A stretch of 64,000 bases of DNA. It comes from Clostridia bacterium (GTDB lineage: Bacteria; Bacillota; Clostridia; Oscillospirales; Acutalibacteraceae). The notes below the pieces were generated by a model. That model had not been told where the DNA came from and did no database searches. It saw nothing but the letters and a program-made list of their open reading frames with translations. The position numbers were made by a program, and so were the translations under genes. Position 1 is the stretch's first letter. Every line of letters begins with the position of its first letter. Below, piece by piece: positions 1 to 64,000 of this stretch. The stretch lies in contig JAFQJH010000016.1 of NCBI GenBank assembly GCA_017415025.1, positions 62,001 to 126,000 of the forward strand, written 5' to 3'.

Positions 1-774
1 TCATCGGGCGAGTGCATCTATCAGAGCAAGGAAGAAAGAAAGCTCACTCTTGAAAGTGTTATGAAGGCTGTCGGCGGCAAGATGACAATCATTGCTCACG
101 TTGCCTGCAACAATACAAAGGATTCAATGGAGCTTGCGGCTCACGCAGAAAGCCTCGGAGTTGATGCGATTGCGGCAATTCCTCCGATTTATTTCCACCT
201 TCCCGAGGACTCAATCGCAAAGTATTGGAACGATATTTCCTCGGCAGCACCCAACACAGATTTTATTATCTACAACATCCCCCAGCTTGCAGGTGTTGCT
301 CTGACAATGCCTCTTTTCAAAAAGATGCGTGAAAATCCCCGCGTAATCGGTGTTAAAAACTCATCAATGCCCGTTCAGGATATCCAGATGTTCAAAATGG
401 AGGGCGGAGACGACTGCATCATCTTCAACGGTCCCGACGAGCAGTTCATTTCGGGCAGAATCATCGGTGCAGGCGGCGGAATCGGCGGTACTTACGGCGT
501 TATGCCCGAGCTTTTCCTCAAGGCGGACGAGCTCCTCAAGGAAGGCAAGCTCGCAGAAGCAAACGAGGTTCAGCACGCTATTGACAAGATTATCTATGCT
601 ATGTGCGCTTGCAAGTGCAATATGTATGCTGCCGCAAAGCAGATTCTTAAAGAGCAGGGTGTAGAGTGCGGTTCTGTGCGCGCACCGCTCGCAGAAATTA
701 CCGAAGAGGGTATCGGACTCGCCCATAACGTTAAGCTTATGATTGACGAAGCAATCGCTAAATTTGTCGGCTGA
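1..774 (+). CDS. nanA: N-acetylneuraminate lyase, 5' end missing
   Basis: This is the 3' 257 codons of a class I aldolase that splits N-acetylneuraminate into N-acetylmannosamine and pyruvate in the cytoplasm. The reading frame is open to the first base, so roughly 45 N-terminal residues lie upstream of the window; an ATG at 61 is internal. The visible part starts with the SSGE substrate-carboxylate loop. Y91 of the fragment (YNIP motif) and Schiff-base Lys119 (GVKNSS) match Tyr137 and Lys165 of the E. coli enzyme, and a GGGIGGTY loop follows. It lies 8 bp from the downstream epimerase gene, consistent with one sialic-acid catabolic operon. A related dihydrodipicolinate-synthase-family aldolase is less likely because of the epimerase neighbour. 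Confidence 0.9.
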   Translation, partial: SSGECIYQSKEERKLTLESVMKAVGGKMTIIAHVACNNTKDSMELAAHAESLGVDAIAAIPPIYFHLPEDSIAKYWNDISSAAPNTDFIIYNIPQLAGVALTMPLFKKMRENPRVIGVKNSSMPVQDIQMFKMEGGDDCIIFNGPDEQFISGRIIGAGGGIGGTYGVMPELFLKADELLKEGKLAEANEVQHAIDKIIYAMCACKCNMYAAAKQILKEQGVECGSVRAPLAEITEEGIGLAHNVKLMIDEAIAKFVG

Positions 775-782
775 GGTGCATT

Positions 783-1985
783 ATGAACAGAGAGTATTTG
801 ATTGAAACTCAGAAATGGGTTAAAGAAGAGCTTGAAAGATGTGTTAATTTCTGGCTCAAAAACGGTATGGATGAGGTGAACGGCGGTGTTTACACCTGCC
901 TCGACCGTGAGGGTAAGATTTATTCAACGGATAAGAGCGTTTGGATGCAGGGTCGCTGCGGATGGATTTTTGCATATCTCTGCAAGGTCTACGGCGTAAA
1001 GGACGAATGGCTCAAGGCGTCCAAGTCCTGCCTCGACTTTATGGAAAATTACTGCATCAACAAGGATGCAGGCAGAAGAATGTATTTCACTGTTACCGCT
1101 GACGGTAAGCCGCTACGTCAGAGAAGATACTGCTTCTCCGAGGGCTTCTACTGTATTGCAAATGCCGAATATTACGGAGTAACAGGTGAAAAAGAACACC
1201 TCGAGCGTGCAAGACAGGCTTATGACCTTATTTACCACCTTAACCACGGCGGTGAAGATCCGACAGGAATGGGACCGAAAACGATTCCCGAAACAAGAAC
1301 GGGCAGAGCACTTGCAGACCCGATGATTTTCCTTAATACGACAGCGATTATGCGCCGTGTTGACCCCGAAAACAAGGAGAAGTACGATAAGTACAGCGCA
1401 GAGTGCGTTCACGACATCTTCGCTTACCACCACAAGCCCGAGCTTAAATGTACGCTTGAAAGCGTAGGCGTGAACGGTGAGTTCTGTTCGGATTATACCG
1501 CAGGCAGAGTTGTAAACCCCGGTCACGATATCGAGTGCGCGTGGTTTATTATGGAAGAGGCTAACCGCATCGGCGACAAGGAGCTTTACAAGAAGGCAGA
1601 GGAGGTTTACCGCTTTGCAATCGAGGGCGGTTGGGATAACGAGTTCGGCGGACTTCTCTATTTCCGCGACTGTCTCGGCAATCCTCCCGAGGCTTATGAG
1701 CACGATATGAAGCTCTGGTGGCCTCATAACGAGATTCTCATCGCTTCAATGATGGCTTACCGTGACACGGGCGACGAGTATTATATGGATTGGTTTAAAA
1801 AGACTCTTTCTTATTGTCAGGAGGTATTCTCCGACCCCGAATTCGGCGAGTGGTACGGTTATCTCCGCCGTGACGGCAAGCCGACAATGCCCGCCTGCAA
1901 GGGCAGTACCTTCAAGGGCCCGTTCCACCTCCCGCGAATGCTCATTATGCTTGATACAATGATTGGCGAGATTCTGAATAAATAA
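783..1985 (+). CDS. N-acylglucosamine 2-epimerase (AGE/renin-binding-protein family)
   Basis: A 400-residue (alpha/alpha)6-barrel epimerase predicted to interconvert N-acetylmannosamine and N-acetylglucosamine, the step after sialate lyase. The length is typical of the family. The family histidines are visible in a PGHDIECAW segment near residue 245 and a GPFHLPRML segment near residue 385. The ATG follows a GAGGTG Shine-Dalgarno 8 bp after the lyase stop. Use of AGE rather than the ManNAc-6-P epimerase NanE implies epimerisation before phosphorylation, so a GlcNAc kinase is needed; a BadF-type sugar kinase is encoded at about 27.4-28.3 kb. A cellobiose 2-epimerase activity is the main alternative, but the context favours AGE. 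Confidence 0.88.
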   Translation: MNREYLIETQKWVKEELERCVNFWLKNGMDEVNGGVYTCLDREGKIYSTDKSVWMQGRCGWIFAYLCKVYGVKDEWLKASKSCLDFMENYCINKDAGRRMYFTVTADGKPLRQRRYCFSEGFYCIANAEYYGVTGEKEHLERARQAYDLIYHLNHGGEDPTGMGPKTIPETRTGRALADPMIFLNTTAIMRRVDPENKEKYDKYSAECVHDIFAYHHKPELKCTLESVGVNGEFCSDYTAGRVVNPGHDIECAWFIMEEANRIGDKELYKKAEEVYRFAIEGGWDNEFGGLLYFRDCLGNPPEAYEHDMKLWWPHNEILIASMMAYRDTGDEYYMDWFKKTLSYCQEVFSDPEFGEWYGYLRRDGKPTMPACKGSTFKGPFHLPRMLIMLDTMIGEILNK

Positions 1986-1988
1986 CAA

Positions 1989-2027
1989 AAAAGAACAAGA
2001 AGCAGTTTTTCTGTTTCTTGTTCTTTT
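1989..2027 (+). terminator. Intrinsic terminator after the sialate genes
   Basis: A 17-bp stem (one G-T pair) with a TTTTT loop begins 4 bp after the epimerase stop. The left arm is A-rich and the right arm ends in TTCTTTT, so it may work in both directions. Confidence 0.8.
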
Positions 2028-2072
2028 ACTTTATATTTATCAATAAAAGCATACAAAAATCTCATAAAGCTA

Positions 2073-2101
2073 TTGTCTTTTTTAGCGAAATGGTATATTA
2101 T
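2073..2101 (+). promoter_or_regulatory. Promoter for the secreted hydrolase gene
   Basis: TTGTCT at 2073-2078 and TATTAT at 2096-2101 are separated by 17 bp, shortly upstream of the AGAGAGG ribosome site and ATG at 2135. Confidence 0.6.
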
Positions 2102-2134
2102 CTACTTATATAATTACTGAAGAGAGGTAATATT

Positions 2135-3958
2135 ATGAAAAAGAGTCTTTGGACTAAATTAGTAGCAACACTTGTTGCTCTTACTCTTGTTTTCACAATC
2201 GTTGTTCCTGCATTTGCGGGCAATAACGGCGAGTGCGACGGTGACTGCGGTCAGTGTCCGTCACTTGTTATTCCCGGTATTTTCCAGTCAGAGGTTTTCC
2301 TCTATGACGAAAACGGCGAGATTGCTGTCAACGGGGACGGTGAACAGTATTCGGGTCCGTTCTACCTTGAGTCAACGGCAGAAATTGTAAAGATTGCTGT
2401 CGCAAGACTTCTTGTTCCCCTCGTTCTTGCGCTCGGCTTCCAGAACGATTTCTTCGATATGCTTGCAACTCAGGCAGGCGAGGCAATCGGCGATATTCTT
2501 CTTGAGAACATCAAGTGTGACGAGAACGGCAAGGTTATCAAGGATATCCGTGCAACGAAGTATAATGCAAGCGTTGCGGAGCTTTCCGACCATGACAGAG
2601 AGCACATTCTCGACAACGTTCCCCTCGAAAAGTACATTGAAATCGCAGGCGCAGACCACCTCTATTTCTTCTCCTACTATTCACTCGGCAATATGATTGA
2701 TACTGTTGAGGAGCTCTATGATTATATCCAGATGATCAAGGAGCAGACAGGTCACGATAAAATCAACATCGTGCCTATCAGCCAGGGCGGCTCACTCGCA
2801 AATATGCTTCTTCAGATGTATAAGGATAAGGGCAGAGATATCTCCGAGGATATCAACCGTATAGTTTATGTTGTTCCTGCAAAGAACGGCTCAACTCTTG
2901 TCGGCGAAATCATTGAATATGGTCTTCTTGACGATGATGAGGCTATTTACAGCTATATGATTCCGCGTCTTCTTGAGGGCGAGTGGAGCAGCTACCTTAT
3001 CAACCTTGTTCTGCGCTTCTTCCCGAAGGATGTTCTCAACAGCCTTCTTGACGGTGCAGTTGACGGACTTATCAATAACGGACTTAAGTACAGCACACTT
3101 ATCTGGGGTCTTTGCCCGTCAGAAAATTATCCTGCAGGTGCGGAGAAATATCTCTCTGACGAAAACACAAAGGAAATCAGACGTCAGACAGACATCTTCT
3201 ATAACGCACAGCTCAATGCCGATCAGAACATCCTTGATGCAAAGGCGGCGGGTGTTAAGGTCTTTGATATCTGCGGATATAACTATTCGCTTTATGCAAT
3301 CGTTGATTCCTGGGATAACGTCAATGCGGACGGTATTATCCAGCTCGAATCAACATCAATGGGTGCTGTCAGCTACGGTGTTGACGTCGAGCTTCCCGAG
3401 GGTTATGTAACAGAAAATCCGCGTTGCACAAATCCCGACCATAACCACATTGACCCCCATAACATAGTTGATGCTCGTGCAGGTCTTCTTCCCGACCATA
3501 CTTTCTATTTCTACAATCAGAACCACGAAAGAACAGGCAGTAACGACGTTGTTATGCTTCTTGCAGTTGAGCTTCTGACAGACGAGAATTTCACAGATGT
3601 ATATACATATCCCGACCGCTTCCCGCAGTTCAATACCGCCAGAAACACAAAGGGTATCATCAACGATATCAAGCGCGCAAAGCAGATGGATACATCCGCT
3701 CTCGCTCCCGAGGTTGCACAGGAATTTGAAGCAGCAATCGCAAAGGTTGAGGCTGTTCTTGCAAACACAGTCGTTGATAACGAGGCGCTCGAAGCTGCTA
3801 AGGAAGAGTTCTACATTGCAAGAGCTCACGCAGAGGGCTACGAATACACTCCGGAGGAAGTTGATAAGACGGAGCAGATTCTTGCAAGCGTATTCAAGCT
3901 TGTTAACGACCTTGTTTATAAGTTCTTCGGTCCGCGCGGCTGGTTTGACGCAAGATAA
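2135..3958 (+). CDS. Secreted alpha/beta-hydrolase-like protein (lipase-like)
   Basis: A 607-residue exported protein. Residues 1-28 form a classical Sec signal peptide ending PAFA, and a Cys-rich stretch follows (GECDGDCGQC). An alpha/beta-hydrolase core is suggested by a predicted nucleophile-elbow segment PISQGG with Ser216, resembling lipases, but the first Gly of GxSxG is Pro. A conserved-looking PDHTFYFYNQNHE segment near residue 450 could supply the catalytic His. The last 130 residues look helical and Glu/Ala-rich, similar to FIVAR-type cell-wall modules. It is monocistronic: own promoter and terminator. I cannot name a substrate; an esterase/lipase role is inferred from motif and fold pattern only. 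Confidence 0.6.
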   Translation: MKKSLWTKLVATLVALTLVFTIVVPAFAGNNGECDGDCGQCPSLVIPGIFQSEVFLYDENGEIAVNGDGEQYSGPFYLESTAEIVKIAVARLLVPLVLALGFQNDFFDMLATQAGEAIGDILLENIKCDENGKVIKDIRATKYNASVAELSDHDREHILDNVPLEKYIEIAGADHLYFFSYYSLGNMIDTVEELYDYIQMIKEQTGHDKINIVPISQGGSLANMLLQMYKDKGRDISEDINRIVYVVPAKNGSTLVGEIIEYGLLDDDEAIYSYMIPRLLEGEWSSYLINLVLRFFPKDVLNSLLDGAVDGLINNGLKYSTLIWGLCPSENYPAGAEKYLSDENTKEIRRQTDIFYNAQLNADQNILDAKAAGVKVFDICGYNYSLYAIVDSWDNVNADGIIQLESTSMGAVSYGVDVELPEGYVTENPRCTNPDHNHIDPHNIVDARAGLLPDHTFYFYNQNHERTGSNDVVMLLAVELLTDENFTDVYTYPDRFPQFNTARNTKGIINDIKRAKQMDTSALAPEVAQEFEAAIAKVEAVLANTVVDNEALEAAKEEFYIARAHAEGYEYTPEEVDKTEQILASVFKLVNDLVYKFFGPRGWFDAR

Positions 3959-3972
3959 ATTGAATTTTTTTC

Positions 3973-4004
3973 AGAGGCAGTTGAAAAAACTGCCTCTTTT
4001 TTTT
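3973..4004 (+). terminator. Intrinsic terminator
   Basis: A perfect 10-bp stem (AGAGGCAGTT/AACTGCCTCT) with a 5-nt loop and an 8-T tract, 15 bp after the hydrolase stop. Confidence 0.9.
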
Positions 4005-4025
4005 GTAAAAATATTCCGAAAACAC

Positions 4026-4054
4026 TTGACAAAAAGCATATTTCGAGGTATTAT
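4026..4054 (+). promoter_or_regulatory. feo operon promoter
   Basis: A consensus TTGACA (4026-4031) and TATTAT (4049-4054) with a 17-bp spacer. The predicted start, about 4061, falls at the edge of the first operator. Confidence 0.85.
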
Positions 4055-4060
4055 ATCTAC

Positions 4061-4112
4061 GGTTAGCGGAGGCTAACCGTACTTTATGACGTTCGGTTAG
4101 CATAGACTAACC
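4061..4112 (+). promoter_or_regulatory. Two tandem iron-box-like operators upstream of feoA
   Basis: Two copies of GGTTAG-N6-CTAACC lie at 4061-4078 and 4095-4112, 34 bp apart start to start. The half-sites match those of DtxR/IdeR boxes (GGTTAG/CTAACC), although the gap between halves is longer than in the classical box. Their position on and just after the transcription start suits repression of feo by an iron-loaded repressor. The first copy could also fold into a hairpin in the RNA. Confidence 0.65.
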
Positions 4113-4142
4113 AAGGATAGACTCAATTTGCGGAGGCTTGTT

Positions 4143-4364
4143 ATGAAAACACTTAAAGATATAAAAATCGGCAAAACCGCCCGTGTTGTCAAGGTTCACG
4201 GAGCGGGCGCACTCAAACGCAGAATTATGGATATGGGTATCACAAAGGGCGTTGAGATTTTTGTCCGTAAGGTTGCGCCTCTTGGTGACCCGATAGAGAT
4301 AAATTTACGCGGCTATGAGCTTTCTTTAAGAAAAGCTGATGCCGAAATGGTAGAGGTGGAGTAA
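4143..4364 (+). CDS. feoA: Ferrous iron transport protein A
   Basis: A 73-residue SH3-like FeoA protein, the cytoplasmic partner of FeoB. It begins MKTLKDIKIGKTARVVKVHG and carries the typical LKRRIMDMGITKG helix region. The ATG at 4143 is chosen because CGGAGG lies 6 bp upstream; an in-frame TTG at 4128 lacks a suitable ribosome site. It sits 2 bp before feoB and behind two iron-box-like operators. Confidence 0.93.
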   Translation: MKTLKDIKIGKTARVVKVHGAGALKRRIMDMGITKGVEIFVRKVAPLGDPIEINLRGYELSLRKADAEMVEVE

Positions 4365-4366
4365 AA

Positions 4367-6538
4367 ATGGCTATTAAAATTGCACTTGCCGGCAACCCTA
4401 ACTCAGGTAAAACAACACTGTTCAACGCGCTGACAGGCTCTAATCAGTATGTCGGCAACTGGCCGGGAGTTACCGTTGAAAAAAAGGAAGGCGAATACAA
4501 GAAGGATAAGAACATAATTATCACTGACCTTCCGGGTATATACTCACTTTCTCCCTATACTCTTGAAGAGGTTGTTGCGAGAAATTACCTTGTCGGCGAG
4601 CGTCCCGATGCAATTCTCAATATTGTTGACGGCACGAATATTGAGCGTAATCTTTACCTTACAACACAGCTTATTGAGCTCGGTGTTCCCGTTGTTATTG
4701 CAATCAATATGATGGATATCGTGCGCAAGAACGGAGATAAAATCAATATTGAGGTTCTTTCTAAAAAAATCGGATGTCCCGTTATTGAAATATCTGCGCT
4801 CAAGGGCGAGGGTATTCAGGAGGCGGCTGATGCCGCAATCGCCGCGGCAAAGGAAGAAAAGAAGACGCCGAAGCATATTTCTCATATTTTCTCGGGAGCA
4901 GTTGAGCACGCAATCGCGCATATCGAAGAGGCGACCGTGCACAATATGCCCGAGGAACAGCAGAGATGGTATGCCGTCAAGATTTTTGAGCGTGACCCTA
5001 AAGTGCTCGAACAGTTGAACATTGATAAAAATGTGCTTGAGCATATCGAATTTGACATAAGAGACGTTGAAGAGGAAATGGACGATGATGCGGAGAGCAT
5101 CATCATCAATGACCGCTACGTTTACATAGAAAAAATAATGCAGGGCTGCTGTAAGAAAAAGCATATAGGTAAGCTTACACTTTCAGATAAGATAGATAAA
5201 ATCGTAACGAACAGGATTCTTGCGATACCGATTTTCGTTGTTATTATGTGGCTCGTTTATACGATTTCGATCGGAACAATCGGCGATTGGACTGTCGGAT
5301 TTATGAACGACACTCTTTTCGGCGAAACAATCGTTCCTGCTGTTACAACGGGACTTGAGTCCCTCGGTTGTGCGGCTTGGCTTGTAAGCCTCGTGGCTGA
5401 CGGTATTGTCGGCGGCGTCGGCGCAGTTCTCGGCTTCGTTCCGCAGATGATCATTTTATTCCTCCTTCTTTCTATTCTTGAAGACTGCGGATATATGTCC
5501 CGTGTAGCCTTTATTATGGACAGACTTTTCAGAAAGTTCGGTCTTTCAGGCAAGAGCTTCATACCCATGCTCGTCGCCTCGGGATGCGGTGTTCCAGGAG
5601 TTATGGCAAGCCGTACAATCGAGCAGGAGCGTGACCGCAAGATGACGATTATGACAACCTGTTTTATTCCCTGCGGTGCAAAGATGCCTATCGTCGGTCT
5701 TATCGCTTCGGCACTTTTCGGCAACAGTCCTCTTATCGCAACAGCGGCATATTTTGTCGGTGTTGGTGCGGTCGTTGTTTCGGGAATAATGCTTAAAAAG
5801 ACAAAAGCCTTTGCGGGCGACACGGCACCGTTTGTTATGGAGCTTCCCGCTTACCACGCACCGCTTGCTTCTAATATTCTGCGTACAACATGGGAACGCG
5901 GCTGGTCTTTCATCAAGCGCGCAGGTACGGTTATCCTTGCGGCAAGCGTGATTATCTGGGTGCTCAACTCACTTTCGTTTGAGGGCGGCTTCCACTACAT
6001 CACAGAAGAAAATGCAGGTGCATCAATCCTCGAGGTTATCGGCGGTGCTGTCGCAGTTATCTTTACTCCTCTGGGCTTCGGAACCTGGCAGGCAGCGGTT
6101 GCAACTATCCTTGGTCTTGTGGCTAAGGAAGAGGTTGTCGGTGTATTCGGCTCGCTTTCGTCAATGGCTAATGCTGACCTTGCATTCGAGCTTGTTGAAG
6201 GTTCGGATTCAACCCGTCTTGCTCTTATCGGTTATGAAATTTTCGGCGGTAACAAGGTTGCAGGCTTCTCATTTATGATATTCAACCTTCTCTGTGCTCC
6301 GTGCTTTGCCGCTATGGGTGCAATCAGACGAGAAATGAACAATGCAAAATGGACTGTCGGAGCGATTTCCTATATGTGCGTGTTCGCTTATGCAGTTTCA
6401 CTCATTGTTTACCAGTTCGGTTCATGGTTTGTCGGCGGCGGCAACGTAATCGGTACTGTTGCGGCGGCTGTTGTGCTTGCGTTTATCCTCTATATGCTCG
6501 TCAGAAAGAATAAATACGAGAACAGATTGACAAAATAG
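4367..6538 (+). CDS. feoB: Ferrous iron transporter B
   Basis: A 723-residue polytopic Fe(II) uptake protein of the cytoplasmic membrane. The N-terminal G domain has the G1 loop GNPNSGKTT (residues 9-17), G3 DLPG (54-57) and G4 NMMD. A helical regulatory segment follows, then two Gate/Nucleoside-recognition-type membrane halves with the conserved VASGCGVPGV and CFIPCGAKMPI Cys motifs, and an LGLVAKEEVVG motif. It is 2 bp downstream of feoA, with a small Cys-rich Feo protein after it. Regulation is presumably by iron through the upstream operators. Confidence 0.97.
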   Translation: MAIKIALAGNPNSGKTTLFNALTGSNQYVGNWPGVTVEKKEGEYKKDKNIIITDLPGIYSLSPYTLEEVVARNYLVGERPDAILNIVDGTNIERNLYLTTQLIELGVPVVIAINMMDIVRKNGDKINIEVLSKKIGCPVIEISALKGEGIQEAADAAIAAAKEEKKTPKHISHIFSGAVEHAIAHIEEATVHNMPEEQQRWYAVKIFERDPKVLEQLNIDKNVLEHIEFDIRDVEEEMDDDAESIIINDRYVYIEKIMQGCCKKKHIGKLTLSDKIDKIVTNRILAIPIFVVIMWLVYTISIGTIGDWTVGFMNDTLFGETIVPAVTTGLESLGCAAWLVSLVADGIVGGVGAVLGFVPQMIILFLLLSILEDCGYMSRVAFIMDRLFRKFGLSGKSFIPMLVASGCGVPGVMASRTIEQERDRKMTIMTTCFIPCGAKMPIVGLIASALFGNSPLIATAAYFVGVGAVVVSGIMLKKTKAFAGDTAPFVMELPAYHAPLASNILRTTWERGWSFIKRAGTVILAASVIIWVLNSLSFEGGFHYITEENAGASILEVIGGAVAVIFTPLGFGTWQAAVATILGLVAKEEVVGVFGSLSSMANADLAFELVEGSDSTRLALIGYEIFGGNKVAGFSFMIFNLLCAPCFAAMGAIRREMNNAKWTVGAISYMCVFAYAVSLIVYQFGSWFVGGGNVIGTVAAAVVLAFILYMLVRKNKYENRLTK

Positions 6539-6551
6539 GGAGGGTATTCAA

Positions 6552-6713
6552 ATGGATTTGAATTTACCTACAATCATAGTTGCCGCGATTATCGCGGTTG
6601 CGGTTATCGCAATTATCGCAAAATCAATCGCGGATAAAAAGAAGGGCAAGTCATCCTGTGCGTGCGGCTGTTCAGGCTGTGCGATGAGCGATGTGTGCCA
6701 TTCGAAAAAATAA
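6552..6713 (+). CDS. FeoB-associated Cys-rich small membrane protein
   Basis: A 53-residue protein: one N-terminal transmembrane helix (about residues 7-23), a KKKGK basic patch, then a Cys cluster CACGCSGC and a last Cys before the C-terminus. It belongs by pattern to the FeoB-associated Cys-rich membrane protein group, which often occupies the feoC position in Firmicutes. The ATG follows GGGAGGG of the feoB end by 6-8 bp. A role as an iron-delivery or FeoB accessory factor is inferred from position. Confidence 0.85.
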   Translation: MDLNLPTIIVAAIIAVAVIAIIAKSIADKKKGKSSCACGCSGCAMSDVCHSKK

Positions 6714-6717
6714 AACT

Positions 6718-6752
6718 ACAGGCTTACGGTTGGTTCCGTAAGCCTGTTTTTT
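6718..6752 (+). terminator. Intrinsic terminator of the feo operon
   Basis: A perfect 12-bp stem (ACAGGCTTACGG/CCGTAAGCCTGT), a 6-nt loop and a TTTTTT tract, 4 bp after the last feo gene. Confidence 0.93.
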
Positions 6753-6760
6753 AATGTATT

Positions 6761-8203
6761 TTACTGTGAAAGTTCTTTAAAGTTGTTTCTGATTTCGTCT
6801 GAACTTCCTGTTGTGAGGTAGTAGTCATACTCAAACGGAGAATAGCTTTCGAGCAGATTAACGCGTACAACGGCAATATACGAGGTCGTACCGTCAACGG
6901 ACGGGTCACGGTTGGTGGTTTGTTCTCTTGCAAAAACTCCCGACAGGAAGCGAGTTTCATTCGGAACATAAACGCCTATACCGAAGCTGTCGTCAAATTC
7001 ACCGATAAAGCCTGCCCAATTTTCGGGTGAGGTGAAAGTCGGGTAGCCTGCATCGGGCCAGAAAATAAGCTCAGGCTCGATGGTAAGCGCCTCGTCTGAC
7101 CACGGATTGCTTCCGCCGTAATAAACAAAGCGGTTGAACGGCTCAATACAATAGAATGCGGGAATTTCCTGATCGCGCGGCAGTGACTTATAGCCTGAAA
7201 AATCTGTAAATCTGCAGGAAACGCGAACCTTGTTGCCTTCAATTCCGTAAGTCGCTTCCATATATGACGGAGTGATGTGTTCCTTACTCTTCGCCCAGTC
7301 AAGCGGTTGACACTTGATATAGATTGAGCTTTCATCGCACCTGATGTCAACTATCTTGCTGTTTTCATTGAATTGGTTTCCGCCCTGAACAGGGTTATAG
7401 TCCCAGGCGTTACCCATAAATTCACCCTTTTCATATTCGGGAGAAAGCTGTGCTCCGTAGTAGGATTGCTGAACGAGTCTGCCTGTGTCAGCGCGGTTAA
7501 TGAGGTTGACGTTTTTATTGACAACCTTTGCGTTGTATCTTTCGCCTGCGTTGGAATCAACAAAAATTCTTCCGTCTTTTTCAATCGCCTCAACATCAGA
7601 ATTGAGGTCTTCCATATAGCTCAGAGCACCGCCCCAGAGAAGATTGACGCCGATTTTGTATTCGTCAGTTTGTATGTAAACGTATTCATCGGGGATTTCT
7701 CTGTTAAAAAGCGAGATGCCGTTAATCTTAATTTTTGCACTTTCTTTATCAAGCGCCTCAAAGGACAAGGAATAAATCATATTCGCCTTTGTGCCGTTTA
7801 GCATATTGTCTATGAAAGAATAAAAGGTTTTATTTTCGCCCGGTTCAAGGAAGAACACCTCTGTTTTATCAGTAACACCGCAACGGTAGCTGATTTCACC
7901 GCGGACGTAAGCATCGGAAGAATACGAAATGCCGTAGTAATTGTACCAGCCGTGAGTTGTGTCCTTGAACGAAAAATCCGACTTACTGTCAAGAATAAGC
8001 CTCTCTCCGTCAAGACGGCAGCCCTCGCCGGGAATTATCGTTTCTTCCTCTCCGTTGAGAGTAACTGATTCTTCACTGAAAACGCCCGTTTCTATTGAGA
8101 AATCACTGTCGTTCAGACAGGGGAGATAGCTTACGGGATACGATACGAAGCCGATAATAAAGGAGAGAACAATGCTGAAAGCTTTTCTTAAAAAAGTGAA
8201 CAT
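6761..8203 (-). CDS. Exported protein of unknown function, 480 aa
   Basis: Not recognised. The first 30 or so residues are a hydrophobic export/anchor segment with one basic pair and no clear signal-peptidase site. The rest is rich in aromatic and beta-forming residues with motifs such as GGALSYMEDLN, NLINRADTGRLVQQSYYG and NAWDYNPVQGGNQ. The GG...N...DxGR-like pattern recalls the beta-supersandwich of aldose mutarotases and some polysaccharide-active enzymes, so a carbohydrate-binding or sugar-modifying surface role is possible but unproven. GAGGTG precedes the ATG. It is divergent from the metallophosphoesterase gene and has its own promoter. Confidence 0.7.
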   Translation of the reverse strand: MFTFLRKAFSIVLSFIIGFVSYPVSYLPCLNDSDFSIETGVFSEESVTLNGEEETIIPGEGCRLDGERLILDSKSDFSFKDTTHGWYNYYGISYSSDAYVRGEISYRCGVTDKTEVFFLEPGENKTFYSFIDNMLNGTKANMIYSLSFEALDKESAKIKINGISLFNREIPDEYVYIQTDEYKIGVNLLWGGALSYMEDLNSDVEAIEKDGRIFVDSNAGERYNAKVVNKNVNLINRADTGRLVQQSYYGAQLSPEYEKGEFMGNAWDYNPVQGGNQFNENSKIVDIRCDESSIYIKCQPLDWAKSKEHITPSYMEATYGIEGNKVRVSCRFTDFSGYKSLPRDQEIPAFYCIEPFNRFVYYGGSNPWSDEALTIEPELIFWPDAGYPTFTSPENWAGFIGEFDDSFGIGVYVPNETRFLSGVFAREQTTNRDPSVDGTTSYIAVVRVNLLESYSPFEYDYYLTTGSSDEIRNNFKELSQ

Positions 8204-8229
8204 AGAGACACCTCACATTTCTTTTCTAT

Positions 8230-8258
8230 ATACTACCATACATTTTATTTTAAATCAA
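8230..8258 (-). promoter_or_regulatory. Promoter for the 480-aa exported protein
   Basis: Read on the minus strand: TTGATT (8258-8253), 17-bp spacer, TAGTAT (8235-8230), about 27 bp upstream of the ATG. Confidence 0.6.
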
Positions 8259-8269
8259 ACATAAAAAAC

Positions 8270-8298
8270 TTGCAAAAAAAGAAATTTTCTGATAAGAT
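8270..8298 (+). promoter_or_regulatory. Promoter for the metallophosphoesterase gene
   Basis: TTGCAA (8270-8275), 17-bp spacer, TAAGAT (8293-8298), 25 bp before the ATG at 8323. Confidence 0.55.
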
Positions 8299-8322
8299 AA
8301 AATCCAAAGAAAGGGGATTTTT

Positions 8323-9312
8323 ATGTTTGGTTTTATTGCTTTTATCAGAGGCTTTCTTTCCGTAATACTTACGGTGCTCAATGTTTTTACGGGCTTTATT
8401 TTCGGTGACTTTACCGCAGATACAAAGCCGTTTTATGACGATTGCAAGCTTAATTTTGCCGTTCTTTCCGATATTCATATGACGGAAGAGAAGGCACGTG
8501 CGGATATGCTTCGCTTCGGCCTGCAGGATATGCAGGAGTTTTCTTCTCCGCTTGACCTTGTAGTGGCATCGGGCGACCTTACGGACCACGGTGAGCCCGA
8601 GGAGTGGGCAACGCTTGAAAAGGCATTTGCTGACTATACACCCGCAAAGAACATTATACTTGCACAGGGTAACCACGACACGTGGACAAGTGATGATAAT
8701 TACGCTCTTTCCCGTGAGCTTTTCATCGAGTATAACGGTAAAATCGCGGGCAGAGAAATTGACGAGGTCTATTATTCAACAAAGGTGAACGGATATACGT
8801 TTATTGTTCTCGGCAGCGAGACTGACCGCACAGCGGCATACATATCCGACACACAGCTTGAATGGCTTGAAGGTGAAATGGAAAAAGCATCAAAGGACGG
8901 ACTTCCGATTTTTGTTGTCAGCCATTGGCCTATCAATGAGAGCCACGGACTTCCCGAAACGTGGGGCGATGATGAACCCGAACCCGATGACGGCGGACTC
9001 GGAGACCAGTCGGCAAGGGTTGAGGAAATCCTTAAAGCTTATGGAAACGTGTTTATGATAACAGGTCACATCCACAGCGGTTTTACAAAGAAAGGTCAGG
9101 AGGGTGTTTACGGATATCTGAGCGTCGAATCTGACGGCTCCTTCCACAGCATCAATCTTCCGCAGTATATGTATCTGACCCTCCGCGGCAGAATTGCCAA
9201 CGGCACAGGCTTCGTCTTCGAGGTATACGAGGACACAGTCGAAATCCGCGCGAGAAGCTACTCCGCTGGAGTTTGGTATACGGATTATGACTATACAATA
9301 GATTTGGTTTAA
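8323..9312 (+). CDS. Membrane-anchored calcineurin-like metallophosphoesterase
   Basis: A 329-residue phosphoesterase with an N-terminal hydrophobic anchor (about residues 3-28), so the catalytic domain is probably outside the membrane. The family's metal ligands are all visible in order: DIH near residue 49, GDLTDHG, GNHDTW, SHW and GHIH. The substrate cannot be told from sequence; relatives include phosphodiesterases and purple-acid-phosphatase-like enzymes. It is a single-gene unit with an AAAGGGG ribosome site, divergent from an unrelated exported protein and ending at a shared convergent terminator. Confidence 0.88.
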   Translation: MFGFIAFIRGFLSVILTVLNVFTGFIFGDFTADTKPFYDDCKLNFAVLSDIHMTEEKARADMLRFGLQDMQEFSSPLDLVVASGDLTDHGEPEEWATLEKAFADYTPAKNIILAQGNHDTWTSDDNYALSRELFIEYNGKIAGREIDEVYYSTKVNGYTFIVLGSETDRTAAYISDTQLEWLEGEMEKASKDGLPIFVVSHWPINESHGLPETWGDDEPEPDDGGLGDQSARVEEILKAYGNVFMITGHIHSGFTKKGQEGVYGYLSVESDGSFHSINLPQYMYLTLRGRIANGTGFVFEVYEDTVEIRARSYSAGVWYTDYDYTIDLV

Positions 9313-9318
9313 AAGAAT

Positions 9319-9348
9319 AATGCGGTAGAGATTTTTCTCTACCGCATT
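9319..9348 (+). terminator. Convergent intrinsic terminator
   Basis: A perfect 12-bp inverted repeat (AATGCGGTAGAG and its complement) with an ATTTTT loop sits between convergent genes ending at 9312 and 9351. The T-rich flank is short on both sides, so it may serve both. Confidence 0.75.
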
Positions 9349-9350
9349 TA

Positions 9351-11162
9351 TTACTGCTCTTCCTTATATTTCTCCGCCTGGAGGTTGAACATATAGGCGT
9401 ATTTGCCGTTCATTGCCATCAGCTCCTCGTGCGTACCGCTTTCGACAATTTCACCGTTTTCGAGCATATAAATAACATCCGCCATAACGGTTGTTGAAAG
9501 TCGGTGGGAGATGAATATAACCGTCTTATCCTCTGCCGCACGGGACAGTGCCTCGTTGAGTGAATATTCGGAAACGGGGTCGAGGTTTGCACTCGGCTCG
9601 TCAAGAATCGCGAACGGACAATCCTTATAAAAAGCTCGTGCAACGGCAACCTTTTGTCCCTCACCGCCCGAAAGTGAAAGTCCGCTGTCGTCAAATTCTC
9701 TTAAAAGAATGGTATCCGCGCCGCTTTCAACCTCTTTGTTGAAGCTGCTCTCTTTGAGCGCCTGCATTACGCGGTTTTTATCGGGATTTTCCTGCATTGC
9801 AACATTTTCTCCGAGTGTTGCGCCGAAGAGTGAGAAATCCTGGAAAACTGCCGCATAATTGCTGTGATATGAGCGCACATTCCAATCACGGATATCCTTG
9901 CCGTCAACGGTTATCTTACCATCTGTCACGTCGTAAAGACGGAGGATGAGGTTTGTCAGTGTCGTTTTACCTGCGCCGTTGTAACCGACGAGTGCAATCT
10001 TCTGGTACGGCTTGATTTCGAGATTGATATTTTTGAGAGTCGGCTTCTCGCAGCCGGGATATGTGAACGAAACGTTTTCGAGCTTAATTGTAACGGGCTT
10101 GTCAAACTTTTTGACAGTATTGCCGTCCTTGATTTTTTCCTCTGCCGCCATAAACTTTTTGTATTTTTCAACGTAAAGTCCGTTTTCACGAACGCTTATT
10201 GCAAACCAGCTTGTCATTGCAAAAACGCTGTTACTGACAGAGCTGACGCCGTTGAAGGTTGCGGCAAAGCTGCCGAGGCTGATTTCCTTTGTTACAATCG
10301 CCTTGTAGCCCATAAAGAGTGTAACACCGAGACAGATAAGCAAGGTCATCGGCAGACTTTCCTGGCTGAAATAGAGAGCGCATTGCTTTTTTAGGAAGGG
10401 TGAGACCGTGAAAATACGGTCAAAGATATTCTGATTGTATCTTCTTTCAATCATTTCACCTGCGGGATTGAGCCGAAGCTCCTTTGCATAGTCCTGCAGA
10501 TAAAAGACACGTGAAAAGTAGAGATTTTTTCTGTCAAGCGGAGTCATAACCCGCTTTTTCTCGATATTTACCTTGGCAATCATTCTGCCGAGAGGAACCA
10601 TAATTCCGACACAAAGTGCAATAAAAATAAAGCACGCGGGGTCGATCGTGACGATAACCGCAGTAATTGAAATTATCGAAACTATATGAGTGAAAAAATC
10701 TCTGGTGCTGGACATTATACTGTCCACGCGGTCACTCATTGTGTTCATTGCGAGCACGAAATCGTTATAGAATTCGGGATTGTCATAGGATTGAAAATCC
10801 ATTTTTGCCGCTTTTTCATAAATTTGCGAATACAGCTTGTAATGCAGCTTTTCCATCTGCTTCGGTCTGTAAATCTCATAGAAAATCGTGTTGCCGAGAT
10901 TACCGATGACAACCACTGCCGCAAAAATAATACACGCAACCGCAATTCTGTAAAGACCGGTACCCTGAGTAACAACGTCAATGATGTATTTGAGAAGTAC
11001 GACGTTGGAAAGAATCCACGGAAGGGTTGAAAGTACGTCAAAAACAAGCAGCGAAATCATCAGCATCGGTGAGTTTTTCATAACAAACTTCAGCATAAAC
11101 AGATAATTGCGGAAGCTGTGTGCATTTTCTTTAGCTGTAGTCGTGGCTTTATTCTTCATCAT
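9351..11162 (-). CDS. ABC transporter half-subunit (membrane + ATPase), second of pair
   Basis: About 603 residues. The N-terminal half is an ABC type-1 exporter membrane domain with predicted six helices, and the C-terminal half is an ATPase: Walker A GYNGAGKTT, a SLSGGEGQK signature, Walker B FAILDEPSANLDP and a switch His in FISHRLS. The start at 11162 (or the adjacent ATG at 11159) is chosen because AGGAGG lies 6-9 bp upstream; it overlaps the previous stop by about 14 bp, implying translational coupling. It probably forms a heterodimer with the 11149-12972 product. The cargo is unknown; the FAD oxidoreductase at the head of the operon hints at export of a modified small molecule, lipid or peptide. 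Confidence 0.88.
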   Translation of the reverse strand: MMKNKATTTAKENAHSFRNYLFMLKFVMKNSPMLMISLLVFDVLSTLPWILSNVVLLKYIIDVVTQGTGLYRIAVACIIFAAVVVIGNLGNTIFYEIYRPKQMEKLHYKLYSQIYEKAAKMDFQSYDNPEFYNDFVLAMNTMSDRVDSIMSSTRDFFTHIVSIISITAVIVTIDPACFIFIALCVGIMVPLGRMIAKVNIEKKRVMTPLDRKNLYFSRVFYLQDYAKELRLNPAGEMIERRYNQNIFDRIFTVSPFLKKQCALYFSQESLPMTLLICLGVTLFMGYKAIVTKEISLGSFAATFNGVSSVSNSVFAMTSWFAISVRENGLYVEKYKKFMAAEEKIKDGNTVKKFDKPVTIKLENVSFTYPGCEKPTLKNINLEIKPYQKIALVGYNGAGKTTLTNLILRLYDVTDGKITVDGKDIRDWNVRSYHSNYAAVFQDFSLFGATLGENVAMQENPDKNRVMQALKESSFNKEVESGADTILLREFDDSGLSLSGGEGQKVAVARAFYKDCPFAILDEPSANLDPVSEYSLNEALSRAAEDKTVIFISHRLSTTVMADVIYMLENGEIVESGTHEELMAMNGKYAYMFNLQAEKYKEEQ

Positions 11163-12972
11163 CCGCCGCCTCCTCTCTGTAACCGGAAGCCTGCAGGGTG
11201 AACATTTTGCAGTATTCACCGCCGAGAGACATCAGCTCATCGTGGTCGCCGTGTTCAATAAGCTCGCCGCCCGAGAAAACAAGAATATTATCACTTCTTG
11301 TTGCGCTCGAAAGTCGGTGAGAGATGTAGATAACGGTTTTATTCTTGGTGCCTTCCATAAGGCTGTCATACATTTTTGATTCTGCCACGGGATCGAGTGC
11401 GCTTGAAGGCTCATCAAGAATTGCAATATCAAAGTTCTTTGCAAACATTCTGGCAATTGTTACCTTCTGACTTTCACCGCCCGAAAGCAGAGCACCGTTT
11501 TCGTCAAATTCGCGGGTGAGAAGGGTGTTCTCCTTTTTGTCAAGAGAGCTGATTTTTCCGTAAACACCGCTTTGCTTAAGAGCCTGCGTTGCACGTCCGA
11601 TGTTGTTTTCGTCAACCTCTTCAACAAGGACGTTTTCAGCAACGGTCATTGCAAAAATTCTGTAATCCTGAAAAACGCTTGCAAATTTGTCACGGTATTT
11701 CAGCAAATCGTATTCCTTGATGTTAATACCGTTGTAGAGTATTTCACCCTCGGTAACGTCATAAAGACGCATCATCAGCTTGGAAAGTGTAGTCTTACCT
11801 GCGCCGTTATGACCGACGACAGCAATGCTTTCTCCCTTGTTAATTTTGAAAGAAACGTTGGATAAGGTATTCTTTTTATTTCCGTTATAACGGAAGGAAA
11901 CATTTTTAAACTCAAGACTTTCAAATTCGCCCGGCTCAAGCTCACCGCTTTTGAGCTGGGGCTCATAAGCAAGAAATTCGCGCAGATTCTGCACCCAGAG
12001 ACATTGCTTCTGCTGCATCGTGAAGTAGTGAGCAAGCTGATTGAGTTTATTTCTGCAGTTTGTGATAGCTGAAATGAGCACGGAAAAGTCCGAAATAGGA
12101 AGGTCTTCACGCACAATCAGTCTGTAACAGCCGTAGCCGAAGCCGCCTGCAATCGGGATAACCTCGCCGAAAAAGTCGCTGAACATTTCGAGCACGGCAA
12201 TCCGCCAGCCGTATTTGTTGATAGCCTTTATGTTGTTTTCCGTCGCTTCTTTAAAACGGCGCTTGACAACGGTAAAGATGTCCGTCGTTTTGATTTCTTT
12301 TGCAAAATCCTTTAAAAGAACGGTTCTTTTGGTATAGTCCTTCTGCCTTTCAAAGGGAGTCATTTCCTTTTCCTTTGCAAATTCAACGCCGTTGCGCTTA
12401 ACACGGAAATACATAACGATAACGGGGCAAAGAATAATTATCAAAAGCAGAGGATCAAGCTTATAAAGATATATAACCAGAAAGATTATACTTATGACCG
12501 AGCCCAGCGTCCACGCCGAGCCCTCAATAATTCTTTTGTATGCGCCTTTTTCAACAACCCACGTTGCGCGGTTGTAGTTATCGAAAAATTCAGGAGTTTC
12601 ATAGCAAGCAAGCTCAACCTGCTGAGCCTTTTCAAAAATCAGTCGGTTAAGATAACCCTCGTACTTGAATTCGTACTTTTCCCGCACGGGATGAAACACT
12701 ATGTAACTGAAGAGGTCAACTGCGATTTTACCGAAAACGATAAGACTGATTTTAATTGCGAACTCCTTGAAGGTTCCGTTACCTTCAATAATTGATATTG
12801 CCGTCTGAAGAAACATAACGTTAAAAACAACTGCGTAGTAGACGTTTTCGGCAATGTATGCAAGGTAAATCAGAAGTGTAGCAATCGGAGCACTTTTAAA
12901 GCTGCATTTAAGCATAAAAAACGTGTTCCTGAAAATATGTGCTTTTGCTTTGAAGTCAACTGCACGTCCCAT
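11149..12972 (-). CDS. ABC transporter half-subunit (membrane + ATPase), first of pair
   Basis: About 607 residues with the same layout as its partner: exporter membrane domain, then an ATPase with Walker A GHNGAGKTT, LSGGESQK signature and ILDEPSSALDP Walker B. The ATG at 12972 follows GGGAGGG by 5 bp; an upstream TTG in frame at 12993 has no ribosome site. It begins 21 bp after the FAD oxidoreductase stop and overlaps the next transporter gene. Both ATPase sites look intact, unlike many heterodimeric exporters with one degenerate site. Confidence 0.88.
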   Translation of the reverse strand: MGRAVDFKAKAHIFRNTFFMLKCSFKSAPIATLLIYLAYIAENVYYAVVFNVMFLQTAISIIEGNGTFKEFAIKISLIVFGKIAVDLFSYIVFHPVREKYEFKYEGYLNRLIFEKAQQVELACYETPEFFDNYNRATWVVEKGAYKRIIEGSAWTLGSVISIIFLVIYLYKLDPLLLIIILCPVIVMYFRVKRNGVEFAKEKEMTPFERQKDYTKRTVLLKDFAKEIKTTDIFTVVKRRFKEATENNIKAINKYGWRIAVLEMFSDFFGEVIPIAGGFGYGCYRLIVREDLPISDFSVLISAITNCRNKLNQLAHYFTMQQKQCLWVQNLREFLAYEPQLKSGELEPGEFESLEFKNVSFRYNGNKKNTLSNVSFKINKGESIAVVGHNGAGKTTLSKLMMRLYDVTEGEILYNGINIKEYDLLKYRDKFASVFQDYRIFAMTVAENVLVEEVDENNIGRATQALKQSGVYGKISSLDKKENTLLTREFDENGALLSGGESQKVTIARMFAKNFDIAILDEPSSALDPVAESKMYDSLMEGTKNKTVIYISHRLSSATRSDNILVFSGGELIEHGDHDELMSLGGEYCKMFTLQASGYREEAADDEE

Positions 12973-12993
12973 TAAATCCCTCCCGGGGAACAA

Positions 12994-14313
12994 TCAGAAA
13001 ATTTTTGTATAAGCCTTTGCCCAGATTTCAACGAGCTTTCTGTCCCATTTTCTCGGAATTGCAAGGCAGGCGGCAGTAACTGCCGTGATACGGTTGCCCG
13101 CGCCGAGCATCTTGCCGAGTAATACGGGGTCAGCGCAGGACTGCTTTGCCTTATTGAGAAGGTCGGGTATATCTAAAATATCAAAGGTGTCAAAGAAGCT
13201 GCCGAAGTTTGCTGTCATTGTGACGTTGCGGTCAGTCAGGATACCTGTCTCGAAGCAATAGTCAAGATCCTCGGGAACAAACCTGAACATAAGATTTTTG
13301 ACACATTCAAGCGGAGCAAGACCTGTGCCGAGATGCTTGTAGAAAAGCACCTGATATTTCCACAGGCTCTCAACGCTGAATGCCTGCGCATCGTCGTTAA
13401 TGATTGTTTCTGCAAGTATGCGCGCCGCCTTGAGCGAGTTTGCAATGCCCGAGCCGATGAGAGGAACTGTCATAAACGCGCTGTCACCGATTGCGGCATA
13501 ACCGTCGGCGACCATAACGGAAAGGGGATGGCGAACGGGGATTTCAACAAACTGCCCGCCGCGCACGATTTCTGTTCCGAGGCGCGGATTCGTCGGGCGG
13601 AGATATTCAAGATGACGGTTGACCTCGTCCATATCGAAATCCTCAAATCTGCCGATAAGAACGTCAGTATACTTATCCTCAGATGCAATCCAGCTGATTC
13701 CCTGAAGCCCCTCGGGAAGAAGGAGCACCTTGAACTTATCTTCAACCTCAACGTCGCTTGCCTTGTTATAGAAGGCGCGGAAGATTGTGATTTTCTGCTG
13801 ACGGGTGATTTCCTTTTCAATCATCAGACTTTTCGGAAGATTACGGCGGACAGGAGAGTTCATACCGCAGGAGTCGATGATAAGATCGGCAAAGAAATCG
13901 CCCTTTGCTGTGCGGATACCGACAACACGGTTGCCGAGCATAATCGGCTTTTGCACCTCGCAATCGTAAACGATTTTAACGCCCTTGTCAACGGCGTTTT
14001 TGATGAAATGGTCGTATATATCCTTGCGTTCCATCTTGATTTCGAGCTCATCCTCGGGAACGTGCTGGCGAAGCTTTGCGCCGTTCGGAGCAACAAAGGT
14101 CATATCCTCTTTATATTCGAACTTGTCCTCGTCGGGCATATCCATCTCGGCGATTTTCAGTGCCTTGGGCGCAAAAATATCCGTCCAATCGTAGCCGAGA
14201 GTACCTTCGGACTGCTTTTCATAAACAGTAACGTCATAACCGCTTTCGGCAAGGATAGCCGCCGCAGCAATACCGCCGTGGCCGAGGCCTGCAACAATAA
14301 TTTTCTTTGCCAT
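12994..14313 (-). CDS. FAD-dependent oxidoreductase, geranylgeranyl-reductase/hydroxylase-like
   Basis: A 439-residue flavoprotein with an N-terminal Rossmann fold (KIIVAGLGHGGIAAA) and the second FAD motif near residue 300 (DGYAAIGDSAFMTVPLIGSGI), the architecture of the PHBH/geranylgeranyl-reductase superfamily. The start at 14313 has GGAGGAG 5 bp upstream. It leads an operon with two ABC exporter subunits and has its own TTGAAT/TATACT promoter. The substrate is not evident; reduction of a polyprenyl lipid or hydroxylation/halogenation of a small metabolite that is then exported would fit the gene order, but this is inference. Confidence 0.75.
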   Translation of the reverse strand: MAKKIIVAGLGHGGIAAAAILAESGYDVTVYEKQSEGTLGYDWTDIFAPKALKIAEMDMPDEDKFEYKEDMTFVAPNGAKLRQHVPEDELEIKMERKDIYDHFIKNAVDKGVKIVYDCEVQKPIMLGNRVVGIRTAKGDFFADLIIDSCGMNSPVRRNLPKSLMIEKEITRQQKITIFRAFYNKASDVEVEDKFKVLLLPEGLQGISWIASEDKYTDVLIGRFEDFDMDEVNRHLEYLRPTNPRLGTEIVRGGQFVEIPVRHPLSVMVADGYAAIGDSAFMTVPLIGSGIANSLKAARILAETIINDDAQAFSVESLWKYQVLFYKHLGTGLAPLECVKNLMFRFVPEDLDYCFETGILTDRNVTMTANFGSFFDTFDILDIPDLLNKAKQSCADPVLLGKMLGAGNRITAVTAACLAIPRKWDRKLVEIWAKAYTKIF

Positions 14314-14347
14314 AATATCTCCTCCGTAATTTTTCAAATACACAAAA

Positions 14348-14376
14348 AGTATAGCACTAAATTTATATTTATTCAA
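14348..14376 (-). promoter_or_regulatory. Promoter of the FAD oxidoreductase-ABC operon
   Basis: Minus strand TTGAAT (14376-14371), 17-bp spacer, TATACT (14353-14348), 34 bp before the start codon. Confidence 0.7.
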
Positions 14377-14408
14377 TAGTTCAAAATGTGAAATAGTTTT
14401 AGCAAAAC

Positions 14409-14437
14409 TTGAATTATTGCAACAGATATGATAATAT
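14409..14437 (+). promoter_or_regulatory. Promoter of the fucosyltransferase gene
   Basis: TTGAAT (14409-14414), 17-bp spacer, TAATAT (14432-14437), 36 bp before the ATG at 14474. Confidence 0.6.
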
Positions 14438-14473
14438 CTTAAGCGTAAGCCTTACAGACAGGAGTAAACAATT

Positions 14474-15457
14474 ATGAAAACCTTAAAAATAGATTTCTGC
14501 GGTTTCTGGGGAAGCTTCAAAAAGGAAAAGAACTTGTTTGTCAAAATCCTTTCAAAACATTTTAATGTTGAGATTTCCGATAATCCTGATTTTGTTATCT
14601 GTTCAAACAGAGGAAATCCTTTTGAATATATGAAATACGACTGCGTAAGAATTATGTTTATGGGAGAGAATATGTCTCCGGATTTTACGGTGTTCGACTA
14701 TTGTATCGGTTTTGATTTTCTGGAGTTTTCTGACAGGTATTTTCGCTTACCCTTCGGATTTTATTTTGACGATGCAAAACCGTGGATTCCTGAAAAGCTT
14801 GATATCGCGTCAGCTAAAGAAATTCTTGAAGGCAAGAAATATTTCTGCAATTTTATTTACGGACATCAGTCTTCTCACGGAATGAGAGAAAATTTATTTG
14901 AAGCGCTTGACAGCTACAAGCCGGTAGTTTCTCCGGGCAGCTATATGAATAATGTCAACAACGAGAAAAAGCGTTGCTCTTGGCAGGAAAAGAATGAATA
15001 CCTTAAAGCCTCAAAGTTTACAATTGCGGGAGACAGTATAGAATACCCCGGATTTGTTACGGAGAAAATCGTGCAGCCGTTTATGTGTCATTCAATCCCG
15101 GTGTATTTCGGAAGCACGAAAATAGACGAGGATTTCAATACGAATTCTTTTGTATGGTGTAAATCTAAAGACGATATTGAAAGAACACTTGAACAGGTAA
15201 AGTTTTTAGATACTCACGATGATGCTTATATTGATATGCTGATGTGCAACCCGTTACACAGCGAGGATTACCTTGTGAAAAAGTACGAACAGCTTGAAGC
15301 TTTTTTGCTGAATATTTTTTCACAGGAGCGTGACGAGGCTTTTCGCCGAGTCAGATATTTTTGCGCTCAGCAACACGAAAAACATCTCAAAGAATACGCA
15401 GAACGCTACGAGAGAGTGCCGGGATTTATAAAGAAACTCCGCACTTTGAGAGGATAA
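14474..15457 (+). CDS. GT10 family alpha-1,3/4-fucosyltransferase
   Basis: A 327-residue cytoplasmic-type glycosyltransferase. The family signature is near residue 195: EYPGFVTEKIVQPF followed by IPVYFGS, which matches the GDP-fucose-binding alpha-1,3 motif of bacterial and animal GT10 enzymes. An acceptor-side N-terminal domain with FMGEN precedes it and a basic C-terminus (KKLRTLRG) suits membrane association. It is visibly more AT-rich than neighbouring genes, stands alone, and is not beside other glycan-assembly genes, so horizontal acquisition is plausible. Expected reaction: transfer of fucose from GDP-fucose to GlcNAc or glucose of a surface glycan; the acceptor is unknown. Confidence 0.85.
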   Translation: MKTLKIDFCGFWGSFKKEKNLFVKILSKHFNVEISDNPDFVICSNRGNPFEYMKYDCVRIMFMGENMSPDFTVFDYCIGFDFLEFSDRYFRLPFGFYFDDAKPWIPEKLDIASAKEILEGKKYFCNFIYGHQSSHGMRENLFEALDSYKPVVSPGSYMNNVNNEKKRCSWQEKNEYLKASKFTIAGDSIEYPGFVTEKIVQPFMCHSIPVYFGSTKIDEDFNTNSFVWCKSKDDIERTLEQVKFLDTHDDAYIDMLMCNPLHSEDYLVKKYEQLEAFLLNIFSQERDEAFRRVRYFCAQQHEKHLKEYAERYERVPGFIKKLRTLRG

Positions 15458-15466
15458 AACCACAAC

Positions 15467-15907
15467 AAAAAAACGCCCCGACGGGCGCAAACATAAAAAG
15501 ATGTATAAAATTGAAATAACCCCTGACCGAATGTTTCTTTACACATTTTAGCCGGTCAAGGGTTATTTCTGTTCACTCTTGATATCTAACATCTTTTTAT
15601 ATACCTCTCTTTCTTAATCTAGAAAGCTCCCAAACTTCTCTGAATTAAATTCTGAAATGTTTTTTACGGTTATTGATCAATTACAAGTCTCCATTAACAT
15701 TTTAGAATTTTATTCTGATCGTTTAAGGATTCGCTCATTTTAATTTCAAAATCTGTTTTGATTCAAACTTAAAATTCTTTATACCACTTAAGTGTTGAGC
15801 TGTTTACTGACCACCTGGATTTTAAGTTGAGATCAGGGAACTGAATTTGATTTTAAAATGAAGCTTTGGTTGTTACCTGTTCATTGGTATCACCTGTTCC
15901 TTTCTGT
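15467..15907 (-). ncRNA. Putative structured noncoding RNA, about 440 nt
   Basis: On the minus strand an extended -10 element (TGG-TATATT, 15919-15914) lies at one end. At the other end is a clean intrinsic terminator: CGCCC-GTCG-GGGCG at 15487-15474 followed by seven T (15473-15467). Between them no frame is open for more than a few codons. Local stems include CTTTCT/AGAAAG near 15630, a self-complementary TTGATCAA, and a large nested hairpin near the 3' end. Promoter, terminator, structure and absence of coding capacity together suggest a large ncRNA; I cannot assign it to a known family from memory. The -35 region is weak. Confidence 0.45.
15493..15600 (-). repeat. Nested inverted repeat (108 bp)
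   Basis: Outer arms: a perfect 12-bp pair, ATAAAAAGATGT (15493-15504) with its complement (15589-15600). Inner arms: 17 bp with one mismatch (15513-15529 and 15553-15569), and within them a 5-bp AATGT/ACATT stem. On the minus strand a nine-codon frame (MLDIKSEQK) begins in the outer arm 9 bp after GAGAGG and stops in the inner arm. Confidence 0.75.
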
Positions 15908-16017
15908 GTCTATAATATACCACATCTGCAAGCAAAAATCTATTCGCAATGTTCAATAAAGTTAAAAGCCTCAAATTATGCATAACGCAGAAATCTTCTC
16001 CGAAGTCCTCAAAACCG

Positions 16018-16047
16018 TTGACATACAAGGCTTTGTTATGTTATTAT
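16018..16047 (+). promoter_or_regulatory. Promoter upstream of the GNAT gene
   Basis: Consensus TTGACA (16018-16023) with TATTAT (16042-16047) at 18 bp, or TTATTA one base earlier at 17 bp. Confidence 0.65.
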
Positions 16048-16056
16048 AAATATGTT

Positions 16057-16081
16057 GGGCGGTTGAAAAACTGCCCTTTTT
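16057..16081 (+). terminator. Terminator-like hairpin at the very start of the transcript
   Basis: GGGCGGTT-GAAA-AACTGCCC (one G-T pair) followed by TTTTT. It starts only about 10 bp after the -10 box of the promoter at 16018-16047, so it would be the 5' end of that RNA; it may stabilise or attenuate it rather than end an upstream gene. Confidence 0.55.
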
Positions 16082-16165
16082 ATTTAAAAAATAAAATCCT
16101 TTTTTATATAGCATTTTCCGACAGTATGTGGTAGAATACATACATAAATTTTTTGTGAGGCTGTT

Positions 16166-16756
16166 ATGAAAAGAGTAACTGAACTTGACAGAGAAACACT
16201 AAAATATTATGCGCGGATGGCGGCGGAGAGCTTCGTTGACGATCCCGTGCATAAGTTTGCGACAAAAAACGTTGAGAGGCGAAAGAAATTCGTCTATCAC
16301 TTTCTGCTTGAGAGGCTCACGTCGTCGAATAAGTGCGACGTTTTCTACGTTGATGATGAGGCAAGGGCCTTGTGTGTCTGGCGCGATGCTCATAACGAGT
16401 ACACCGTGCTCGATTTTCTCAAATGCCCTAATTGGGTTTTCCTTTGCTATTACATAACGTCAACCGTTAAAACCCTGATGGCATACAGCCACCTCGATTC
16501 CAAGGTGTTTGAAAAAAACACGCTCATCATTTCGCCCGTTTTCGTTGACCCTCAGCATCAGGGCAGGGGAATCGCAAAGGAAATGATTAAAAAGGGCATC
16601 GAGGAGTTTGTTCCGCAGGGCTACAAAATCGGTCTTGAAACGCAGAATCCAGATAATGTCGGCTTTTATGAAAAGCTCGGCTTTAAAATCATCAAGGAAG
16701 AGTTTTACAAGCTCGAAAAAATCCACAACTACTATATGGTCTATGATAAGGAGTAA
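16166..16756 (+). CDS. GNAT family N-acetyltransferase
   Basis: A 196-residue acetyl-CoA-dependent acetyltransferase. Motif A is visible near residue 130 (VDPQHQGRGIAKEMI), and the C-terminal FYEKLGFKIIKEE is typical. An acidic N-terminus with DPVHKF resembles GNATs of the Ard1/RimI-like or polyamine type, but the substrate cannot be named. It precedes a second acyltransferase-type gene by 3 bp, suggesting a two-gene operon. Confidence 0.85.
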   Translation: MKRVTELDRETLKYYARMAAESFVDDPVHKFATKNVERRKKFVYHFLLERLTSSNKCDVFYVDDEARALCVWRDAHNEYTVLDFLKCPNWVFLCYYITSTVKTLMAYSHLDSKVFEKNTLIISPVFVDPQHQGRGIAKEMIKKGIEEFVPQGYKIGLETQNPDNVGFYEKLGFKIIKEEFYKLEKIHNYYMVYDKE

Positions 16757-16759
16757 TTT

Positions 16760-17710
16760 ATGAAAAACTATGATCACGCACTTCTCGTTATGGAAAAGCA
16801 GGACTATCCTGCCGAGGCAAGAGAGGTTATTATCCGTACCGAGGAGAAAATTCTCGCAGATGAAAAGGCAAACAAAATCTATGAGTCAATGTACCGTGCA
16901 TATTGGCTCAAGAAGAAGAATTTTGACCGCTTTTCAGATAAGGTGAAGGCTCTTGCCGAGCTTATCGGTGAGCACGAGCATACGGTTAAGCTTGTTCTTC
17001 TTATTAACTGCACAAAGCCGTTGCTTGCTCTTTATAAAAAAGAGGGTATCAGCGAGGATATTTATTGGAACACAATCATAGACCTCAAGGTCAAGATGCT
17101 TGAATGTATCGAAAATTACGGTGTGCCCGGAACATTTGTTGAGGGCTGGTTTATTCAGTTCTACACGCTCCGCCGTTTCGGTATCGGCAGATTCCAGTAT
17201 GAGCTTGCTGATTTCTGCGAGGATTATTACGAGGAGCACGGTATCGTACTCAAGGACAGCGAATTTGTGCTCGGTATGCATATTCCGTCTCATCTCGGCT
17301 CACTTGATGAAGAAACCCGTATGGATTCCTATAAAAAAGCTTATGAATTTTTCAAGGATAAATTCAACGGCGGTCCGATGGTTGTCTGCTGCGGCTCATG
17401 GTTGCTTTATCCCGACAACCTCAACATCCTTCCCGAAAAATCAAAGGTAAGAGAGTTTATTCTTGATTACGAGCCCCTTGATATCACACGCACCTACGAT
17501 TTCGGCGATGCGTGGCGTATTTACGGAGTTGAAAATGAGCATAAGAGAGTTCACGAGCTTCCCCGTAATACTAGTATGCAGAGAGCGTTTGCAGAGTGGT
17601 TTGAGCAGGGCAAAAAGTGCGGTCACGCTTACTGTATTCTCATCTTTGATGGCGAAAAGCTTCTTACAAGAAATACAAGAGAAGAATTCAAGGAAAAGTT
17701 CGGCTATTAA
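16760..17710 (+). CDS. Acyltransferase-domain protein (NAT_N/GNAT_C type)
   Basis: A 316-residue protein. The N-terminal 140 residues are helical, and the C-terminal part has the pattern of the two-domain N-acyltransferases annotated as NAT_N plus GNAT_C in Firmicutes (LGMHIPSHLGSLDEE, WLLYPDNLNILPEKS, RTYDFGDAWRIYG). The expected activity is acyl transfer to an amine, substrate unknown. The gene starts 3 bp after the GNAT gene behind AAGGAG and ends at a strong terminator, so the two acyltransferases are co-transcribed. Confidence 0.65.
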   Translation: MKNYDHALLVMEKQDYPAEAREVIIRTEEKILADEKANKIYESMYRAYWLKKKNFDRFSDKVKALAELIGEHEHTVKLVLLINCTKPLLALYKKEGISEDIYWNTIIDLKVKMLECIENYGVPGTFVEGWFIQFYTLRRFGIGRFQYELADFCEDYYEEHGIVLKDSEFVLGMHIPSHLGSLDEETRMDSYKKAYEFFKDKFNGGPMVVCCGSWLLYPDNLNILPEKSKVREFILDYEPLDITRTYDFGDAWRIYGVENEHKRVHELPRNTSMQRAFAEWFEQGKKCGHAYCILIFDGEKLLTRNTREEFKEKFGY

Positions 17711-17729
17711 GATTTGGTTTTCAGAATTA

Positions 17730-17761
17730 TGCACTTTGGATAAAACCAAGGTGCATTTTTT
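17730..17761 (+). terminator. Intrinsic terminator
   Basis: TGCACTTTGG/CCAAGGTGCA stem (one G-T pair), 6-nt loop, TTTTTT tract; ends the acyltransferase pair. Confidence 0.88.
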
Positions 17762-17815
17762 GTGCAGTAATAAACGCTTTTATATGTTAGAATATATCAA
17801 ACGGAGGTATAGCCT

Positions 17816-19762
17816 ATGAAAAAAATAATCAGCATTTTATTGGTAATTCTGACTCTGGCCGTTATGCCGTTGCAGGTTATGGCGGTAGATGCAGGCAATA
17901 CTGAGGCGTCGGATTTTGCTATCCTGCCCGAAAAGGTGACGGAGCAGACAGAGCTTCGCACCCGTAAAAAGGTTGACGGCCTGCGACTCTACGTGGACGA
18001 AGAAAATCCGCTGTTTATGATAAGAAACTGTCCGACGGCAAATGTTAATATTCCTGCTGTTGCGGCTGATGCGGCAATCAAGACCTATTATGCGTTGCCG
18101 GAGGATGTCAGAAACTTTACTGTTATTTATATGGACGAGGGCCCTGCATATATGACGCCGCAGGAACAGCTTGATTATTGGTACGGTCTTCTTGATTTAC
18201 TCGAGGCTGCGAAGATTCCCGTTGTTCTTCAGTCGGAATGCTTCTGCACCAACAAGCAGCGCGACCCGTTCACGCAGGAACAGCTTTCCGATTTCTTCAA
18301 AAAGTATACTACCCTTATGGGCTTTGTTCAGGTTGAGCTTTCAACAAACGGTGTTACCAACGAAAAGCTCGCTTACGATGAGGTGACGGATGATCAGGGC
18401 GTTAATAAAAATATCCTTGCACGAATGAAGTCCTGCGTAAAGGCTTGTGCCGAAAACGGCGGACTTTTCATCTGGCAGGATATGGAGTATACTTATTGGA
18501 AAAAGATGAATTACGTAAACTTCCTTCTTCAGGACAGGGAGCTTTACGACCTTCTTAAGAGTAACACAGAAAACATAATTATTATGGATAAGCACAACGG
18601 TCACGGAAGACATTTTGCTTCTCAGGCAAATATTATGGGCTGTTGGCTTGACGGTGTTTGCGGTAACTGGGGTGTTAATCTTGAAAACTTCCTTTGGTAC
18701 GAGGAGGGCTTTGTAGATTATGATGACATCGGAGTCAGACCGAACGAGCCCGATTTTATTACAACGGTCAGATATCCGCCCGCACTTTTCGGTATTGATA
18801 TGATTGCCGACCTTGTCGGAGGATCAACGGTTTATGCAATTGAAGGCACCTTCAGCCGCGGCGGACTTTACCACTTTGTAGACGGTGAGGTCGTTATGAC
18901 CCCGACGTTCTGGGATGTGCTGTATCCGTTCTATCAGCACGTGCTCAACGGCGCCGTGCCGGGCAAGGAAGAGGTTAAACAAAACGTAAAGGTCGCATAC
19001 AAAATGTTCAGTCCCGTTTCTCACGCTCTCAGCGGAAACGATGCTCACATTCTGCAGGGTCTTTACTGCGACAAGTTTACCTTCTTCCAGGAAAAGTTCA
19101 CCAACGTCTACCTTGATTGCTCAAAGGATTGGGTTCCATCAACGGGCAGATATTATATTATGCCGATCCTGCCGATTCACTCCAATCCTAAAGAGGTATT
19201 GCCCGACAGCTACATCCTCAACGATTTCAAGTATTTCATCAATCTTCTTTTCATCAACCCGATAAAGCAGAGATTCTTTGACAAGAAATATGAGGAAACC
19301 TACACGGGTGATGGCGTACTGTTTGATATAAACGATTACATCTATGCCTTTAACTCAAACGAGAACAAGACGGTTGATGCACAGCAGACGGTAAACTATA
19401 CCTTACCCGACAGCGGAAAGAACGTTACATTCAAGCTTGAATCGCATACCTACGCGATTGTGAATGAGGATGAAGAGAAGATAAGCATTGATATGTGCAA
19501 TCTTCGCCTTGACACGGATGAGGTCTGTGCGGGACTCGAATCCGAGGATGAGTTTATGCGTAAATATGCGGCAGGCGAAAAGAGGAGTGACCCGAAAAAT
19601 TTCCGTGAGACGGTGATCGAGCTTTCAGGCTTCAACGAAAAACCGACCGTTACCGCAGACGGTACAAACGGCGCAAAATTAAAGCAGGAGTGGAACGCCG
19701 CAACAGGTACACTCACTCTGACAATAATCTCCAACGGTCAGGTAAGAATGACGGTTGAATAA
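17816..19762 (+). CDS. Secreted GH98-like endo-beta-galactosidase
   Basis: A 648-residue secreted enzyme with a cleavable signal peptide (MKKIISILLVIL... ending MAV). The pattern follows GH98: an N-terminal NPLFMIRN strand, a VIYMDEGPAYMTP segment, KIPVVLQSE, FVQVELSTN, FIWQDMEYTYWKKM and WLDGVCGNWGVNLENFLWYEEGF, then a beta-sandwich C-terminal domain. GH98 enzymes cut internal galactose linkages of blood-group A/B glycans on mucins. No carbohydrate-binding module or cell-wall anchor is seen, so it may be released. Family assignment is from memory of the motifs; another (beta/alpha)8 clan is possible. Confidence 0.6.
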   Translation: MKKIISILLVILTLAVMPLQVMAVDAGNTEASDFAILPEKVTEQTELRTRKKVDGLRLYVDEENPLFMIRNCPTANVNIPAVAADAAIKTYYALPEDVRNFTVIYMDEGPAYMTPQEQLDYWYGLLDLLEAAKIPVVLQSECFCTNKQRDPFTQEQLSDFFKKYTTLMGFVQVELSTNGVTNEKLAYDEVTDDQGVNKNILARMKSCVKACAENGGLFIWQDMEYTYWKKMNYVNFLLQDRELYDLLKSNTENIIIMDKHNGHGRHFASQANIMGCWLDGVCGNWGVNLENFLWYEEGFVDYDDIGVRPNEPDFITTVRYPPALFGIDMIADLVGGSTVYAIEGTFSRGGLYHFVDGEVVMTPTFWDVLYPFYQHVLNGAVPGKEEVKQNVKVAYKMFSPVSHALSGNDAHILQGLYCDKFTFFQEKFTNVYLDCSKDWVPSTGRYYIMPILPIHSNPKEVLPDSYILNDFKYFINLLFINPIKQRFFDKKYEETYTGDGVLFDINDYIYAFNSNENKTVDAQQTVNYTLPDSGKNVTFKLESHTYAIVNEDEEKISIDMCNLRLDTDEVCAGLESEDEFMRKYAAGEKRSDPKNFRETVIELSGFNEKPTVTADGTNGAKLKQEWNAATGTLTLTIISNGQVRMTVE

Positions 19763-19791
19763 ATAGCTTTAATACAAGTCATAACAAAGAT

Positions 19792-19824
19792 AAAGGGCGC
19801 GCTTCGTGATGAAGCGCGCCCTTT
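19792..19824. terminator. Bidirectional intrinsic terminator
   Basis: A perfect 14-bp stem (AAAGGGCGCGCTTC and its complement) with a GTGAT loop between convergent genes; T or A tracts flank both sides. Confidence 0.9.
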
Positions 19825-19840
19825 TGCTATCTTGGATTTA

Positions 19841-21598
19841 TTACATTTTTGACGGGAGGCTGTACTTCTCAGCATACTTATCAAAGCTGCCCGTGAAGAT
19901 TTCGCTGCCCGAGGATTTATAATCGTTGAGGTATTCGTGAGTATCAAAGACAGACTTGCTGATCTGAATAAGACAAACCGCGATATTCGAGCAATGGTCG
20001 GAAACTCTTTCGTAGTTCGTGAGAAGATCGGAAAGAACAAAGCCGAGCTCAATTGTGCATTTACCGCCCGTAAGACGTGCGATGTGTCTTGACTTGATTT
20101 CTGCAAGAATATCGTCAATAACCTGCTCGAGCGGCTCAACCTCAAGTGCAAGCTCAATGCTGTTTTCCGCGAATGCCTTTTCTGTCAATTCGAGAATTTC
20201 CTTGATTGCATCTGTCGCTATTTTAAGCTCCTGCGTAGCGTTTTCGGAGAAATGGATTTCCTTATCATCAATCTCCTGTGCCGCCTTTGCGATGTTTACC
20301 GCGTGGTCGCCGATACGCTCAAAGTCTCCGATTGCGTGAAGAAGCGTTGCGACGGTGTTGCTGTCAGCATCGGTAAGGTCGTGGCTCGAAATCTTAACAA
20401 GGAATGTTCCGAGCTTATCCTCATAGTCGTCAAGCTCTTTTTCTTTTTCTATAATTTCATCAACAACCTTGCGGTCGAATTTTTCAACGAGTGAAATGGA
20501 TTTAAGAAGGGCATCAATAGCTGTCTGACCCATTTTTACCGTATAGTTTCTGCTTTCCGAAACAGCAAGTGCGGGAGAATTGAGAAGACGGTCATCAATG
20601 AATGCGCTCTTGCCTGTTGCCTTCTTATCCTTGACGGTTTTACGTGCCAGCTTTTCGAGCAGCTTTGCAAACGGGAAAAGAACAACAGTTGTTGCAACGT
20701 TGAAGATACTGTGAACAACAGCGATGCCTGCCGGCTCAATCGCAGTATCCGTGAAGGTGAAGCCGATAAAGGTATCAAGAAGATAGAATGCAGTAAGAAA
20801 AACAGCAGTACCGATTAAATTGAAATAAACGTGAATTGCGGCAACGCGCTTTGCGTTCTTGCTGACACCCATACTTGAAATGAGAGCTGTTATACACGTT
20901 CCGATGTTCTGACCCATAATAATGGGGATTGCCATACCGTAGGAAATAACTCCTGTCATCGAAAGTGCCTGTAAAATACCGACAGTTGCGGACGAGCTCT
21001 GAACGAGAGCCGTCATAATAACACCTATTGCAAGACCGAACACCGGATTGTTAAACATAACCATAAGGTCGCGGAATTCAGGCATATCTGCAAGCGGTGA
21101 CATCGCGTCACTCATCATTTCCATACCGAACATAAGCACGGCAAAGCCGATACAGATTCCGCCGATGTCCTTGGTGCGGTTTTTCTTTGACAGCATTGTC
21201 AGAAGTATACCGATAAACGCAAATATAGGGGCGAAGGCAGACGGCTTTAAAAGGCTGACGAAGACATTATCACTTTCAATGCCCGCAAGGCTCAATACCC
21301 ACGCAGTAACGGTTGTACCGATGTTCGAGCCCATAATAACACCGACCGCCTGAGTCAACTGCATAATACCCGAGTTGACGAGACCGACGAGCATTACCGT
21401 TACGGCAGATGAGGACTGAACGGTTGCAGTAATTGCAACGCCGAGCAAAAGAGCCTTAATCGGCTTATCCGTCATAATCTTGAGGATTTTTTCGAGCTTA
21501 CCGCCTGCGGTTTTTTCGAGATTGTCGGACATTGTGCTCATTCCGAAAAGAAAGAGAGCAAGTCCGCCGAAAAGGGAGATAAAGTTAAAAATTGTCAT
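19841..21598 (-). CDS. Na+/phosphate cotransporter with PhoU-like tail
   Basis: About 585 residues. The membrane part holds the duplicated Na/Pi-cotransporter II repeat, each with a QSSSA motif (TATVQSSSAVTVML and ALVQSSSATVGIL) and GxNIGT (MGSNIGTTVT, MGQNIGTCIT). The C-terminal 230 residues are a PhoU-like helical domain (EKFDRKVVDEI...RIGDHAVNIA). It imports phosphate driven by sodium and may be gated by the PhoU-like part. The ATG at 21598 is preferred because GGAGG is 8 bp upstream; an ATG at 21604 is only 2 bp from that site. It is a single-gene unit. Confidence 0.92.
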   Translation of the reverse strand: MTIFNFISLFGGLALFLFGMSTMSDNLEKTAGGKLEKILKIMTDKPIKALLLGVAITATVQSSSAVTVMLVGLVNSGIMQLTQAVGVIMGSNIGTTVTAWVLSLAGIESDNVFVSLLKPSAFAPIFAFIGILLTMLSKKNRTKDIGGICIGFAVLMFGMEMMSDAMSPLADMPEFRDLMVMFNNPVFGLAIGVIMTALVQSSSATVGILQALSMTGVISYGMAIPIIMGQNIGTCITALISSMGVSKNAKRVAAIHVYFNLIGTAVFLTAFYLLDTFIGFTFTDTAIEPAGIAVVHSIFNVATTVVLFPFAKLLEKLARKTVKDKKATGKSAFIDDRLLNSPALAVSESRNYTVKMGQTAIDALLKSISLVEKFDRKVVDEIIEKEKELDDYEDKLGTFLVKISSHDLTDADSNTVATLLHAIGDFERIGDHAVNIAKAAQEIDDKEIHFSENATQELKIATDAIKEILELTEKAFAENSIELALEVEPLEQVIDDILAEIKSRHIARLTGGKCTIELGFVLSDLLTNYERVSDHCSNIAVCLIQISKSVFDTHEYLNDYKSSGSEIFTGSFDKYAEKYSLPSKM

Positions 21599-21670
21599 TT
21601 GCATAACCTCCGCTTTAAAGTGCCTGTGTTTATAGTCTGCCTGCCTGAATAAAAAATTCAGATCATTTTT

Positions 21671-21699
21671 AGATTATCACTTATTCGACAAAAAATCAA
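21671..21699 (-). promoter_or_regulatory. Promoter of the Na/Pi cotransporter gene
   Basis: Minus strand TTGATT (21699-21694), 17-bp spacer, TAATCT (21676-21671). The leader then has a small CTGAAT/ATTCAG hairpin. Confidence 0.6.
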
Positions 21700-21710
21700 T
21701 ATGTGTAATA

Positions 21711-21744
21711 AAAAAATAGCAACTCGCGTGAGTTGCTATTTTTT
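21711..21744 (-). terminator. Terminator of the six-gene glycan operon
   Basis: A perfect 15-bp stem with a 4-nt loop and a six-T tract on the minus strand, 3 bp after the DUF4838 stop. Confidence 0.93.
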
Positions 21745-21747
21745 GTC

Positions 21748-23640
21748 TTATTTCCAGTTGAAAGGACGAAGCATAAAATCAACGTCCTCCTTGTTTTCGG
21801 GGATTGTGCCGAAGGAGGAAACCCTGTTCATTCCGTGCTCTTTGAATGCATCATAAAGGTCTTCGTTAGCCTTGAGACGCAAGGGGTTGAGGAAGAAGTA
21901 TTTTCCGAGGAACTGATTAGCCTTAAAATACTCCCAGCTCAAATTAGCAACCTCGATGTTGAACATCTGCTCGTCGGTAACGTCAGCCTTGAGCGCCTTT
22001 TTCCAAAGGCGGTCGAGCTTGTTGATTTTGCTTATCGGATAATAGCCCGACTGGTAGTGCCAGTCAAAATCGAACGAGTGAGCCGTTGCGGCAATCTGTG
22101 CCGTCTGAATATCAAGAATTTCCTTTATGTAGGGTGCGGCAGCCTCACCGTAATACTCGTTGAGGAAGTCAATCATATGGTATTCAACGTCGGCGTTTAC
22201 ATCCCACTGAACCTTGCAAAGAAGATAGTTGCGAAGCTCGTTGAAGGCGGCATAGTGGCCGTCACCGCAGTTGTATACGTAGCCGGTGATACCAATGTCG
22301 TGCATATACTTCATTGTCGACTGCAAAGTTCCGAGGTTCGAGAAAAACTGCGCTGAATTGAGGAAATTGATTGTGTAATCGTAGATATAGGTTGTATCCG
22401 CTACCTTTGTCCAGTTTTTGAAATCTTCCGCTATGGTGGTCTCATATTCGCCGAACATTGTCATAAATGTTTCTTCCTGAATGTCATAGTGACCGCATTC
22501 TGTCAACGGATGGCTTCTGCAAGCTCCGTGAAGACCGCAAAGCACGGGCGCAACGTTCGGATTGCAACGAAGTGAAAGATCCTGCGGAGGCTTATCTGTT
22601 TCAAGATAAGCGTAGAAAGTGAAGGTGAAATTCGGGAACTCGTCGTCAAGGGCATCCGCAAAGTTATTTGTAAAAATAAGTGTCGGTGCGCAGATGCTGC
22701 CGTATCTTTCGTAAAGCTCCTCGCAGCTTTCGCATCGGCAGTAGTTGGAGTTATCCTTCTGACCGATATGAACGTGGTCGGAGGTTTCACGCGGACAGTC
22801 GCGCATCTGCTGTCTTGCGCTTGCGACCGCAACCTCAAGAACCTCGGGGTTAGAGAGGCAGACGTGGTCGGTCGAACGTGTTCCGTCGGGCTGAAGAGCG
22901 AAATATTCGGGATGCTCCGCGAACAGCGAATCGGGAACAAGTGACGGCAGAGATGCATCCCAGAAAACGTAGGTCAGTGCACCGCCGTGAGCCTTAGCCT
23001 CCTGCCAGAAGGAGACGTTCATTTTTGTTCTTGCTCGGTGAGCATCGTTTGTTCCTGCGCAGTCGTTACGGCGGATTGCGAAGGAAGGCTCAACCGTTCT
23101 GTCAAGATTTGCATCTATAACAAGGTCCTCACTCTCGGGCACTCTTTCAAGTGTAGGAGTAAACCAACGAACACCGAAATACTCTTCAAGAAGAGTGTAA
23201 GCACCGTAGAGCGTGCCGCGCTCGTCTGCACCTGCAATTATGAGGTGTGTACCGTCAGCGTAAAGGCGGAAGCCGTCAGCCTTGATTGCGTTACGGTCGA
23301 TGTCAACGATTGCATCTTCAAGTGCAGTTTCGCCGACAAGGATTGCTTTTTCTTGAGCTTCAATATCGTTATCAGCAACAATTTCGAGCTTTGCACCGCT
23401 GATTTTCTCAATATAGGTCTGAAGCTCATTTGCCGCGGTGTTGATTGTTTCGCTTGCGTTTTCTGCGATAACAATTTTGCAGTCCGAAACGCCGTCCTCA
23501 ACGATATACATTTCGTTCACGACAGCGGGCGGAGTATATTTTTCTCCGCCGTAGTCGATGTTGTCTGTTTTTACGGGAATAATGCCGATTGAAAGAAGTA
23601 GAATTTCAAGGAATGAAATTACAGCTTTGAAAAATGCCAT
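21748..23640 (-). CDS. Exported DUF4838 glycosidase-like protein
   Basis: A 630-residue exported protein with a short hydrophobic N-terminus (residues 1-22) lacking a basic pair. Residues about 45-165 form a GH20b/GH67-N-like alpha/beta domain (ETINTAANELQTYIEKISGA, GTLYGAYTLLEEYFGVRWFTP), followed by the DUF4838 region with SDHVHIGQKDNS and a CRCESC metal-ligand-like cluster near residue 305. DUF4838 proteins accompany polysaccharide-degrading loci and resemble GH20/GH67 barrels, but their activity is not established. It is the last gene of the glycan operon, 12 bp after the GH92 gene, suggesting action on a related substrate outside the cell. Confidence 0.78.
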   Translation of the reverse strand: MAFFKAVISFLEILLLSIGIIPVKTDNIDYGGEKYTPPAVVNEMYIVEDGVSDCKIVIAENASETINTAANELQTYIEKISGAKLEIVADNDIEAQEKAILVGETALEDAIVDIDRNAIKADGFRLYADGTHLIIAGADERGTLYGAYTLLEEYFGVRWFTPTLERVPESEDLVIDANLDRTVEPSFAIRRNDCAGTNDAHRARTKMNVSFWQEAKAHGGALTYVFWDASLPSLVPDSLFAEHPEYFALQPDGTRSTDHVCLSNPEVLEVAVASARQQMRDCPRETSDHVHIGQKDNSNYCRCESCEELYERYGSICAPTLIFTNNFADALDDEFPNFTFTFYAYLETDKPPQDLSLRCNPNVAPVLCGLHGACRSHPLTECGHYDIQEETFMTMFGEYETTIAEDFKNWTKVADTTYIYDYTINFLNSAQFFSNLGTLQSTMKYMHDIGITGYVYNCGDGHYAAFNELRNYLLCKVQWDVNADVEYHMIDFLNEYYGEAAAPYIKEILDIQTAQIAATAHSFDFDWHYQSGYYPISKINKLDRLWKKALKADVTDEQMFNIEVANLSWEYFKANQFLGKYFFLNPLRLKANEDLYDAFKEHGMNRVSSFGTIPENKEDVDFMLRPFNWK

Positions 23641-23652
23641 AGTCAGTCTCCT

Positions 23653-25902
23653 TTACTTTGTCATAGTGAATACAAGCTCTCCGCCCTGCATCAGCTCGTC
23701 GTGTGTGACGTAGCAGCCATCAAGCTCGTTGCCGTTGAGAGTAATCTTGCTTACGTAAACGTTCTTTTTACCCTGATTTTCGGCTGTGATTTTAAGTACC
23801 TTTCCGTTAGCGAGAGTGATTTCTGCGCTTTCAAGGTTCGGTGAGCCGAGCCAATATTTATCCGTACCTACAAGGGGATAGAAGCCCATTGCGGAGAACA
23901 CGTACCACGAGCTGAGCGTGCCGCCGTCGTCATTGCCGTCGAGACCGTTGACGTCCGTGCTGAAGCGGTTATCGAGAGTCCAGCGTACCCATTTCTGCGT
24001 AAGGTCGGCTCTGCCTGCGTTTGCAAAGAGGTAAGGAGTGTGGATATCGTGCTGATTACCGATCCAGAAGCCCGAGCCGGGGTCGATTGCCGCACGGCTT
24101 AGTGAAGCATCCTTCATAAATTTATCAAGCTCGGAGACGAAGTATTCCTTACTGCCGAAGAGCTCAATCATACCGTCGATGTCGTGGGTCGCACTCCAGC
24201 GCCAATGTCTTGCACCGCCCTCACTGTATGCCGTAGCGTATTTAGTGATAAGGAACATATCGTGGAAGGATGTAATGTTGGGGTTGAAGCGTTTTACAAA
24301 GCTGCCGTCCGAATTTCTCGGCTGGAAGTATTTTGTTTCGGGGTTAAAGAGATTTTTGTAATACATCGCCTTTTCAGCGTATTTTTCTGCATCCTCATTA
24401 TATCCGAGCTCCGCTGCCAGAACGGCGATTGCGTTGTCCTCCCACGCGTATTCGAGCGTAAAGCTGACGGATTCTTCGCCGTTGGCAAGGTCGTCGGGGA
24501 TGTAGCCGTATTTGTTGTATTCCTCGACGAAGTTTCTGCCCGACTTACGGACAGGAGCTTCGGACGTTTTCTTCATAGCTTCGTACAATGTTTCAACGTC
24601 AAAATCTCTGTAACCCTTGAGGTAGCTTTCCGTAATCATAATGTTTGTCGGGTCGCCGTGCATTGAAGAGGCATAGCCTGCACCCTGCGGCCAACGGGGA
24701 ATATTTCCGCCGATTTTTGTCATTTCAACAAGGCTCTTCAGACAGTCGCTCTGAATTTCGGGCTCAATGAGCATATAGAGCGAATGTGTATCGCGGCAGG
24801 TATCCCAGAGAGACATATCTGAGCGGTATGTGTAGCCGTCTGCGGTGTGCACCTGCTTATCGAAGCCGAGGTATTCGCCGTTGACGTCGGTGAAGTCAGT
24901 CGGCATAATCATACTGTGGTAAAGCGCGGTATAGAAAACCGTCTTGATTTCATCATCGGAACTGCTGATTTTAATTGCAGAAAGTCTGTCCTCCCAATCG
25001 GCAACGGCATTGTTGCGGACGTCGTCAAAGGTAAGACCGTCTGTCTCTTCCTTGAGGTTGAGCTTCGCGTTTTCTACGCTTACAAAGCTGATTGCGAGCT
25101 TTAATTCAATGCTCTCGTTCTTCATTTCGCCGAAATTGATATCAATGCCGAGGTCGCCCGAATCGCCCTTGATTTCGCAGGACTTGATTTCCTTATCGGC
25201 GGTTGCGGCAAAGTAAACGGGAAGTCCGTCATAACGGTCGGAGAATGCGCCGTGAATCACTGCACCGCCGGTGAGCATACCTGTTTTTTCGTCATAATCG
25301 GCAAATCCGCTGTCAGCCGATCTGCCTGCCGCAACGCTCGTTACGTCAAGGTAAAGGCGCGCATCCTTCGAATTATTGAAGGTATAGCGGTGAACGCCCG
25401 TGTGAACATCAGCCGTCAGCTCAACAAGACAGTTCATTGACTCGAGGTAGAGTGCATAGTAGCCTGCAGAGGCTGTTTCATTTCTGTGAGAATAAGGGAT
25501 TGCACCCGGCTTTTTCTTGCCCGTAACGGGAGTAACACGGAAAATGCCGTAATCCTCCGCACCCGTACCTGAAAGTCGGGAATGGCTGAAGCCCGTGATG
25601 TGTCTGTTCTCGTAGTAGTAGCCCGATGTATTCATCTTTGTGATGTAAAGTCCGCCCATAAATGACGTATCGGGGCCAAGGCGCACTGCGCCGAAGGGTA
25701 CTGTTGCGGCAGGGCTTAACATTCCGCAAGCCCACGGAGTACCGCCCGTTCCGATAAACGGGTCAACGTACTGCGAATATTCGCCCGTGACAGGCTCGGG
25801 CATTTCAACGGGTCGGATAAGGATGCCGTTGAAGAGTCCTGCGAACGCCGTTTCAAAAATAACAATCGCGGAAACAAAAACTCTGATAATCGGCCACAGC
25901 AT
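23653..25902 (-). CDS. GH92 alpha-mannosidase, exported
   Basis: A 749-residue calcium-dependent exo-alpha-mannosidase type. The N-terminal hydrophobic anchor (residues 1-28) is followed by YVDPFIGTGGTPWACGMLSPAATVPFG, the family's opening motif. The catalytic domain shows SLWDTCRDTH, SHDMFL-like elements and GLDGNDDGGTLSSWYVFSAMGFYP. It removes alpha-1,2/1,3-linked mannose from N-glycans; linkage cannot be told here. AGGTAG precedes the ATG. It is fifth in a six-gene operon with GlcNAc-handling genes, fitting N-glycan (high-mannose plus chitobiose core) use. Confidence 0.93.
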   Translation of the reverse strand: MLWPIIRVFVSAIVIFETAFAGLFNGILIRPVEMPEPVTGEYSQYVDPFIGTGGTPWACGMLSPAATVPFGAVRLGPDTSFMGGLYITKMNTSGYYYENRHITGFSHSRLSGTGAEDYGIFRVTPVTGKKKPGAIPYSHRNETASAGYYALYLESMNCLVELTADVHTGVHRYTFNNSKDARLYLDVTSVAAGRSADSGFADYDEKTGMLTGGAVIHGAFSDRYDGLPVYFAATADKEIKSCEIKGDSGDLGIDINFGEMKNESIELKLAISFVSVENAKLNLKEETDGLTFDDVRNNAVADWEDRLSAIKISSSDDEIKTVFYTALYHSMIMPTDFTDVNGEYLGFDKQVHTADGYTYRSDMSLWDTCRDTHSLYMLIEPEIQSDCLKSLVEMTKIGGNIPRWPQGAGYASSMHGDPTNIMITESYLKGYRDFDVETLYEAMKKTSEAPVRKSGRNFVEEYNKYGYIPDDLANGEESVSFTLEYAWEDNAIAVLAAELGYNEDAEKYAEKAMYYKNLFNPETKYFQPRNSDGSFVKRFNPNITSFHDMFLITKYATAYSEGGARHWRWSATHDIDGMIELFGSKEYFVSELDKFMKDASLSRAAIDPGSGFWIGNQHDIHTPYLFANAGRADLTQKWVRWTLDNRFSTDVNGLDGNDDGGTLSSWYVFSAMGFYPLVGTDKYWLGSPNLESAEITLANGKVLKITAENQGKKNVYVSKITLNGNELDGCYVTHDELMQGGELVFTMTK

Positions 25903-25914
25903 AAAAACTACCTC

Positions 25915-26655
25915 CTAAATGTGTTCTATTTCGGGGTTGAAGCTCGGCATAAGCTGAAGCTTGAAAAGATTGTTTCTGTGCTTTTTGTCAATAAGCTCCT
26001 TTTTTGCCTTGTCTTCAATAAAGCCTGTTCTGATATAAACATCAAGCTCGGCATAGGTGAAGCCGAGATTTTCCTCGTCCGTTTTTCCGCAAAGACCGTC
26101 AATCGGGGTTTTATCAACAAGCTCTCTCGGAAGTCCGAGAACATATCCGATTTCCTTTGCCTCCGTTACAGTCAGGTGAGAAAGCGGAGAAAAGTCGCCT
26201 ACCGAATCACCGTAGCGTGTTGAATATCCGACCCAATCCTCAGAAAGGTTGCAGGTGTTTGCAACTCTGCCGTTAAGGGACTGGCTGACAGCGTAAAGCG
26301 TTGACATACGGATTCGCGGTGAAAGATTGATTTTTGTCATTTCCGAAATCGGGAGATTTTCGGGGAAGTTTGAAAGAACGGCATCGACTGCATCGGCGAT
26401 ATTAATTTCATAATGCCTGATTCCGAGGTGGTTGACGAGCATATATGCCTTGTCGATATCGTGCTGAACTCCCTTTGGCATCAGAACGCCGACAACCCTG
26501 TCCTTGCCGAGTGCTTCAACGCAGAGAGCGGCAACGATTGAGCTGTCCTTTCCGCCCGAAATGCCGACGACCGCGTTACAGTCCTCACCGTTTTCTTTAA
26601 AAAACTTTCTTATCCATTCCACACATTCGTTTTTGACTTTAACTGCATCAAACAT
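25915..26655 (-). CDS. nadE: NH3-dependent NAD+ synthetase
   Basis: About 246 residues. It has the ATP-pyrophosphatase P-loop SGGKDSS (GISGGKDSSIVAALC) and the NAD-synthase motif NLSEDWVGYSTRYGD, and ends near residue 245 without a glutaminase domain, so it uses ammonia to amidate deamido-NAD. The ATG at 26655 is preferred because AAAGGTG precedes it at good spacing; a GTG at 26664 in frame lacks a site. It lies between a SIS isomerase and a GH92 mannosidase in one operon, an unexpected place for a housekeeping enzyme; perhaps the local ammonia or NAD demand from amino-sugar catabolism matters. Confidence 0.92.
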   Translation of the reverse strand: MFDAVKVKNECVEWIRKFFKENGEDCNAVVGISGGKDSSIVAALCVEALGKDRVVGVLMPKGVQHDIDKAYMLVNHLGIRHYEINIADAVDAVLSNFPENLPISEMTKINLSPRIRMSTLYAVSQSLNGRVANTCNLSEDWVGYSTRYGDSVGDFSPLSHLTVTEAKEIGYVLGLPRELVDKTPIDGLCGKTDEENLGFTYAELDVYIRTGFIEDKAKKELIDKKHRNNLFKLQLMPSFNPEIEHI

Positions 26656-26666
26656 AGTTTTCACCT

Positions 26667-27404
26667 TTATAATGATTTAATTTTGTCTCTGTATTTATTA
26701 AGAAAAGCTTCGTTGACCTCGTCACCGCCGTCAACGTTACTGCTCGAAAAAACCTCGGGGGTGATGCCCTTTGCAAGCATTATTTCAACCGTGCCCGTAA
26801 CAACGGCATTGAGGATTGCCGCGCCTGCACTTGTCGAGGTCGGAGCAACGCTTCTGCCGAGCTCATCAAAATAAACGCTCGCATCACCGACACATCCCAT
26901 ATTATCAAGCACGATATCAGCAAATTCATAGAGCTTTTTACCGCTCGGGTGGCGTGAGGACATCGAGTGCGAATGGTTAAGATTCGTCAGCGCGATAACA
27001 ACGAGCCCCTCGTCCTTTGCGAGCTGTGCCATATCAACGCAGACACCGTTTCGTCCCGAATTTGAAATAATGACGATAACGTCGTCCTTTTTCATATTGT
27101 AGTCTGCAAAGATTTTATCCGCATAACCCTCAATGCGCTCCATTTCCGTACTCTTGGATGCAGATTCGTGGAGCATAAGCGGAGTTTCGAAAACGGGCTG
27201 AATTTTAACAAGTCCGCCTGCGCGGTAGAAAACCTCCTCCGCGAGCATATGCGAATGTCCCGTTCCGAAAAGGAAGATGTTACGGTCGTTTTCGAGCGCG
27301 GTTGCAAAAGCCTGTGCCGTCTTGTCGATAGCATCAATCTGGTTTTCTGTTATATCGGCAAGAATTTTTTGCATATTCTTCAGGTATTCAAGAGTTTTTT
27401 TCAT
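26667..27404 (-). CDS. SIS-domain phosphosugar-binding protein (UPF0309-like)
   Basis: A 245-residue single SIS domain. The sugar-phosphate loop is at FGTGHSHMLAEE near residue 47, a second SIS signature is IISNSGRNG near 115, and STSAGAAILNAV follows. It resembles the UPF0309 family of putative sugar isomerases. It overlaps the upstream kinase stop by 4 bp (ATGA), so the two are translated together; likely substrates are phosphorylated N-acetyl sugars such as GlcNAc-6-P or MurNAc-6-P, although MurQ-type etherase residues are not evident. Confidence 0.8.
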   Translation of the reverse strand: MKKTLEYLKNMQKILADITENQIDAIDKTAQAFATALENDRNIFLFGTGHSHMLAEEVFYRAGGLVKIQPVFETPLMLHESASKSTEMERIEGYADKIFADYNMKKDDVIVIISNSGRNGVCVDMAQLAKDEGLVVIALTNLNHSHSMSSRHPSGKKLYEFADIVLDNMGCVGDASVYFDELGRSVAPTSTSAGAAILNAVVTGTVEIMLAKGITPEVFSSSNVDGGDEVNEAFLNKYRDKIKSL

Positions 27405-28306
27405 ATCGTATCCTCCTTTATCGCGGCGAAAACTGCACCGTATTCGGGTGGGTATTTGATGATTTCCGCCTTTGTTGAGGGGAATTTACTGTTGACAAGT
27501 GAAACGAATTTTTCACGGAATATCTCACAGTTGACGAGGATACCGCCCCACATTCCGAGGGGAGTACCGCAGGGCAATTCCGCAAGCAGAGCACATACGG
27601 TATCTGCAAGAAGCTGTGCATGCCTGTCGATAATTGCGTTTGCGACCCTGTCACCGTCCTTTGCACATTCGAAAAGTGCGGGTGCAAGCTTCGCAACCTC
27701 GCTGTTGGAAATCGGCGGGTCGTAGAAAATGTCGATAAGACCGTAAACGTTATCAACGTCGAAATGCTCAAGAACCCTTTGCGTGAGTGCGGTTTTTTCT
27801 GCACTGCCTTCCGCACCGCATATTGCCGCCTTCACCGCATCAAGCGCGAGCGCATAGCCCGAGCCCTCGTCGCCGAGGATGTAACCCCAGCCGCCCTTGA
27901 AAATAACGTTGCCGTCCTCAAGCCTGCCGACAGCCATTGAACCCGTACCGCTGACAACCATTGCCGCCGCACCGTCAATTTTCATCGCTTCAAGACCGAT
28001 GTAAACGTCGGAATCCATTGCAATCTTCGGACAGTCGATGATGCCGCCGCAAAGCTCTTTTGTAAAGCTGTCATCGGCGCGCGAGGAAAGCGCAGGCATA
28101 CCGATAAAAGCACTGCTGAGCGTGACGTCTTTTCCTTCAAGAACTCCGTCAACCGTTTCCTTGAGGTTAGCACGCGCTGTATCAGTGCCGACGGAATTGT
28201 AGTTTATGCTCTTGCCGACGTAACGCGAAACAAGCTTGCCGTTTTCATCACAGATTATCGCAACGGTTTTTGTTCCGCCGCCGTCAATTCCGAGATAATA
28301 TTTCAT
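27401..28306 (-). CDS. N-acetylglucosamine kinase-like BadF/BadG ATPase
   Basis: A 301-residue ASKHA-fold kinase. The phosphate-1 motif is at the N-terminus (YLGIDGGGTKTVAII), phosphate-2/adenosine motifs follow (VVSGTGSMAVGRL, GDEGSGYALALDA), and the C-terminal MWGGILVN completes the set. This is the architecture of eukaryotic-like GlcNAc kinase. It could phosphorylate GlcNAc released by the GH84, GH3 and AGE enzymes. The ATG at 28306 follows GGAG by 8 bp. It is the second gene of the six-gene operon and overlaps the SIS gene. Confidence 0.85.
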   Translation of the reverse strand: MKYYLGIDGGGTKTVAIICDENGKLVSRYVGKSINYNSVGTDTARANLKETVDGVLEGKDVTLSSAFIGMPALSSRADDSFTKELCGGIIDCPKIAMDSDVYIGLEAMKIDGAAAMVVSGTGSMAVGRLEDGNVIFKGGWGYILGDEGSGYALALDAVKAAICGAEGSAEKTALTQRVLEHFDVDNVYGLIDIFYDPPISNSEVAKLAPALFECAKDGDRVANAIIDRHAQLLADTVCALLAELPCGTPLGMWGGILVNCEIFREKFVSLVNSKFPSTKAEIIKYPPEYGAVFAAIKEDTI

Positions 28307-28321
28307 TCTTAACAACTCCAA

Positions 28322-28888
28322 TCAGAACCGAAGTCCGAAAGCGACATCGTCGCCGTCTTTTTCGATAAATTCAAAGCCGTATTTTTTATAAAATGACTGA
28401 CCTCTTATGTTTTCTGCTCCCACGGTCAGCATAACACCGCGTACACCTTTTTCTTTAAGATGCGCTGAGAGTGTATCAACGAGCCTGTGTCCGATACCCT
28501 GACGGTGATATTCGGGGAGGACGTCAATGTGAAGATGAGCGGGAAAATCCTTTTTGTACTTTTCCTGCAGCTTGGTCGAAACGCTCGCTCCGTTTCGTGC
28601 GTTACCGCCCCAAACAACCATATCCTCGTCAAGACGGGGGATGTATTCTTCAACAAAAACTTTTCGGTAGCTGTCAAAATCCTCCGTGCAGATTATGTAA
28701 GCGATTGCCCTGTCGTTATCATCAACGGCAACAAAGCAGTTTATGCCCTCGTTCTCAATATAATAATCGCAATACGTAGTGAGAATGAATTTCTGTTCAT
28801 CGGGCGTCATTTTACATTCGCCTTCGCTGTTGAGACAAATAAATCTCACATTTTCCTTGTCTTTTTCTTCGTAAGGCCTTATAATCAT
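28322..28888 (-). CDS. GNAT protein resembling the HAT-like domain of O-GlcNAcase
   Basis: A 188-residue acetyltransferase fold. The motif-A region reads PAHLHIDVLPEYHRQGIGHRL, which resembles the pseudo-acetyltransferase domain at the C-terminus of animal O-GlcNAcase and its bacterial stand-alone homologues. ENIRGQSFYKKYGFEF is the usual C-terminal GNAT element. It heads the six-gene minus operon and is divergent from a GH84 hexosaminidase gene only 80 bp away. Whether it acetylates anything is unknown; substrates could be amino sugars. Confidence 0.8.
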   Translation of the reverse strand: MIIRPYEEKDKENVRFICLNSEGECKMTPDEQKFILTTYCDYYIENEGINCFVAVDDNDRAIAYIICTEDFDSYRKVFVEEYIPRLDEDMVVWGGNARNGASVSTKLQEKYKKDFPAHLHIDVLPEYHRQGIGHRLVDTLSAHLKEKGVRGVMLTVGAENIRGQSFYKKYGFEFIEKDGDDVAFGLRF

Positions 28889-28923
28889 TATAGTGCTCCT
28901 ATTTTCTAATATCGTTTAAAGAA

Positions 28924-28952
28924 ATTTTAACATTAAAACAAATAAAAATCAA
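28924..28952 (-). promoter_or_regulatory. Promoter of the six-gene glycan operon
   Basis: Minus strand TTGATT (28952-28947), 17-bp spacer, TAAAAT (28929-28924), within the 80-bp divergent gap shared with GH84. Confidence 0.65.
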
Positions 28953-28968
28953 CACTCGGAGGGTAAAT

Positions 28969-30540
28969 ATGATTAACAGCTTTGCTTCTTTTCCTCGTTT
29001 TGAAGGCGTCTTTGCTTCAGATGTACAGATCAGTATCAAAAAATCCGATACGCGCAAGGTCTGCTACTGTGAAAAGGCTCACAGATTAACCGACGAAAAG
29101 TATATTCTCACGGTTTCGCATAAGGACGGAACGCTTTTTGCCGATATTGATTGCTCGGGAGAGAAGAGTGCCTTCTACGCTCTCTGTGACCTTAAGAACA
29201 GAATCGAAAACGGTGAAGTTGCCGACGGCGAATACGTTTGCTCCCCGACCTTTGAAAAGAGAGGCTATATTGAGGGATTTTACGGCACACCGTGGACCCA
29301 CGAAAAGCGCAAGTCCGTTATGTCACTTATGGCTCTTAACAGAATGAATACGGTTTATTACGCACCGAAGGATGACGTATACCACCGCGACCTGTGGCGC
29401 GAGCTTTATCCCGAAGCCGACTTGCTCAAGCTAAAGGAGCTCGTTGACCTTGCAAAGGAAAATTATATGGAATTTGCCTTCTGCATCGCACCGGGACTTT
29501 CGATGAAATATTCCTCCGAAGAAGAGTTCGAGACTCTTATGAAAAAAACTCAACAGCTCTATTCAATCGGTATCCGCTCATTCGGGCTTTTGCTTGATGA
29601 TATTGACGAGGAGCTTTTCTACGATGAGGACAAGGCCCTCTACGGCGAGACGGTCAACGCACATATTGCACTTGTCGGCAGATATTACGAAACGCTTCTT
29701 GCCCTCGACAAAGAGGTAAAGCTTACTGTCTGCCCGACACTTTACAACGGTATCGGAAACGAATATTACATATCCAAGCTCGGCAAGAGTATTTCACCGC
29801 AGATTTCACTTTTCTGGACAGGCAGAGACATCTGCTCGCGCGAGCTGACAAGCCGCGAGGCACGCGACTTTATTGACGGAACAAGCCACAAGCCGCTTTA
29901 TTGGGATAATTATCCCGTCAATGATATGGCGATGTTCAACGAGATGCATATTTCTCCGATTATCAACCGTGACCCCGATTTGTGGAAGTATTCCGAGGGA
30001 ATTATCGCAAACTGTATGGAATATGCCGAGTGCTCGAAAATTCCTCTCATAACCTTTGCCGATTACCTCTGGGACAGCGAGAATTACAATCCCGATAAGT
30101 CGTGGGAGAATGCAATACGTCAGGTTGTGGGCGAGGATGCCGAAAAGTTCATTGTTTTTGCGGATAATCTCTATATTTCCTGCCTCAAGGACGTGCCGTC
30201 AAAAAGAATGAAGAAGCATTTTGCGTCAGTGCTTGACCTGCTTAAAAACGGTGAAAGCGAGAAAGCAATAACCCTTGCGGAGGAATATATTGCGAAAATG
30301 AATGAAGCGAGAGAATATCTCAAAAGAGACCTTCCAATCTGCAACGAGCTTGCAAGGTGGGCGGAGAAATTCTCCGTTGCCTGCGATATGTTTGAAAAGC
30401 TGATGGAAGTTCTGAAGAATAAAACGGAAGAAAACGTAAAAGAGCTTTACGCGATAATTGACAAATACGATTCAATGCCCGTAAAAATCGCAGAAGAAAT
30501 GAATATAAAGCTCTTCCTCCCTACGATGTTCGGAATATAA
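28969..30540 (+). CDS. GH84 beta-N-acetylglucosaminidase (hyaluronidase/O-GlcNAcase-like)
   Basis: A 523-residue enzyme. Residues 1-95 are the GH20b-like alpha/beta domain, and the catalytic barrel opens with the family signature RGYIEGFYGTPWT at about 101. Catalytic Asp210-Asp211 lie in LLLDDIDEE, and an SLFWTGRDIC strand, TFADYLWDSENYNPDKSW and helical tail follow. Substrate-assisted removal of terminal beta-GlcNAc is expected. No signal peptide is visible, so it probably acts in the cytoplasm on imported glycans. CGGAGGG precedes the ATG. It is divergent from a gene for the HAT-like half of O-GlcNAcase. Confidence 0.93.
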   Translation: MINSFASFPRFEGVFASDVQISIKKSDTRKVCYCEKAHRLTDEKYILTVSHKDGTLFADIDCSGEKSAFYALCDLKNRIENGEVADGEYVCSPTFEKRGYIEGFYGTPWTHEKRKSVMSLMALNRMNTVYYAPKDDVYHRDLWRELYPEADLLKLKELVDLAKENYMEFAFCIAPGLSMKYSSEEEFETLMKKTQQLYSIGIRSFGLLLDDIDEELFYDEDKALYGETVNAHIALVGRYYETLLALDKEVKLTVCPTLYNGIGNEYYISKLGKSISPQISLFWTGRDICSRELTSREARDFIDGTSHKPLYWDNYPVNDMAMFNEMHISPIINRDPDLWKYSEGIIANCMEYAECSKIPLITFADYLWDSENYNPDKSWENAIRQVVGEDAEKFIVFADNLYISCLKDVPSKRMKKHFASVLDLLKNGESEKAITLAEEYIAKMNEAREYLKRDLPICNELARWAEKFSVACDMFEKLMEVLKNKTEENVKELYAIIDKYDSMPVKIAEEMNIKLFLPTMFGI

Positions 30541-30544
30541 AACG

Positions 30545-30586
30545 AAATGCGATAGAAATCCTTTAAGGTTTTCTACCGCATTTTTT
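30545..30586. terminator. Bidirectional terminator between GH84 and ribokinase genes
   Basis: An imperfect inverted repeat (AATGCG-A-TAGAAA with TTTTCTA-C-CGCATT) followed by TTTTTT; it overlaps the stop codon of the converging ribokinase gene. Confidence 0.8.
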
Positions 30587-31496
30587 ATCTGAATTTTTCA
30601 ACATCCTCAACCGTCGGCATGGATGCGTCTGCGCCCATACGGCTGACGGCGATTGCTCCTGCTTTGTTGCCCATATCACAGGCGGCGAAAATATCACCGC
30701 TTCGCTTATATTCAAGTGCGAGTGCGGCGGTGAAGCTGTCGCCCGCGGCGGTCGTGTCAACAACGTTTGTTTTGTAAGTCGGCATTATTTTAAGGCTTTC
30801 TCCGTCATACACCGAACAGCCTCTTTCACCGAGCTTGAGAACAACAAACTGCGCCTTACTTCTTTTTTTGAGGATTTCCGAAGCCTTCAGTATGCTGTCC
30901 CCGTCATCAGGGGAGATGCCGGTCAGTGCCTTTGTTTCGCTTTCATTGGGGGAGATAATCGTTGCGCCCTGCATCTCTTCAAGCGCAAAGTTCTTCGCGG
31001 GACCGCAATCAATAACGGTTGTTATACCTTTTTCAATTGCGCGGTTGACACATTTTATAACAACCTCTTCTCTTGTTTCAAACTGAACAAGAAGCAGGTC
31101 GAGATTTTCGTCAATACAGTCCGCGGCTTCATCGGGGTCAATTTCTGCATTGGCACCTTCGTATACAACAATTCTGTTTCTGCCCTCACCGTCGATTATG
31201 ATTGCGGCAAGTCCTGTCTGTGTGCCGTTTGTTGCAACGCCCGAAAAGTCAATCCCGTTTTTTTTAAGGTTTTCCAGGAGTCTTCTGCCGTTTGCATCAT
31301 CGGCAACCTTGCCTATCATTTTCGTCTGTGCGCCGAGCCGGGCAAGTCCCGTTGCCTGATTCGCACCCTTGCCTCCGCAAGCATAACCGTAGTTTGTGCC
31401 GAGTACATTTTCACCTACATCGGGCACCTTTTCCATATTCAGTACGATGTCCATATTGATACTGCCGACTACTGCGGCACGAATATTCTTATACAT
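30585..31496 (-). CDS. rbsK: PfkB-family sugar kinase, ribokinase-like
   Basis: A 303-residue kinase: N-terminal GSINMDIVLNMEKVP, the substrate loop GGKGANQATGLARLGA, and the C-terminal DTTAAGDSFTAALA anion hole with catalytic Asp, all as in RbsK. It phosphorylates D-ribose or a related sugar at O5. The ATG at 31496 comes 1 bp after the epimerase TGA, so translation is coupled to rpe. The symbol is tentative because PfkB paralogues are similar. Confidence 0.82.
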   Translation of the reverse strand: MYKNIRAAVVGSINMDIVLNMEKVPDVGENVLGTNYGYACGGKGANQATGLARLGAQTKMIGKVADDANGRRLLENLKKNGIDFSGVATNGTQTGLAAIIIDGEGRNRIVVYEGANAEIDPDEAADCIDENLDLLLVQFETREEVVIKCVNRAIEKGITTVIDCGPAKNFALEEMQGATIISPNESETKALTGISPDDGDSILKASEILKKRSKAQFVVLKLGERGCSVYDGESLKIMPTYKTNVVDTTAAGDSFTAALALEYKRSGDIFAACDMGNKAGAIAVSRMGADASMPTVEDVEKFR

Positions 31497-31497
31497 A

Positions 31498-32160
31498 TCA
31501 CAGCACCGCACGGAAAGCATTTGCCGATTCCGTCATATCCTTATCTTTAATAAACAGACTGCTTGTACCGAGGACGAAAATATCTGCTCCGCACTTGCTC
31601 ATTTTTGCGCCGTTTTCGGGGCTGATGTTGCCGTCAACCTCAATGGGGATATTGCGGAAGCCTTTTTCGTCAAGGAAGGCGCGCGTCTTTCTGACCTTGT
31701 CGCCTGCGCCTGCAAAAATCTTCTGACCTGCAAAGCCCGGGCTGACCGTCATAACAAGTGCCATATCCATATAGTCGAGCAGATGCTCAAAGCATTCAAC
31801 GGGTGTCTGCGGATTTATCGCAAGACCCGATTTACAGCCCTTCTCACGGATTTTTGCGAGCGTGCGCTGTGCGTGGAGGTCACCTTCATAATGAATGCAA
31901 AGGTAATCGTCTTTTCCGAGATTCATAAGGTCAAGGAACTGAGTGGGATTATTGACCATCATATGCACGTCGAGGGGGATATCGGTAATTTTTTTGACCG
32001 CATTTATGAAATCAAAGCCGAGTGTGATGTTCGGCACGAAGCTGCCGTCCATAATATCAACGTGAAGGTAGTCAATGCCTGCTTTTTCAAGCTCACGAAT
32101 GGAGTTTTCCATATTCATCAGGTCTGCACACATAACGGATGCAGAAAGAAGCTTACTCAT
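31498..32160 (-). CDS. Ribulose-phosphate 3-epimerase family protein
   Basis: A 220-residue TIM barrel. The metal/catalytic pattern is clear: YLHVDIMDGSFVPNITLG, LDVHMMVNNP, MTVSPGFAGQKI and IEVDGNISPENG, ending with FVLGTSSLF. It interconverts ribulose-5-P and xylulose-5-P, or allulose-6-P and fructose-6-P in the AlsE subgroup. Pairing with a ribokinase-like gene supports a pentose or rare-sugar catabolic pair rather than the housekeeping copy. Confidence 0.88.
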   Translation of the reverse strand: MSKLLSASVMCADLMNMENSIRELEKAGIDYLHVDIMDGSFVPNITLGFDFINAVKKITDIPLDVHMMVNNPTQFLDLMNLGKDDYLCIHYEGDLHAQRTLAKIREKGCKSGLAINPQTPVECFEHLLDYMDMALVMTVSPGFAGQKIFAGAGDKVRKTRAFLDEKGFRNIPIEVDGNISPENGAKMSKCGADIFVLGTSSLFIKDKDMTESANAFRAVL

Positions 32161-32182
32161 ACTATCAGTCCTTTCTGCGTTT

Positions 32183-32210
32183 ATTGTACCATTTTTACAA
32201 ACAAAATCAA
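32183..32210 (-). promoter_or_regulatory. Promoter of the epimerase-ribokinase operon
   Basis: Minus strand TTGATT (32210-32205), 16-bp spacer, TACAAT (32188-32183); 23 bp before the ATG. Confidence 0.6.
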
Positions 32211-32232
32211 GACAATTTATAACATTGCCGTA

Positions 32233-32261
32233 TCGACAAAAACGAAAAAGTATGTTAAACT
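32233..32261 (+). promoter_or_regulatory. Promoter of the 725-aa propeller protein gene
   Basis: TCGACA (32233-32238), 17-bp spacer, TAAACT (32256-32261). Confidence 0.5.
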
Positions 32262-32293
32262 GAAAAAGTATAAATTTCCAAGGATGGTGTATT

Positions 32294-34471
32294 ATGAAAA
32301 AACCTACATTTTACCTCGGTGAATTCACCCAGCGCGATAAAATTTTTATTACAGCAGATAACGGTATTGACGTTGAAAATGTGAATTCCGTTGCGTTCGA
32401 CGGTGAAACACTCTATATCACACAGCCCGATTGCCTCGTTGAATATGCGGACGGCAATGTAAAGAGAATTTCTGCTTCTGTCTCAAAGCTCTTCACGAGA
32501 CAGGGCAAGCTTTATGCGGCTGTCGGTAATGCCCTTGCTGAAATCAAGAAGGGTAAAATCAAAAAAATAAAGGAGTTTGATTCTCCTGTTGTTGATATCT
32601 CCGTTGCGCTCGACAAGTCGGTATGGCTTATTACCGAAACAGAGCTTTTCCTTATGCAGGGCGACGAATTTACAAAAATCGTTGACCTTCCCGAAGAGAC
32701 AATCTGTCTTGCCGCACTTGATAATAAAGCAAGATTTGCGGAAACGGTTTACATCGGCTCGACGGCAGAGGGTCTTCTTTCAATGAAGGGAAAGCGCCGC
32801 CATTGGTCAGAGCTTCTTCCAGATATCACGGGCGTGCTTTCAAAGAAAATCAACTGTATTCAGATTGATGCTCTCGGTCACCTCTGGGTTGGCTCGGATG
32901 AGGGACTCAATATATATGACGGCAGAAGCTATTGGCTCAACGGCAACGACTTCTATTCAGTTCCCGACGGAGCTGTCAATGATATGTTCTTTGCCGCAGA
33001 CGGTAAAAAGTATTTTGCAACAGATACAGGTATCATTACTCTTATCGAAGGTAAGATTTCCTATTATTCATACGGCGCATGGCTTATGCATCCGACAGTA
33101 ACCAAGATTACCGTTTCTGACAAGGGCACAATCGCCGCCGTAACTCCTAGAGGTATCAGCCTTATTACTGCCAAGGAAATGACTCTCGGCGAAAAGGCAG
33201 GTCTTATTGACAAGCTCAACGAAAAGTATTTCGTCAGAAACGAGGGTTATCACGTTGACAGAGTGCTTCGTAAGTACGGCGACCTCGATTCGGGTGTGCT
33301 TCTCAACTCCGACAATGACGGTCTTTTCACGGGACTTTACTGCGCCAGCCAGTGCTTCCGCTACAAGGTAACGGGCGATGCACAGGCAAAGGCTAACGCA
33401 AAGCAGGCTGTTGAAGCTATGATAAAGCTCACAGAGGTTACGGGCAGAGAGGGCTTTACCGCTCGTGCAACACGCTATTCACACGAAGAAAACTTCGGCA
33501 CGGGCAACCGCGAGGAGTGGCATATCTGCGAGGATAATCCCGACTGTGAATGGCTCGGCGAGACTTCGAGCGACGAGATGACAGGTCACTATTTTGCATA
33601 CGGTATCTATTATGACCTTGTTGCAGATAAGAAGGAAAAGAAAAAGATTGCCGAGGTTGTCAAGAAAATTACTGACCATATCATCGACCACAACTTCCAC
33701 CTCACCGATGTTGACGGCATCCCGACAACGTGGGCAAATTGGGAGCCCGACCTTCTTAATAACGACGACAGATGGTATTACGAGCGCGGCACAAATTCGC
33801 TCGAAATTCTTTCCTTCCTTAAGACTACGTATCACGTAACGGGCGATGAAAAGTATGAGAAGGTTTATGAGATGCTTATCAGAAAGCATCATTATGCAAT
33901 GAACTGTATTCAGTACAAGTGTGAGGACGGTCATATTGCACACATCGACGACCAGCTCGATTTTGTAAATATTTATCCGCTTCTTGTTTACACAGACAAT
34001 GAGGCTCATAAGGCAATTTACGAAATGGGTCTGACTCACCACTGGGCTTACGAGAGAGTTGAGCGTTCACCGTTCTTCAACATCGTTTACGGTGCACTCA
34101 CGAATAACTATTGCGATATTGAAGAGGCTGCAAAGTCACTCTCGGAAATGAATCTTGATTTTGTAAGATGGCCTGTATACAACAGCTACCGTAAGGATAT
34201 CGTATGGGATACGGAGCAGGAGGCATCAGGCGTTCCCGCACAGCTCAAGTATCCCGTTGAGTATTGGTCAAGACTCCTCGTCAACTATGACGGCAATCAG
34301 TTCATCTGTGACTCGGGTGCCGAGGAGTTTGTTTCAATCAATACAAAGCGCACAAACAAGACGAGCACTCTTCCCGGCTTCGCGGGCGCAAATGCAATGA
34401 GATGTTCAATGCCCTATGTCTTCCTTCTTCCGTATTGGATGGGAAGATACTACGGCTTGCTCGGTGATTAA
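32294..34471 (+). CDS. Beta-propeller plus helical-barrel protein of unknown function
   Basis: A 725-residue cytoplasmic-looking protein (no signal). Residues about 20-300 have repeated blades, including a two-component-regulator-propeller motif LWVGSDEGLNIYDG near residue 200. Residues about 320-725 are helical with paired motifs (GLYCASQCFRYKVTGD, HYFAYGIYYDL, RWYYERGTNSLEILSFLKTTYHVTGD), the look of an (alpha/alpha) toroid like those of unsaturated glucuronyl hydrolases or epimerases. I do not recognise the family; a glycan-processing or sugar-sensing role is suggested by neighbours only. Confidence 0.7.
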   Translation: MKKPTFYLGEFTQRDKIFITADNGIDVENVNSVAFDGETLYITQPDCLVEYADGNVKRISASVSKLFTRQGKLYAAVGNALAEIKKGKIKKIKEFDSPVVDISVALDKSVWLITETELFLMQGDEFTKIVDLPEETICLAALDNKARFAETVYIGSTAEGLLSMKGKRRHWSELLPDITGVLSKKINCIQIDALGHLWVGSDEGLNIYDGRSYWLNGNDFYSVPDGAVNDMFFAADGKKYFATDTGIITLIEGKISYYSYGAWLMHPTVTKITVSDKGTIAAVTPRGISLITAKEMTLGEKAGLIDKLNEKYFVRNEGYHVDRVLRKYGDLDSGVLLNSDNDGLFTGLYCASQCFRYKVTGDAQAKANAKQAVEAMIKLTEVTGREGFTARATRYSHEENFGTGNREEWHICEDNPDCEWLGETSSDEMTGHYFAYGIYYDLVADKKEKKKIAEVVKKITDHIIDHNFHLTDVDGIPTTWANWEPDLLNNDDRWYYERGTNSLEILSFLKTTYHVTGDEKYEKVYEMLIRKHHYAMNCIQYKCEDGHIAHIDDQLDFVNIYPLLVYTDNEAHKAIYEMGLTHHWAYERVERSPFFNIVYGALTNNYCDIEEAAKSLSEMNLDFVRWPVYNSYRKDIVWDTEQEASGVPAQLKYPVEYWSRLLVNYDGNQFICDSGAEEFVSINTKRTNKTSTLPGFAGANAMRCSMPYVFLLPYWMGRYYGLLGD

Positions 34472-34487
34472 TATTTAAAATTCAGTT

Positions 34488-34521
34488 AAAACCTTCGCTT
34501 GAATATGAGCGAAGGTTTTTT
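34488..34521 (+). terminator. Intrinsic terminator
   Basis: A perfect 12-bp stem (AAAACCTTCGCT/AGCGAAGGTTTT), 8-nt loop and six T; ends the propeller gene. Confidence 0.9.
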
Positions 34522-34529
34522 CTGTATAC

Positions 34530-34558
34530 TTGATTAGTTTGGTTGTTTATTATATAAT
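34530..34558 (+). promoter_or_regulatory. Promoter of the GH3 gene
   Basis: TTGATT (34530-34535), 17-bp spacer, TATAAT (34553-34558), 36 bp before the ATG. Confidence 0.75.
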
Positions 34559-34594
34559 TTTAAAAAATGAAAATACAAAAAGAAGGAATAAAAA

Positions 34595-36511
34595 ATGCAA
34601 ACGCTCATTCCGACTATATTATTAATAATATCCATACTTTTGCAGTGGGTATCTATGTTCATTACGGATTCGGTTGAAAGCATTGTCAAAAGTATGTCCC
34701 TGCAGGATAAGGTAACTCAGATGCTTATGGTGGATTTCAGATATTGGGATGAGAATACATCCGACAATGTTGCACAAAAAGGTCTGACGATTATGAACAG
34801 CCAGGTGCGTGAGATAATCGAGGACTACAATTTTGGTGCGGTTATTTATTTTGCACAGAACCTTACGGGAACTGAACAGGCATATAATCTGACATATCAG
34901 ATGCAGACTGCAGCACGAAAGAACGGCGGAATACCGATGATTATCTGTACCGACCAGGAGGGCGGCTCGGTCTATCGTCTGGGAAGCGGTACGGCTTTGC
35001 CCGGTAATATGGCGCTCGGTGCGACGGGGAATACCGAATATGCACGTATGGCAGGACAGATTATTGGCAGTGAGCTGAGTGTTCTCGGAATAAACACGAA
35101 TCTTGCGCCCGTTGTTGATGTTAATAATAACGCAAATAATCCTGTTATAGGATTGCGTTCCTACGGCGATGATCCCGTTGCAATAGGAAATATGGCCTCT
35201 GCCGCAATAGAGGGGATGAAGGAGTACGGTGTTATCGGCTGTGCAAAGCATTTTCCGGGTCACGGCGATACCGCAACGGATTCCCACTATGGCTTGCCGA
35301 TTGTTGATAAATCCTTGTCGGCTCTTCAAAGCTGTGAGCTGAAGCCCTTTGAAATTTCAATCGAACACGGCGTTGATATGATAATGACCGCCCACATTCT
35401 TTATCCTCAGCTTGAAAAGGATAAAATAGTTTCCGAAAAGACGGGCAAGGCAGAATCCTTACCTGCAACAATGTCGGATGACATAATAACGGGATTGCTC
35501 AAGGAGCAGATGGGCTTTGACGGGATTGTTGTAACCGATGCGATGAATATGGCAGGTGTTACGGATAAGTGGGGCCCTGTTGAAGCGGTCGTAAATTCAA
35601 TCAAAGCGGGTGTTGATATGATTTGTATGCCCTGTGAATTGAGCTGTCTCAAGGATGTTAAAACTCTTGATAAAATAATCAACGGTGTAGTTTCGGCGAT
35701 CAACAGCGGAGAAATACCGATGTCACGGATTGACGATGCGGTAAGAAGAATTATACGGGTTAAATTCAATAACGGTATACTTGCAAAAGATGTTGATTAT
35801 TATTCCTTGGCAGAAGCAAAAAGTATAGTCGGCTGTGAGGAAAACCGAAATAAGGAACGCGAAATTGCTGCGGCGGCGGTAACGGTAGTTCAGAACAGCA
35901 ACAATACTCTTCCGCTTAAAATGAGTAAAACGAGTAAGGTGCTGATGTTTGTTCCTTATAACAATGAAAAAGGCCAGATGATTATGGGCTGGAACCGTGC
36001 GAAAAATGCAGGTCTTATTCCCGACGGTGCACAGGTAGAGGTTGTTCGTTTTGACAGTTCCACAACGCTGAATACGTATAAAAGCAAAATTCAATGGGCG
36101 GATACGCTGATTTTCAATTCCGAAATAACAAAAGCATCAAAGATGAACGGTGGAAGCTGGGAGTCAAAATACATACTTACCGTTATAGATTATGCCGAAA
36201 GTCTCGGAAAGACAACGGTGGTGCAATCAGTTGATAAGCCTTATGACGTCCAATCATACAAAAAAGCGGATGCAGTTATAGCGGTATATGGCTGCAAAGG
36301 TTCGACGGTTGACCCGACACAGGCACTTACAGGCGGGGTAACGGGCTCGGAAAGTGCATACGGACCGAATATTATTGCAGGTATAGAAGTGATGTTCGGT
36401 GTGTTCTCGGCGCAAGGTAAACTGCCTGTTAATATACCGCAGTATAAAAACGGCACGTATACAAATTCGTCAGCTTACCCGCGCGGTTACGGATTAACCT
36501 ACGGAGAGTAA
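34595..36511 (+). CDS. GH3 beta-N-acetylhexosaminidase, NagZ-like, exported
   Basis: A 638-residue enzyme with an N-terminal hydrophobic anchor (residues 5-24, no basic pair). The NagZ signature is intact: Lys218-His219 in KHFPGHGDT, the Asp229-Ser230-His231 dyad loop and nucleophile Asp315 in VVTDAMNMAG. The C-terminal half is the second GH3 alpha/beta sandwich domain, which short Gram-negative NagZ lacks and Firmicute NagZ has. It removes terminal beta-GlcNAc from muropeptides or glycans outside the membrane. It is monocistronic with a near-consensus promoter. Confidence 0.92.
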   Translation: MQTLIPTILLIISILLQWVSMFITDSVESIVKSMSLQDKVTQMLMVDFRYWDENTSDNVAQKGLTIMNSQVREIIEDYNFGAVIYFAQNLTGTEQAYNLTYQMQTAARKNGGIPMIICTDQEGGSVYRLGSGTALPGNMALGATGNTEYARMAGQIIGSELSVLGINTNLAPVVDVNNNANNPVIGLRSYGDDPVAIGNMASAAIEGMKEYGVIGCAKHFPGHGDTATDSHYGLPIVDKSLSALQSCELKPFEISIEHGVDMIMTAHILYPQLEKDKIVSEKTGKAESLPATMSDDIITGLLKEQMGFDGIVVTDAMNMAGVTDKWGPVEAVVNSIKAGVDMICMPCELSCLKDVKTLDKIINGVVSAINSGEIPMSRIDDAVRRIIRVKFNNGILAKDVDYYSLAEAKSIVGCEENRNKEREIAAAAVTVVQNSNNTLPLKMSKTSKVLMFVPYNNEKGQMIMGWNRAKNAGLIPDGAQVEVVRFDSSTTLNTYKSKIQWADTLIFNSEITKASKMNGGSWESKYILTVIDYAESLGKTTVVQSVDKPYDVQSYKKADAVIAVYGCKGSTVDPTQALTGGVTGSESAYGPNIIAGIEVMFGVFSAQGKLPVNIPQYKNGTYTNSSAYPRGYGLTYGE

Positions 36512-36522
36512 TACACTGCAAT

Positions 36523-36565
36523 AAAAAAGCCCCCTATGGTAACATTAATGAACTACCATAGGGGG
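36523..36565 (-). terminator. Strong hairpin, terminator-like on the minus strand
   Basis: CCCCCTATGGTA (36530-36541) pairs perfectly with 36554-36565 around a 12-nt loop. On the minus strand it is followed by C and TTTTTT, whereas the plus-strand side has no T tract. It lies 18 bp after the GH3 stop. Its right arm carries AGGGGG 7 bp before an ATG, so it could also mask a ribosome site, as at some insertion-sequence ends. Confidence 0.6.
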
Positions 36566-36572
36566 AATTCTA

Positions 36573-36780
36573 ATGTTCAGAAGTTATCGACACATAGTGG
36601 ATTATGAGAGAATTACTATGCACATCTTGATATTAAGAGAAAAAACAATATTGCAAACTCGTTGTCAAATTCATTTGTCTTCTAATCGGTTAGAAAAAGC
36701 GTTAGAAAAACTGAAAAAGACAAAAAGAAAAAACCTCAATACACAACGGAAACCGTTATATATCAAGGTTTTAACTTGGC
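36573..36780 (+). pseudogene. Possible degenerate transposase N-terminus
   Basis: The frame opens with MFRSYRHIVDYERI, loosely like the start of IS3 OrfA or IS30 helix-turn-helix proteins, and then becomes a low-complexity Lys-rich stretch (LEKALEKLKKTKRKN) that runs into tRNA-like sequence. No catalytic domain follows. It could be chance; the support is the motif, AT-rich composition and the hairpin with a masked ribosome site before it. Confidence 0.22.
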
Positions 36781-36929
36781 GTGCTACAAGGGATACACCT
36801 GCTTGCGCAGGTTGCGTCCTCGGCGACCGTCGCGATGCGACAGTACCCGCCTCAGACTTCGGAGCTGAAAACAGTTCAATGAACTGTTTTCTTGACGCTC
36901 CTCACCCCCTCGGGCTTCGAACCCCTTGC
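36777..36929 (-). pseudogene. tRNA-Arg 3'-end remnant split by an insert
   Basis: Bases 36777-36796 match 18 of 20 positions of the CCA/acceptor/T-stem end of the intact tRNA-Arg at 36981-37000. Bases 36916-36926 (TTCGAACCCCT) match its T-loop and the other T-stem strand. About 120 bp with several hairpins (CCTGC-TTGC-GCAGG; an 11-bp GAAAACAGTTC stem) separate them. Joined, they would rebuild an acceptor-T-arm segment. Confidence 0.5.
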
Positions 36930-36943
36930 AAAATATAAAAAAT

Positions 36944-36981
36944 AAAAGAACAGGCAACACAGAAGTGTTTCCTGTTCTTTT
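36944..36981 (-). terminator. Terminator of tRNA-Arg
   Basis: On the minus strand, directly after the CCA end, an 11-bp stem with an inner 5-bp stem is followed by TTTTATTTTTTAT. The outer arms are AAAAGAACAGG at 36944-36954 and its complement at 36971-36981. Confidence 0.85.
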
Positions 36982-37057
36982 GGCGTGCTGCAAGGGATTC
37001 GAACCCCTGACCTTTTGGTTCGTAGCCAAACACTCTATCCAGCTGAGCTAGCAGCAC
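36981..37057 (-). tRNA. tRNA-Arg (anticodon ACG)
   Basis: A full cloverleaf on the minus strand: acceptor GTGCTGC/GCAGCAC, D-arm GCTC...GAGT, anticodon stem TTTGG/CCAAA with loop CTACGAA (anticodon ACG), T-stem AGGGG/CCCTT with TTCGAAT loop, discriminator G and encoded CCA. ACG would be edited to ICG to read CGU/CGC/CGA. Confidence 0.95.
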
Positions 37058-37151
37058 ATTTCTTAATGCTAGAGCATTATATCACCCTATTTATTAAAAA
37101 TCAAGTCTTTTTTGAAACTTTTTTAAAAAATATTATTTTAACTTTTCTGTA

Positions 37152-37180
37152 TTGAATTTTTCTTACACTTTCTATATAAT
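37152..37180 (+). promoter_or_regulatory. Promoter of the sugar isomerase pair
   Basis: TTGAAT (37152-37157), 17-bp spacer, perfect TATAAT (37175-37180); AGGGAGC ribosome site and ATG follow at 37209. Confidence 0.8.
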
Positions 37181-37208
37181 ATAAAAAAACGCAAAGGGAG
37201 CGATTCTT

Positions 37209-38057
37209 ATGTATAAATTTCCTATCGGTGTAATCGTTGACAGCTTCCGTCTTCCTATCAAGGAGGCAGTTGTCAAGGCGGCTTCGGTCGGTGCACAGGG
37301 TATTCAGGTTTATTCAACAAGCGGTGAAATGGCACCCGAAAATCTTTCTGCACAGCAGAGAAAGGATTTCCTTAACCTCGTTAAGGATAACGGCCTCGTA
37401 ATTTCTGCGCTCTGCGGTGACCTTGGTGGCGGCGGATTTGCTTTTGCTGACCGTAATCCTGCAAAGATTGAAAAGTCAAAGCGTATTCTTGACCTTGCAA
37501 AGGAGCTTGAAACTGACGTTGTTACAACTCATATCGGTGTTGTTCCGTCTGACCCCAATCACGACAGATACAAGGTGCTTCAGGAGGCTTGCTTTGAGCT
37601 CAGCCGTTATGCAGACAGCATTGATGCTCATTTTGCAATCGAGACAGGCCCCGAAACATCAGCAACTCTCAAGACCTTCCTTGATTCACTCGGCTCAACA
37701 GGTGTCGGCGTTAATCTTGACCCCGCAAACCTCGTTATGGTAACGGGTGACGACCCTGCAAAGGCTGTTCACAACCTCAAGGATTATATCGTACATACTC
37801 ACGCGAAGGACGGCAAGCAGAATTTCTTTGTTGACCCCGAAATCGTTTACGGTATGGTTGAATCTCATATCGTTACCCACGATTCATTCATCGAGGTACC
37901 TCTCGGCGAGGGCAGTGTAAATTGGGACGAGTATCTCAAGGCTCTCGAGGATATCGGCTATAAGGGCTTCCTCACAATTGAGCGCGAGGTCGGCGACGAT
38001 CCTGCACGCGATATCCGCAAGGCTGTTGAATTCCTTAACGCAAAGATGGGTGTTTAA
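37209..38057 (+). CDS. Sugar phosphate isomerase/epimerase (AP endonuclease family 2 barrel), first copy
   Basis: A 282-residue xylose-isomerase-like TIM barrel. Metal-site elements are visible: TTHIGVVP, the AIETGPE strand, GVNLDPANLVM, VHTHAKDGK and EVPLGEGSVNW, ending FLTIEREVGDDP. Such proteins isomerise or epimerise sugars, keto-sugars or inositols. It is 2 bp upstream of a second related barrel protein, so the pair probably carries out successive steps on one substrate, which I cannot identify. Confidence 0.82.
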   Translation: MYKFPIGVIVDSFRLPIKEAVVKAASVGAQGIQVYSTSGEMAPENLSAQQRKDFLNLVKDNGLVISALCGDLGGGGFAFADRNPAKIEKSKRILDLAKELETDVVTTHIGVVPSDPNHDRYKVLQEACFELSRYADSIDAHFAIETGPETSATLKTFLDSLGSTGVGVNLDPANLVMVTGDDPAKAVHNLKDYIVHTHAKDGKQNFFVDPEIVYGMVESHIVTHDSFIEVPLGEGSVNWDEYLKALEDIGYKGFLTIEREVGDDPARDIRKAVEFLNAKMGV

Positions 38058-38059
38058 TT

Positions 38060-38899
38060 ATGAAGATTTCTGTCAGCAGTTACAGCTATTCGGCTCTCGG
38101 AACTGATGATTTCAGCCGTATGCGCCTTGCAAAGGAAATGGGCTTTGACGGCATCGAGTTCGCGGAGATAAATCCTCCCGAAGGTGTCGATAAGGCCGAG
38201 CACGCGAAGGCTCTCAAGGCTCTGTCGGACGAGCTTTCACTTCCGATTACCAATTACGCAATCGGTGCGGACTTTGTCAACAAGGATTTCGACAGTGAAA
38301 TCGAGCGTCTTAAGGGCGAGATTGATATCGCAGAAATTCTCGGTGTTAAGGTAATGCGCCACGATGCGACGGGCGGTCCCGAGGAGGAGAGATTCTCCCT
38401 CGAAGGCTTCGAAAAGTATCTCCCGATTCTTGCGAAGGGCTGTCGCGCGGTAACCGAATATGCCGCGACGAAGGGAATTAAAACCTCTGTCGAAAACCAC
38501 GGCTATTATTGCCAACAGAGCGACCGCGTTGAAGCGTTGATGAAGGCGGTTGATCACGAGAATTTCGGTTGGCTTGTTGATATCGGTAACTTTATGTGTG
38601 CGGACGAAAATCCGCTTGATGCGGTTAAGGTCGGTGCAAAGTATATCGCTTATGCTCACGTTAAGGATTTCTATTATAAGGATAAATCCGAGGAGCGTCC
38701 CGACGGATATTTCCGCACAAGAGCGGATAACCACCTCTGCGGCTCTGTTCTCGGCGACGGCGTTGTGCCCGTCAAGGAGTGCCTTGATTTAATCAAGGGT
38801 GTCGGCTATGACGGATGGGTGACTCTCGAATATGAGGGACAGGAGTCTCCGCTCACAGGTGTACTGAAGGGCTTTGAATTTTTGAAGAGTATAATATGA
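38060..38899 (+). CDS. Sugar phosphate isomerase/epimerase, second copy
   Basis: A 279-residue barrel of the same superfamily with MRHDATGG, SVENHGYY, GWLVDIGNFMCADENP, YAHVKDFYYKD and GDGVVPVKECLDLIK, ending WVTLEYEGQESPLTG. The VENHG and H-V-K-D metal ligands are intact. It starts 2 bp after the first isomerase stop. The transcript then continues through a long hairpin array before its terminator. Confidence 0.82.
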   Translation: MKISVSSYSYSALGTDDFSRMRLAKEMGFDGIEFAEINPPEGVDKAEHAKALKALSDELSLPITNYAIGADFVNKDFDSEIERLKGEIDIAEILGVKVMRHDATGGPEEERFSLEGFEKYLPILAKGCRAVTEYAATKGIKTSVENHGYYCQQSDRVEALMKAVDHENFGWLVDIGNFMCADENPLDAVKVGAKYIAYAHVKDFYYKDKSEERPDGYFRTRADNHLCGSVLGDGVVPVKECLDLIKGVGYDGWVTLEYEGQESPLTGVLKGFEFLKSII

Positions 38900-38915
38900 T
38901 TACGAAACAGTCGGT

Positions 38916-39100
38916 TGTGGCACACTCCGCAAGGAGATGTGCCACAGCTAAATTCGCTAAAGCGAGCTAAATTGACCTGCGGCCAGCTAAATTACTTGCG
39001 TAGCTAATTTGCTTACAGCAGCTCAATATGCGAATTTAATTTAGCTTCACAAGGTGAAATTTAGCTATGCGAAGCATAATTTAGCTGTTGCCCAGGCAAC
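38916..39100. repeat. Array of AGCTAAATT units alternating with mini-hairpins
   Basis: A first hairpin, TGTGGCACA-CTCC-GCAA-GGAG-A-TGTGCCACA, leads into AGCTAAATT at 38946, 38965 and 38985, with variants at 39002 and 39020. The reverse-complement AATTTAGCT follows at 39038, 39058 and 39078. Spacers are small palindromes: CGC-TAAA-GCG, an imperfect GACC-TGC-GGCC, GCT-TAC-AGC, TCAC-AAG-GTGA, ATGC-GAA-GCAT and GTTGCC-CA-GGCAAC. The left and right 9-mers can pair with each other, giving a multi-branched fold. Confidence 0.9.
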
Positions 39101-39137
39101 CATTTCACTTAATATTTCAAATTATATAAACTCACAG

Positions 39138-39168
39138 AGACGCTTTCAATCCTCGAAAGTGTCTTTTT
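39138..39168 (+). terminator. Intrinsic terminator of the isomerase operon
   Basis: AGACGCTTTC/GAAAGTGTCT (one G-T pair), 7-nt loop, TTTTT; it places the hairpin array inside the 3' untranslated region. Confidence 0.82.
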
Positions 39169-39318
39169 ATTTATAGAGAAAAAGAAATATAACTTCTTTA
39201 CAAAGCGTCTTACTGTACGCCGACTGTTTTTTGTCCTATTTTTGCAAAGTTTTCATATAATTTAGTATTATTATCACAAATTTTTTGTTCTGAAAAGCAC
39301 TTTTACAGTTTAAATCGC

Positions 39319-39347
39319 TTGACATTGCGTATAACTTGTATTAAAAT
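39319..39347 (+). promoter_or_regulatory. rny promoter
   Basis: Consensus TTGACA (39319-39324), 17-bp spacer, TAAAAT (39342-39347). It gives a leader of about 130 nt. Confidence 0.82.
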
Positions 39348-39356
39348 AAAACGGAT

Positions 39357-39428
39357 GATAGTTACTATGCCTAACTTTAACTATCTCCAACAGATTGTTC
39401 CGGATGAAAACTACTACACAATCTGTTG
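39357..39428 (+). promoter_or_regulatory. Structured 5' leader of rny
   Basis: Two hairpins in the leader: GATAGTTA (39357-39364) with 39378-39385, and CAACAGATTGT (39388-39398) with 39418-39428, both perfect. No T tract follows, so they are not terminators. Control of RNase Y mRNA stability is possible. Confidence 0.55.
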
Positions 39429-39487
39429 TATATGATAATTTAATCAACTTGGAATTAAAAAAATTAAACAGGAGGTGCATTTGAACT

Positions 39488-41050
39488 TTGGTAACTTTAA
39501 AAACATCACTTTTTGTAGTGATCATAATTGCAGCTGTATTTCTGGCTCTTGCCATCGGTGTTGCTGTCGGTGTCATCTATCGCAAGAAGGTTGCTGAAGC
39601 CGCAATCGGCTCTGCAGAGCAGGAAGCTACCCGTATCGTGAACGAAGCCGTTTCAAAGGCTGAGTCCAAGAAAAAGGAAGCAATCCTCGAAGCAAAGGAT
39701 GAAATCCACAAGCAGCGTACCGAAGCTGAAAGAGAAAACCGTGAACGTCGCAGTGAACTTCAGCGACAGGAACGCAGACTCGTTCAGAAGGAAGAAAGTC
39801 TTGATAAAAAGCTTGAGAATGTTGAAAAGAAGGAAGAAGCTCTTGCCAACAAAATCAAGGATGCCGAACAGAAGGCAGAAGAAATCGAGACAATCAAAAG
39901 AAGCCAGATTGAAATGCTTGAAAGAATTTCAGGCTACACCAAAGATCAGGCGAGAGATTATCTCCTCAAAACTCTTGAGGACAGCCTCATCCACGAAAAA
40001 GCAGTCAAGATTCTCGATTATGAGCAGAAGACTAAGGAAGAGGCAGACGAGAAGGCTCGTGAAATCATCGCAACAGCAATTCAGCGTTGTGCGGCAGACC
40101 ACAGTGCGGACGCTACCGTTTCGGTTGTTGCCCTGCCCAACGATGAGATGAAGGGCCGTATCATCGGCCGTGAGGGACGTAACATCAGAGCCCTCGAAAC
40201 AATTACGGGTGTTGACCTTATCATTGACGATACGCCCGAGGCTATCACGGTTTCCTGCTTTGAGCCGGTTCGCCGTGAGATTGCAAGACTTACGCTTGAA
40301 AAGCTCATCGCAGACGGACGTATTCATCCGACACGCATCGAGGAGCTTTACGAAAAGTCAAAGCGTGAGGTTGAGCACACAATCAAGCAGACGGGTGAAA
40401 GAGCCGCAATTGACGCAGGTGTCAACGGCATACATCCCGAGCTTATCAAACAGCTTGGTAAGCTGAGATACCGTACCAGCTACGGTCAGAACGTACTTAA
40501 CCACTCTCTTGAGGTTTCTTACATTGCAGGTCTTATGGCTGCGGAGTTAGGCGCAGACGTTAAGACGGCAAAGCGTGCAGGTCTCCTTCACGATATCGGT
40601 AAGGCGCTCGACCACGAGATGGAGGGTACACATATCGAACTCGGTGTTGAGTACGCTAAGAAGTACAGAGAAAACGAAGCAGTTACTCACGCAATCCACG
40701 CTCACCACGGTGATGTTGAAGCAAAGACAATCGTTGCCTGCCTTGTTCAGGCTGCCGATGCTGTTTCAGCCGCACGACCGGGTGCAAGACGTGAAAATCT
40801 TCAGAACTACATCAAGCGACTTGAAAAGCTTGAAGAAATTACAAGTTCATTCCCGTGCGTTGATAAATCATTCGCAATTCAGGCAGGCCGTGAAGTCAGA
40901 ATTATGGTCAAGCCCGAAGCTGTTTCAGATGACCAGATGGTATTGGTTGCAAGGGATATCGTTAAGAAAATCGAGGAAGAGCTCGAGTATCCCGGTCAGA
41001 TCAAGGTCAATGTTATCCGTGAAAACAGAGTTATTGACGTTGCAAAGTAA
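39488..41050 (+). CDS. rny: Ribonuclease Y
   Basis: A 520-residue membrane-anchored endoribonuclease that starts mRNA decay. It has an N-terminal transmembrane helix (residues 8-27), a long coiled coil (about 40-180, rich in Glu/Lys/Arg), a KH domain ([15 protein letters not shown] near 220) and an HD domain with [12 protein letters not shown] near 365. The start is TTG at 39488, chosen because AGGAGGTG lies 10 bp upstream and no ATG is available before the membrane helix. It is a single-gene unit. Confidence 0.96.
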
Positions 41051-41090
41051 TTTGTTTATATATAATTATATAGAGTTACTACGAATGTCC

Positions 41091-41121
41091 AGGTGTTCCG
41101 TGTAATGCGGAACACCTTTTT
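41091..41121 (+). terminator. rny terminator
   Basis: Perfect 10-bp stem AGGTGTTCCG/CGGAACACCT with a 7-nt loop and TTTTT. Confidence 0.9.
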
Positions 41122-41132
41122 GTATTTTCTTA

Positions 41133-41161
41133 TTGAAAATATTTGCACACGGTGATATTAT
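41133..41161 (+). promoter_or_regulatory. metF-metH promoter
   Basis: TTGAAA (41133-41138), 17-bp spacer, TATTAT (41156-41161). I see no SAM riboswitch or T-box in the short leader. Confidence 0.7.
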
Positions 41162-41203
41162 TAAATCAGTAATTTAAAGTGCTGAATTTCAGAGGTGTTG
41201 ACA

Positions 41204-42070
41204 ATGAAAATCAAGGATATAATCAGCAATAATAAGGTCACGGTTTCGTTTGAGGTTTTTCCTCCGAAGCAGTGGGATAAGGTTGAAAGCACAAAGCAGA
41301 CCATTGCCGAGCTTGCAAAATTTTCCCCGTCGTTTATGTCTGTTACGTACGGTGCGGCGGGAACTACGAGCGGCTACACGACAGAGATTGCGAATGCCGT
41401 CAAGGATAACGGCATAACACCGCTTGCTCATCTTACCTGTATGACCTCAACGAGGGATAAAATCCATTCGGTTGTAAATGAGCTTAAAAGCAACGGTATT
41501 GAAAACATCCTTGCATTGCGCGGAGATATCCCGAAGGATTTTGTTTTCCCCGACAAGCAGTATTATACCTATGCAAGTCAGCTTGTAGAGGAGATTCACT
41601 CTCTAGGTGATTTCTGTGTCGGCGGTGCGTGCTATCCCGAAATTCATCCCGAAAGTGAAAACAGAGTAACGGATATTGCTCATCTTAAGGAAAAGGTCGA
41701 TTGCGGTCTTGATTTCCTTACAACGCAGATGTTTTTTGACAACAAGGTCTTTTATAATTTCCGCGAAATGTGCGCAATCAAGGGTATTGACGTACCTCTT
41801 GTTGCAGGAATTATGCCTATCACAAATGTCAATCTAATCGAGCGTACGGTAGCACTTGCCGGATGCACGCTTCCCAAAAAATTCAACAAAATGGTTGAAC
41901 GCTTCGGCTCTAACAGTGAGGCTATGAAGCAGGCGGGTATAATTTACGCAATGGAACAGATTGTTGATTTGCTTTCAAACGGAGTCAATAATATTCACAT
42001 TTATACAATGAACAAGCCCGATATCGCAGGAAAAATCACGCAGGGCTTGACGGAGATAATCAATGAGTAA
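41204..42070 (+). CDS. metF: 5,10-methylenetetrahydrofolate reductase
   Basis: A 288-residue flavin TIM barrel that makes 5-methyl-THF for methionine synthesis. It has VSFEVFPPK near the N-terminus, TYGAAGTT, LAHLTCM, LALRGDIP, a GGACYPEIHPE strand and DFLTTQMFFDN, all typical. The ATG at 41204 is chosen because AGAGGTG ends 6 bp before it; upstream GTG/TTG codons overlap that site. It overlaps the next gene, metH, by 8 bp, so the folate-donating and accepting enzymes are translated together. Confidence 0.95.
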   Translation: MKIKDIISNNKVTVSFEVFPPKQWDKVESTKQTIAELAKFSPSFMSVTYGAAGTTSGYTTEIANAVKDNGITPLAHLTCMTSTRDKIHSVVNELKSNGIENILALRGDIPKDFVFPDKQYYTYASQLVEEIHSLGDFCVGGACYPEIHPESENRVTDIAHLKEKVDCGLDFLTTQMFFDNKVFYNFREMCAIKGIDVPLVAGIMPITNVNLIERTVALAGCTLPKKFNKMVERFGSNSEAMKQAGIIYAMEQIVDLLSNGVNNIHIYTMNKPDIAGKITQGLTEIINE

Positions 42071-44372
42071 GATAGAATTTTTTGACGGCGGACTGGGAAC
42101 AATGCTTCAGGCGGGCGGACTCAGGGCAGGGGAATTGCCCGAAACGCTCAATCTGACAAATCCCGAACTAGTTTACAGCGTTCACAGCGCTTATGCACAG
42201 GCAGGTGCGGATATTATCAGCACAAACACATTCGGACTGAATTCATTAAAGTTTGATAATGTACCCGAAATCGCGCGTGCGGCTGTTGCACTTGCTAAAA
42301 AAACAGGTAAAAAAGTAGCCCTCGATATGGGTCCTCTCGGCAAGCTTTTAAAGCCATCAGGCGAGCTTGAATTTGAGGAAGCTTACGAGCTTTACAAGGA
42401 GGTTATCCTTTGTGCAAAGGATGATGTTGATATCATCTTCTTTGAAACGATGACCGACCTTTATGAAATCAAAGCAGGTGTGCTTGCGGCAAAAGAAAAC
42501 TGCAATCTGCCCGTTTTTGTTTCGATGATGTTTGACTCGAACGGCAGACTTCTCACGGGTGCGGATATTGAAACTGCGGTTACAACCTTTGAGGGCTTGC
42601 GCGTTGATGCAATCGGTATGAATTGCGGTCTCGGCCCTGCGGAGATGCTTCCTCTTCTTAAAAAGATGCGTTCGCTTACGTCTCTGCCGATGCTTGCAAA
42701 CCCCAACGCCGGCTTACCAAGGAGCGAAAACGGAAAAACCGTGTTCGATGTTGATGCAGAAACTTTTGCAAAGAATGCACAGGATATCGCCGATATCGGA
42801 ATGTCATACCTCGGCGGTTGCTGCGGTACAACACCCGCGCATATTGAAGCACTCATAAAAACGTGTAAAAAGGATGCATTTATCCCCGAAAACAAGAAAA
42901 CAACAAGAGTTTCCTCATATTCAAAGACCGTGAATTTCTGCGAAACACCGATAATCATCGGCGAGCGTATAAATCCCACGGGCAAAAAGCGCTTCAAAGA
43001 GGCTCTTCGCAACAACGATATTGCTTACATCGTCAACGAAGCTGTTGCACAGGCGGAGAAGGGTGCACACGTGCTCGATGTCAATGTCGGTCTGCCCGAA
43101 ATTGACGAAAACGCGATGATGAAGACTTGTATCGGCGCGTTGCAGAGTGTGACGGATTTGCCCTTGCAGATTGATACCTCCGATACAGTAGCAATGGAAA
43201 CTGCACTCCGTATGTATAACGGAAAGCCGATGCTCAACAGTGTCAACGGTAAAGCAGAATCTATGAAGGCGGTTTTTCCGCTTATCAGAAAATACGGTGC
43301 GGTTACCGTTTGCCTTTGCCTTGACGAAAACGGAATACCCGAAACGGCAGAAGGCAGAATAAAAATTGCCGAAAAGATTATCAGCGTTGCCGAAAGCTAC
43401 GGAATTGATAAAGCTGACCTTATCTTTGACCCGCTTGCGATGTCTGTCAGCACAAATTCGCAGAGCGCAAACGAAACACTTAAGGCGGTTAAATACCTTA
43501 CGGAGACGCTCGGCGTTAAAACAATTCTCGGTGTCAGCAATATTTCCTTCGGTCTGCCCGAGCGCGAAATTGTCAATTCTGCGTTCTTTAATATGGCGAT
43601 GACAAACGGACTTTCGGCAGGCATCATCAATCCCTTGAGCGATGCAATGATGAACACCTACCGCGCGTTTATGGCTCTGCGCGGACTTGACGAAAACTGC
43701 GAGTGCTATATTAACAACGTTACAAAATCCGAAGCCTTACAGCCGCAGACACAGGAAATCGACCTGAAAACGGCAATTATAAAGGGCTTGCAGAAAAAGG
43801 CGGCTGAATGTGCCGAAGAGCTTGCAAAGTCAACAGACAGTCTTGAAATTATCAATAATCACATTATGCCTGCGCTCGATTTTGTCGGCGATGGCTTCGA
43901 AAAAAATAAAATCTTTCTGCCACAGCTTCTTATGAGTGCAGAAAGCGCAAAATCTGCCTTTGAAGTGATAAAATCCAAAATGAAGACGGATGAAAATCAG
44001 CCGAAGGGCGAAAAAATTATTCTTGCCACGGTGCACGGAGATATCCACGACATCGGTAAGAATATTGTCAGAGTACTTCTCGAAAATTACGGCTACGACG
44101 TTATCGACCTCGGCAAGGATGTGCCCGAGGAGGCGGTGCTTGAGGCTGTTATCGGGAACGATGTTAAGCTGGTCGGTCTGTCCGCTTTGATGACAACCAC
44201 AGTTCCCGCAATGGAAAAAACGATTGAACTTCTGCATAAAAATACCGATGCGAAGGTTATTGTCGGCGGTGCGGTGCTCACGGATACGTATGCAAAGATG
44301 ATAAATGCAGACTTTTATGCAAAAGATGCAACACAAACGGTCAAAATTGCCAAAAATTTTTTCACAAAATAA
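42063..44372 (+). CDS. metH: Cobalamin-dependent methionine synthase without reactivation domain
   Basis: A 769-residue enzyme with three modules: a homocysteine-binding barrel (about 1-275; FFDGGLGTML, zinc Cys pair in GGCCGTTPAHI), a pterin-binding barrel (about 295-560; IIGERINPTGKKRF, DVNVGLPEID), and a cap plus B12-binding domain (about 575-769; GDIHDIGKNIV with the cobalt-ligand His). The C-terminal AdoMet-dependent reactivation domain of E. coli MetH is absent, as in many Clostridia, so a separate activation protein must exist elsewhere. GGAG lies before the ATG at 42063, inside the end of metF. Confidence 0.95.
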   Translation: MSKIEFFDGGLGTMLQAGGLRAGELPETLNLTNPELVYSVHSAYAQAGADIISTNTFGLNSLKFDNVPEIARAAVALAKKTGKKVALDMGPLGKLLKPSGELEFEEAYELYKEVILCAKDDVDIIFFETMTDLYEIKAGVLAAKENCNLPVFVSMMFDSNGRLLTGADIETAVTTFEGLRVDAIGMNCGLGPAEMLPLLKKMRSLTSLPMLANPNAGLPRSENGKTVFDVDAETFAKNAQDIADIGMSYLGGCCGTTPAHIEALIKTCKKDAFIPENKKTTRVSSYSKTVNFCETPIIIGERINPTGKKRFKEALRNNDIAYIVNEAVAQAEKGAHVLDVNVGLPEIDENAMMKTCIGALQSVTDLPLQIDTSDTVAMETALRMYNGKPMLNSVNGKAESMKAVFPLIRKYGAVTVCLCLDENGIPETAEGRIKIAEKIISVAESYGIDKADLIFDPLAMSVSTNSQSANETLKAVKYLTETLGVKTILGVSNISFGLPEREIVNSAFFNMAMTNGLSAGIINPLSDAMMNTYRAFMALRGLDENCECYINNVTKSEALQPQTQEIDLKTAIIKGLQKKAAECAEELAKSTDSLEIINNHIMPALDFVGDGFEKNKIFLPQLLMSAESAKSAFEVIKSKMKTDENQPKGEKIILATVHGDIHDIGKNIVRVLLENYGYDVIDLGKDVPEEAVLEAVIGNDVKLVGLSALMTTTVPAMEKTIELLHKNTDAKVIVGGAVLTDTYAKMINADFYAKDATQTVKIAKNFFTK

Positions 44373-44452
44373 AAAATATTTTTCTGTTTTTGTAGATTTT
44401 TTTGTTTATTTGTGATAGAATTGTTGCAAATCAGATTTTGGAGATGATTATT

Positions 44453-45673
44453 TTGAATTTGCAAAGCATTATTGACAAAAAAGACAAAGCCGCAAAATAT
44501 ATGATTGATGAAATCACTCATATTTGCACAAAGTTTGAAAAGCGAGGCCCCGGTGATATCGGTGAAAAGCAGGCTTGCGAGTACTGCGCAGAAGAGATGA
44601 AAAAGCTCGGCTGTGACCGCGTTTATGTTGAGGGCTTCAAGGAAAATCCCAACGCATTCCTCGGCTGGATTTATATTACTATTTCCTGCTGCTTCCTTGC
44701 ACTCGGAGCATATTTCCTCAATGCTCCCGTGATTTCACTTGTTCTTATCGCAATCGGACTTGTACTCTGCGTGCTTCAGTTCGGTCTTTATAAAAAGGTT
44801 GTTGATAAATTATTCCCCGAGAAGACGGGTCACAACGCCGCAGGCTTCAAAAAGCCGACGGGCGAGGTGAAGCGCAGAATCATCTTCAACGGTCACCCCG
44901 ACGCTTCATGGGAATGGCCCTTCAAGTATAAGTTCTCATATCTCGGCTTTGACCTCCATATGATGTTCTGCTTCCTCGGCGCATTCTATATGATCGGCAT
45001 TTCGATAGCAAAGCTTACGGGCGCTGTTGATGCAGAGCTTGCAAAAACACTCGGACTTATCGCACTTGTTTTCGTGCCCTTCTGGTTCGGTCTCTACTTT
45101 ATGTGGAACGAAAAGAGAATTGTTGACGGCGCTAACGATAACCTTTCGGGCTGTTACATCGGTATGGCTATTCTCAAGATGCTCCACGACGAGGGCATTG
45201 AGCTTGAAAATACAGAAATCGGTGTTGTTCTTACAGGTTCGGAGGAAGCAGGCTTGCGCGGTGCAAAGGCTTGGGCGGAAAAGCACAAGGACGAATTCAA
45301 CGACGTTCCGACCTTCGTTTATTCCTATGATACAATCGCACAGAACGAACAGCTTATGGTAAACTACCGCGACCTCAACGGCACGGTTAAGGTTGATAAG
45401 GATGTTTCCGACCTGTTTATGGAAGCTTGTGAAGAGCTCAAAATTCCCTGCAAAAAGGGTATGGTTCCTCCTCTCGGCGGAGCAACGGATTCAGCAGGCT
45501 TTGCACAGGCCGGTATGCGTTCAACAGGTGTTACGGCACTTAATCACGCACTTCCCGATTTCTACCATACAAGACTTGACACTCCCGATGCACTCAATGC
45601 ATCCTGCCTTGCAGATTGCTTCGCAGCATCAGTTAAGGTGCTCGAAATGTTTGACAACGGCGCAAAACAGTAA
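44453..45673 (+). CDS. M28-family zinc peptidase with embedded membrane helices
   Basis: About 406 residues. The M28 metal and catalytic residues occur in order: HPDASW, ANDNLSG, GSEEAG, SYDT and YHTRLDTPD near the C-terminus. Two hydrophobic segments (about residues 70-115) lie before the first metal ligand and two more (about 170-220) between the first and second, so the peptidase is interrupted by four likely membrane helices. The start is taken as TTG at 44453, 9 bp after GGAG. It would be an aminopeptidase-like hydrolase at the cytoplasmic membrane; the substrate is unknown. Confidence 0.85.
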   Translation: MNLQSIIDKKDKAAKYMIDEITHICTKFEKRGPGDIGEKQACEYCAEEMKKLGCDRVYVEGFKENPNAFLGWIYITISCCFLALGAYFLNAPVISLVLIAIGLVLCVLQFGLYKKVVDKLFPEKTGHNAAGFKKPTGEVKRRIIFNGHPDASWEWPFKYKFSYLGFDLHMMFCFLGAFYMIGISIAKLTGAVDAELAKTLGLIALVFVPFWFGLYFMWNEKRIVDGANDNLSGCYIGMAILKMLHDEGIELENTEIGVVLTGSEEAGLRGAKAWAEKHKDEFNDVPTFVYSYDTIAQNEQLMVNYRDLNGTVKVDKDVSDLFMEACEELKIPCKKGMVPPLGGATDSAGFAQAGMRSTGVTALNHALPDFYHTRLDTPDALNASCLADCFAASVKVLEMFDNGAKQ

Positions 45674-45679
45674 AGAATT

Positions 45680-45712
45680 AACAGCTATGCAGCGATGCAT
45701 AGCTGTTTTTTT
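45680..45712 (+). terminator. Intrinsic terminator
   Basis: Perfect 12-bp stem AACAGCTATGCA with a GCGA tetraloop, then TTTTTTT. Confidence 0.93.
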
Positions 45713-45768
45713 GTAGTATAGAACTATTTGCGGATTTATCCGATTCGGACTGTCATACTGTGCAAAAA

Positions 45769-46380
45769 TCAGTTTTTACTTACAACCTTCTTATGCCACG
45801 AACGCTTGTGGCATTCGGGGCACTTCATATATCTTGTTCTGCCTATATGAGGTGCGATAAACACTGATTTATACCGAGGTACATATTGGTGGCGGCAGCT
45901 ACGGCATTCGTAATACCCTGCAACCTGCTCAACGCGCAGAAGAAACGGAATTGCAACCAACAGCGGTATCATACCCGATAATACTATCACGACCTGCTTC
46001 CATTCTTCCATCGGTACGGTCAGGCCTATCACGGCACCAACCAAAAAAGGTATACTTGCCATTATTCCTGCGAGTAATTCCATACGGAGCAGTCGCTTAT
46101 CCGCTTCCTGCTTCTGCCTGACCATTTCAAGCAGATTGTTTTCTGATTCTCTGTTGTAATTATCCATTGTTACAACCTCCCCACTTAATAAATCATTAAC
46201 GCTGATTTTAAGAATTTCACAAAGCTCGAGCATAATCGAAGAGTCAGGCATAGATTTTCCGTTTTCCCATTTCGAAACAGCTCGGTCCGTGATGTTCAGC
46301 ATTTCTGCCAACTGCATTTGCGTCAGATTGTTGGCTTTTCTTCGCTCGGCAATGAATCTGCCGATTTTAATCTGATCCAT
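45769..46380 (-). CDS. XRE-type regulator with two membrane helices and a C-terminal zinc ribbon
   Basis: A 203-residue protein. Residues 5-65 are a Cro/CI helix-turn-helix (NLTQMQLAEMLNITDRAVSKWENGKSMPD). Two hydrophobic helices follow (about 105-122 and 130-147), and the tail has two CxxC pairs (CRSC, CPEC) in a zinc-ribbon pattern. DNA binding from the membrane, with the Cys tail sensing metal or redox state, is a reasonable guess but inferred from layout. AGGAGG precedes the ATG. No obvious target gene is adjacent except the FAD dehydrogenase. Confidence 0.85.
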   Translation of the reverse strand: MDQIKIGRFIAERRKANNLTQMQLAEMLNITDRAVSKWENGKSMPDSSIMLELCEILKISVNDLLSGEVVTMDNYNRESENNLLEMVRQKQEADKRLLRMELLAGIMASIPFLVGAVIGLTVPMEEWKQVVIVLSGMIPLLVAIPFLLRVEQVAGYYECRSCRHQYVPRYKSVFIAPHIGRTRYMKCPECHKRSWHKKVVSKN

Positions 46381-46432
46381 CCTATGCCTCCTTTCAATTG
46401 TATTTTAATCAGTTTATGCCATTAAATCTACA

Positions 46433-46469
46433 AACCAACGGTTGAGTGGGGATAAATCAACCGTTGGTT
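46433..46469 (-). terminator. Hairpin after the FAD dehydrogenase gene
   Basis: A perfect 13-bp stem (AACCAACGGTTGA at 46433-46445 with 46457-46469), 11-nt loop. The T-rich tail on the minus strand is weak (TGTAGATTT), so it is a moderate terminator. Confidence 0.6.
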
Positions 46470-46478
46470 CTGAAAATT

Positions 46479-47870
46479 TTAATATATTTTTCTGCCCATC
46501 AGAACACCCATAACGGATGCCATCATCAGGCCTCTTGTCCAGCCGCTCGAGTCGCCGAGACAATGCAGATTTTCGACGTTGGTGTTGAAGTCGCTGTCCA
46601 TCTTGACTCTGTTGCTGTAAAATTTCAGCTCGGGGGAGTAGAGCAGAGTTTCATACGATGCAAAGCCGGGTGCAACGTGGTCAACCGCCTGAATAAAGCC
46701 GATGATATTCGTCATCGCTCTGTAAGGCATTGCCGCCGTGATGTCGCCTGCGACTGCGTCCGGGAGTGTCGGCTTAAGATTGGAGAAATAGAGCTCCTTT
46801 TCCCAGGTGCGCTTACCGTCGAGAATATCGCCGAAGCGCTGGACGAGAATGTGTCCCGTACCGAGCATATTTGTCAGCTCGCCGACCTTTTGTGCATAAG
46901 AAATAGGCTGATTGAACGGATGTGAGAAGTTGTGAGAGCAGAGAATTGCAAGGTTAGTGTTGTCGGATTTAAGCTCCTTATACGAGTGTCCGTTGACGAC
47001 GGCGAGGTTATTGTCATAGTTTTCCTGACTTACGAAGCCGCCGGGATTCTGGCAGAAGGTGCGCACCTTGTTTTTGAACGGGCGGGGATAGCCGATGAGC
47101 TTTGACTCGTAAAGCACTTCGTTAACCTCCTCCATAACCTCGTTGCGTACCTCAACGCGCACACCGATGTCAACCGTGCCCGGAAGGTGGGCAATATCGT
47201 GCTCGCCGCAGATTTTCTCGAGCCATTCGGCACCTCTTCTGCCTGTTGCAACGATAGTCTTTTCTGCAAGAATTTCAAATTCTTTACCGTGATTGTCACG
47301 GATGATTGCACCGTTGCATTTTGTACCCTCAAGGATGATGTCCGAGCATTCGCATCCGAAAAGAATTTCAACGCCGTTTGCAATAAGATATTTTTCAATC
47401 GCAAGATAAATGTCCTGTGCCTTTTCCGTGCCGAGGTGACGGATAGGACAATCGACAAGCTTGAGACCTGCCTGAATCGCACGGGCGCGGATTCGCTTGA
47501 CCGCCTCGGGATTGCTTATGCCCTCAATCTTCGTATCAGCGCCGAATTCAAGATAAATTGAGTCTGTATAATCAATGGTTTCCTGCGCTTTTATTTCACC
47601 GATGAGTGACGGAAGGTCACCGCCGACCTCGTAGCTTAACGAAAGCTTGCCGTCGGAGAATGCGCCTGCGCCCGAAAAGCCCGTTGTGATGTGGCAATAA
47701 GGCTTGCAACTGACGCATTTTTTTGTTTGTGATTTCGGGCAATGTCTGTTTTCGACGGACTGACCCTTTTCAACGATAGTGATATGCTTTTTTGTTCCCT
47801 TGCGTATCATTTCAAGTGCCGTGAAAATACCCGCAGGACCTGCACCTATAATAACAACGTCTGTTTTCAT
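46479..47870 (-). CDS. FAD-dependent dehydrogenase (HI0933/GidA-like fold)
   Basis: About 463 residues with an N-terminal FAD motif (DVVIIGAGPAGIFTALEM), a Cys-rich segment near residue 50 (HCPKSQTKKCVSCKPYC), GFSGAGAFSDGKLS, and a C-terminal NLHCLGDSSGWTRGLMMASVMG cofactor motif. This matches the conserved but uncharacterised NAD(FAD)-utilising dehydrogenases found in Clostridia. The ATG at 47870 has GGAGG 7 bp upstream. A strong hairpin with a U tract sits between the promoter and this ribosome site, so expression may depend on read-through. The physiological substrate is unknown. Confidence 0.82.
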   Translation of the reverse strand: MKTDVVIIGAGPAGIFTALEMIRKGTKKHITIVEKGQSVENRHCPKSQTKKCVSCKPYCHITTGFSGAGAFSDGKLSLSYEVGGDLPSLIGEIKAQETIDYTDSIYLEFGADTKIEGISNPEAVKRIRARAIQAGLKLVDCPIRHLGTEKAQDIYLAIEKYLIANGVEILFGCECSDIILEGTKCNGAIIRDNHGKEFEILAEKTIVATGRRGAEWLEKICGEHDIAHLPGTVDIGVRVEVRNEVMEEVNEVLYESKLIGYPRPFKNKVRTFCQNPGGFVSQENYDNNLAVVNGHSYKELKSDNTNLAILCSHNFSHPFNQPISYAQKVGELTNMLGTGHILVQRFGDILDGKRTWEKELYFSNLKPTLPDAVAGDITAAMPYRAMTNIIGFIQAVDHVAPGFASYETLLYSPELKFYSNRVKMDSDFNTNVENLHCLGDSSGWTRGLMMASVMGVLMGRKIY

Positions 47871-47882
47871 AATACTGCCTCC

Positions 47883-47931
47883 AAAAAAATAAACCGCTGA
47901 ACAGTCCACCGTAATGGACTGACTTCAGCGG
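47883..47931 (-). terminator. Attenuator-like hairpin in the leader of the FAD dehydrogenase gene
   Basis: On the minus strand CCGCTGAA-GT-CAGTCCA pairs with TGGACTG-TTCAGCGG (15 pairs, a 2-nt bulge, 6-nt loop), and TTTATTTTTTT follows directly, just before GGAGG of the downstream gene. It begins about 30 bp after the promoter. Confidence 0.75.
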
Positions 47932-47952
47932 AAATCAATCTCGTTACAATCT

Positions 47953-47981
47953 ATTTTATCATTTCTCTTTATTTTTGTCAA
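47953..47981 (-). promoter_or_regulatory. Promoter of the FAD dehydrogenase gene
   Basis: Minus strand consensus TTGACA (47981-47976), 17-bp spacer, TAAAAT (47958-47953). Confidence 0.82.
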
Positions 47982-47994
47982 CGATTCAGCTGTC

Positions 47995-48023
47995 TTGCAA
48001 TTCAAGCCGAAAAATGTTATAAT
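47995..48023 (+). promoter_or_regulatory. Promoter of the GH5 gene
   Basis: TTGCAA (47995-48000), 17-bp spacer, TATAAT (48018-48023), 13 bp from the divergent -35 box. Confidence 0.8.
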
Positions 48024-48054
48024 CATTTCATTATAGAAAAAGTGAGGTTTAAGT

Positions 48055-49518
48055 ATGGATAAAATCAAAGCGTTTAAACAGGTTCTTGTTGACGACAAGG
48101 GCAGAGAACGAATTTTCCACGGCGTAAACTTTGTTAATAAATGCGACTATATCGCAGGCGAGCAGCGAGTGCCCGACCTCGACGAAGAAATGGTAAAAAA
48201 GATTGCCGCTAACGGTGTCAATCTCATTCGATTCGGCTTCACTTGGGCAAATATCGAGCCGAACCCGGGTGAATATAATGATGCCTACATTGATGCAATG
48301 GGCGAGGTGCTCGACCTTCTTGAAAAATACAATATCTATGCTTTCCTTGATATGCATCAGGATTTGTATTCTTCAGTTACCAATTCAGACGGCGCACCTG
48401 CGTGGGCAGTGCTCCTTGACGGTGTTGAGGTTAAACCGACTAAATTCGTTTGGGCAGAGGGCTATTTCTGGGGCAAGGCGTGCCATACTGCTTTTGATAA
48501 CTTCTGGGCAAACAGAAAGGTCAAGGGTAAGGGTCTTCAGGATTATTATGCCGATTGCTGGGCACACGTTATTGAAAAAATCGGTGATAAGCCTGCGGTT
48601 ATCGGCTATGATATTATGAACGAGCCGTTCCCCGGTTCGCCCGGCGGAAAGGTGTTCAAGAGAATTGTTGCAGGCGCAGTCAAGACTATTCTTTTTGATA
48701 AAGAGGTAAAGAGACTTGACCTTATCAAGGCCCTTTTTGACAAGGAAGATCCTATCGGCAGAGTGCTGACTCATATTGATTATGCACCGTTCCACAGAGT
48801 TACGAAATCCTCCGAGGAAATTATCCGAGAGTTTGATACAAAGGTTTATGCTCCGTTTATTTCAAGAGTTGCGGCAAGAATGCGTCAGGTCAGCGACAAG
48901 ATTGTTATTATGAATAACTGCTACTATTCAAATCTCGGCATTCCGTTCTGCGCTCCTCCTGTTACGGTTGACGGAAAGCGCGACGAAAATCAGGTTTTTG
49001 CGCCGCACGCTTATGACCTTATGGTTGACACTCCTGCGTACAAATTTGCACATAACGGCAGAGTAGCGGGTATCTTCGGTGAGCACAGAAACAGCCAGAA
49101 CAGACTTGATGTTCCCGTAATTGTCGGTGAATGGGGAAGCTTCGGCGATGATACGGACGATTGGCTTCCGCATATCAATCATCTGTTCGGTGTTTTTGAA
49201 AAATATAAGTGGAGCCATACATACTGGTGCTACATTGAGGGCTTCTTTGAAAACCGTCTTATGAAGGTTTTCCGCCGTCCGTTCCCGAAGGCAGTTTCGG
49301 GTACGATTGACAGCTATCATTACGATATTGACACCAAAATTTTCACACTTGATTTCACACAGGATGAAAACGCCTGCGGTGAGACAATCATCGGCACTCC
49401 GTTTGAGGTTGAAAGTGTGACAGTTGACGGAGAGTCTTATCCTGTCGATTGCAGAAATTACGAGCTGTTTATCAACACAACAGCAGGTAAGCACAGCATA
49501 AAGGTCAAGGTTAAATAA
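48055..49518 (+). CDS. GH5 endoglycoceramidase-like glycosidase
   Basis: A 487-residue (beta/alpha)8 enzyme with a C-terminal beta-sandwich (from about 405, PFPKAVSGTIDSYHYD). Acid/base Glu190 is in DIMNEPFPG and nucleophile Glu359 in VIVGEWGSFGDD; IRFGFTWANIEP and DMHQDLYS match endoglycosylceramidases, which cut the glycan from ceramide. No signal peptide is seen, unlike typical secreted enzymes of this group, so it may act inside the cell or on short glycosides such as flavonoid or steryl glucosides. It has its own strong promoter and terminator. Confidence 0.85.
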   Translation: MDKIKAFKQVLVDDKGRERIFHGVNFVNKCDYIAGEQRVPDLDEEMVKKIAANGVNLIRFGFTWANIEPNPGEYNDAYIDAMGEVLDLLEKYNIYAFLDMHQDLYSSVTNSDGAPAWAVLLDGVEVKPTKFVWAEGYFWGKACHTAFDNFWANRKVKGKGLQDYYADCWAHVIEKIGDKPAVIGYDIMNEPFPGSPGGKVFKRIVAGAVKTILFDKEVKRLDLIKALFDKEDPIGRVLTHIDYAPFHRVTKSSEEIIREFDTKVYAPFISRVAARMRQVSDKIVIMNNCYYSNLGIPFCAPPVTVDGKRDENQVFAPHAYDLMVDTPAYKFAHNGRVAGIFGEHRNSQNRLDVPVIVGEWGSFGDDTDDWLPHINHLFGVFEKYKWSHTYWCYIEGFFENRLMKVFRRPFPKAVSGTIDSYHYDIDTKIFTLDFTQDENACGETIIGTPFEVESVTVDGESYPVDCRNYELFINTTAGKHSIKVKVK

Positions 49519-49526
49519 TAAAAGTT

Positions 49527-49559
49527 AAATCCGCAATACTTCGGTGTTGCGGATTTTTT
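49527..49559 (+). terminator. Intrinsic terminator of the GH5 gene
   Basis: 13-bp stem (one T-G pair) closed by a TTCG tetraloop, then TTTTTT. Confidence 0.93.
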
Positions 49560-49656
49560 ATACCAAACCCGAGCAAATACGAGCAAAATCTTAAAAATCG
49601 AAGAAAAACGGAGCAAATGACATCATAATTTTAAAAATCGAGCTGTCAAAAACAAA

Positions 49657-49732
49657 TTTGACCTTTTCTGACCTTTGACGAAAGGTCAAAGAAGGTCTAT
49701 AATTTATCACAGAAAGGTCAAAGAAAGTCAAA
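49657..49732 (+). promoter_or_regulatory. ctsR promoter overlapped by three CtsR-type boxes
   Basis: The promoter TTGACG (49675-49680), N17, TATAAT (49698-49703) is embraced by heptad-N3-heptad sites: inverted TTTGACC-TTT-TCTGACC at 49657-49673, GGTCAAA-GAA-GGTCTAT at 49684-49700, and GGTCAAA-GAA-AGTCAAA at 49716-49732. They match the CtsR operator RGTCAAA-N3-RGTCAAA, the middle one with a weak second half. Confidence 0.9.
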
Positions 49733-49757
49733 GTCAAAAACGAAAGAAGATGATGAT

Positions 49758-50207
49758 ATGAGTATGAGTAACATCATAGCGCAGATGATACTTGAGATGA
49801 TGCAGGATGCGGGCGAGACCGAAATCCAGCGTAACGAGCTTGCGCAGACTCTCGGCTGTGTTCCCAGCCAGATTAATTACGTTATATCGTCACGCTTTAC
49901 CCCCGAGCAGGGCTATACGGTTGAAAGCCGACGGGGAGGCGGAGGTTATATTCGGATTGCACGCATAAAATATGATAAGGGTGCGATGCTTATGCACGTT
50001 GTCAACACCGTCGGAACAGCTATCGATGAGGCAACCTGCAGAGCGCATATTCAGAACCTTAATTATCAGAACATTGTTTCACAGGATGAGGCAAGGCTTA
50101 TTCTCACGGCAACGAGCGATAAATGCTACCGTGAGCTGCCGCCGCAGCTTCGTGACAGAGTTCGGGCAACTATCTTTAAACAAATGCTATTAAACGTGAA
50201 AGGATGA
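49758..50207 (+). CDS. ctsR: Class III stress gene repressor CtsR
   Basis: A 149-residue dimeric repressor of clp genes. The winged helix-turn-helix with LGCVPSQINYVISSRFT and the Arg/Gly wing ESRRGGGGYIRI (near residue 62) are diagnostic. The C-terminal part is the dimer/McsB-target region. It is first in ctsR-mcsA-mcsB-clpC and autoregulated through the boxes upstream. The start could be ATG 49758 or ATG 49764. Confidence 0.96.
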   Translation: MSMSNIIAQMILEMMQDAGETEIQRNELAQTLGCVPSQINYVISSRFTPEQGYTVESRRGGGGYIRIARIKYDKGAMLMHVVNTVGTAIDEATCRAHIQNLNYQNIVSQDEARLILTATSDKCYRELPPQLRDRVRATIFKQMLLNVKG

Positions 50208-50213
50208 TTATAT

Positions 50214-50723
50214 ATGTTGTGTCAGAATTGCGGAAAAAATGAAGCCACGACTCATATCAAAAGAGTTGTGAACGGCGAAACAGCGGAAACTCATCTTTGT
50301 GTTTCCTGTGCGGAGCATCTCGGCTACGGCGATATGTTTTCGGGCTTCGGCTTTAATCTTGACGGATTTTTCGGCGGACTTTTAGGTGAAACAATGCCTC
50401 TTCTCGGCGCCGAGCGTGAAGAGAAATGTCCGAAATGCGGCTACACCTTCTCGGATATTGCAAAGAGCGGAAAGCTTGGCTGTGCGGATTGCTACCGCAA
50501 GTTTTATGATAAGCTTCTTCCGTCCTTACAGCGTATCCACGGTAAAATCAAGCATACGGGCAAGCAGGCAATGATACCCGTGCAGGCAAGCTCGGAACCG
50601 AAAATCAATCCCGTAGCAAAGCTTAAGGAAGATTTGCAGAAGGCTATCGAAGAGCAGAATTTTGAAGAAGCGGCAGTGCTTCGCGACAGAATAAAAGAAA
50701 TGGAGGCGGACAAGAATGAATAA
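50214..50723 (+). CDS. mcsA: McsA, activator of protein arginine kinase
   Basis: A 169-residue zinc protein with four CxxC pairs (CQNC, CVSC, CPKC, CADC) in the first 90 residues and a C-terminal UVR motif (LQKAIEEQNFEEAAVLRDRIKEME). It binds and activates McsB and modulates CtsR. It overlaps mcsB by 8 bp and lies 6 bp after ctsR. Confidence 0.96.
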   Translation: MLCQNCGKNEATTHIKRVVNGETAETHLCVSCAEHLGYGDMFSGFGFNLDGFFGGLLGETMPLLGAEREEKCPKCGYTFSDIAKSGKLGCADCYRKFYDKLLPSLQRIHGKIKHTGKQAMIPVQASSEPKINPVAKLKEDLQKAIEEQNFEEAAVLRDRIKEMEADKNE

Positions 50724-51723
50724 GTGGTATGTTGAAAACGGCACCGAGGGCGATATCGTCATCAGCACCCGTGTCCGTCTTGCAAGAAATCTGGAGGATT
50801 ATCCCTTCCCGTGCCGTCTTACCGTAAAGGGTAAGGAAAAGGTTTGTGAAGAAATCAAAAATGCTATCCTTGCGGACGACAACTGGGGCTTCGGCTATAC
50901 GCAGATGAAGGATTTTACCCGTGCGCAGGCGGTTTCTCTGGCGGAAAGACATCTCATCAGCCCTGAATTTGCATCTGACCGTGCGGGCAGAGCACTTCTT
51001 CTTACCGATGATGAAGCGGTGAGCATTATGCTGTGCGAGGAGGATCATATCCGCTTACAGGTTATGATGTCGGGTCTTGCACTCAAAGAGGCTTACAGCG
51101 TTGCCGATAAAATCGACAACATAATTTCATCAAAGCTCAACTATGCTTATGATGACAGAATCGGTTATCTCACCCAGTGTCCGACCAATCTCGGCACGGC
51201 TATGAGGGCATCGGTTATGCTTCATCTGCCTGCACTCACACGTTGCGGACAGATCGGCAAGCTCGCTTCAACCGTATCAAAGCTCGGTCTTGTTATCCGC
51301 GGTGCATACGGTGAGGGAAGCAGTCCGAGAGGCGACATCTATCAGTTGAGTAATCAGATTACTCTCGGAATCTCCGAGGAGTCTGCGCTCAACAATCTTC
51401 AGTCAATCACACTTCAGCTCGTCGCACAGGAAAGGGCGGCGGCAGAAAAGCTTATTGAAAATCCCATTGAGGAGGATAGAATCTTCCGCGCATGGGGCAT
51501 ACTCAAAAATGCAAGGGTGCTCAGCGGTGACGAATTTATGGAGCTTTCGTCACTCGTCAGAATGGGTATCTCTAATAAGGCTATCGATTACGATATTGCA
51601 AAGCTCAACGAACTCACAATCCGCGTTCAGCCGGCAACGATAAATGCCGCCGAGGGCAAGGAGCTTTCTTCACAGCAGAGAGATATTCTCCGTGCAATAT
51701 GGGTAAGAGAGGCATTGGAATAG
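50716..51723 (+). CDS. mcsB: McsB, protein arginine kinase
   Basis: A 335-residue ATP:guanido phosphotransferase domain protein that phosphorylates arginines of CtsR and damaged proteins, marking them for ClpCP. It has the N-terminal VISTRVRLARNLEDYPFP, the FGYTQMKDF segment, LTQCPTNLGTAMRAS with the catalytic Cys, and RGAYGEGSSPRGDIYQLSNQ. The length is slightly below the usual 350-360. A terminator-like hairpin directly follows its stop codon. Confidence 0.96.
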   Translation: MNKWYVENGTEGDIVISTRVRLARNLEDYPFPCRLTVKGKEKVCEEIKNAILADDNWGFGYTQMKDFTRAQAVSLAERHLISPEFASDRAGRALLLTDDEAVSIMLCEEDHIRLQVMMSGLALKEAYSVADKIDNIISSKLNYAYDDRIGYLTQCPTNLGTAMRASVMLHLPALTRCGQIGKLASTVSKLGLVIRGAYGEGSSPRGDIYQLSNQITLGISEESALNNLQSITLQLVAQERAAAEKLIENPIEEDRIFRAWGILKNARVLSGDEFMELSSLVRMGISNKAIDYDIAKLNELTIRVQPATINAAEGKELSSQQRDILRAIWVREALE

Positions 51724-51728
51724 TATTT

Positions 51729-51756
51729 AAAGCTCCGTTTCGTACGGAGCTTTTTT
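51729..51756 (+). terminator. Terminator-like hairpin between mcsB and clpC
   Basis: Perfect 10-bp stem AAAGCTCCGT/ACGGAGCTTT, TTCGT loop, six T. There is no room for a new promoter before clpC (35 bp), so it probably causes partial termination inside the operon. Confidence 0.8.
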
Positions 51757-51790
51757 ATGTTGGAGAAACTAATCAAGGGAGGAAAATGAA

Positions 51791-54229
51791 ATGTATAAGT
51801 TTACAGGTTTTACACAGAAAGCGAATGTTGCACTCAATTCTGCAATCAGCTTTGCTGAAAATCTCGGTCACACATATATCGGCAGTGAGCATCTGCTCTA
51901 CGGTCTTATTTCGTCGGATTCGAGTATTGCCGCTACTGCGCTGTCATCAAAAGGTGTGACCGCGGACGGCATTGAAAATGCAATCCGAACAAGTGTCGGC
52001 ATCGGTACACCGACCGTTCTTTCGCCTAACGATTTTACGCCGAGAAGCAAGAATATAATCGAAACCGCCGTTACTGCGGCAAGGGGAATGGGTCAGAACT
52101 TTGTCGGCACAGAGCATATTCTGCTCTCGCTTGTGCGCGATACAAGCTGCTTTGCCGTAAGTCTGCTTGAAGAGCTTGGCGTGAATACAAATGATATTTC
52201 CGGCGAGATTTCGCGCACTTTTACGAGCAACCAAAGCTCAGCGCGGCAGAAATCGGCGCAGAAATCCGCAAAGAGTGAAGAAACACCCACTCTCAACCAA
52301 TTTGGCAGAGATTTGACCGAAATAGCAAAGCAGGGCAAGATTGACCCTGTAATCGGCAGACAAAAGGAAATTGACCGCGTTATTCAGATTTTAAGCCGCC
52401 GCACAAAGAATAATCCCTGTCTTATCGGTGAACCCGGTGTCGGTAAAACTGCGATTGCAGAGGGTCTTGCGCTGAAAATTTCAGCGGGTGAGGTACCCGA
52501 GCTTTTGCGTGATAAAAGAATAATTGCGCTTGACCTCACGGGAATGGTTGCAGGAACAAAATACCGCGGTGACTTCGAGGAACGCATCAAATCCGCGATT
52601 GATGAGGTATCGAAGGCGACGAATATAATTCTCTTCATTGACGAGGTGCACACGCTTATCGGTGCGGGCTCTGCGGAGGGTGCGGTTGATGCCGCCAATA
52701 TCTTAAAGCCTGCTCTGGCACGCGGAGAAATGCAGGTTATCGGTGCAACGACTCTTGAGGAATACCGCAAAAATATAGAAAAGGATTCAGCACTCGAAAG
52801 ACGTTTCCAGCCTGTTGTCGTAGGTGAGCCGAGTCAGGAGGAGGCAATTGAAATACTCAAAGGTCTTCGCGATAAATATGAGGCGCATCATAAAGTAAAA
52901 ATCACGGATGAGGCAATTGTTGCCGCTGTCAAAATGTCGGCACGGTATATCGGCGACCGTTTCCTGCCCGACAAGGCTATTGACCTTGTGGATGAGGCGG
53001 CTTCAAAAGTACGTTTGCGTGCTTATACCCCGCCCGATGATGTGCGTGAGCTTGAAGAAAAGCTTAAGCATATTTCCGAGGAAAAGCAATCTGCCGTCAA
53101 CGGTCAGGACTTTGAGCGTGCCGCCGCCTTGCGTGACGAGGAAAGGGAGGCACAAAAACAGCTTGCCGACCTTAAGGAAAGCTGGAAAAAGCAGAACACG
53201 GAAACCAACGGTGAGGTAACACCTGATGAAATTGCGGCAATTGTTTCCGAGTGGACGCATATTCCCGTTGTGCAGTTGACTCAGGAGGAAAGCCAGCGTC
53301 TTCTGAATATGGAAGAGGAGCTTCATCGCAGAATTGTCGGTCAGGATACGGCAGTTTCTGCTGTTGCAAAGGCAATCCGCCGCGGCAGGGTAGGACTTAA
53401 GGACCCCAACCGACCCACGGGCTCATTTATCTTCCTCGGCCCGACGGGTGTGGGTAAAACCGAGCTTTGCAAAACTCTTGCCGCAACGCTTTTCGGTGAC
53501 GAGAATGCAATGATTCGCCTTGATATGTCCGAATATATGGAAAAGCACAATACTTCGAGACTTGTCGGCTCGCCTCCGGGTTACGTCGGCTATGACGAAG
53601 GCGGTCAGCTGACGGAGAAAATCCGCCGCAAGCCGTACAGTGTTGTCCTTTTTGACGAAATCGAAAAAGCGCATCCCGATGTTTTCAATATGCTACTGCA
53701 GATACTTGATGACGGCGTGCTGACAGATTCACAGGGCAGAAAAGTAGATTTTAAGAACAGCATAGTGATTATGACCTCGAACGTCGGCGCAAAGCTCATA
53801 AGTAATACGGGAGCGAAAACTCTCGGCTTCAGCGCGGATGAAAACGGCGGTGTGATGAGCCAGACGGCGATACGCGAGGCGGTAATGGGTGAGCTCAAAA
53901 AGTGCTTCCGTCCCGAATTTCTTAACCGTGTTGATGATATTATCGTCTTTGAACAGCTTAAAAAGGACGATATAAAAGAGATTGCAAAGAGACTTCTCAC
54001 AACTCTTTCAAAGCGTGTCGGTGAAATGGATATCGAGCTGGAATTTGATGAAACTGCAGTTGAAAAAATTGCCGACGAGGGCTTTGATCCCGTTTACGGT
54101 GCACGCCCGCTTAAGCGAGCAATCCAATCACAGATTGAGGATAAGCTGAGCGAAGAAATGCTCGAGGGCAAAATTAAAGCAGGTGAAAAATATACCTGCA
54201 GATATGACGGAGAGAAGTTCACGTTTTAA
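51791..54229 (+). CDS. clpC: ATP-dependent Clp protease ATPase subunit ClpC
   Basis: An 812-residue AAA+ unfoldase. It has duplicated N-terminal Clp repeats (residues 3-145), the first AAA module with Walker [14 protein letters not shown], a middle coiled-coil/UVR-type domain ([22 protein letters not shown] near 440), the second AAA module with [12 protein letters not shown], and the C-terminal D2-small domain. ClpC feeds arginine-phosphorylated or adaptor-bound proteins to ClpP. GGGAGG precedes the ATG. It is last in the CtsR operon and downstream of a partial terminator. Confidence 0.97.
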
Positions 54230-54236
54230 ATTAATC

Positions 54237-54269
54237 ACAAGGCAGATGTGACAGTCTGCCTTGTTTTTT
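54237..54269 (+). terminator. clpC terminator
   Basis: Perfect 10-bp stem ACAAGGCAGA/TCTGCCTTGT, 8-nt loop, TTTTTT. Confidence 0.92.
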
Positions 54270-54289
54270 CTCCTTTCTTGTGTTAAGAT
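54261..54289 (+). promoter_or_regulatory. Promoter of the NERD gene
   Basis: TTGTTT (54261-54266) and TAAGAT (54284-54289), 17-bp spacer; the -35 overlaps the clpC terminator tail. Confidence 0.45.
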
Positions 54290-54310
54290 AATTTCAAGAG
54301 GGGATGTAAT

Positions 54311-55291
54311 ATGGCATTTGAAGTTTTAATAAACACAATTAAAGATTTAATATCAATTTTTTTGCACCCGTTAATTTTGATTCCTATTGTTATTGCGATT
54401 GCTGTAACACTTAAACGCAATAAAGAATACAAAGAAGGTGCATATTATAAAATTACAAATTTGCCATTTGGTCAAGTCAAAAAAGATGTCGGCAGGTTTG
54501 GCGAATATCTTATTTATAATAATCTAAAAAAGTTTGAAAAAGTCGGTGCAAAATTTCTTTTTAACGTTTATATTCCGAAAAATGAAAGCGAAACAACAGA
54601 AATTGATGTTTTGATGATTTGTTCAAAAGGTATTTTTGTTTTCGAAAGCAAGAATTACAGCGGTTGGATTTTCGGAAGTGAAAACCAGAAAAATTGGTAT
54701 CAGACTTTGCCGAAGGGCAGAGGTAAGAGTCAGAAAGAAAGCTTCTATAACCCTGTTATGCAAAACCGTACACACATCAAGCATTTAAAAACACTTGTCG
54801 GTGAAGATGTTACAATGCATTCAATTATTGCCTTTTCGCAAAGATGTACCTTAAAGAATGTTGAGGTTAGCAGTCAGGATGTTAAGGTAATAAAAAGAGA
54901 TGAAATATTTTCTCTTGTTACTGAAATTTGTAAAAAAGAATCAACAGAAATTCTGTCAGAAGAAAAAATTAATGAGCTTTATAATATGTTATATCCGTTT
55001 ACCCAAGCGGATGAAACTTTAAAAGCAAAACATATTGATGATATCAAAAACAAGCTCGAACCTAAGGTTGTGGAGACCGTGACTGAGGTTACACAGGAAA
55101 ATAAAACGGAAGAAGTTGTCACAAAGGAAGTAGATGAAAAAGAAATCGAAGAAAAAATATGTCCCAAATGCGGTGGTAAGCTTGTCTTAAAAACCGCTTC
55201 AAGAGGAGCAAATGCAGGCAATCAGTTTTATGGTTGTTCGAATTTTCCGAAATGCAGATACATACTTTCAGATAACAGCAAAGAGCTGTGA
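54311..55291 (+). CDS. NERD-domain protein with topoisomerase-type zinc finger
   Basis: A 326-residue protein with an N-terminal transmembrane helix (about residues 14-35), a NERD nuclease-related domain (about 55-180: GRFGEYLIYNNL, ETTEIDVLMICSKGIFVFESKNYSGWIFGS) and a C-terminal C4 finger of the topoisomerase I kind (CPKCGGKLVLKTASRGANAGNQFYGCSNFPKC). The D...ESKN pair is the expected nuclease-like metal site. It is notably more AT-rich than its neighbours. It may bind or process DNA at the membrane; the function is not established for the family. Confidence 0.88.
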   Translation: MAFEVLINTIKDLISIFLHPLILIPIVIAIAVTLKRNKEYKEGAYYKITNLPFGQVKKDVGRFGEYLIYNNLKKFEKVGAKFLFNVYIPKNESETTEIDVLMICSKGIFVFESKNYSGWIFGSENQKNWYQTLPKGRGKSQKESFYNPVMQNRTHIKHLKTLVGEDVTMHSIIAFSQRCTLKNVEVSSQDVKVIKRDEIFSLVTEICKKESTEILSEEKINELYNMLYPFTQADETLKAKHIDDIKNKLEPKVVETVTEVTQENKTEEVVTKEVDEKEIEEKICPKCGGKLVLKTASRGANAGNQFYGCSNFPKCRYILSDNSKEL

Positions 55292-55311
55292 GTTTCCTCA
55301 CAGCTCTTTTT
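55280..55311. terminator. Bidirectional terminator
   Basis: Perfect 13-bp stem (AAAGAGCTGTGAG and complement) with a TTTC loop and TTTTT; the left arm contains the NERD stop codon and the converging gene ends 2 bp away. Confidence 0.88.
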
Positions 55312-55312
55312 C

Positions 55313-56248
55313 TTATTGTTCTCTGAAGATTATAAAGGTTGACCTTGAAAACAGCTCCGAATCATACGGCAACGTTCCGAGTATCATCGGTGCAACGGCA
55401 ACCAAAGCTACGGCAAGTGAAAATAAGAAGACGTGATTTGCAAAAAAATGACTGATTTGTTCGCGCGCCTTATCGTTAAGTGTAACGACAGCGGCGAAAA
55501 GCGGAACGATAATCATAATTACAGTTTGAACGTTTTTGCTCAGCATAAAGCCGAAGATGGCAAGTGCAACGGCAAGAATCAGAGCGATGCCAACAGCCTT
55601 TTCACCGTTCATAAACAGCTTTATAAGATAAAATGCTCCGATGAGTAAAAGCGGAATACTGCACAGCAAGAATTGAATAAGGATTTCCTTGTGAGTTGTT
55701 GAGAGGTGGAAGATGTGCAGCGAAAGGTAGTATGAGCTGAACTGGTCAGCGTAAAATTCGATATTTTCAAGAAATTTTGTTAAGACGAAAGCCGCAACTC
55801 CGATTACTGCGCTGAAAACGGCTAAAAGCTTTTGCTTTTTTGCAAGCTGAATAATAACGATTGTCGGCACAAGCATCAATAGTGTCAGCGGTTGCGAAAG
55901 TACGCAAAGTCCTGCGAAAATCGGTGATAAAAACCTGCATTTTTCGTTGAAGAATAACGCAAGGAAGAAGGCTGACAGCGAAAGAAGAATGTGCACGTCC
56001 GTTGTCAGAAAAATTACATTACAGGATATGAGACTTAATATAAAAAACGCAGGCGTAACCGCGTCGGGAATAGTCATTTCTTTTTTTAAAGAAGACGATA
56101 AAAACAATGCGGCAACGGCGCACAGCAAAAGTCTGCACGCGAATAGCGGCGCACTTATAAAGCCGTCGTAAATCAGCGTTAAACTCGCGAGCAGTACGAA
56201 GGCGCAAAGTGCATATTTGTTTTTGTCGAATAAGGCTTTGATGTTCAT
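55313..56248 (-). CDS. Polytopic membrane protein of the heptose/glycan operon (second)
   Basis: About 311 residues with eight or nine hydrophobic segments and few motifs. The ATG at 56248 is 1 bp after the previous stop, so it is translationally coupled; the frame upstream of it overlaps the neighbour and is not credible. It resembles the short membrane proteins that sit beside polyprenyl-linked glycosyltransferases in surface-glycan loci, but no family can be assigned. It is the last gene of the seven-gene operon. Confidence 0.75.
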   Translation of the reverse strand: MNIKALFDKNKYALCAFVLLASLTLIYDGFISAPLFACRLLLCAVAALFLSSSLKKEMTIPDAVTPAFFILSLISCNVIFLTTDVHILLSLSAFFLALFFNEKCRFLSPIFAGLCVLSQPLTLLMLVPTIVIIQLAKKQKLLAVFSAVIGVAAFVLTKFLENIEFYADQFSSYYLSLHIFHLSTTHKEILIQFLLCSIPLLLIGAFYLIKLFMNGEKAVGIALILAVALAIFGFMLSKNVQTVIMIIVPLFAAVVTLNDKAREQISHFFANHVFLFSLAVALVAVAPMILGTLPYDSELFSRSTFIIFREQ

Positions 56249-56249
56249 T

Positions 56250-57398
56250 TTAAATTCCCAGAAGCTTCGCAAAGGAAGCGCAGTAAATAAGATAGAAAAC
56301 GACGATAATAAAATGCTTTTTGTATTTTTCAACAATACCGTTGACCGCACGGGAAACGGCACAGTTTTTTCTGTAAAGCATAAAAAGATAAAGTATGCAT
56401 TGGCTAGTGATTATTGCAGAAGTCCAGCGGTTCCAGTTAAGACCGAAAACATAGGCAGGAACAGCGGACAGCGGATGAATGAGACAAAGAAAAAGGACAA
56501 ATTTTTCTTCTTTTTTGTCGCTGTGTTTTATCGCCTTTATCCAGCCGTAAGCGAAGGTGACGAAAACGGGTGCGAAAATCACAACTATTCCCAGCAGATT
56601 TGCGGGCGACATCATCTGTGTAATCGTGTTTGCAACATAGTCGGTGCCCGTGAAATATTCGTTAGGAACGAGTGTGGAGAGCCATTCCTTATTAAGAGGG
56701 AAATCTGCCTTGTTTATCATAAAATCAATCATTTCGTCCAATGAGCCGAAGCCCGATGCGCTTCTGTTTGTCACCGTGAACAGTGCAAAAGCGATCAACG
56801 AAATGTATGTGATACCACAGAAAATGCCGTCGCGGATATATTTTTTATTTTTGATACAATCATACAGCAAAGCGATTGCGAGCGGTACCATATAAAGGAA
56901 CATATACGCGTGGTGAATCGCAACGCAGACAAGCATAATTACGGGTATAAAATAGCGCAGAAATCTGTTCTCGTTGAGGATGAAGGCAAAAAGCGTCAGC
57001 GCAACAAGATAAATGTCAACGATGCCCAGCCAGCTTGAAAAAAGAGGCATGAAAATCGGGGAAAGAAGCATTACGGCAACAACGGAAAGGACAGCAGACT
57101 TGTTTTCTGCTTTTTTTATAATCTGACCGCAGATTAATGATATCGTTATACTCAGAATTACGATAACCGCAACGGATACGCACCATAAAAGCTCAAGGGA
57201 TATCGTCGGCGTAAACCACGAAAAGACCTCACCGAGGAAGGCGCGCGGCATATAGCCGTGGCTGTAATCACCGAGGTATGTCAGCATCTGCCATACTGTC
57301 ATACCGTCCGCCGCGGAAACGAATGCAACCAGCTCAACGAGCAGAAAAAGCAGTATGCAGACTTCATATTTAGTTTTTTCAAAAAGCTTTTTAAGCAT
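56250..57398 (-). CDS. Polytopic membrane protein of the heptose/glycan operon (first)
   Basis: About 382 residues with ten or so predicted membrane helices and a long extracytoplasmic loop containing YLGDYSHGYMPRAFLGEVF near residue 45 and NKEWLSTLVPNEYF near 235. The layout is that of EpsG/Wzy-like or GT-C-type glycan membrane proteins. A role as polymerase or membrane glycosyltransferase is possible. GAGGAG precedes the ATG at 57398, which overlaps the cupin gene end by 8 bp. Confidence 0.75.
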   Translation of the reverse strand: MLKKLFEKTKYEVCILLFLLVELVAFVSAADGMTVWQMLTYLGDYSHGYMPRAFLGEVFSWFTPTISLELLWCVSVAVIVILSITISLICGQIIKKAENKSAVLSVVAVMLLSPIFMPLFSSWLGIVDIYLVALTLFAFILNENRFLRYFIPVIMLVCVAIHHAYMFLYMVPLAIALLYDCIKNKKYIRDGIFCGITYISLIAFALFTVTNRSASGFGSLDEMIDFMINKADFPLNKEWLSTLVPNEYFTGTDYVANTITQMMSPANLLGIVVIFAPVFVTFAYGWIKAIKHSDKKEEKFVLFLCLIHPLSAVPAYVFGLNWNRWTSAIITSQCILYLFMLYRKNCAVSRAVNGIVEKYKKHFIIVVFYLIYCASFAKLLGI

Positions 57399-57762
57399 CT
57401 GCTGTCTCCTCGGGATAAATGTCCTTTGTGCCGTTGGACAGTTCAACGCCCTTGTCATAAACGACAATCAGCGAGGACTCCTTTTTATAGTCAAAATAGT
57501 GAATAACGTTTTTATCTATTGCGAACATATCTCCGCCGGAGAAGAGATATGTTTCTTTTTTGCCGTCTTTTTTTACCGTAACCTCAACCTCGCCGTCAAT
57601 TATGAAAAACGTCTCACGGTTGAGCTTATGGTAATGTCCGCCGCGCAGACTTGACGGCTTCGATTCAACAAAATTAACCTGTGCGCAGTCTCCGTGCATA
57701 AGCTGCATCAAACGTCCGCGCTCATCGTTGAATTCAAAATCGGGTTTTAATATTTCAAGCAT
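57391..57762 (-). CDS. Cupin-domain protein, sugar-isomerase-like
   Basis: A 123-residue single cupin. The metal-site region reads RGGHYHKLNRETFFIIDGEVEVTV, with the second cupin motif at HYFDYKKESSLIVVYD. It is like the FdtA/WlaRB-type sugar ketoisomerases and capsule-locus cupins (e.g. WxcM-like), so modification of a nucleotide-activated sugar is likely. It lies between the SDR gene and the membrane proteins. Confidence 0.8.
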   Translation of the reverse strand: MLEILKPDFEFNDERGRLMQLMHGDCAQVNFVESKPSSLRGGHYHKLNRETFFIIDGEVEVTVKKDGKKETYLFSGGDMFAIDKNVIHYFDYKKESSLIVVYDKGVELSNGTKDIYPEETADA

Positions 57763-57770
57763 AATCTCAC

Positions 57771-58703
57771 CTAAATATTAGCGTAGGAATTGTTTTTGAT
57801 AATCGAATAAGTTTTGATAAGCTCCTCAATTCCGTCGTCAAGGCTGTATTGCGGTCTCCAACCCGTGCTCTCAAGTCTTTCGTTGGAAACGATGTAATTT
57901 CTCTTATCGGGGTCGGAATTGATTTCGGATTCGAAGAAGGTAAACTGCGGAAGGTGCTCCTTGATTTTCTCGCAAAGCTCAATTTTGGAAAGATTTGCAT
58001 CGGAAAGTCCGCAGTTATAAGCCTTGCCCTTCATCGTTTCAAAATTATTGATAGCGTGGATATATGCCCCCACAACGTCGCGGATGTGAATGAAGTTGCG
58101 CTTGAAATGACCTTCAAAAATAATCATCGTTCTGTCGTTGACGGCGCGGTAAACAAAGTCGTTGACAAGAAGGTCAAGCCTCATTCTCGGCGATGCGCCG
58201 AAAACGGTTGCAAAGCGGAAGGTCAGAGAGTTGCCGGCTTCAAGAATTGCCTTTTCTGCCTCAGCCTTTGTTGTACCGTAAAGTGAAATCGGGTTAAGAG
58301 GTGTATCCTCCGTGCAGTAAATACTGCCGTCAGACGTGCCGTAACCGCTGTTTGTGCAGGGGAAAATAATCTTCTGCTCGGGCTTTCTTAATTCAAGAAG
58401 AAGCAGGATTGCGTCAAGGTTTGTCGTCTTAGCCGCGACTTTATCGTAGTCGCAAAGCGGAAATCCGACAAGCGCCGCAAGGGGAATAATGAAGTCTGCA
58501 CCGTCGATGAACTTTGCGAGCGTGTCTCTGTCGCGCGCATCACCGCGGATTATAGAAAAGCTTTTATCGGCACAGCAGTCGAGAAGGGCTGTCTGACCGA
58601 AGTAAAAGTTATCAAGAACTCTGACCTCGTGGCCGAGGTGTAAAAGCTCGGGAACAAGCACACTTCCGATGTAGCCTGCACCGCCTGTAATTGCAATTTT
58701 CAT
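57771..58703 (-). CDS. NAD-dependent epimerase/dehydratase (extended SDR)
   Basis: A 310-residue Rossmann enzyme: GGAGYIGSVLVPELL at the N-terminus, the YGTTKAE catalytic Tyr-Lys near residue 141, and the preceding TNSGYG with catalytic Ser/Thr. It resembles nucleotide-sugar 4,6-dehydratases, epimerases and GDP-heptose-modifying enzymes. The AGLVGFPLCD-like loop is typical of heptose/6-deoxyheptose loci, although I am inferring this from context. It is 2 bp from hddA. Confidence 0.88.
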   Translation of the reverse strand: MKIAITGGAGYIGSVLVPELLHLGHEVRVLDNFYFGQTALLDCCADKSFSIIRGDARDRDTLAKFIDGADFIIPLAALVGFPLCDYDKVAAKTTNLDAILLLLELRKPEQKIIFPCTNSGYGTSDGSIYCTEDTPLNPISLYGTTKAEAEKAILEAGNSLTFRFATVFGASPRMRLDLLVNDFVYRAVNDRTMIIFEGHFKRNFIHIRDVVGAYIHAINNFETMKGKAYNCGLSDANLSKIELCEKIKEHLPQFTFFESEINSDPDKRNYIVSNERLESTGWRPQYSLDDGIEELIKTYSIIKNNSYANI

Positions 58704-58705
58704 CT

Positions 58706-59686
58706 TTATTTACCTCCGCCGTAAATCAGTTTCGTGCCGTCTTCCTCAAATTCAAAGGGAATGATTTTTGACGGCTCAAAGAGACTTAATACATTTTTTT
58801 GCCTTTCCTCCGGCACGTATAAAAGCATAAATCCGCCGCTTCCCGCGCCGAGGATTTTTCCTCCGACAGCACCTGCTTTTTTGGCGGAATCGTAAATCTC
58901 GTCAATTTCTCTTGTGCTTATCCTGTCGGAAAGTGTGCGCTTTAACTGCCAGGTATAGTCGAGCAGCTTGCCGAATTCGTCAAGGTCAGTGCTTGACGAA
59001 AGAATTTTCTCACCCTCCGCAACAAGTCCCTTCATTTCGTGAAGCTCGGCAATTTTCTGCGGAATATTGTTCTGCTGTGTTACGGCAACCTCGCCCGAGA
59101 AATGTGAAAATCCCGTAAAAACAAGCAGGAGATTTTTATTGAATTCAGCTTTTCTGTCGGATGAGATTTCAATCGGGTTGACCGTATAGCCGTCAGCGGT
59201 AAAATCAATTCTGTTAAGTCCGCCGAAGGCTACTGCAAGCTGGTCCTGAACTCCGCCCGCTTCCTTGCAAAGCTCACGTTCAAGGTGAATTGCCTCTTTT
59301 GCAAGCTCCATTTTGCTTAACTGTTCACCCTTTAAAATATGAAGCTCGTTAAGAAGTCCTACCGCGAAGGATGAGCTTGAACCGATACCCGAGCGTGCGG
59401 GAAGGTCGGCGTCGTAGGCAATCTGAATGCGGTCGATGTTCATATATTTCAGAGCTTCTCTCACGAGCGGATGCTCGAGCTCGTCAGGGGAGTTGAAACG
59501 TTCGATTTTGGAATATGTAAACTGATTTTTATAATCAAAAAGTGCGGGCAGATTTCTTACGGTAACGTAGGAGTACTTGTTGAAGGTTGCAGAAAGAACA
59601 CACCCGCCGTATTCATTGAAATACGCAGGAAAATCTGTTCCTCCGCCGAGGAACGACATTCTGAAGGGTGTTCTTGTCGTAAACAT
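58706..59686 (-). CDS. hddA: D-glycero-alpha-D-manno-heptose 7-phosphate kinase (GHMP)
   Basis: A 326-residue GHMP kinase: RTPFRMSFLGGGTDFPAYFNEYGG at the N-terminus, the ATP loop LPARSGIGSSSSFAVGLL near residue 95, and GAVGGKILGAGSGGFMLLY near the C-terminus. The GGGTD signature is characteristic of HddA-type enzymes that form heptose 1,7-bisphosphate. The downstream phosphatase and nucleotidyltransferase needed next are fused in the adjacent gene. Confidence 0.9.
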   Translation of the reverse strand: MFTTRTPFRMSFLGGGTDFPAYFNEYGGCVLSATFNKYSYVTVRNLPALFDYKNQFTYSKIERFNSPDELEHPLVREALKYMNIDRIQIAYDADLPARSGIGSSSSFAVGLLNELHILKGEQLSKMELAKEAIHLERELCKEAGGVQDQLAVAFGGLNRIDFTADGYTVNPIEISSDRKAEFNKNLLLVFTGFSHFSGEVAVTQQNNIPQKIAELHEMKGLVAEGEKILSSSTDLDEFGKLLDYTWQLKRTLSDRISTREIDEIYDSAKKAGAVGGKILGAGSGGFMLLYVPEERQKNVLSLFEPSKIIPFEFEEDGTKLIYGGGK

Positions 59687-60958
59687 TCAGTTAATCTCTT
59701 CCTTTACAAAATCTGCAAGTGTTTTATATTTTTTTACGTTTTGGACGTTCAGCGTGTTGTCGCTGCCCGTAAGAAAAATCGGGGTACAGCCTGCATCAAT
59801 GCCTGCAAGCACATCTCTTTCGGAATCACCGACCATAAACGAGCGTGAAAGGTCAATGTTGTAATCCGCCGCCGCCTGCCTTATCATACCGCCCGAGGGC
59901 TTACGGCAGTCGCATTTTTTCTTAAGCTCACTCACTTCGCCCTCAAAACCGCTGTCGGGGTGGTGCGGGCAGAAATAAAGCGCATCAACAAAAGCTCCTT
60001 CTTCGCCGAGCAGAGTGTCGAGCTTCGCGTGAATTTCGTCAAGCACGGCATAAGTCATACGTCCCATTGCGATTGACGGTTGATTTGTAACCACAATCGC
60101 GAGATATCCGCTCTTGTTGATTCTTTTAACGGCTTCCGCCGCACCTTTAATCAGCTCAAGCTGATTCGGTGAGGTGACGTAGCCCTTGTATTTGTTGATT
60201 GTGCCGTCGCGGTCAAGGAAAATTGCCTTCTGCTTTTTGTCGGCACGCTTACCGTGTACGATTCCTTTCTCTACGTCGGCTGTCACGTGACGAAGCCTGT
60301 CCGAGGTGCCCATATCTTTAACGTATTCAGCCGAACGGTAGGCGAAAATTCTGCCTGTCGGGATAATCGGCTCGAGCACGTCGGCGCGAAGATTGAGCTT
60401 TTCTTGCGTGGGTACGTTATCGAGAACCTTTTTTGAAAGAATATGAATACCTGCATTGACGCAGTTTGCGTGGTTGCCGTGTCCGTCGCTCTTAAACCAA
60501 TCCGTAACAATGTTTTCTTTGTTGCACACCACCAATTCACTGTCGTAGGGATGTGAATTGGGATGAACAAAAAGGGTTGCGAGCGCATTGTTTTTACGGT
60601 GAAAATCAATCATACGGCTGAAATCCACGCTGAATATAAGGTCGCCGTTAATGAGAAGGAAATCATCAGTCAATCGGTCCTTGATTCTGAAAAGAGCACC
60701 TGCCGTTCCGAGAGGCTTGTCCTCCTCGTAATAGCTGATGTTCACGTTGAGCAAAGAGCCGTCACCGAAATAACGCATAATTTTATCTTTAAGATGATGC
60801 ACAACGATGATGATATCGGTAATGCCGAAACGGCGGAGGTTTTCTATCTGATATTCGAGCACGGGACGGCCGCAGATTTCCACCATAGGCTTTGGTTTGT
60901 CGCCGGAAAGCTTCTGCAATCTTTTGCCGAAGCCGCCCGCCATAATTACTGCTTTCAT
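59687..60958 (-). CDS. Fused heptose-1-P guanylyltransferase and heptose-1,7-bisphosphate phosphatase
   Basis: About 423 residues with two enzymes. Residues 1-230 are a nucleotidyltransferase (KAVIMAGGFGKRLQKLSGDKPKPMVEICGRPVLEY, HddC-like). Residues 240-423 are a HAD-IIIA phosphatase like GmhB (IFLDRDGTINKYKGYVTSP, VVTNQPSIAMG, zinc ligands in CPHHPDSG...CDCRKP, VGDSERDVLAG). It would dephosphorylate heptose 1,7-bisphosphate and then activate the sugar with GTP. The ATG at 60958 is preferred over a GTG at 60967. It forms GDP-D-glycero-manno-heptose with HddA; the isomerase GmhA is not in this operon. Confidence 0.88.
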   Translation of the reverse strand: MKAVIMAGGFGKRLQKLSGDKPKPMVEICGRPVLEYQIENLRRFGITDIIIVVHHLKDKIMRYFGDGSLLNVNISYYEEDKPLGTAGALFRIKDRLTDDFLLINGDLIFSVDFSRMIDFHRKNNALATLFVHPNSHPYDSELVVCNKENIVTDWFKSDGHGNHANCVNAGIHILSKKVLDNVPTQEKLNLRADVLEPIIPTGRIFAYRSAEYVKDMGTSDRLRHVTADVEKGIVHGKRADKKQKAIFLDRDGTINKYKGYVTSPNQLELIKGAAEAVKRINKSGYLAIVVTNQPSIAMGRMTYAVLDEIHAKLDTLLGEEGAFVDALYFCPHHPDSGFEGEVSELKKKCDCRKPSGGMIRQAAADYNIDLSRSFMVGDSERDVLAGIDAGCTPIFLTGSDNTLNVQNVKKYKTLADFVKEEIN

Positions 60959-60972
60959 TTGCTTCACCGCCG

Positions 60973-61854
60973 TCAGATTCTGATTTTAATTTCGCTCACA
61001 CCGAGCACGGATTTCAGAAGTGAATTATCCATCGCGGTCGAGGATGTCCGCCTCTCGTCAAAAAGCTTCATAATTTCCTCTTCGGGAACCTTTATAATGT
61101 GATTCATCGGCAGATTGTGCTTTTTGGCAATCAGTTCGCCGACATCGTATTTTGTTAACGCATCGTCACCGCAAAGGTTGAGCGTTTGCGGTGCGTTTTT
61201 AATCATACTTAATTTGACGAGAATATCCGCTACACTTTCATAGTCAAGTGCAGAACGCCAAAGACCGTCTGCAAGGGTAAAATCCTGCCCCTGTATCGTT
61301 TTTTCGACGATATTATCATAGAAATGCTTTTTATTTTCAAGAAGCGAGGCGCCGAGCATAAAAGGGAGTCTTGCAACGTTAAAGCCGTAGCTTGTTACGA
61401 CTTTTTCCGCTTCCAGCTTCTGCCGTCCGTATTCGCTGACGGGACAGGTGGGGTCAGTTTCTTTAAAAGCTTTAATTTCATTTGTGTTTTCGCCGTAAAC
61501 ACAGTCTGTTGACGAGAACCATAAGCTCTCGGCATCGCTGAAAATCTCCAGAAAGCTTTCGAGTGCGGTTATGTTTATGTTTTTTGCAAAATCGGGCTCA
61601 CGCTTTACAAGGTCAAGGTTATGGCAGGCGGCAAAATAGAAGATTCGGCATTCAGCCGTGTTTTCAACGAGTTTTTCAAGCCTTGATATGCTGTTTTTAT
61701 CCGTCACGTCAAGCTGCACCCAATTAACTCTCGGGTAATATAATTTCTCGCTTTTGCCGTGGTATGTTGCTATTATTTCCTCGTCAGTATTGCTGACAAG
61801 GCTTTTTACAACATAAGAGCCTAAAAATCCGTTTGCGCCGACAACAATGTACAT
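60973..61854 (-). CDS. RmlD-like sugar-nucleotide reductase (SDR)
   Basis: A 293-residue SDR: VVGANGFLGSYVVKSL, the STDCVYGE strand, and YGRQKLEAE with the catalytic Tyr-Lys, as in dTDP-4-keto-rhamnose reductase. It leads the seven-gene heptose/glycan operon and probably reduces a 4-keto nucleotide sugar. AGGGGTGG precedes the ATG. Confidence 0.85.
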   Translation of the reverse strand: MYIVVGANGFLGSYVVKSLVSNTDEEIIATYHGKSEKLYYPRVNWVQLDVTDKNSISRLEKLVENTAECRIFYFAACHNLDLVKREPDFAKNINITALESFLEIFSDAESLWFSSTDCVYGENTNEIKAFKETDPTCPVSEYGRQKLEAEKVVTSYGFNVARLPFMLGASLLENKKHFYDNIVEKTIQGQDFTLADGLWRSALDYESVADILVKLSMIKNAPQTLNLCGDDALTKYDVGELIAKKHNLPMNHIIKVPEEEIMKLFDERRTSSTAMDNSLLKSVLGVSEIKIRI

Positions 61855-61881
61855 ACTGCCACCCCTGAATATATATATTGT

Positions 61882-61910
61882 ATTTTATCATATTTGCACG
61901 TTTTATTCAA
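61882..61910 (-). promoter_or_regulatory. Promoter of the heptose/glycan operon
   Basis: Minus strand TTGAAT (61910-61905), 17-bp spacer, TAAAAT (61887-61882). Confidence 0.72.
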
Positions 61911-62000
61911 CACTAAAATGTTTAATACGGAATAATAATGAAAGAATAAGAAAAAAGGGAAAATAATTTCAAAGTTAACAAAGAATTCATAAATAAACTG

Positions 62001-62029
62001 TTGACAAAATCTGCCGTCGGTTGTATATT
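62001..62029 (+). promoter_or_regulatory. hrcA operon promoter
   Basis: TTGACA (62001-62006), 17-bp spacer, TATATT (62024-62029), directly upstream of the CIRCE element. Confidence 0.88.
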
Positions 62030-62040
62030 ATAGATACAGG

Positions 62041-62067
62041 TTAGCACTCACGCTAAAAGAGTGCTAA
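62041..62067 (+). promoter_or_regulatory. CIRCE operator
   Basis: TTAGCACTC (62041-62049), N9, GAGTGCTAA (62059-62067): a perfect match to the HrcA-binding inverted repeat, at the predicted transcription start of hrcA-grpE-dnaK. Confidence 0.98.
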
Positions 62068-62091
62068 CGGTGCTAAAAAGGCGGTGAGAGA

Positions 62092-63123
62092 TTGGAACTC
62101 AGTCAGAGAAAAGAAAAAATACTCGCTGCTGTTGTAGAGCATTACATCAAAACAGGTGAGCCTGTCGGTTCCAAAACTCTTCTGTCCGCGCTCGATATTA
62201 CGGTTTCCAGCGCAACGATAAGAAATGAGATGGCGGAGCTTGCGGCTCTCGGCTACCTTGAACAGCCCCATACCTCGGCGGGAAGAATCCCGACCAACGA
62301 AGGCTACCGTTATTACGTCGATAACCTTATGGGTGTCCGACCGCTTGACGAGTCTGTAAAAAGACGAATTGAAGCAGGCATTTCGCTCAAGAACGCGAGC
62401 CCCGAGGCAATCCTTGCAAAGGCAAGCGAATTTCTTGCGGATATGACGGACTGCGCGGCGGTGTCAACAACTCCGTCGGGCGAGAATGCGACAATCAAGC
62501 GCATCGAATTTGTCCCCGTCGGTACAAGAACGGGAATGATAGTTCTCCTTACCTCAACGGGAGTTATCAAAAGCAAGGTTTGCAGAAGTGACGTTGACCT
62601 TAACTCTTCAATGATTGAAAAGTTTTATAATATCGTCAAATCTTCGTTCCTCGGCTTACCTCTTGATGATATCGACACGGCAACGCTTCAGACACTCGTT
62701 GCATCAATGGGAGCAGATGCCCTGACGATGATACCCTTCGTTTCTGCGGTTTCCGAGCTTGCACAGGAGGCTATGCGGACAATGGTTATGCTCGGCGGTC
62801 AGTCGAATATCCTGCGTTACCGTGAGGATTACGGAACAACCGCTTACGAGCTTATGGATTTCTTAAGACGGGGTGAGCCTATCAGTCAGCTTCTTGCAAA
62901 CAGCAAGGAGGATTTTGATGTTAAAATCGGCGGCGAAAACAAGTTCAAGCAGCTTGAAAATTCCAGCGTGATAATGGCACACTACAACATAGACGGCGAC
63001 AATCGCGGTTCGATCGGTATAATCGGCCCGACAAGAATTGACTATGCAAGTCTTATACCGAGTGTAAGGTATCTGACCGACCTCGTCGGGGAATTGCTTA
63101 CACAGACGCTTAATGAAGACTGA
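62092..63123 (+). CDS. hrcA: Heat-inducible transcription repressor HrcA
   Basis: A 343-residue repressor of class I heat-shock genes. It has an N-terminal winged helix (SQRKEKILAAVVEHYIKTGEPVGSKTL, SSATIRNEMAELAALGYLEQPHTSAGRIPT) and a GAF-like inducer domain ending GIIGPTRIDYASLIPSVRYLTDLV. The start is TTG at 62092 behind GGTGAG. It binds the CIRCE element upstream, so the operon is autoregulated with GroEL as the usual activity cofactor. Confidence 0.97.
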   Translation: MELSQRKEKILAAVVEHYIKTGEPVGSKTLLSALDITVSSATIRNEMAELAALGYLEQPHTSAGRIPTNEGYRYYVDNLMGVRPLDESVKRRIEAGISLKNASPEAILAKASEFLADMTDCAAVSTTPSGENATIKRIEFVPVGTRTGMIVLLTSTGVIKSKVCRSDVDLNSSMIEKFYNIVKSSFLGLPLDDIDTATLQTLVASMGADALTMIPFVSAVSELAQEAMRTMVMLGGQSNILRYREDYGTTAYELMDFLRRGEPISQLLANSKEDFDVKIGGENKFKQLENSSVIMAHYNIDGDNRGSIGIIGPTRIDYASLIPSVRYLTDLVGELLTQTLNED

Positions 63124-63137
63124 AAGGAATGAGATTT

Positions 63138-64000
<863 letters not shown>

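Follow-up and report, generated by a model that had tools for sequence, protein, structure and literature searches.

The window, that is, the whole stretch of 64,000 nucleotides analyzed here, carries on its minus strand what looks like a real transcription unit of about 440 nt, on what we consider a sound reading of the sequence. An extended -10 had been predicted at one end of it, and a GC-rich hairpin followed by seven T at the other. The first was found as TGTGG-TATATT at 15904-15923(-), and the RNA start is placed, as a likely position, near 15907, a few bases ahead of the first, strong ribosome-binding site. The second lies at 15488-15467(-) and is listed by the terminator scan. The convergent neighbor, also named in the original prediction, is a GT10 fucosyltransferase gene (PF18025, PF00852). 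The features of the unit are as follows.

15940..15993, minus strand: conserved upstream promoter region, with TTTCTGCGTTATGCATAATTTGAGG at 15969-15993 and TTTATTGAACATTGCGAATAG at 15940-15960 (alignments and listing of relatives)
15914..15919, minus strand: -10 element TATATT, preceded by TGTGG (sequence; kept within the genus)
15873..15905, minus strand: 5' module, AGAAAGGAACAGGTGATACC and then the minimal frame ATG AAC AGG TAA at 15884-15873 (site counts in 183 relatives)
15615..15872, minus strand: AU-rich variable middle, with two long imperfect stems in the window copy (alignments, length survey, folding)
15604..15614, minus strand: Shine-Dalgarno-like site AGAAAGAGAGG of the nine-codon frame (most columns nearly invariant in 77 relatives)
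15563..15592, minus strand: nine-codon frame MLDIKSEQK plus TAA (frame closure and synonymous excess in relatives)
15513..15569, minus strand: 17-bp hairpin with arms 15569-15553 and 15529-15513 (alignment of 77 relatives)
15491..15602, minus strand: outer helix, 15602-15587 with 15507-15491 (by eye in sequences of the genus; partly in the window fold)
15467..15488, minus strand: Rho-independent terminator, GC-rich hairpin GCGCCCGTCGGGGCG followed by T7 (terminator scan and sequence)

Promoter and terminator

The putative promoter was called from its conservation and not from the simple sigma-70 scan, which gave 4 sites against 3.0 expected. The promoter of the RNA is not among these sites because the window copy has no -35 recognizable by eye. 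In relatives, TTGAAA or TTGCAA stands at -35 with a spacing of about 17 nt to the -10 (by eye). Terminator-like sites number 2 between 15400 and 16200 against 0.4 expected, and the terminator of the RNA is one of them.

Inspection by eye of 133 sequences showed that many lineages have TTTCTGYGTTTTGCAYAAA and then TTTGTACAAA near the -35, ahead of TTGCAA/TTGAAA and TATAAT separated by about 17 nt, while other lineages have TTGACA at -35 and lack the conserved upstream region. The boxes upstream of the -35 suggest the site of a common transcription factor. The upstream promoter box has one exact match in the genome from which the window comes, and five further matches with 1-2 mismatches are followed by no similar promoter. 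A regulon sharing the box was rejected, since a second convincing site is absent from this genome; the single exact match and the lack of a second promoter point to one regulator that would act on the RNA gene. In many lineages TTTGTACAAA and TTTGCACAAA-like boxes are found about two helical turns apart, before the -35.

Relatives and distribution

A DNA search in 60 related genomes, including that of the window, gave matches in 14. Eleven of the 18 genomes of the same genus have a match; ten of these cover the greater part of the query with 68-85% identity (100% for the own copy), and the eleventh, in G010, is in two pieces. Partial matches were obtained in G035, of the same family, and in G058, of another family, and the match in G030 covers only 28 nt. 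A covariance model of the 3' module detected the RNA in 73 of 394 genomes of the order, distributed over 38 of 169 genera (E <= 0.01; a few are weak). A second, broader model gave matches in 20 of 391 genomes of a class sample, namely the own genome and 19 of other orders, and only in the own genome among the 299 of a phylum sample, both searches having stricter filters that lose weak matches. Conservation beyond close strains, on which the original prediction had staked its reading, is thus borne out by relatives in other families and in other orders of the class.

Some genomes have two to four copies (four in G288 and in G303). Tandem copies of divergent sequence, about 450-610 nt apart, are present in G082, G298, G373 and G359 (loci L045, L179, L174 and L054).

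An exact pattern matched at least 116 stretches in one genome collection, in which at least three assemblies occur twice. Among the stretches listed, all titles are those of MAGs or metagenome bins, most of them from Oscillospiraceae or Clostridia and many from ruminant gut sites. The RNA gene is carried by many gut bacteria. The same pattern had 0 matches in a viral contig collection. A viral origin was rejected on this count and because blastn gave no phage match. In the plasmid collection, blastn found one record, which belongs to the human isolate Vescimonas fastidiosa MM35 (NZ_AP023416.1, copy at about 65.1-65.5 kb). This copy has, by eye, the minimal frame ATG ACC TAA, a middle with CACGGCGGTGTTTAC, the peptide MLDIKSEG* and the hairpin. 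No protein gene is annotated there, in a gene table that omits RNA genes.

Minimal reading frames at the 5' end

The RNA had been predicted to have no coding frame. There is indeed no frame of at least 40 aa wholly inside it, but it contains two tiny frames preceded by Shine-Dalgarno-like sites, and both are conserved in the family. The first belongs to a motif that recurs in relatives between the promoter, which it follows closely, and the 3' module: GG...CC, then an ATG whose frame closes at 2-3 codons. For the counts, a site was defined as GG-N4-7-CC-N-ATG upstream of the 3' module, and 100 covariance-model hits were pooled with 144 pattern hits (244), leaving 183 non-redundant relatives with at least 600 nt of upstream sequence. 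They hold 184 sites, with 2 codons in 24, 3 codons in 137 and more than 3 in 23, so that 161 of the 184 are frames of exactly 2-3 codons. At least one such frame is present in 132 of the 183 relatives, 20 of which hold two to four, compared with 2 instances on the reverse strand and 2.25 +/- 1.6 in 20 dinucleotide shuffles. The other 51, G058 among them, have no minimal frame as defined here.

The early stop is specific to frame 0. A stop within four codons occurs at 1 of the 184 sites in frame 2 and at 79 in frame 1, 75 of these being the ATGA overlap. The second codons of the 161 minimal frames are of 19 kinds, and the stops are TAA (122), TGA (22) and TAG (17). With so many second codons and all three stops in use, it seems to be the length of the frame that is kept, and not its sequence or peptide. 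Third codons favor AGG (46) and AAG (29) among the 137 frames of three codons. Anti-Shine-Dalgarno pairing of the 22 nt upstream has a median of -9.5 against -4.9 after shuffling, a comparison that is partly circular because the site definition demands GG. By sequence alone these frames are minigenes, having two to a few codons and a ribosome-binding site of their own. Counted from the first base of the -10, they lie about 15-25 nt downstream (by eye), and therefore a ribosome there would cover the 5' end of the RNA.

These properties bring to mind a growth-control RNA, in which the minimal frames would act as minigenes and, when the promoter is switched on, tie up particular tRNAs by abortive translation and peptidyl-tRNA drop-off. 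Strong Shine-Dalgarno-like sites, 2-3 codons, TAA in 122 of 161 frames and the preference for AGG and AAG as third codons fit this idea, and toxic minigenes are described as short, with a strong Shine-Dalgarno and a UAA end (PMC8708949). However, most of the frames have three codons, their last codons are diverse, which disfavors a single target tRNA, and the conserved nonapeptide and hairpin described below would be left without explanation. We regard growth control as quite improbable.

Some RNAs begin with a series of two or three minimal frames (L028, L040, L092, L111, L136 and L161). In such series each frame has a separate ribosome-binding site, and the codons differ.

Nine-codon frame and 3' hairpin

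The second frame is also preceded by a good candidate ribosome-binding site, with anti-Shine-Dalgarno pairing at a median of -9.3 against -5.2 after shuffling (n=182). It closes at codon 8-12 in 98 of 100 distinct covariance-model hits, from a model that was itself trained on frame-containing sequences. These 100 hits derive from 129 matches, which were reduced to 105 places once antisense overlaps had been dropped. The 144 pattern hits were excluded from this count, since the pattern itself imposes both a start and a stop codon. Most peptides fit M-L-D-[I/T/N]-K-x-x-x-K, and distant copies read MIEPKSFGK, MLEPANNSIK and MSDPKETEE. Changes in length are whole codons in nearly all cases, and Leu is encoded by five codons.

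Synonymy was analyzed in 47 distinct ten-codon frames. Sequence pairs with a lone third-position difference were synonymous in 681 of 1121 cases against 443.5 expected, and those with a lone first-position difference in 67 of 400 against 37.2, in both cases for pairs that kinship makes non-independent and under an assumed base composition. A few frames are broken: in L047 a sense codon replaces the stop, in L231 and one L045 copy the reading frame shifts close to its end, and L228 lacks the ATG. Judged by this coding signature, the nine-codon frame is conserved as a peptide.

The frame ends within the 5' arm of the 17-bp hairpin, with its last codon and stop both in this arm. The hairpin is the single helix that RNAalifold returned on the MAFFT alignment of 77 relatives. 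Covariation, the check proposed for the predicted RNA, was positive here: two-sided changes occur at 17 of 17 pairs, 97.1% of cells are paired, and 0 of 500 shuffles reach any of five measures. When the partner was slid by 1-3 columns, pairing fell to 31-53%. Where the stop codon switches between TAA and TGA, the opposite arm changes with it, giving A-U in 41 and G-C in 27 sequences at columns 56/113. A script found the hairpin in 179 of the 183 instances, and a run of at least 4 T follows within 16 nt in 142 of these 179; the hairpin could therefore act as a terminator. In the window copy a second terminator lies 3' of it.

The outer helix would sequester the codon at which the nine-codon frame starts. 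It is not seen over this start in G058 and G035 and hence is not a feature of the family.

These data bear on two further explanations. In one, the RNA is a base-pairing or protein-binding sRNA, and what looks like ORFs in it would be untranslated RNA motifs or binding sites for 30S subunits. The strong covariation of the 3' hairpin agrees with it, and, by eye, a tiny hairpin could arise from the GG...CC ahead of the minimal frame, but a frame-specific stop, the use of all stop codons, the synonymous excess and length changes in codon-sized steps are hard to reconcile with untranslated motifs, and we consider this sRNA improbable. In the other, the RNA is the mRNA of a small peptide, with the nonapeptide as product (a signal or regulator) and the minimal frames merely tuning its translation. 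The conservation of the peptide across families speaks for such an mRNA, as do five compact copies that retain little beyond the minimal frame, the nonapeptide frame and the hairpin. On the other side, the hairpin sequence seems conserved beyond the needs of a terminator, and no recurring exporter, peptidase or receptor gene is found near the pattern-derived loci. A small-peptide mRNA is in our opinion unlikely, although less so than the other alternatives.

Variable middle

The middle of the RNA is roughly 260 nt long in the window. Between the minimal frame and the second ribosome-binding site lie 11 to 881 nt in 131 instances, with a median of 244. This distance is 11-37 nt in the five compact copies, and the middle is nearly absent in G010 (L012). 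The middle is therefore dispensable, or the five copies are decaying. In an alignment of relatives, both ends of the RNA are nearly invariant and the middle is not.

The RNA had been predicted to be a large structured ncRNA, of a known class such as OLE, GOLLD, ROOL or HEARO or of a new one. The window copy does fold strongly: the whole RNA has an MFE of -123.2 and a z of -7.69, and without the 3' hairpin z is -4.48, with 0 of 100 shuffles as low in either case (dinucleotide shuffles for the whole RNA). In ten sequences of the genus, 8 of the 50 pairs predicted over the whole RNA show two-sided changes, six of them in the middle. In contrast, the middle of 103 relatives has a median z of -2.0 against -2.6 for the flanking stretches, a strict control that includes neighboring terminators. 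A family-wide structure of the middle was accordingly rejected as not above this control, and the idea of a large structure suits the window copy at best, not the family.

Neither the RNA of the window nor that of 20 relatives scored at the gathering threshold of any Rfam family; the only matches were a tRNA elsewhere in the window and, in the relatives, T-box and tRNA, both outside the RNA. A permissive scan of the window region gave sub-threshold matches only, and those that were microRNA-like were dismissed as expected from any long hairpin. Membership in OLE, GOLLD, ROOL or HEARO was thus not upheld. Sequence comparison does favor the other half of the proposal, a new, conserved and self-contained RNA gene. 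The label of a large structured ncRNA misfits the family, in which two sets of tiny frames and one hairpin are conserved around a middle of very unequal length. A ribozyme or other large structured RNA of the OLE/GOLLD/ROOL type could still draw on the length of about 440 nt, on the fold of the window copy and on a middle element shared by about 27 relatives, but five copies nearly without a middle, z values no better than those of the flanks and the lack of an Rfam match make it very improbable, and we take it as largely refuted.

As to this element, CGGCGGTG matches 30 times in the middles of relatives, and about 27 share an element like ACACGGCGGTGT..ACGC..ATATAGA, possibly a small RNA motif of its own. 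Forms like ACACGGCGGTGT-(T/A)-ACGC-N4-ATATAGAT are found in several families, for example in L032, L036, L041 and L050, and also in L254 at 2935-2957.

Gene neighborhood and tmRNA

Neighbors were compared among the pattern-derived loci, using 899 frames of at least 70 aa located up to 5 kb away, or as far as a shorter locus extends; in loci of about 3 kb, genes upstream are covered over about 1.5 kb only. No widely recurring protein family was detected in this set. The largest cluster spans 9 loci, where its members flank the RNA on one side or the other, and corresponds to the family of the window neighbor at 16760. By context, the RNA gene appears to be free-standing. Short frames like those of leader peptides, followed by a terminator-like hairpin, would also suit a leader or attenuator that acts in cis on the gene downstream. 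No downstream gene recurs in the same orientation, however, and the next gene in the window is convergent, so that a leader is hardly credible.

tmRNA has a short frame ending in a hairpin, and the RNA resembles it in this respect. It differs in that it has no match to RF00023 or by ARAGORN. smpB was undetected in 9 of 40 genomes, and tmRNA over the cut-off was undetected in 11 of 60. Both were undetected in G000, G003, G004, G006, G010, G011, G012 and G014 (own genus) and in G038, all of which except G011 carry the RNA, whereas G007, G016 and G040 have both smpB and tmRNA although their completeness is similar or lower. This is suggestive of either a shared real loss in the nine genomes or a systematically missing stretch. 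Among 69 carriers of the RNA (73 minus the genome of the window and the weak matches in G080, G377 and G423), 51 have a tmRNA. The possibility that the RNA replaces tmRNA was dropped for this reason, and also because the genomes are incomplete and smpB and tmRNA are adjacent in several of them.

Comparison with known RNAs and proposed function

The bar RNAs of phage lambda are minigenes with a strong Shine-Dalgarno. Another minigene, mg2, is found in the axe-txe operon, and its authors proposed that ribosomes stabilize the mRNA (PMC8708949). The RNA shares with bar and mg2 frames of two or a few codons, strong Shine-Dalgarno-like sites and, for mg2, the proposed protection by ribosomes (PMC8708949). 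Those minigenes lie within or before ordinary genes, whereas the RNA forms a stand-alone family across many genera. SgrS/SgrT is a dual-function sRNA with a small frame. Like SgrS/SgrT and VcdRP (PMC8672173), the RNA has a stand-alone gene that holds a small frame, but the peptides of these systems are longer, VcdP having 29 residues (PMC8672173). By sequence and context, the gene has what defines a dual-function sRNA, namely a stand-alone position with promoter and terminator and the coding signature of a small frame. To our knowledge, no dual-function sRNA has frames of 2-3 codons at its 5' end. OLE, GOLLD, ROOL, HEARO and raiA/ModT are long, intergenic and have their own promoter and terminator, as does the RNA. 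The large structured core of these ncRNAs was not found in it; its conserved core is small and partly coding, and it lacks an Rfam match.

We know of no nameable kind of RNA with conserved frames of 2-3 codons as its main feature, and for this reason we rate the RNA as probably new in kind; counted simply as a family of RNA genes, it would just add one more. Among the papers that searches of the PMC literature listed, no title or abstract start describes this RNA or a family with conserved 2-3-codon frames, and large supplementary motif lists (e.g. PMC8040213) may hold candidates. The RNA is likely to escape gene finders, for which its frames are too short, as well as ncRNA pipelines, because its conserved core is small and partly coding.

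The anatomy, with minimal frames at the 5' end, a variable middle, a nine-codon frame and a covarying hairpin, is well supported by the comparisons above. Translation of both frames seems probable on the same grounds, and the conserved parts give hints of an unusual use of ribosomes. We favor, with a nearly even chance of being right, a dual-function RNA gene that stands alone under its own promoter and amounts to a micro-operon, in which the minimal frames would hold ribosomes at the 5' end and the nonapeptide and hairpin would be the core. RNA decay by RNase J/Y in Firmicutes depends on the 5' end. Ribosomes would start on the minimal frame, stop almost at once and return repeatedly to the 5' end, and there they could shield the RNA from such decay, an idea modeled on the proposal for mg2 (PMC8708949). 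The nonapeptide-hairpin module would be the functional core: translation of the frame to its stop inside the hairpin would decide whether the hairpin forms, and its formation would lead to 3'-end protection, termination or access to a target. The same translation would release a small charged peptide. More tentatively, the RNA may represent a new class of RNA genes, in which minimal frames are the selected coding content and serve as a renewable ribosome cap or throttle, in combination with a nonapeptide frame that ends in a switchable 3' hairpin. Ribosomes would be loaded on purpose at the 5' end, join two or three residues and be released. Minimal frames are usually taken as noise or as laboratory toxins, and in this family they are retained with a length of two or three codons; the RNA allows a direct test of whether start-and-stop translation controls RNA lifetime in bacteria.

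Elsewhere in the window, at 16166-17710, two adjacent acyltransferase genes lie in the same orientation, one for a GNAT acetyltransferase and one for a NAT_N/GNAT_C protein.
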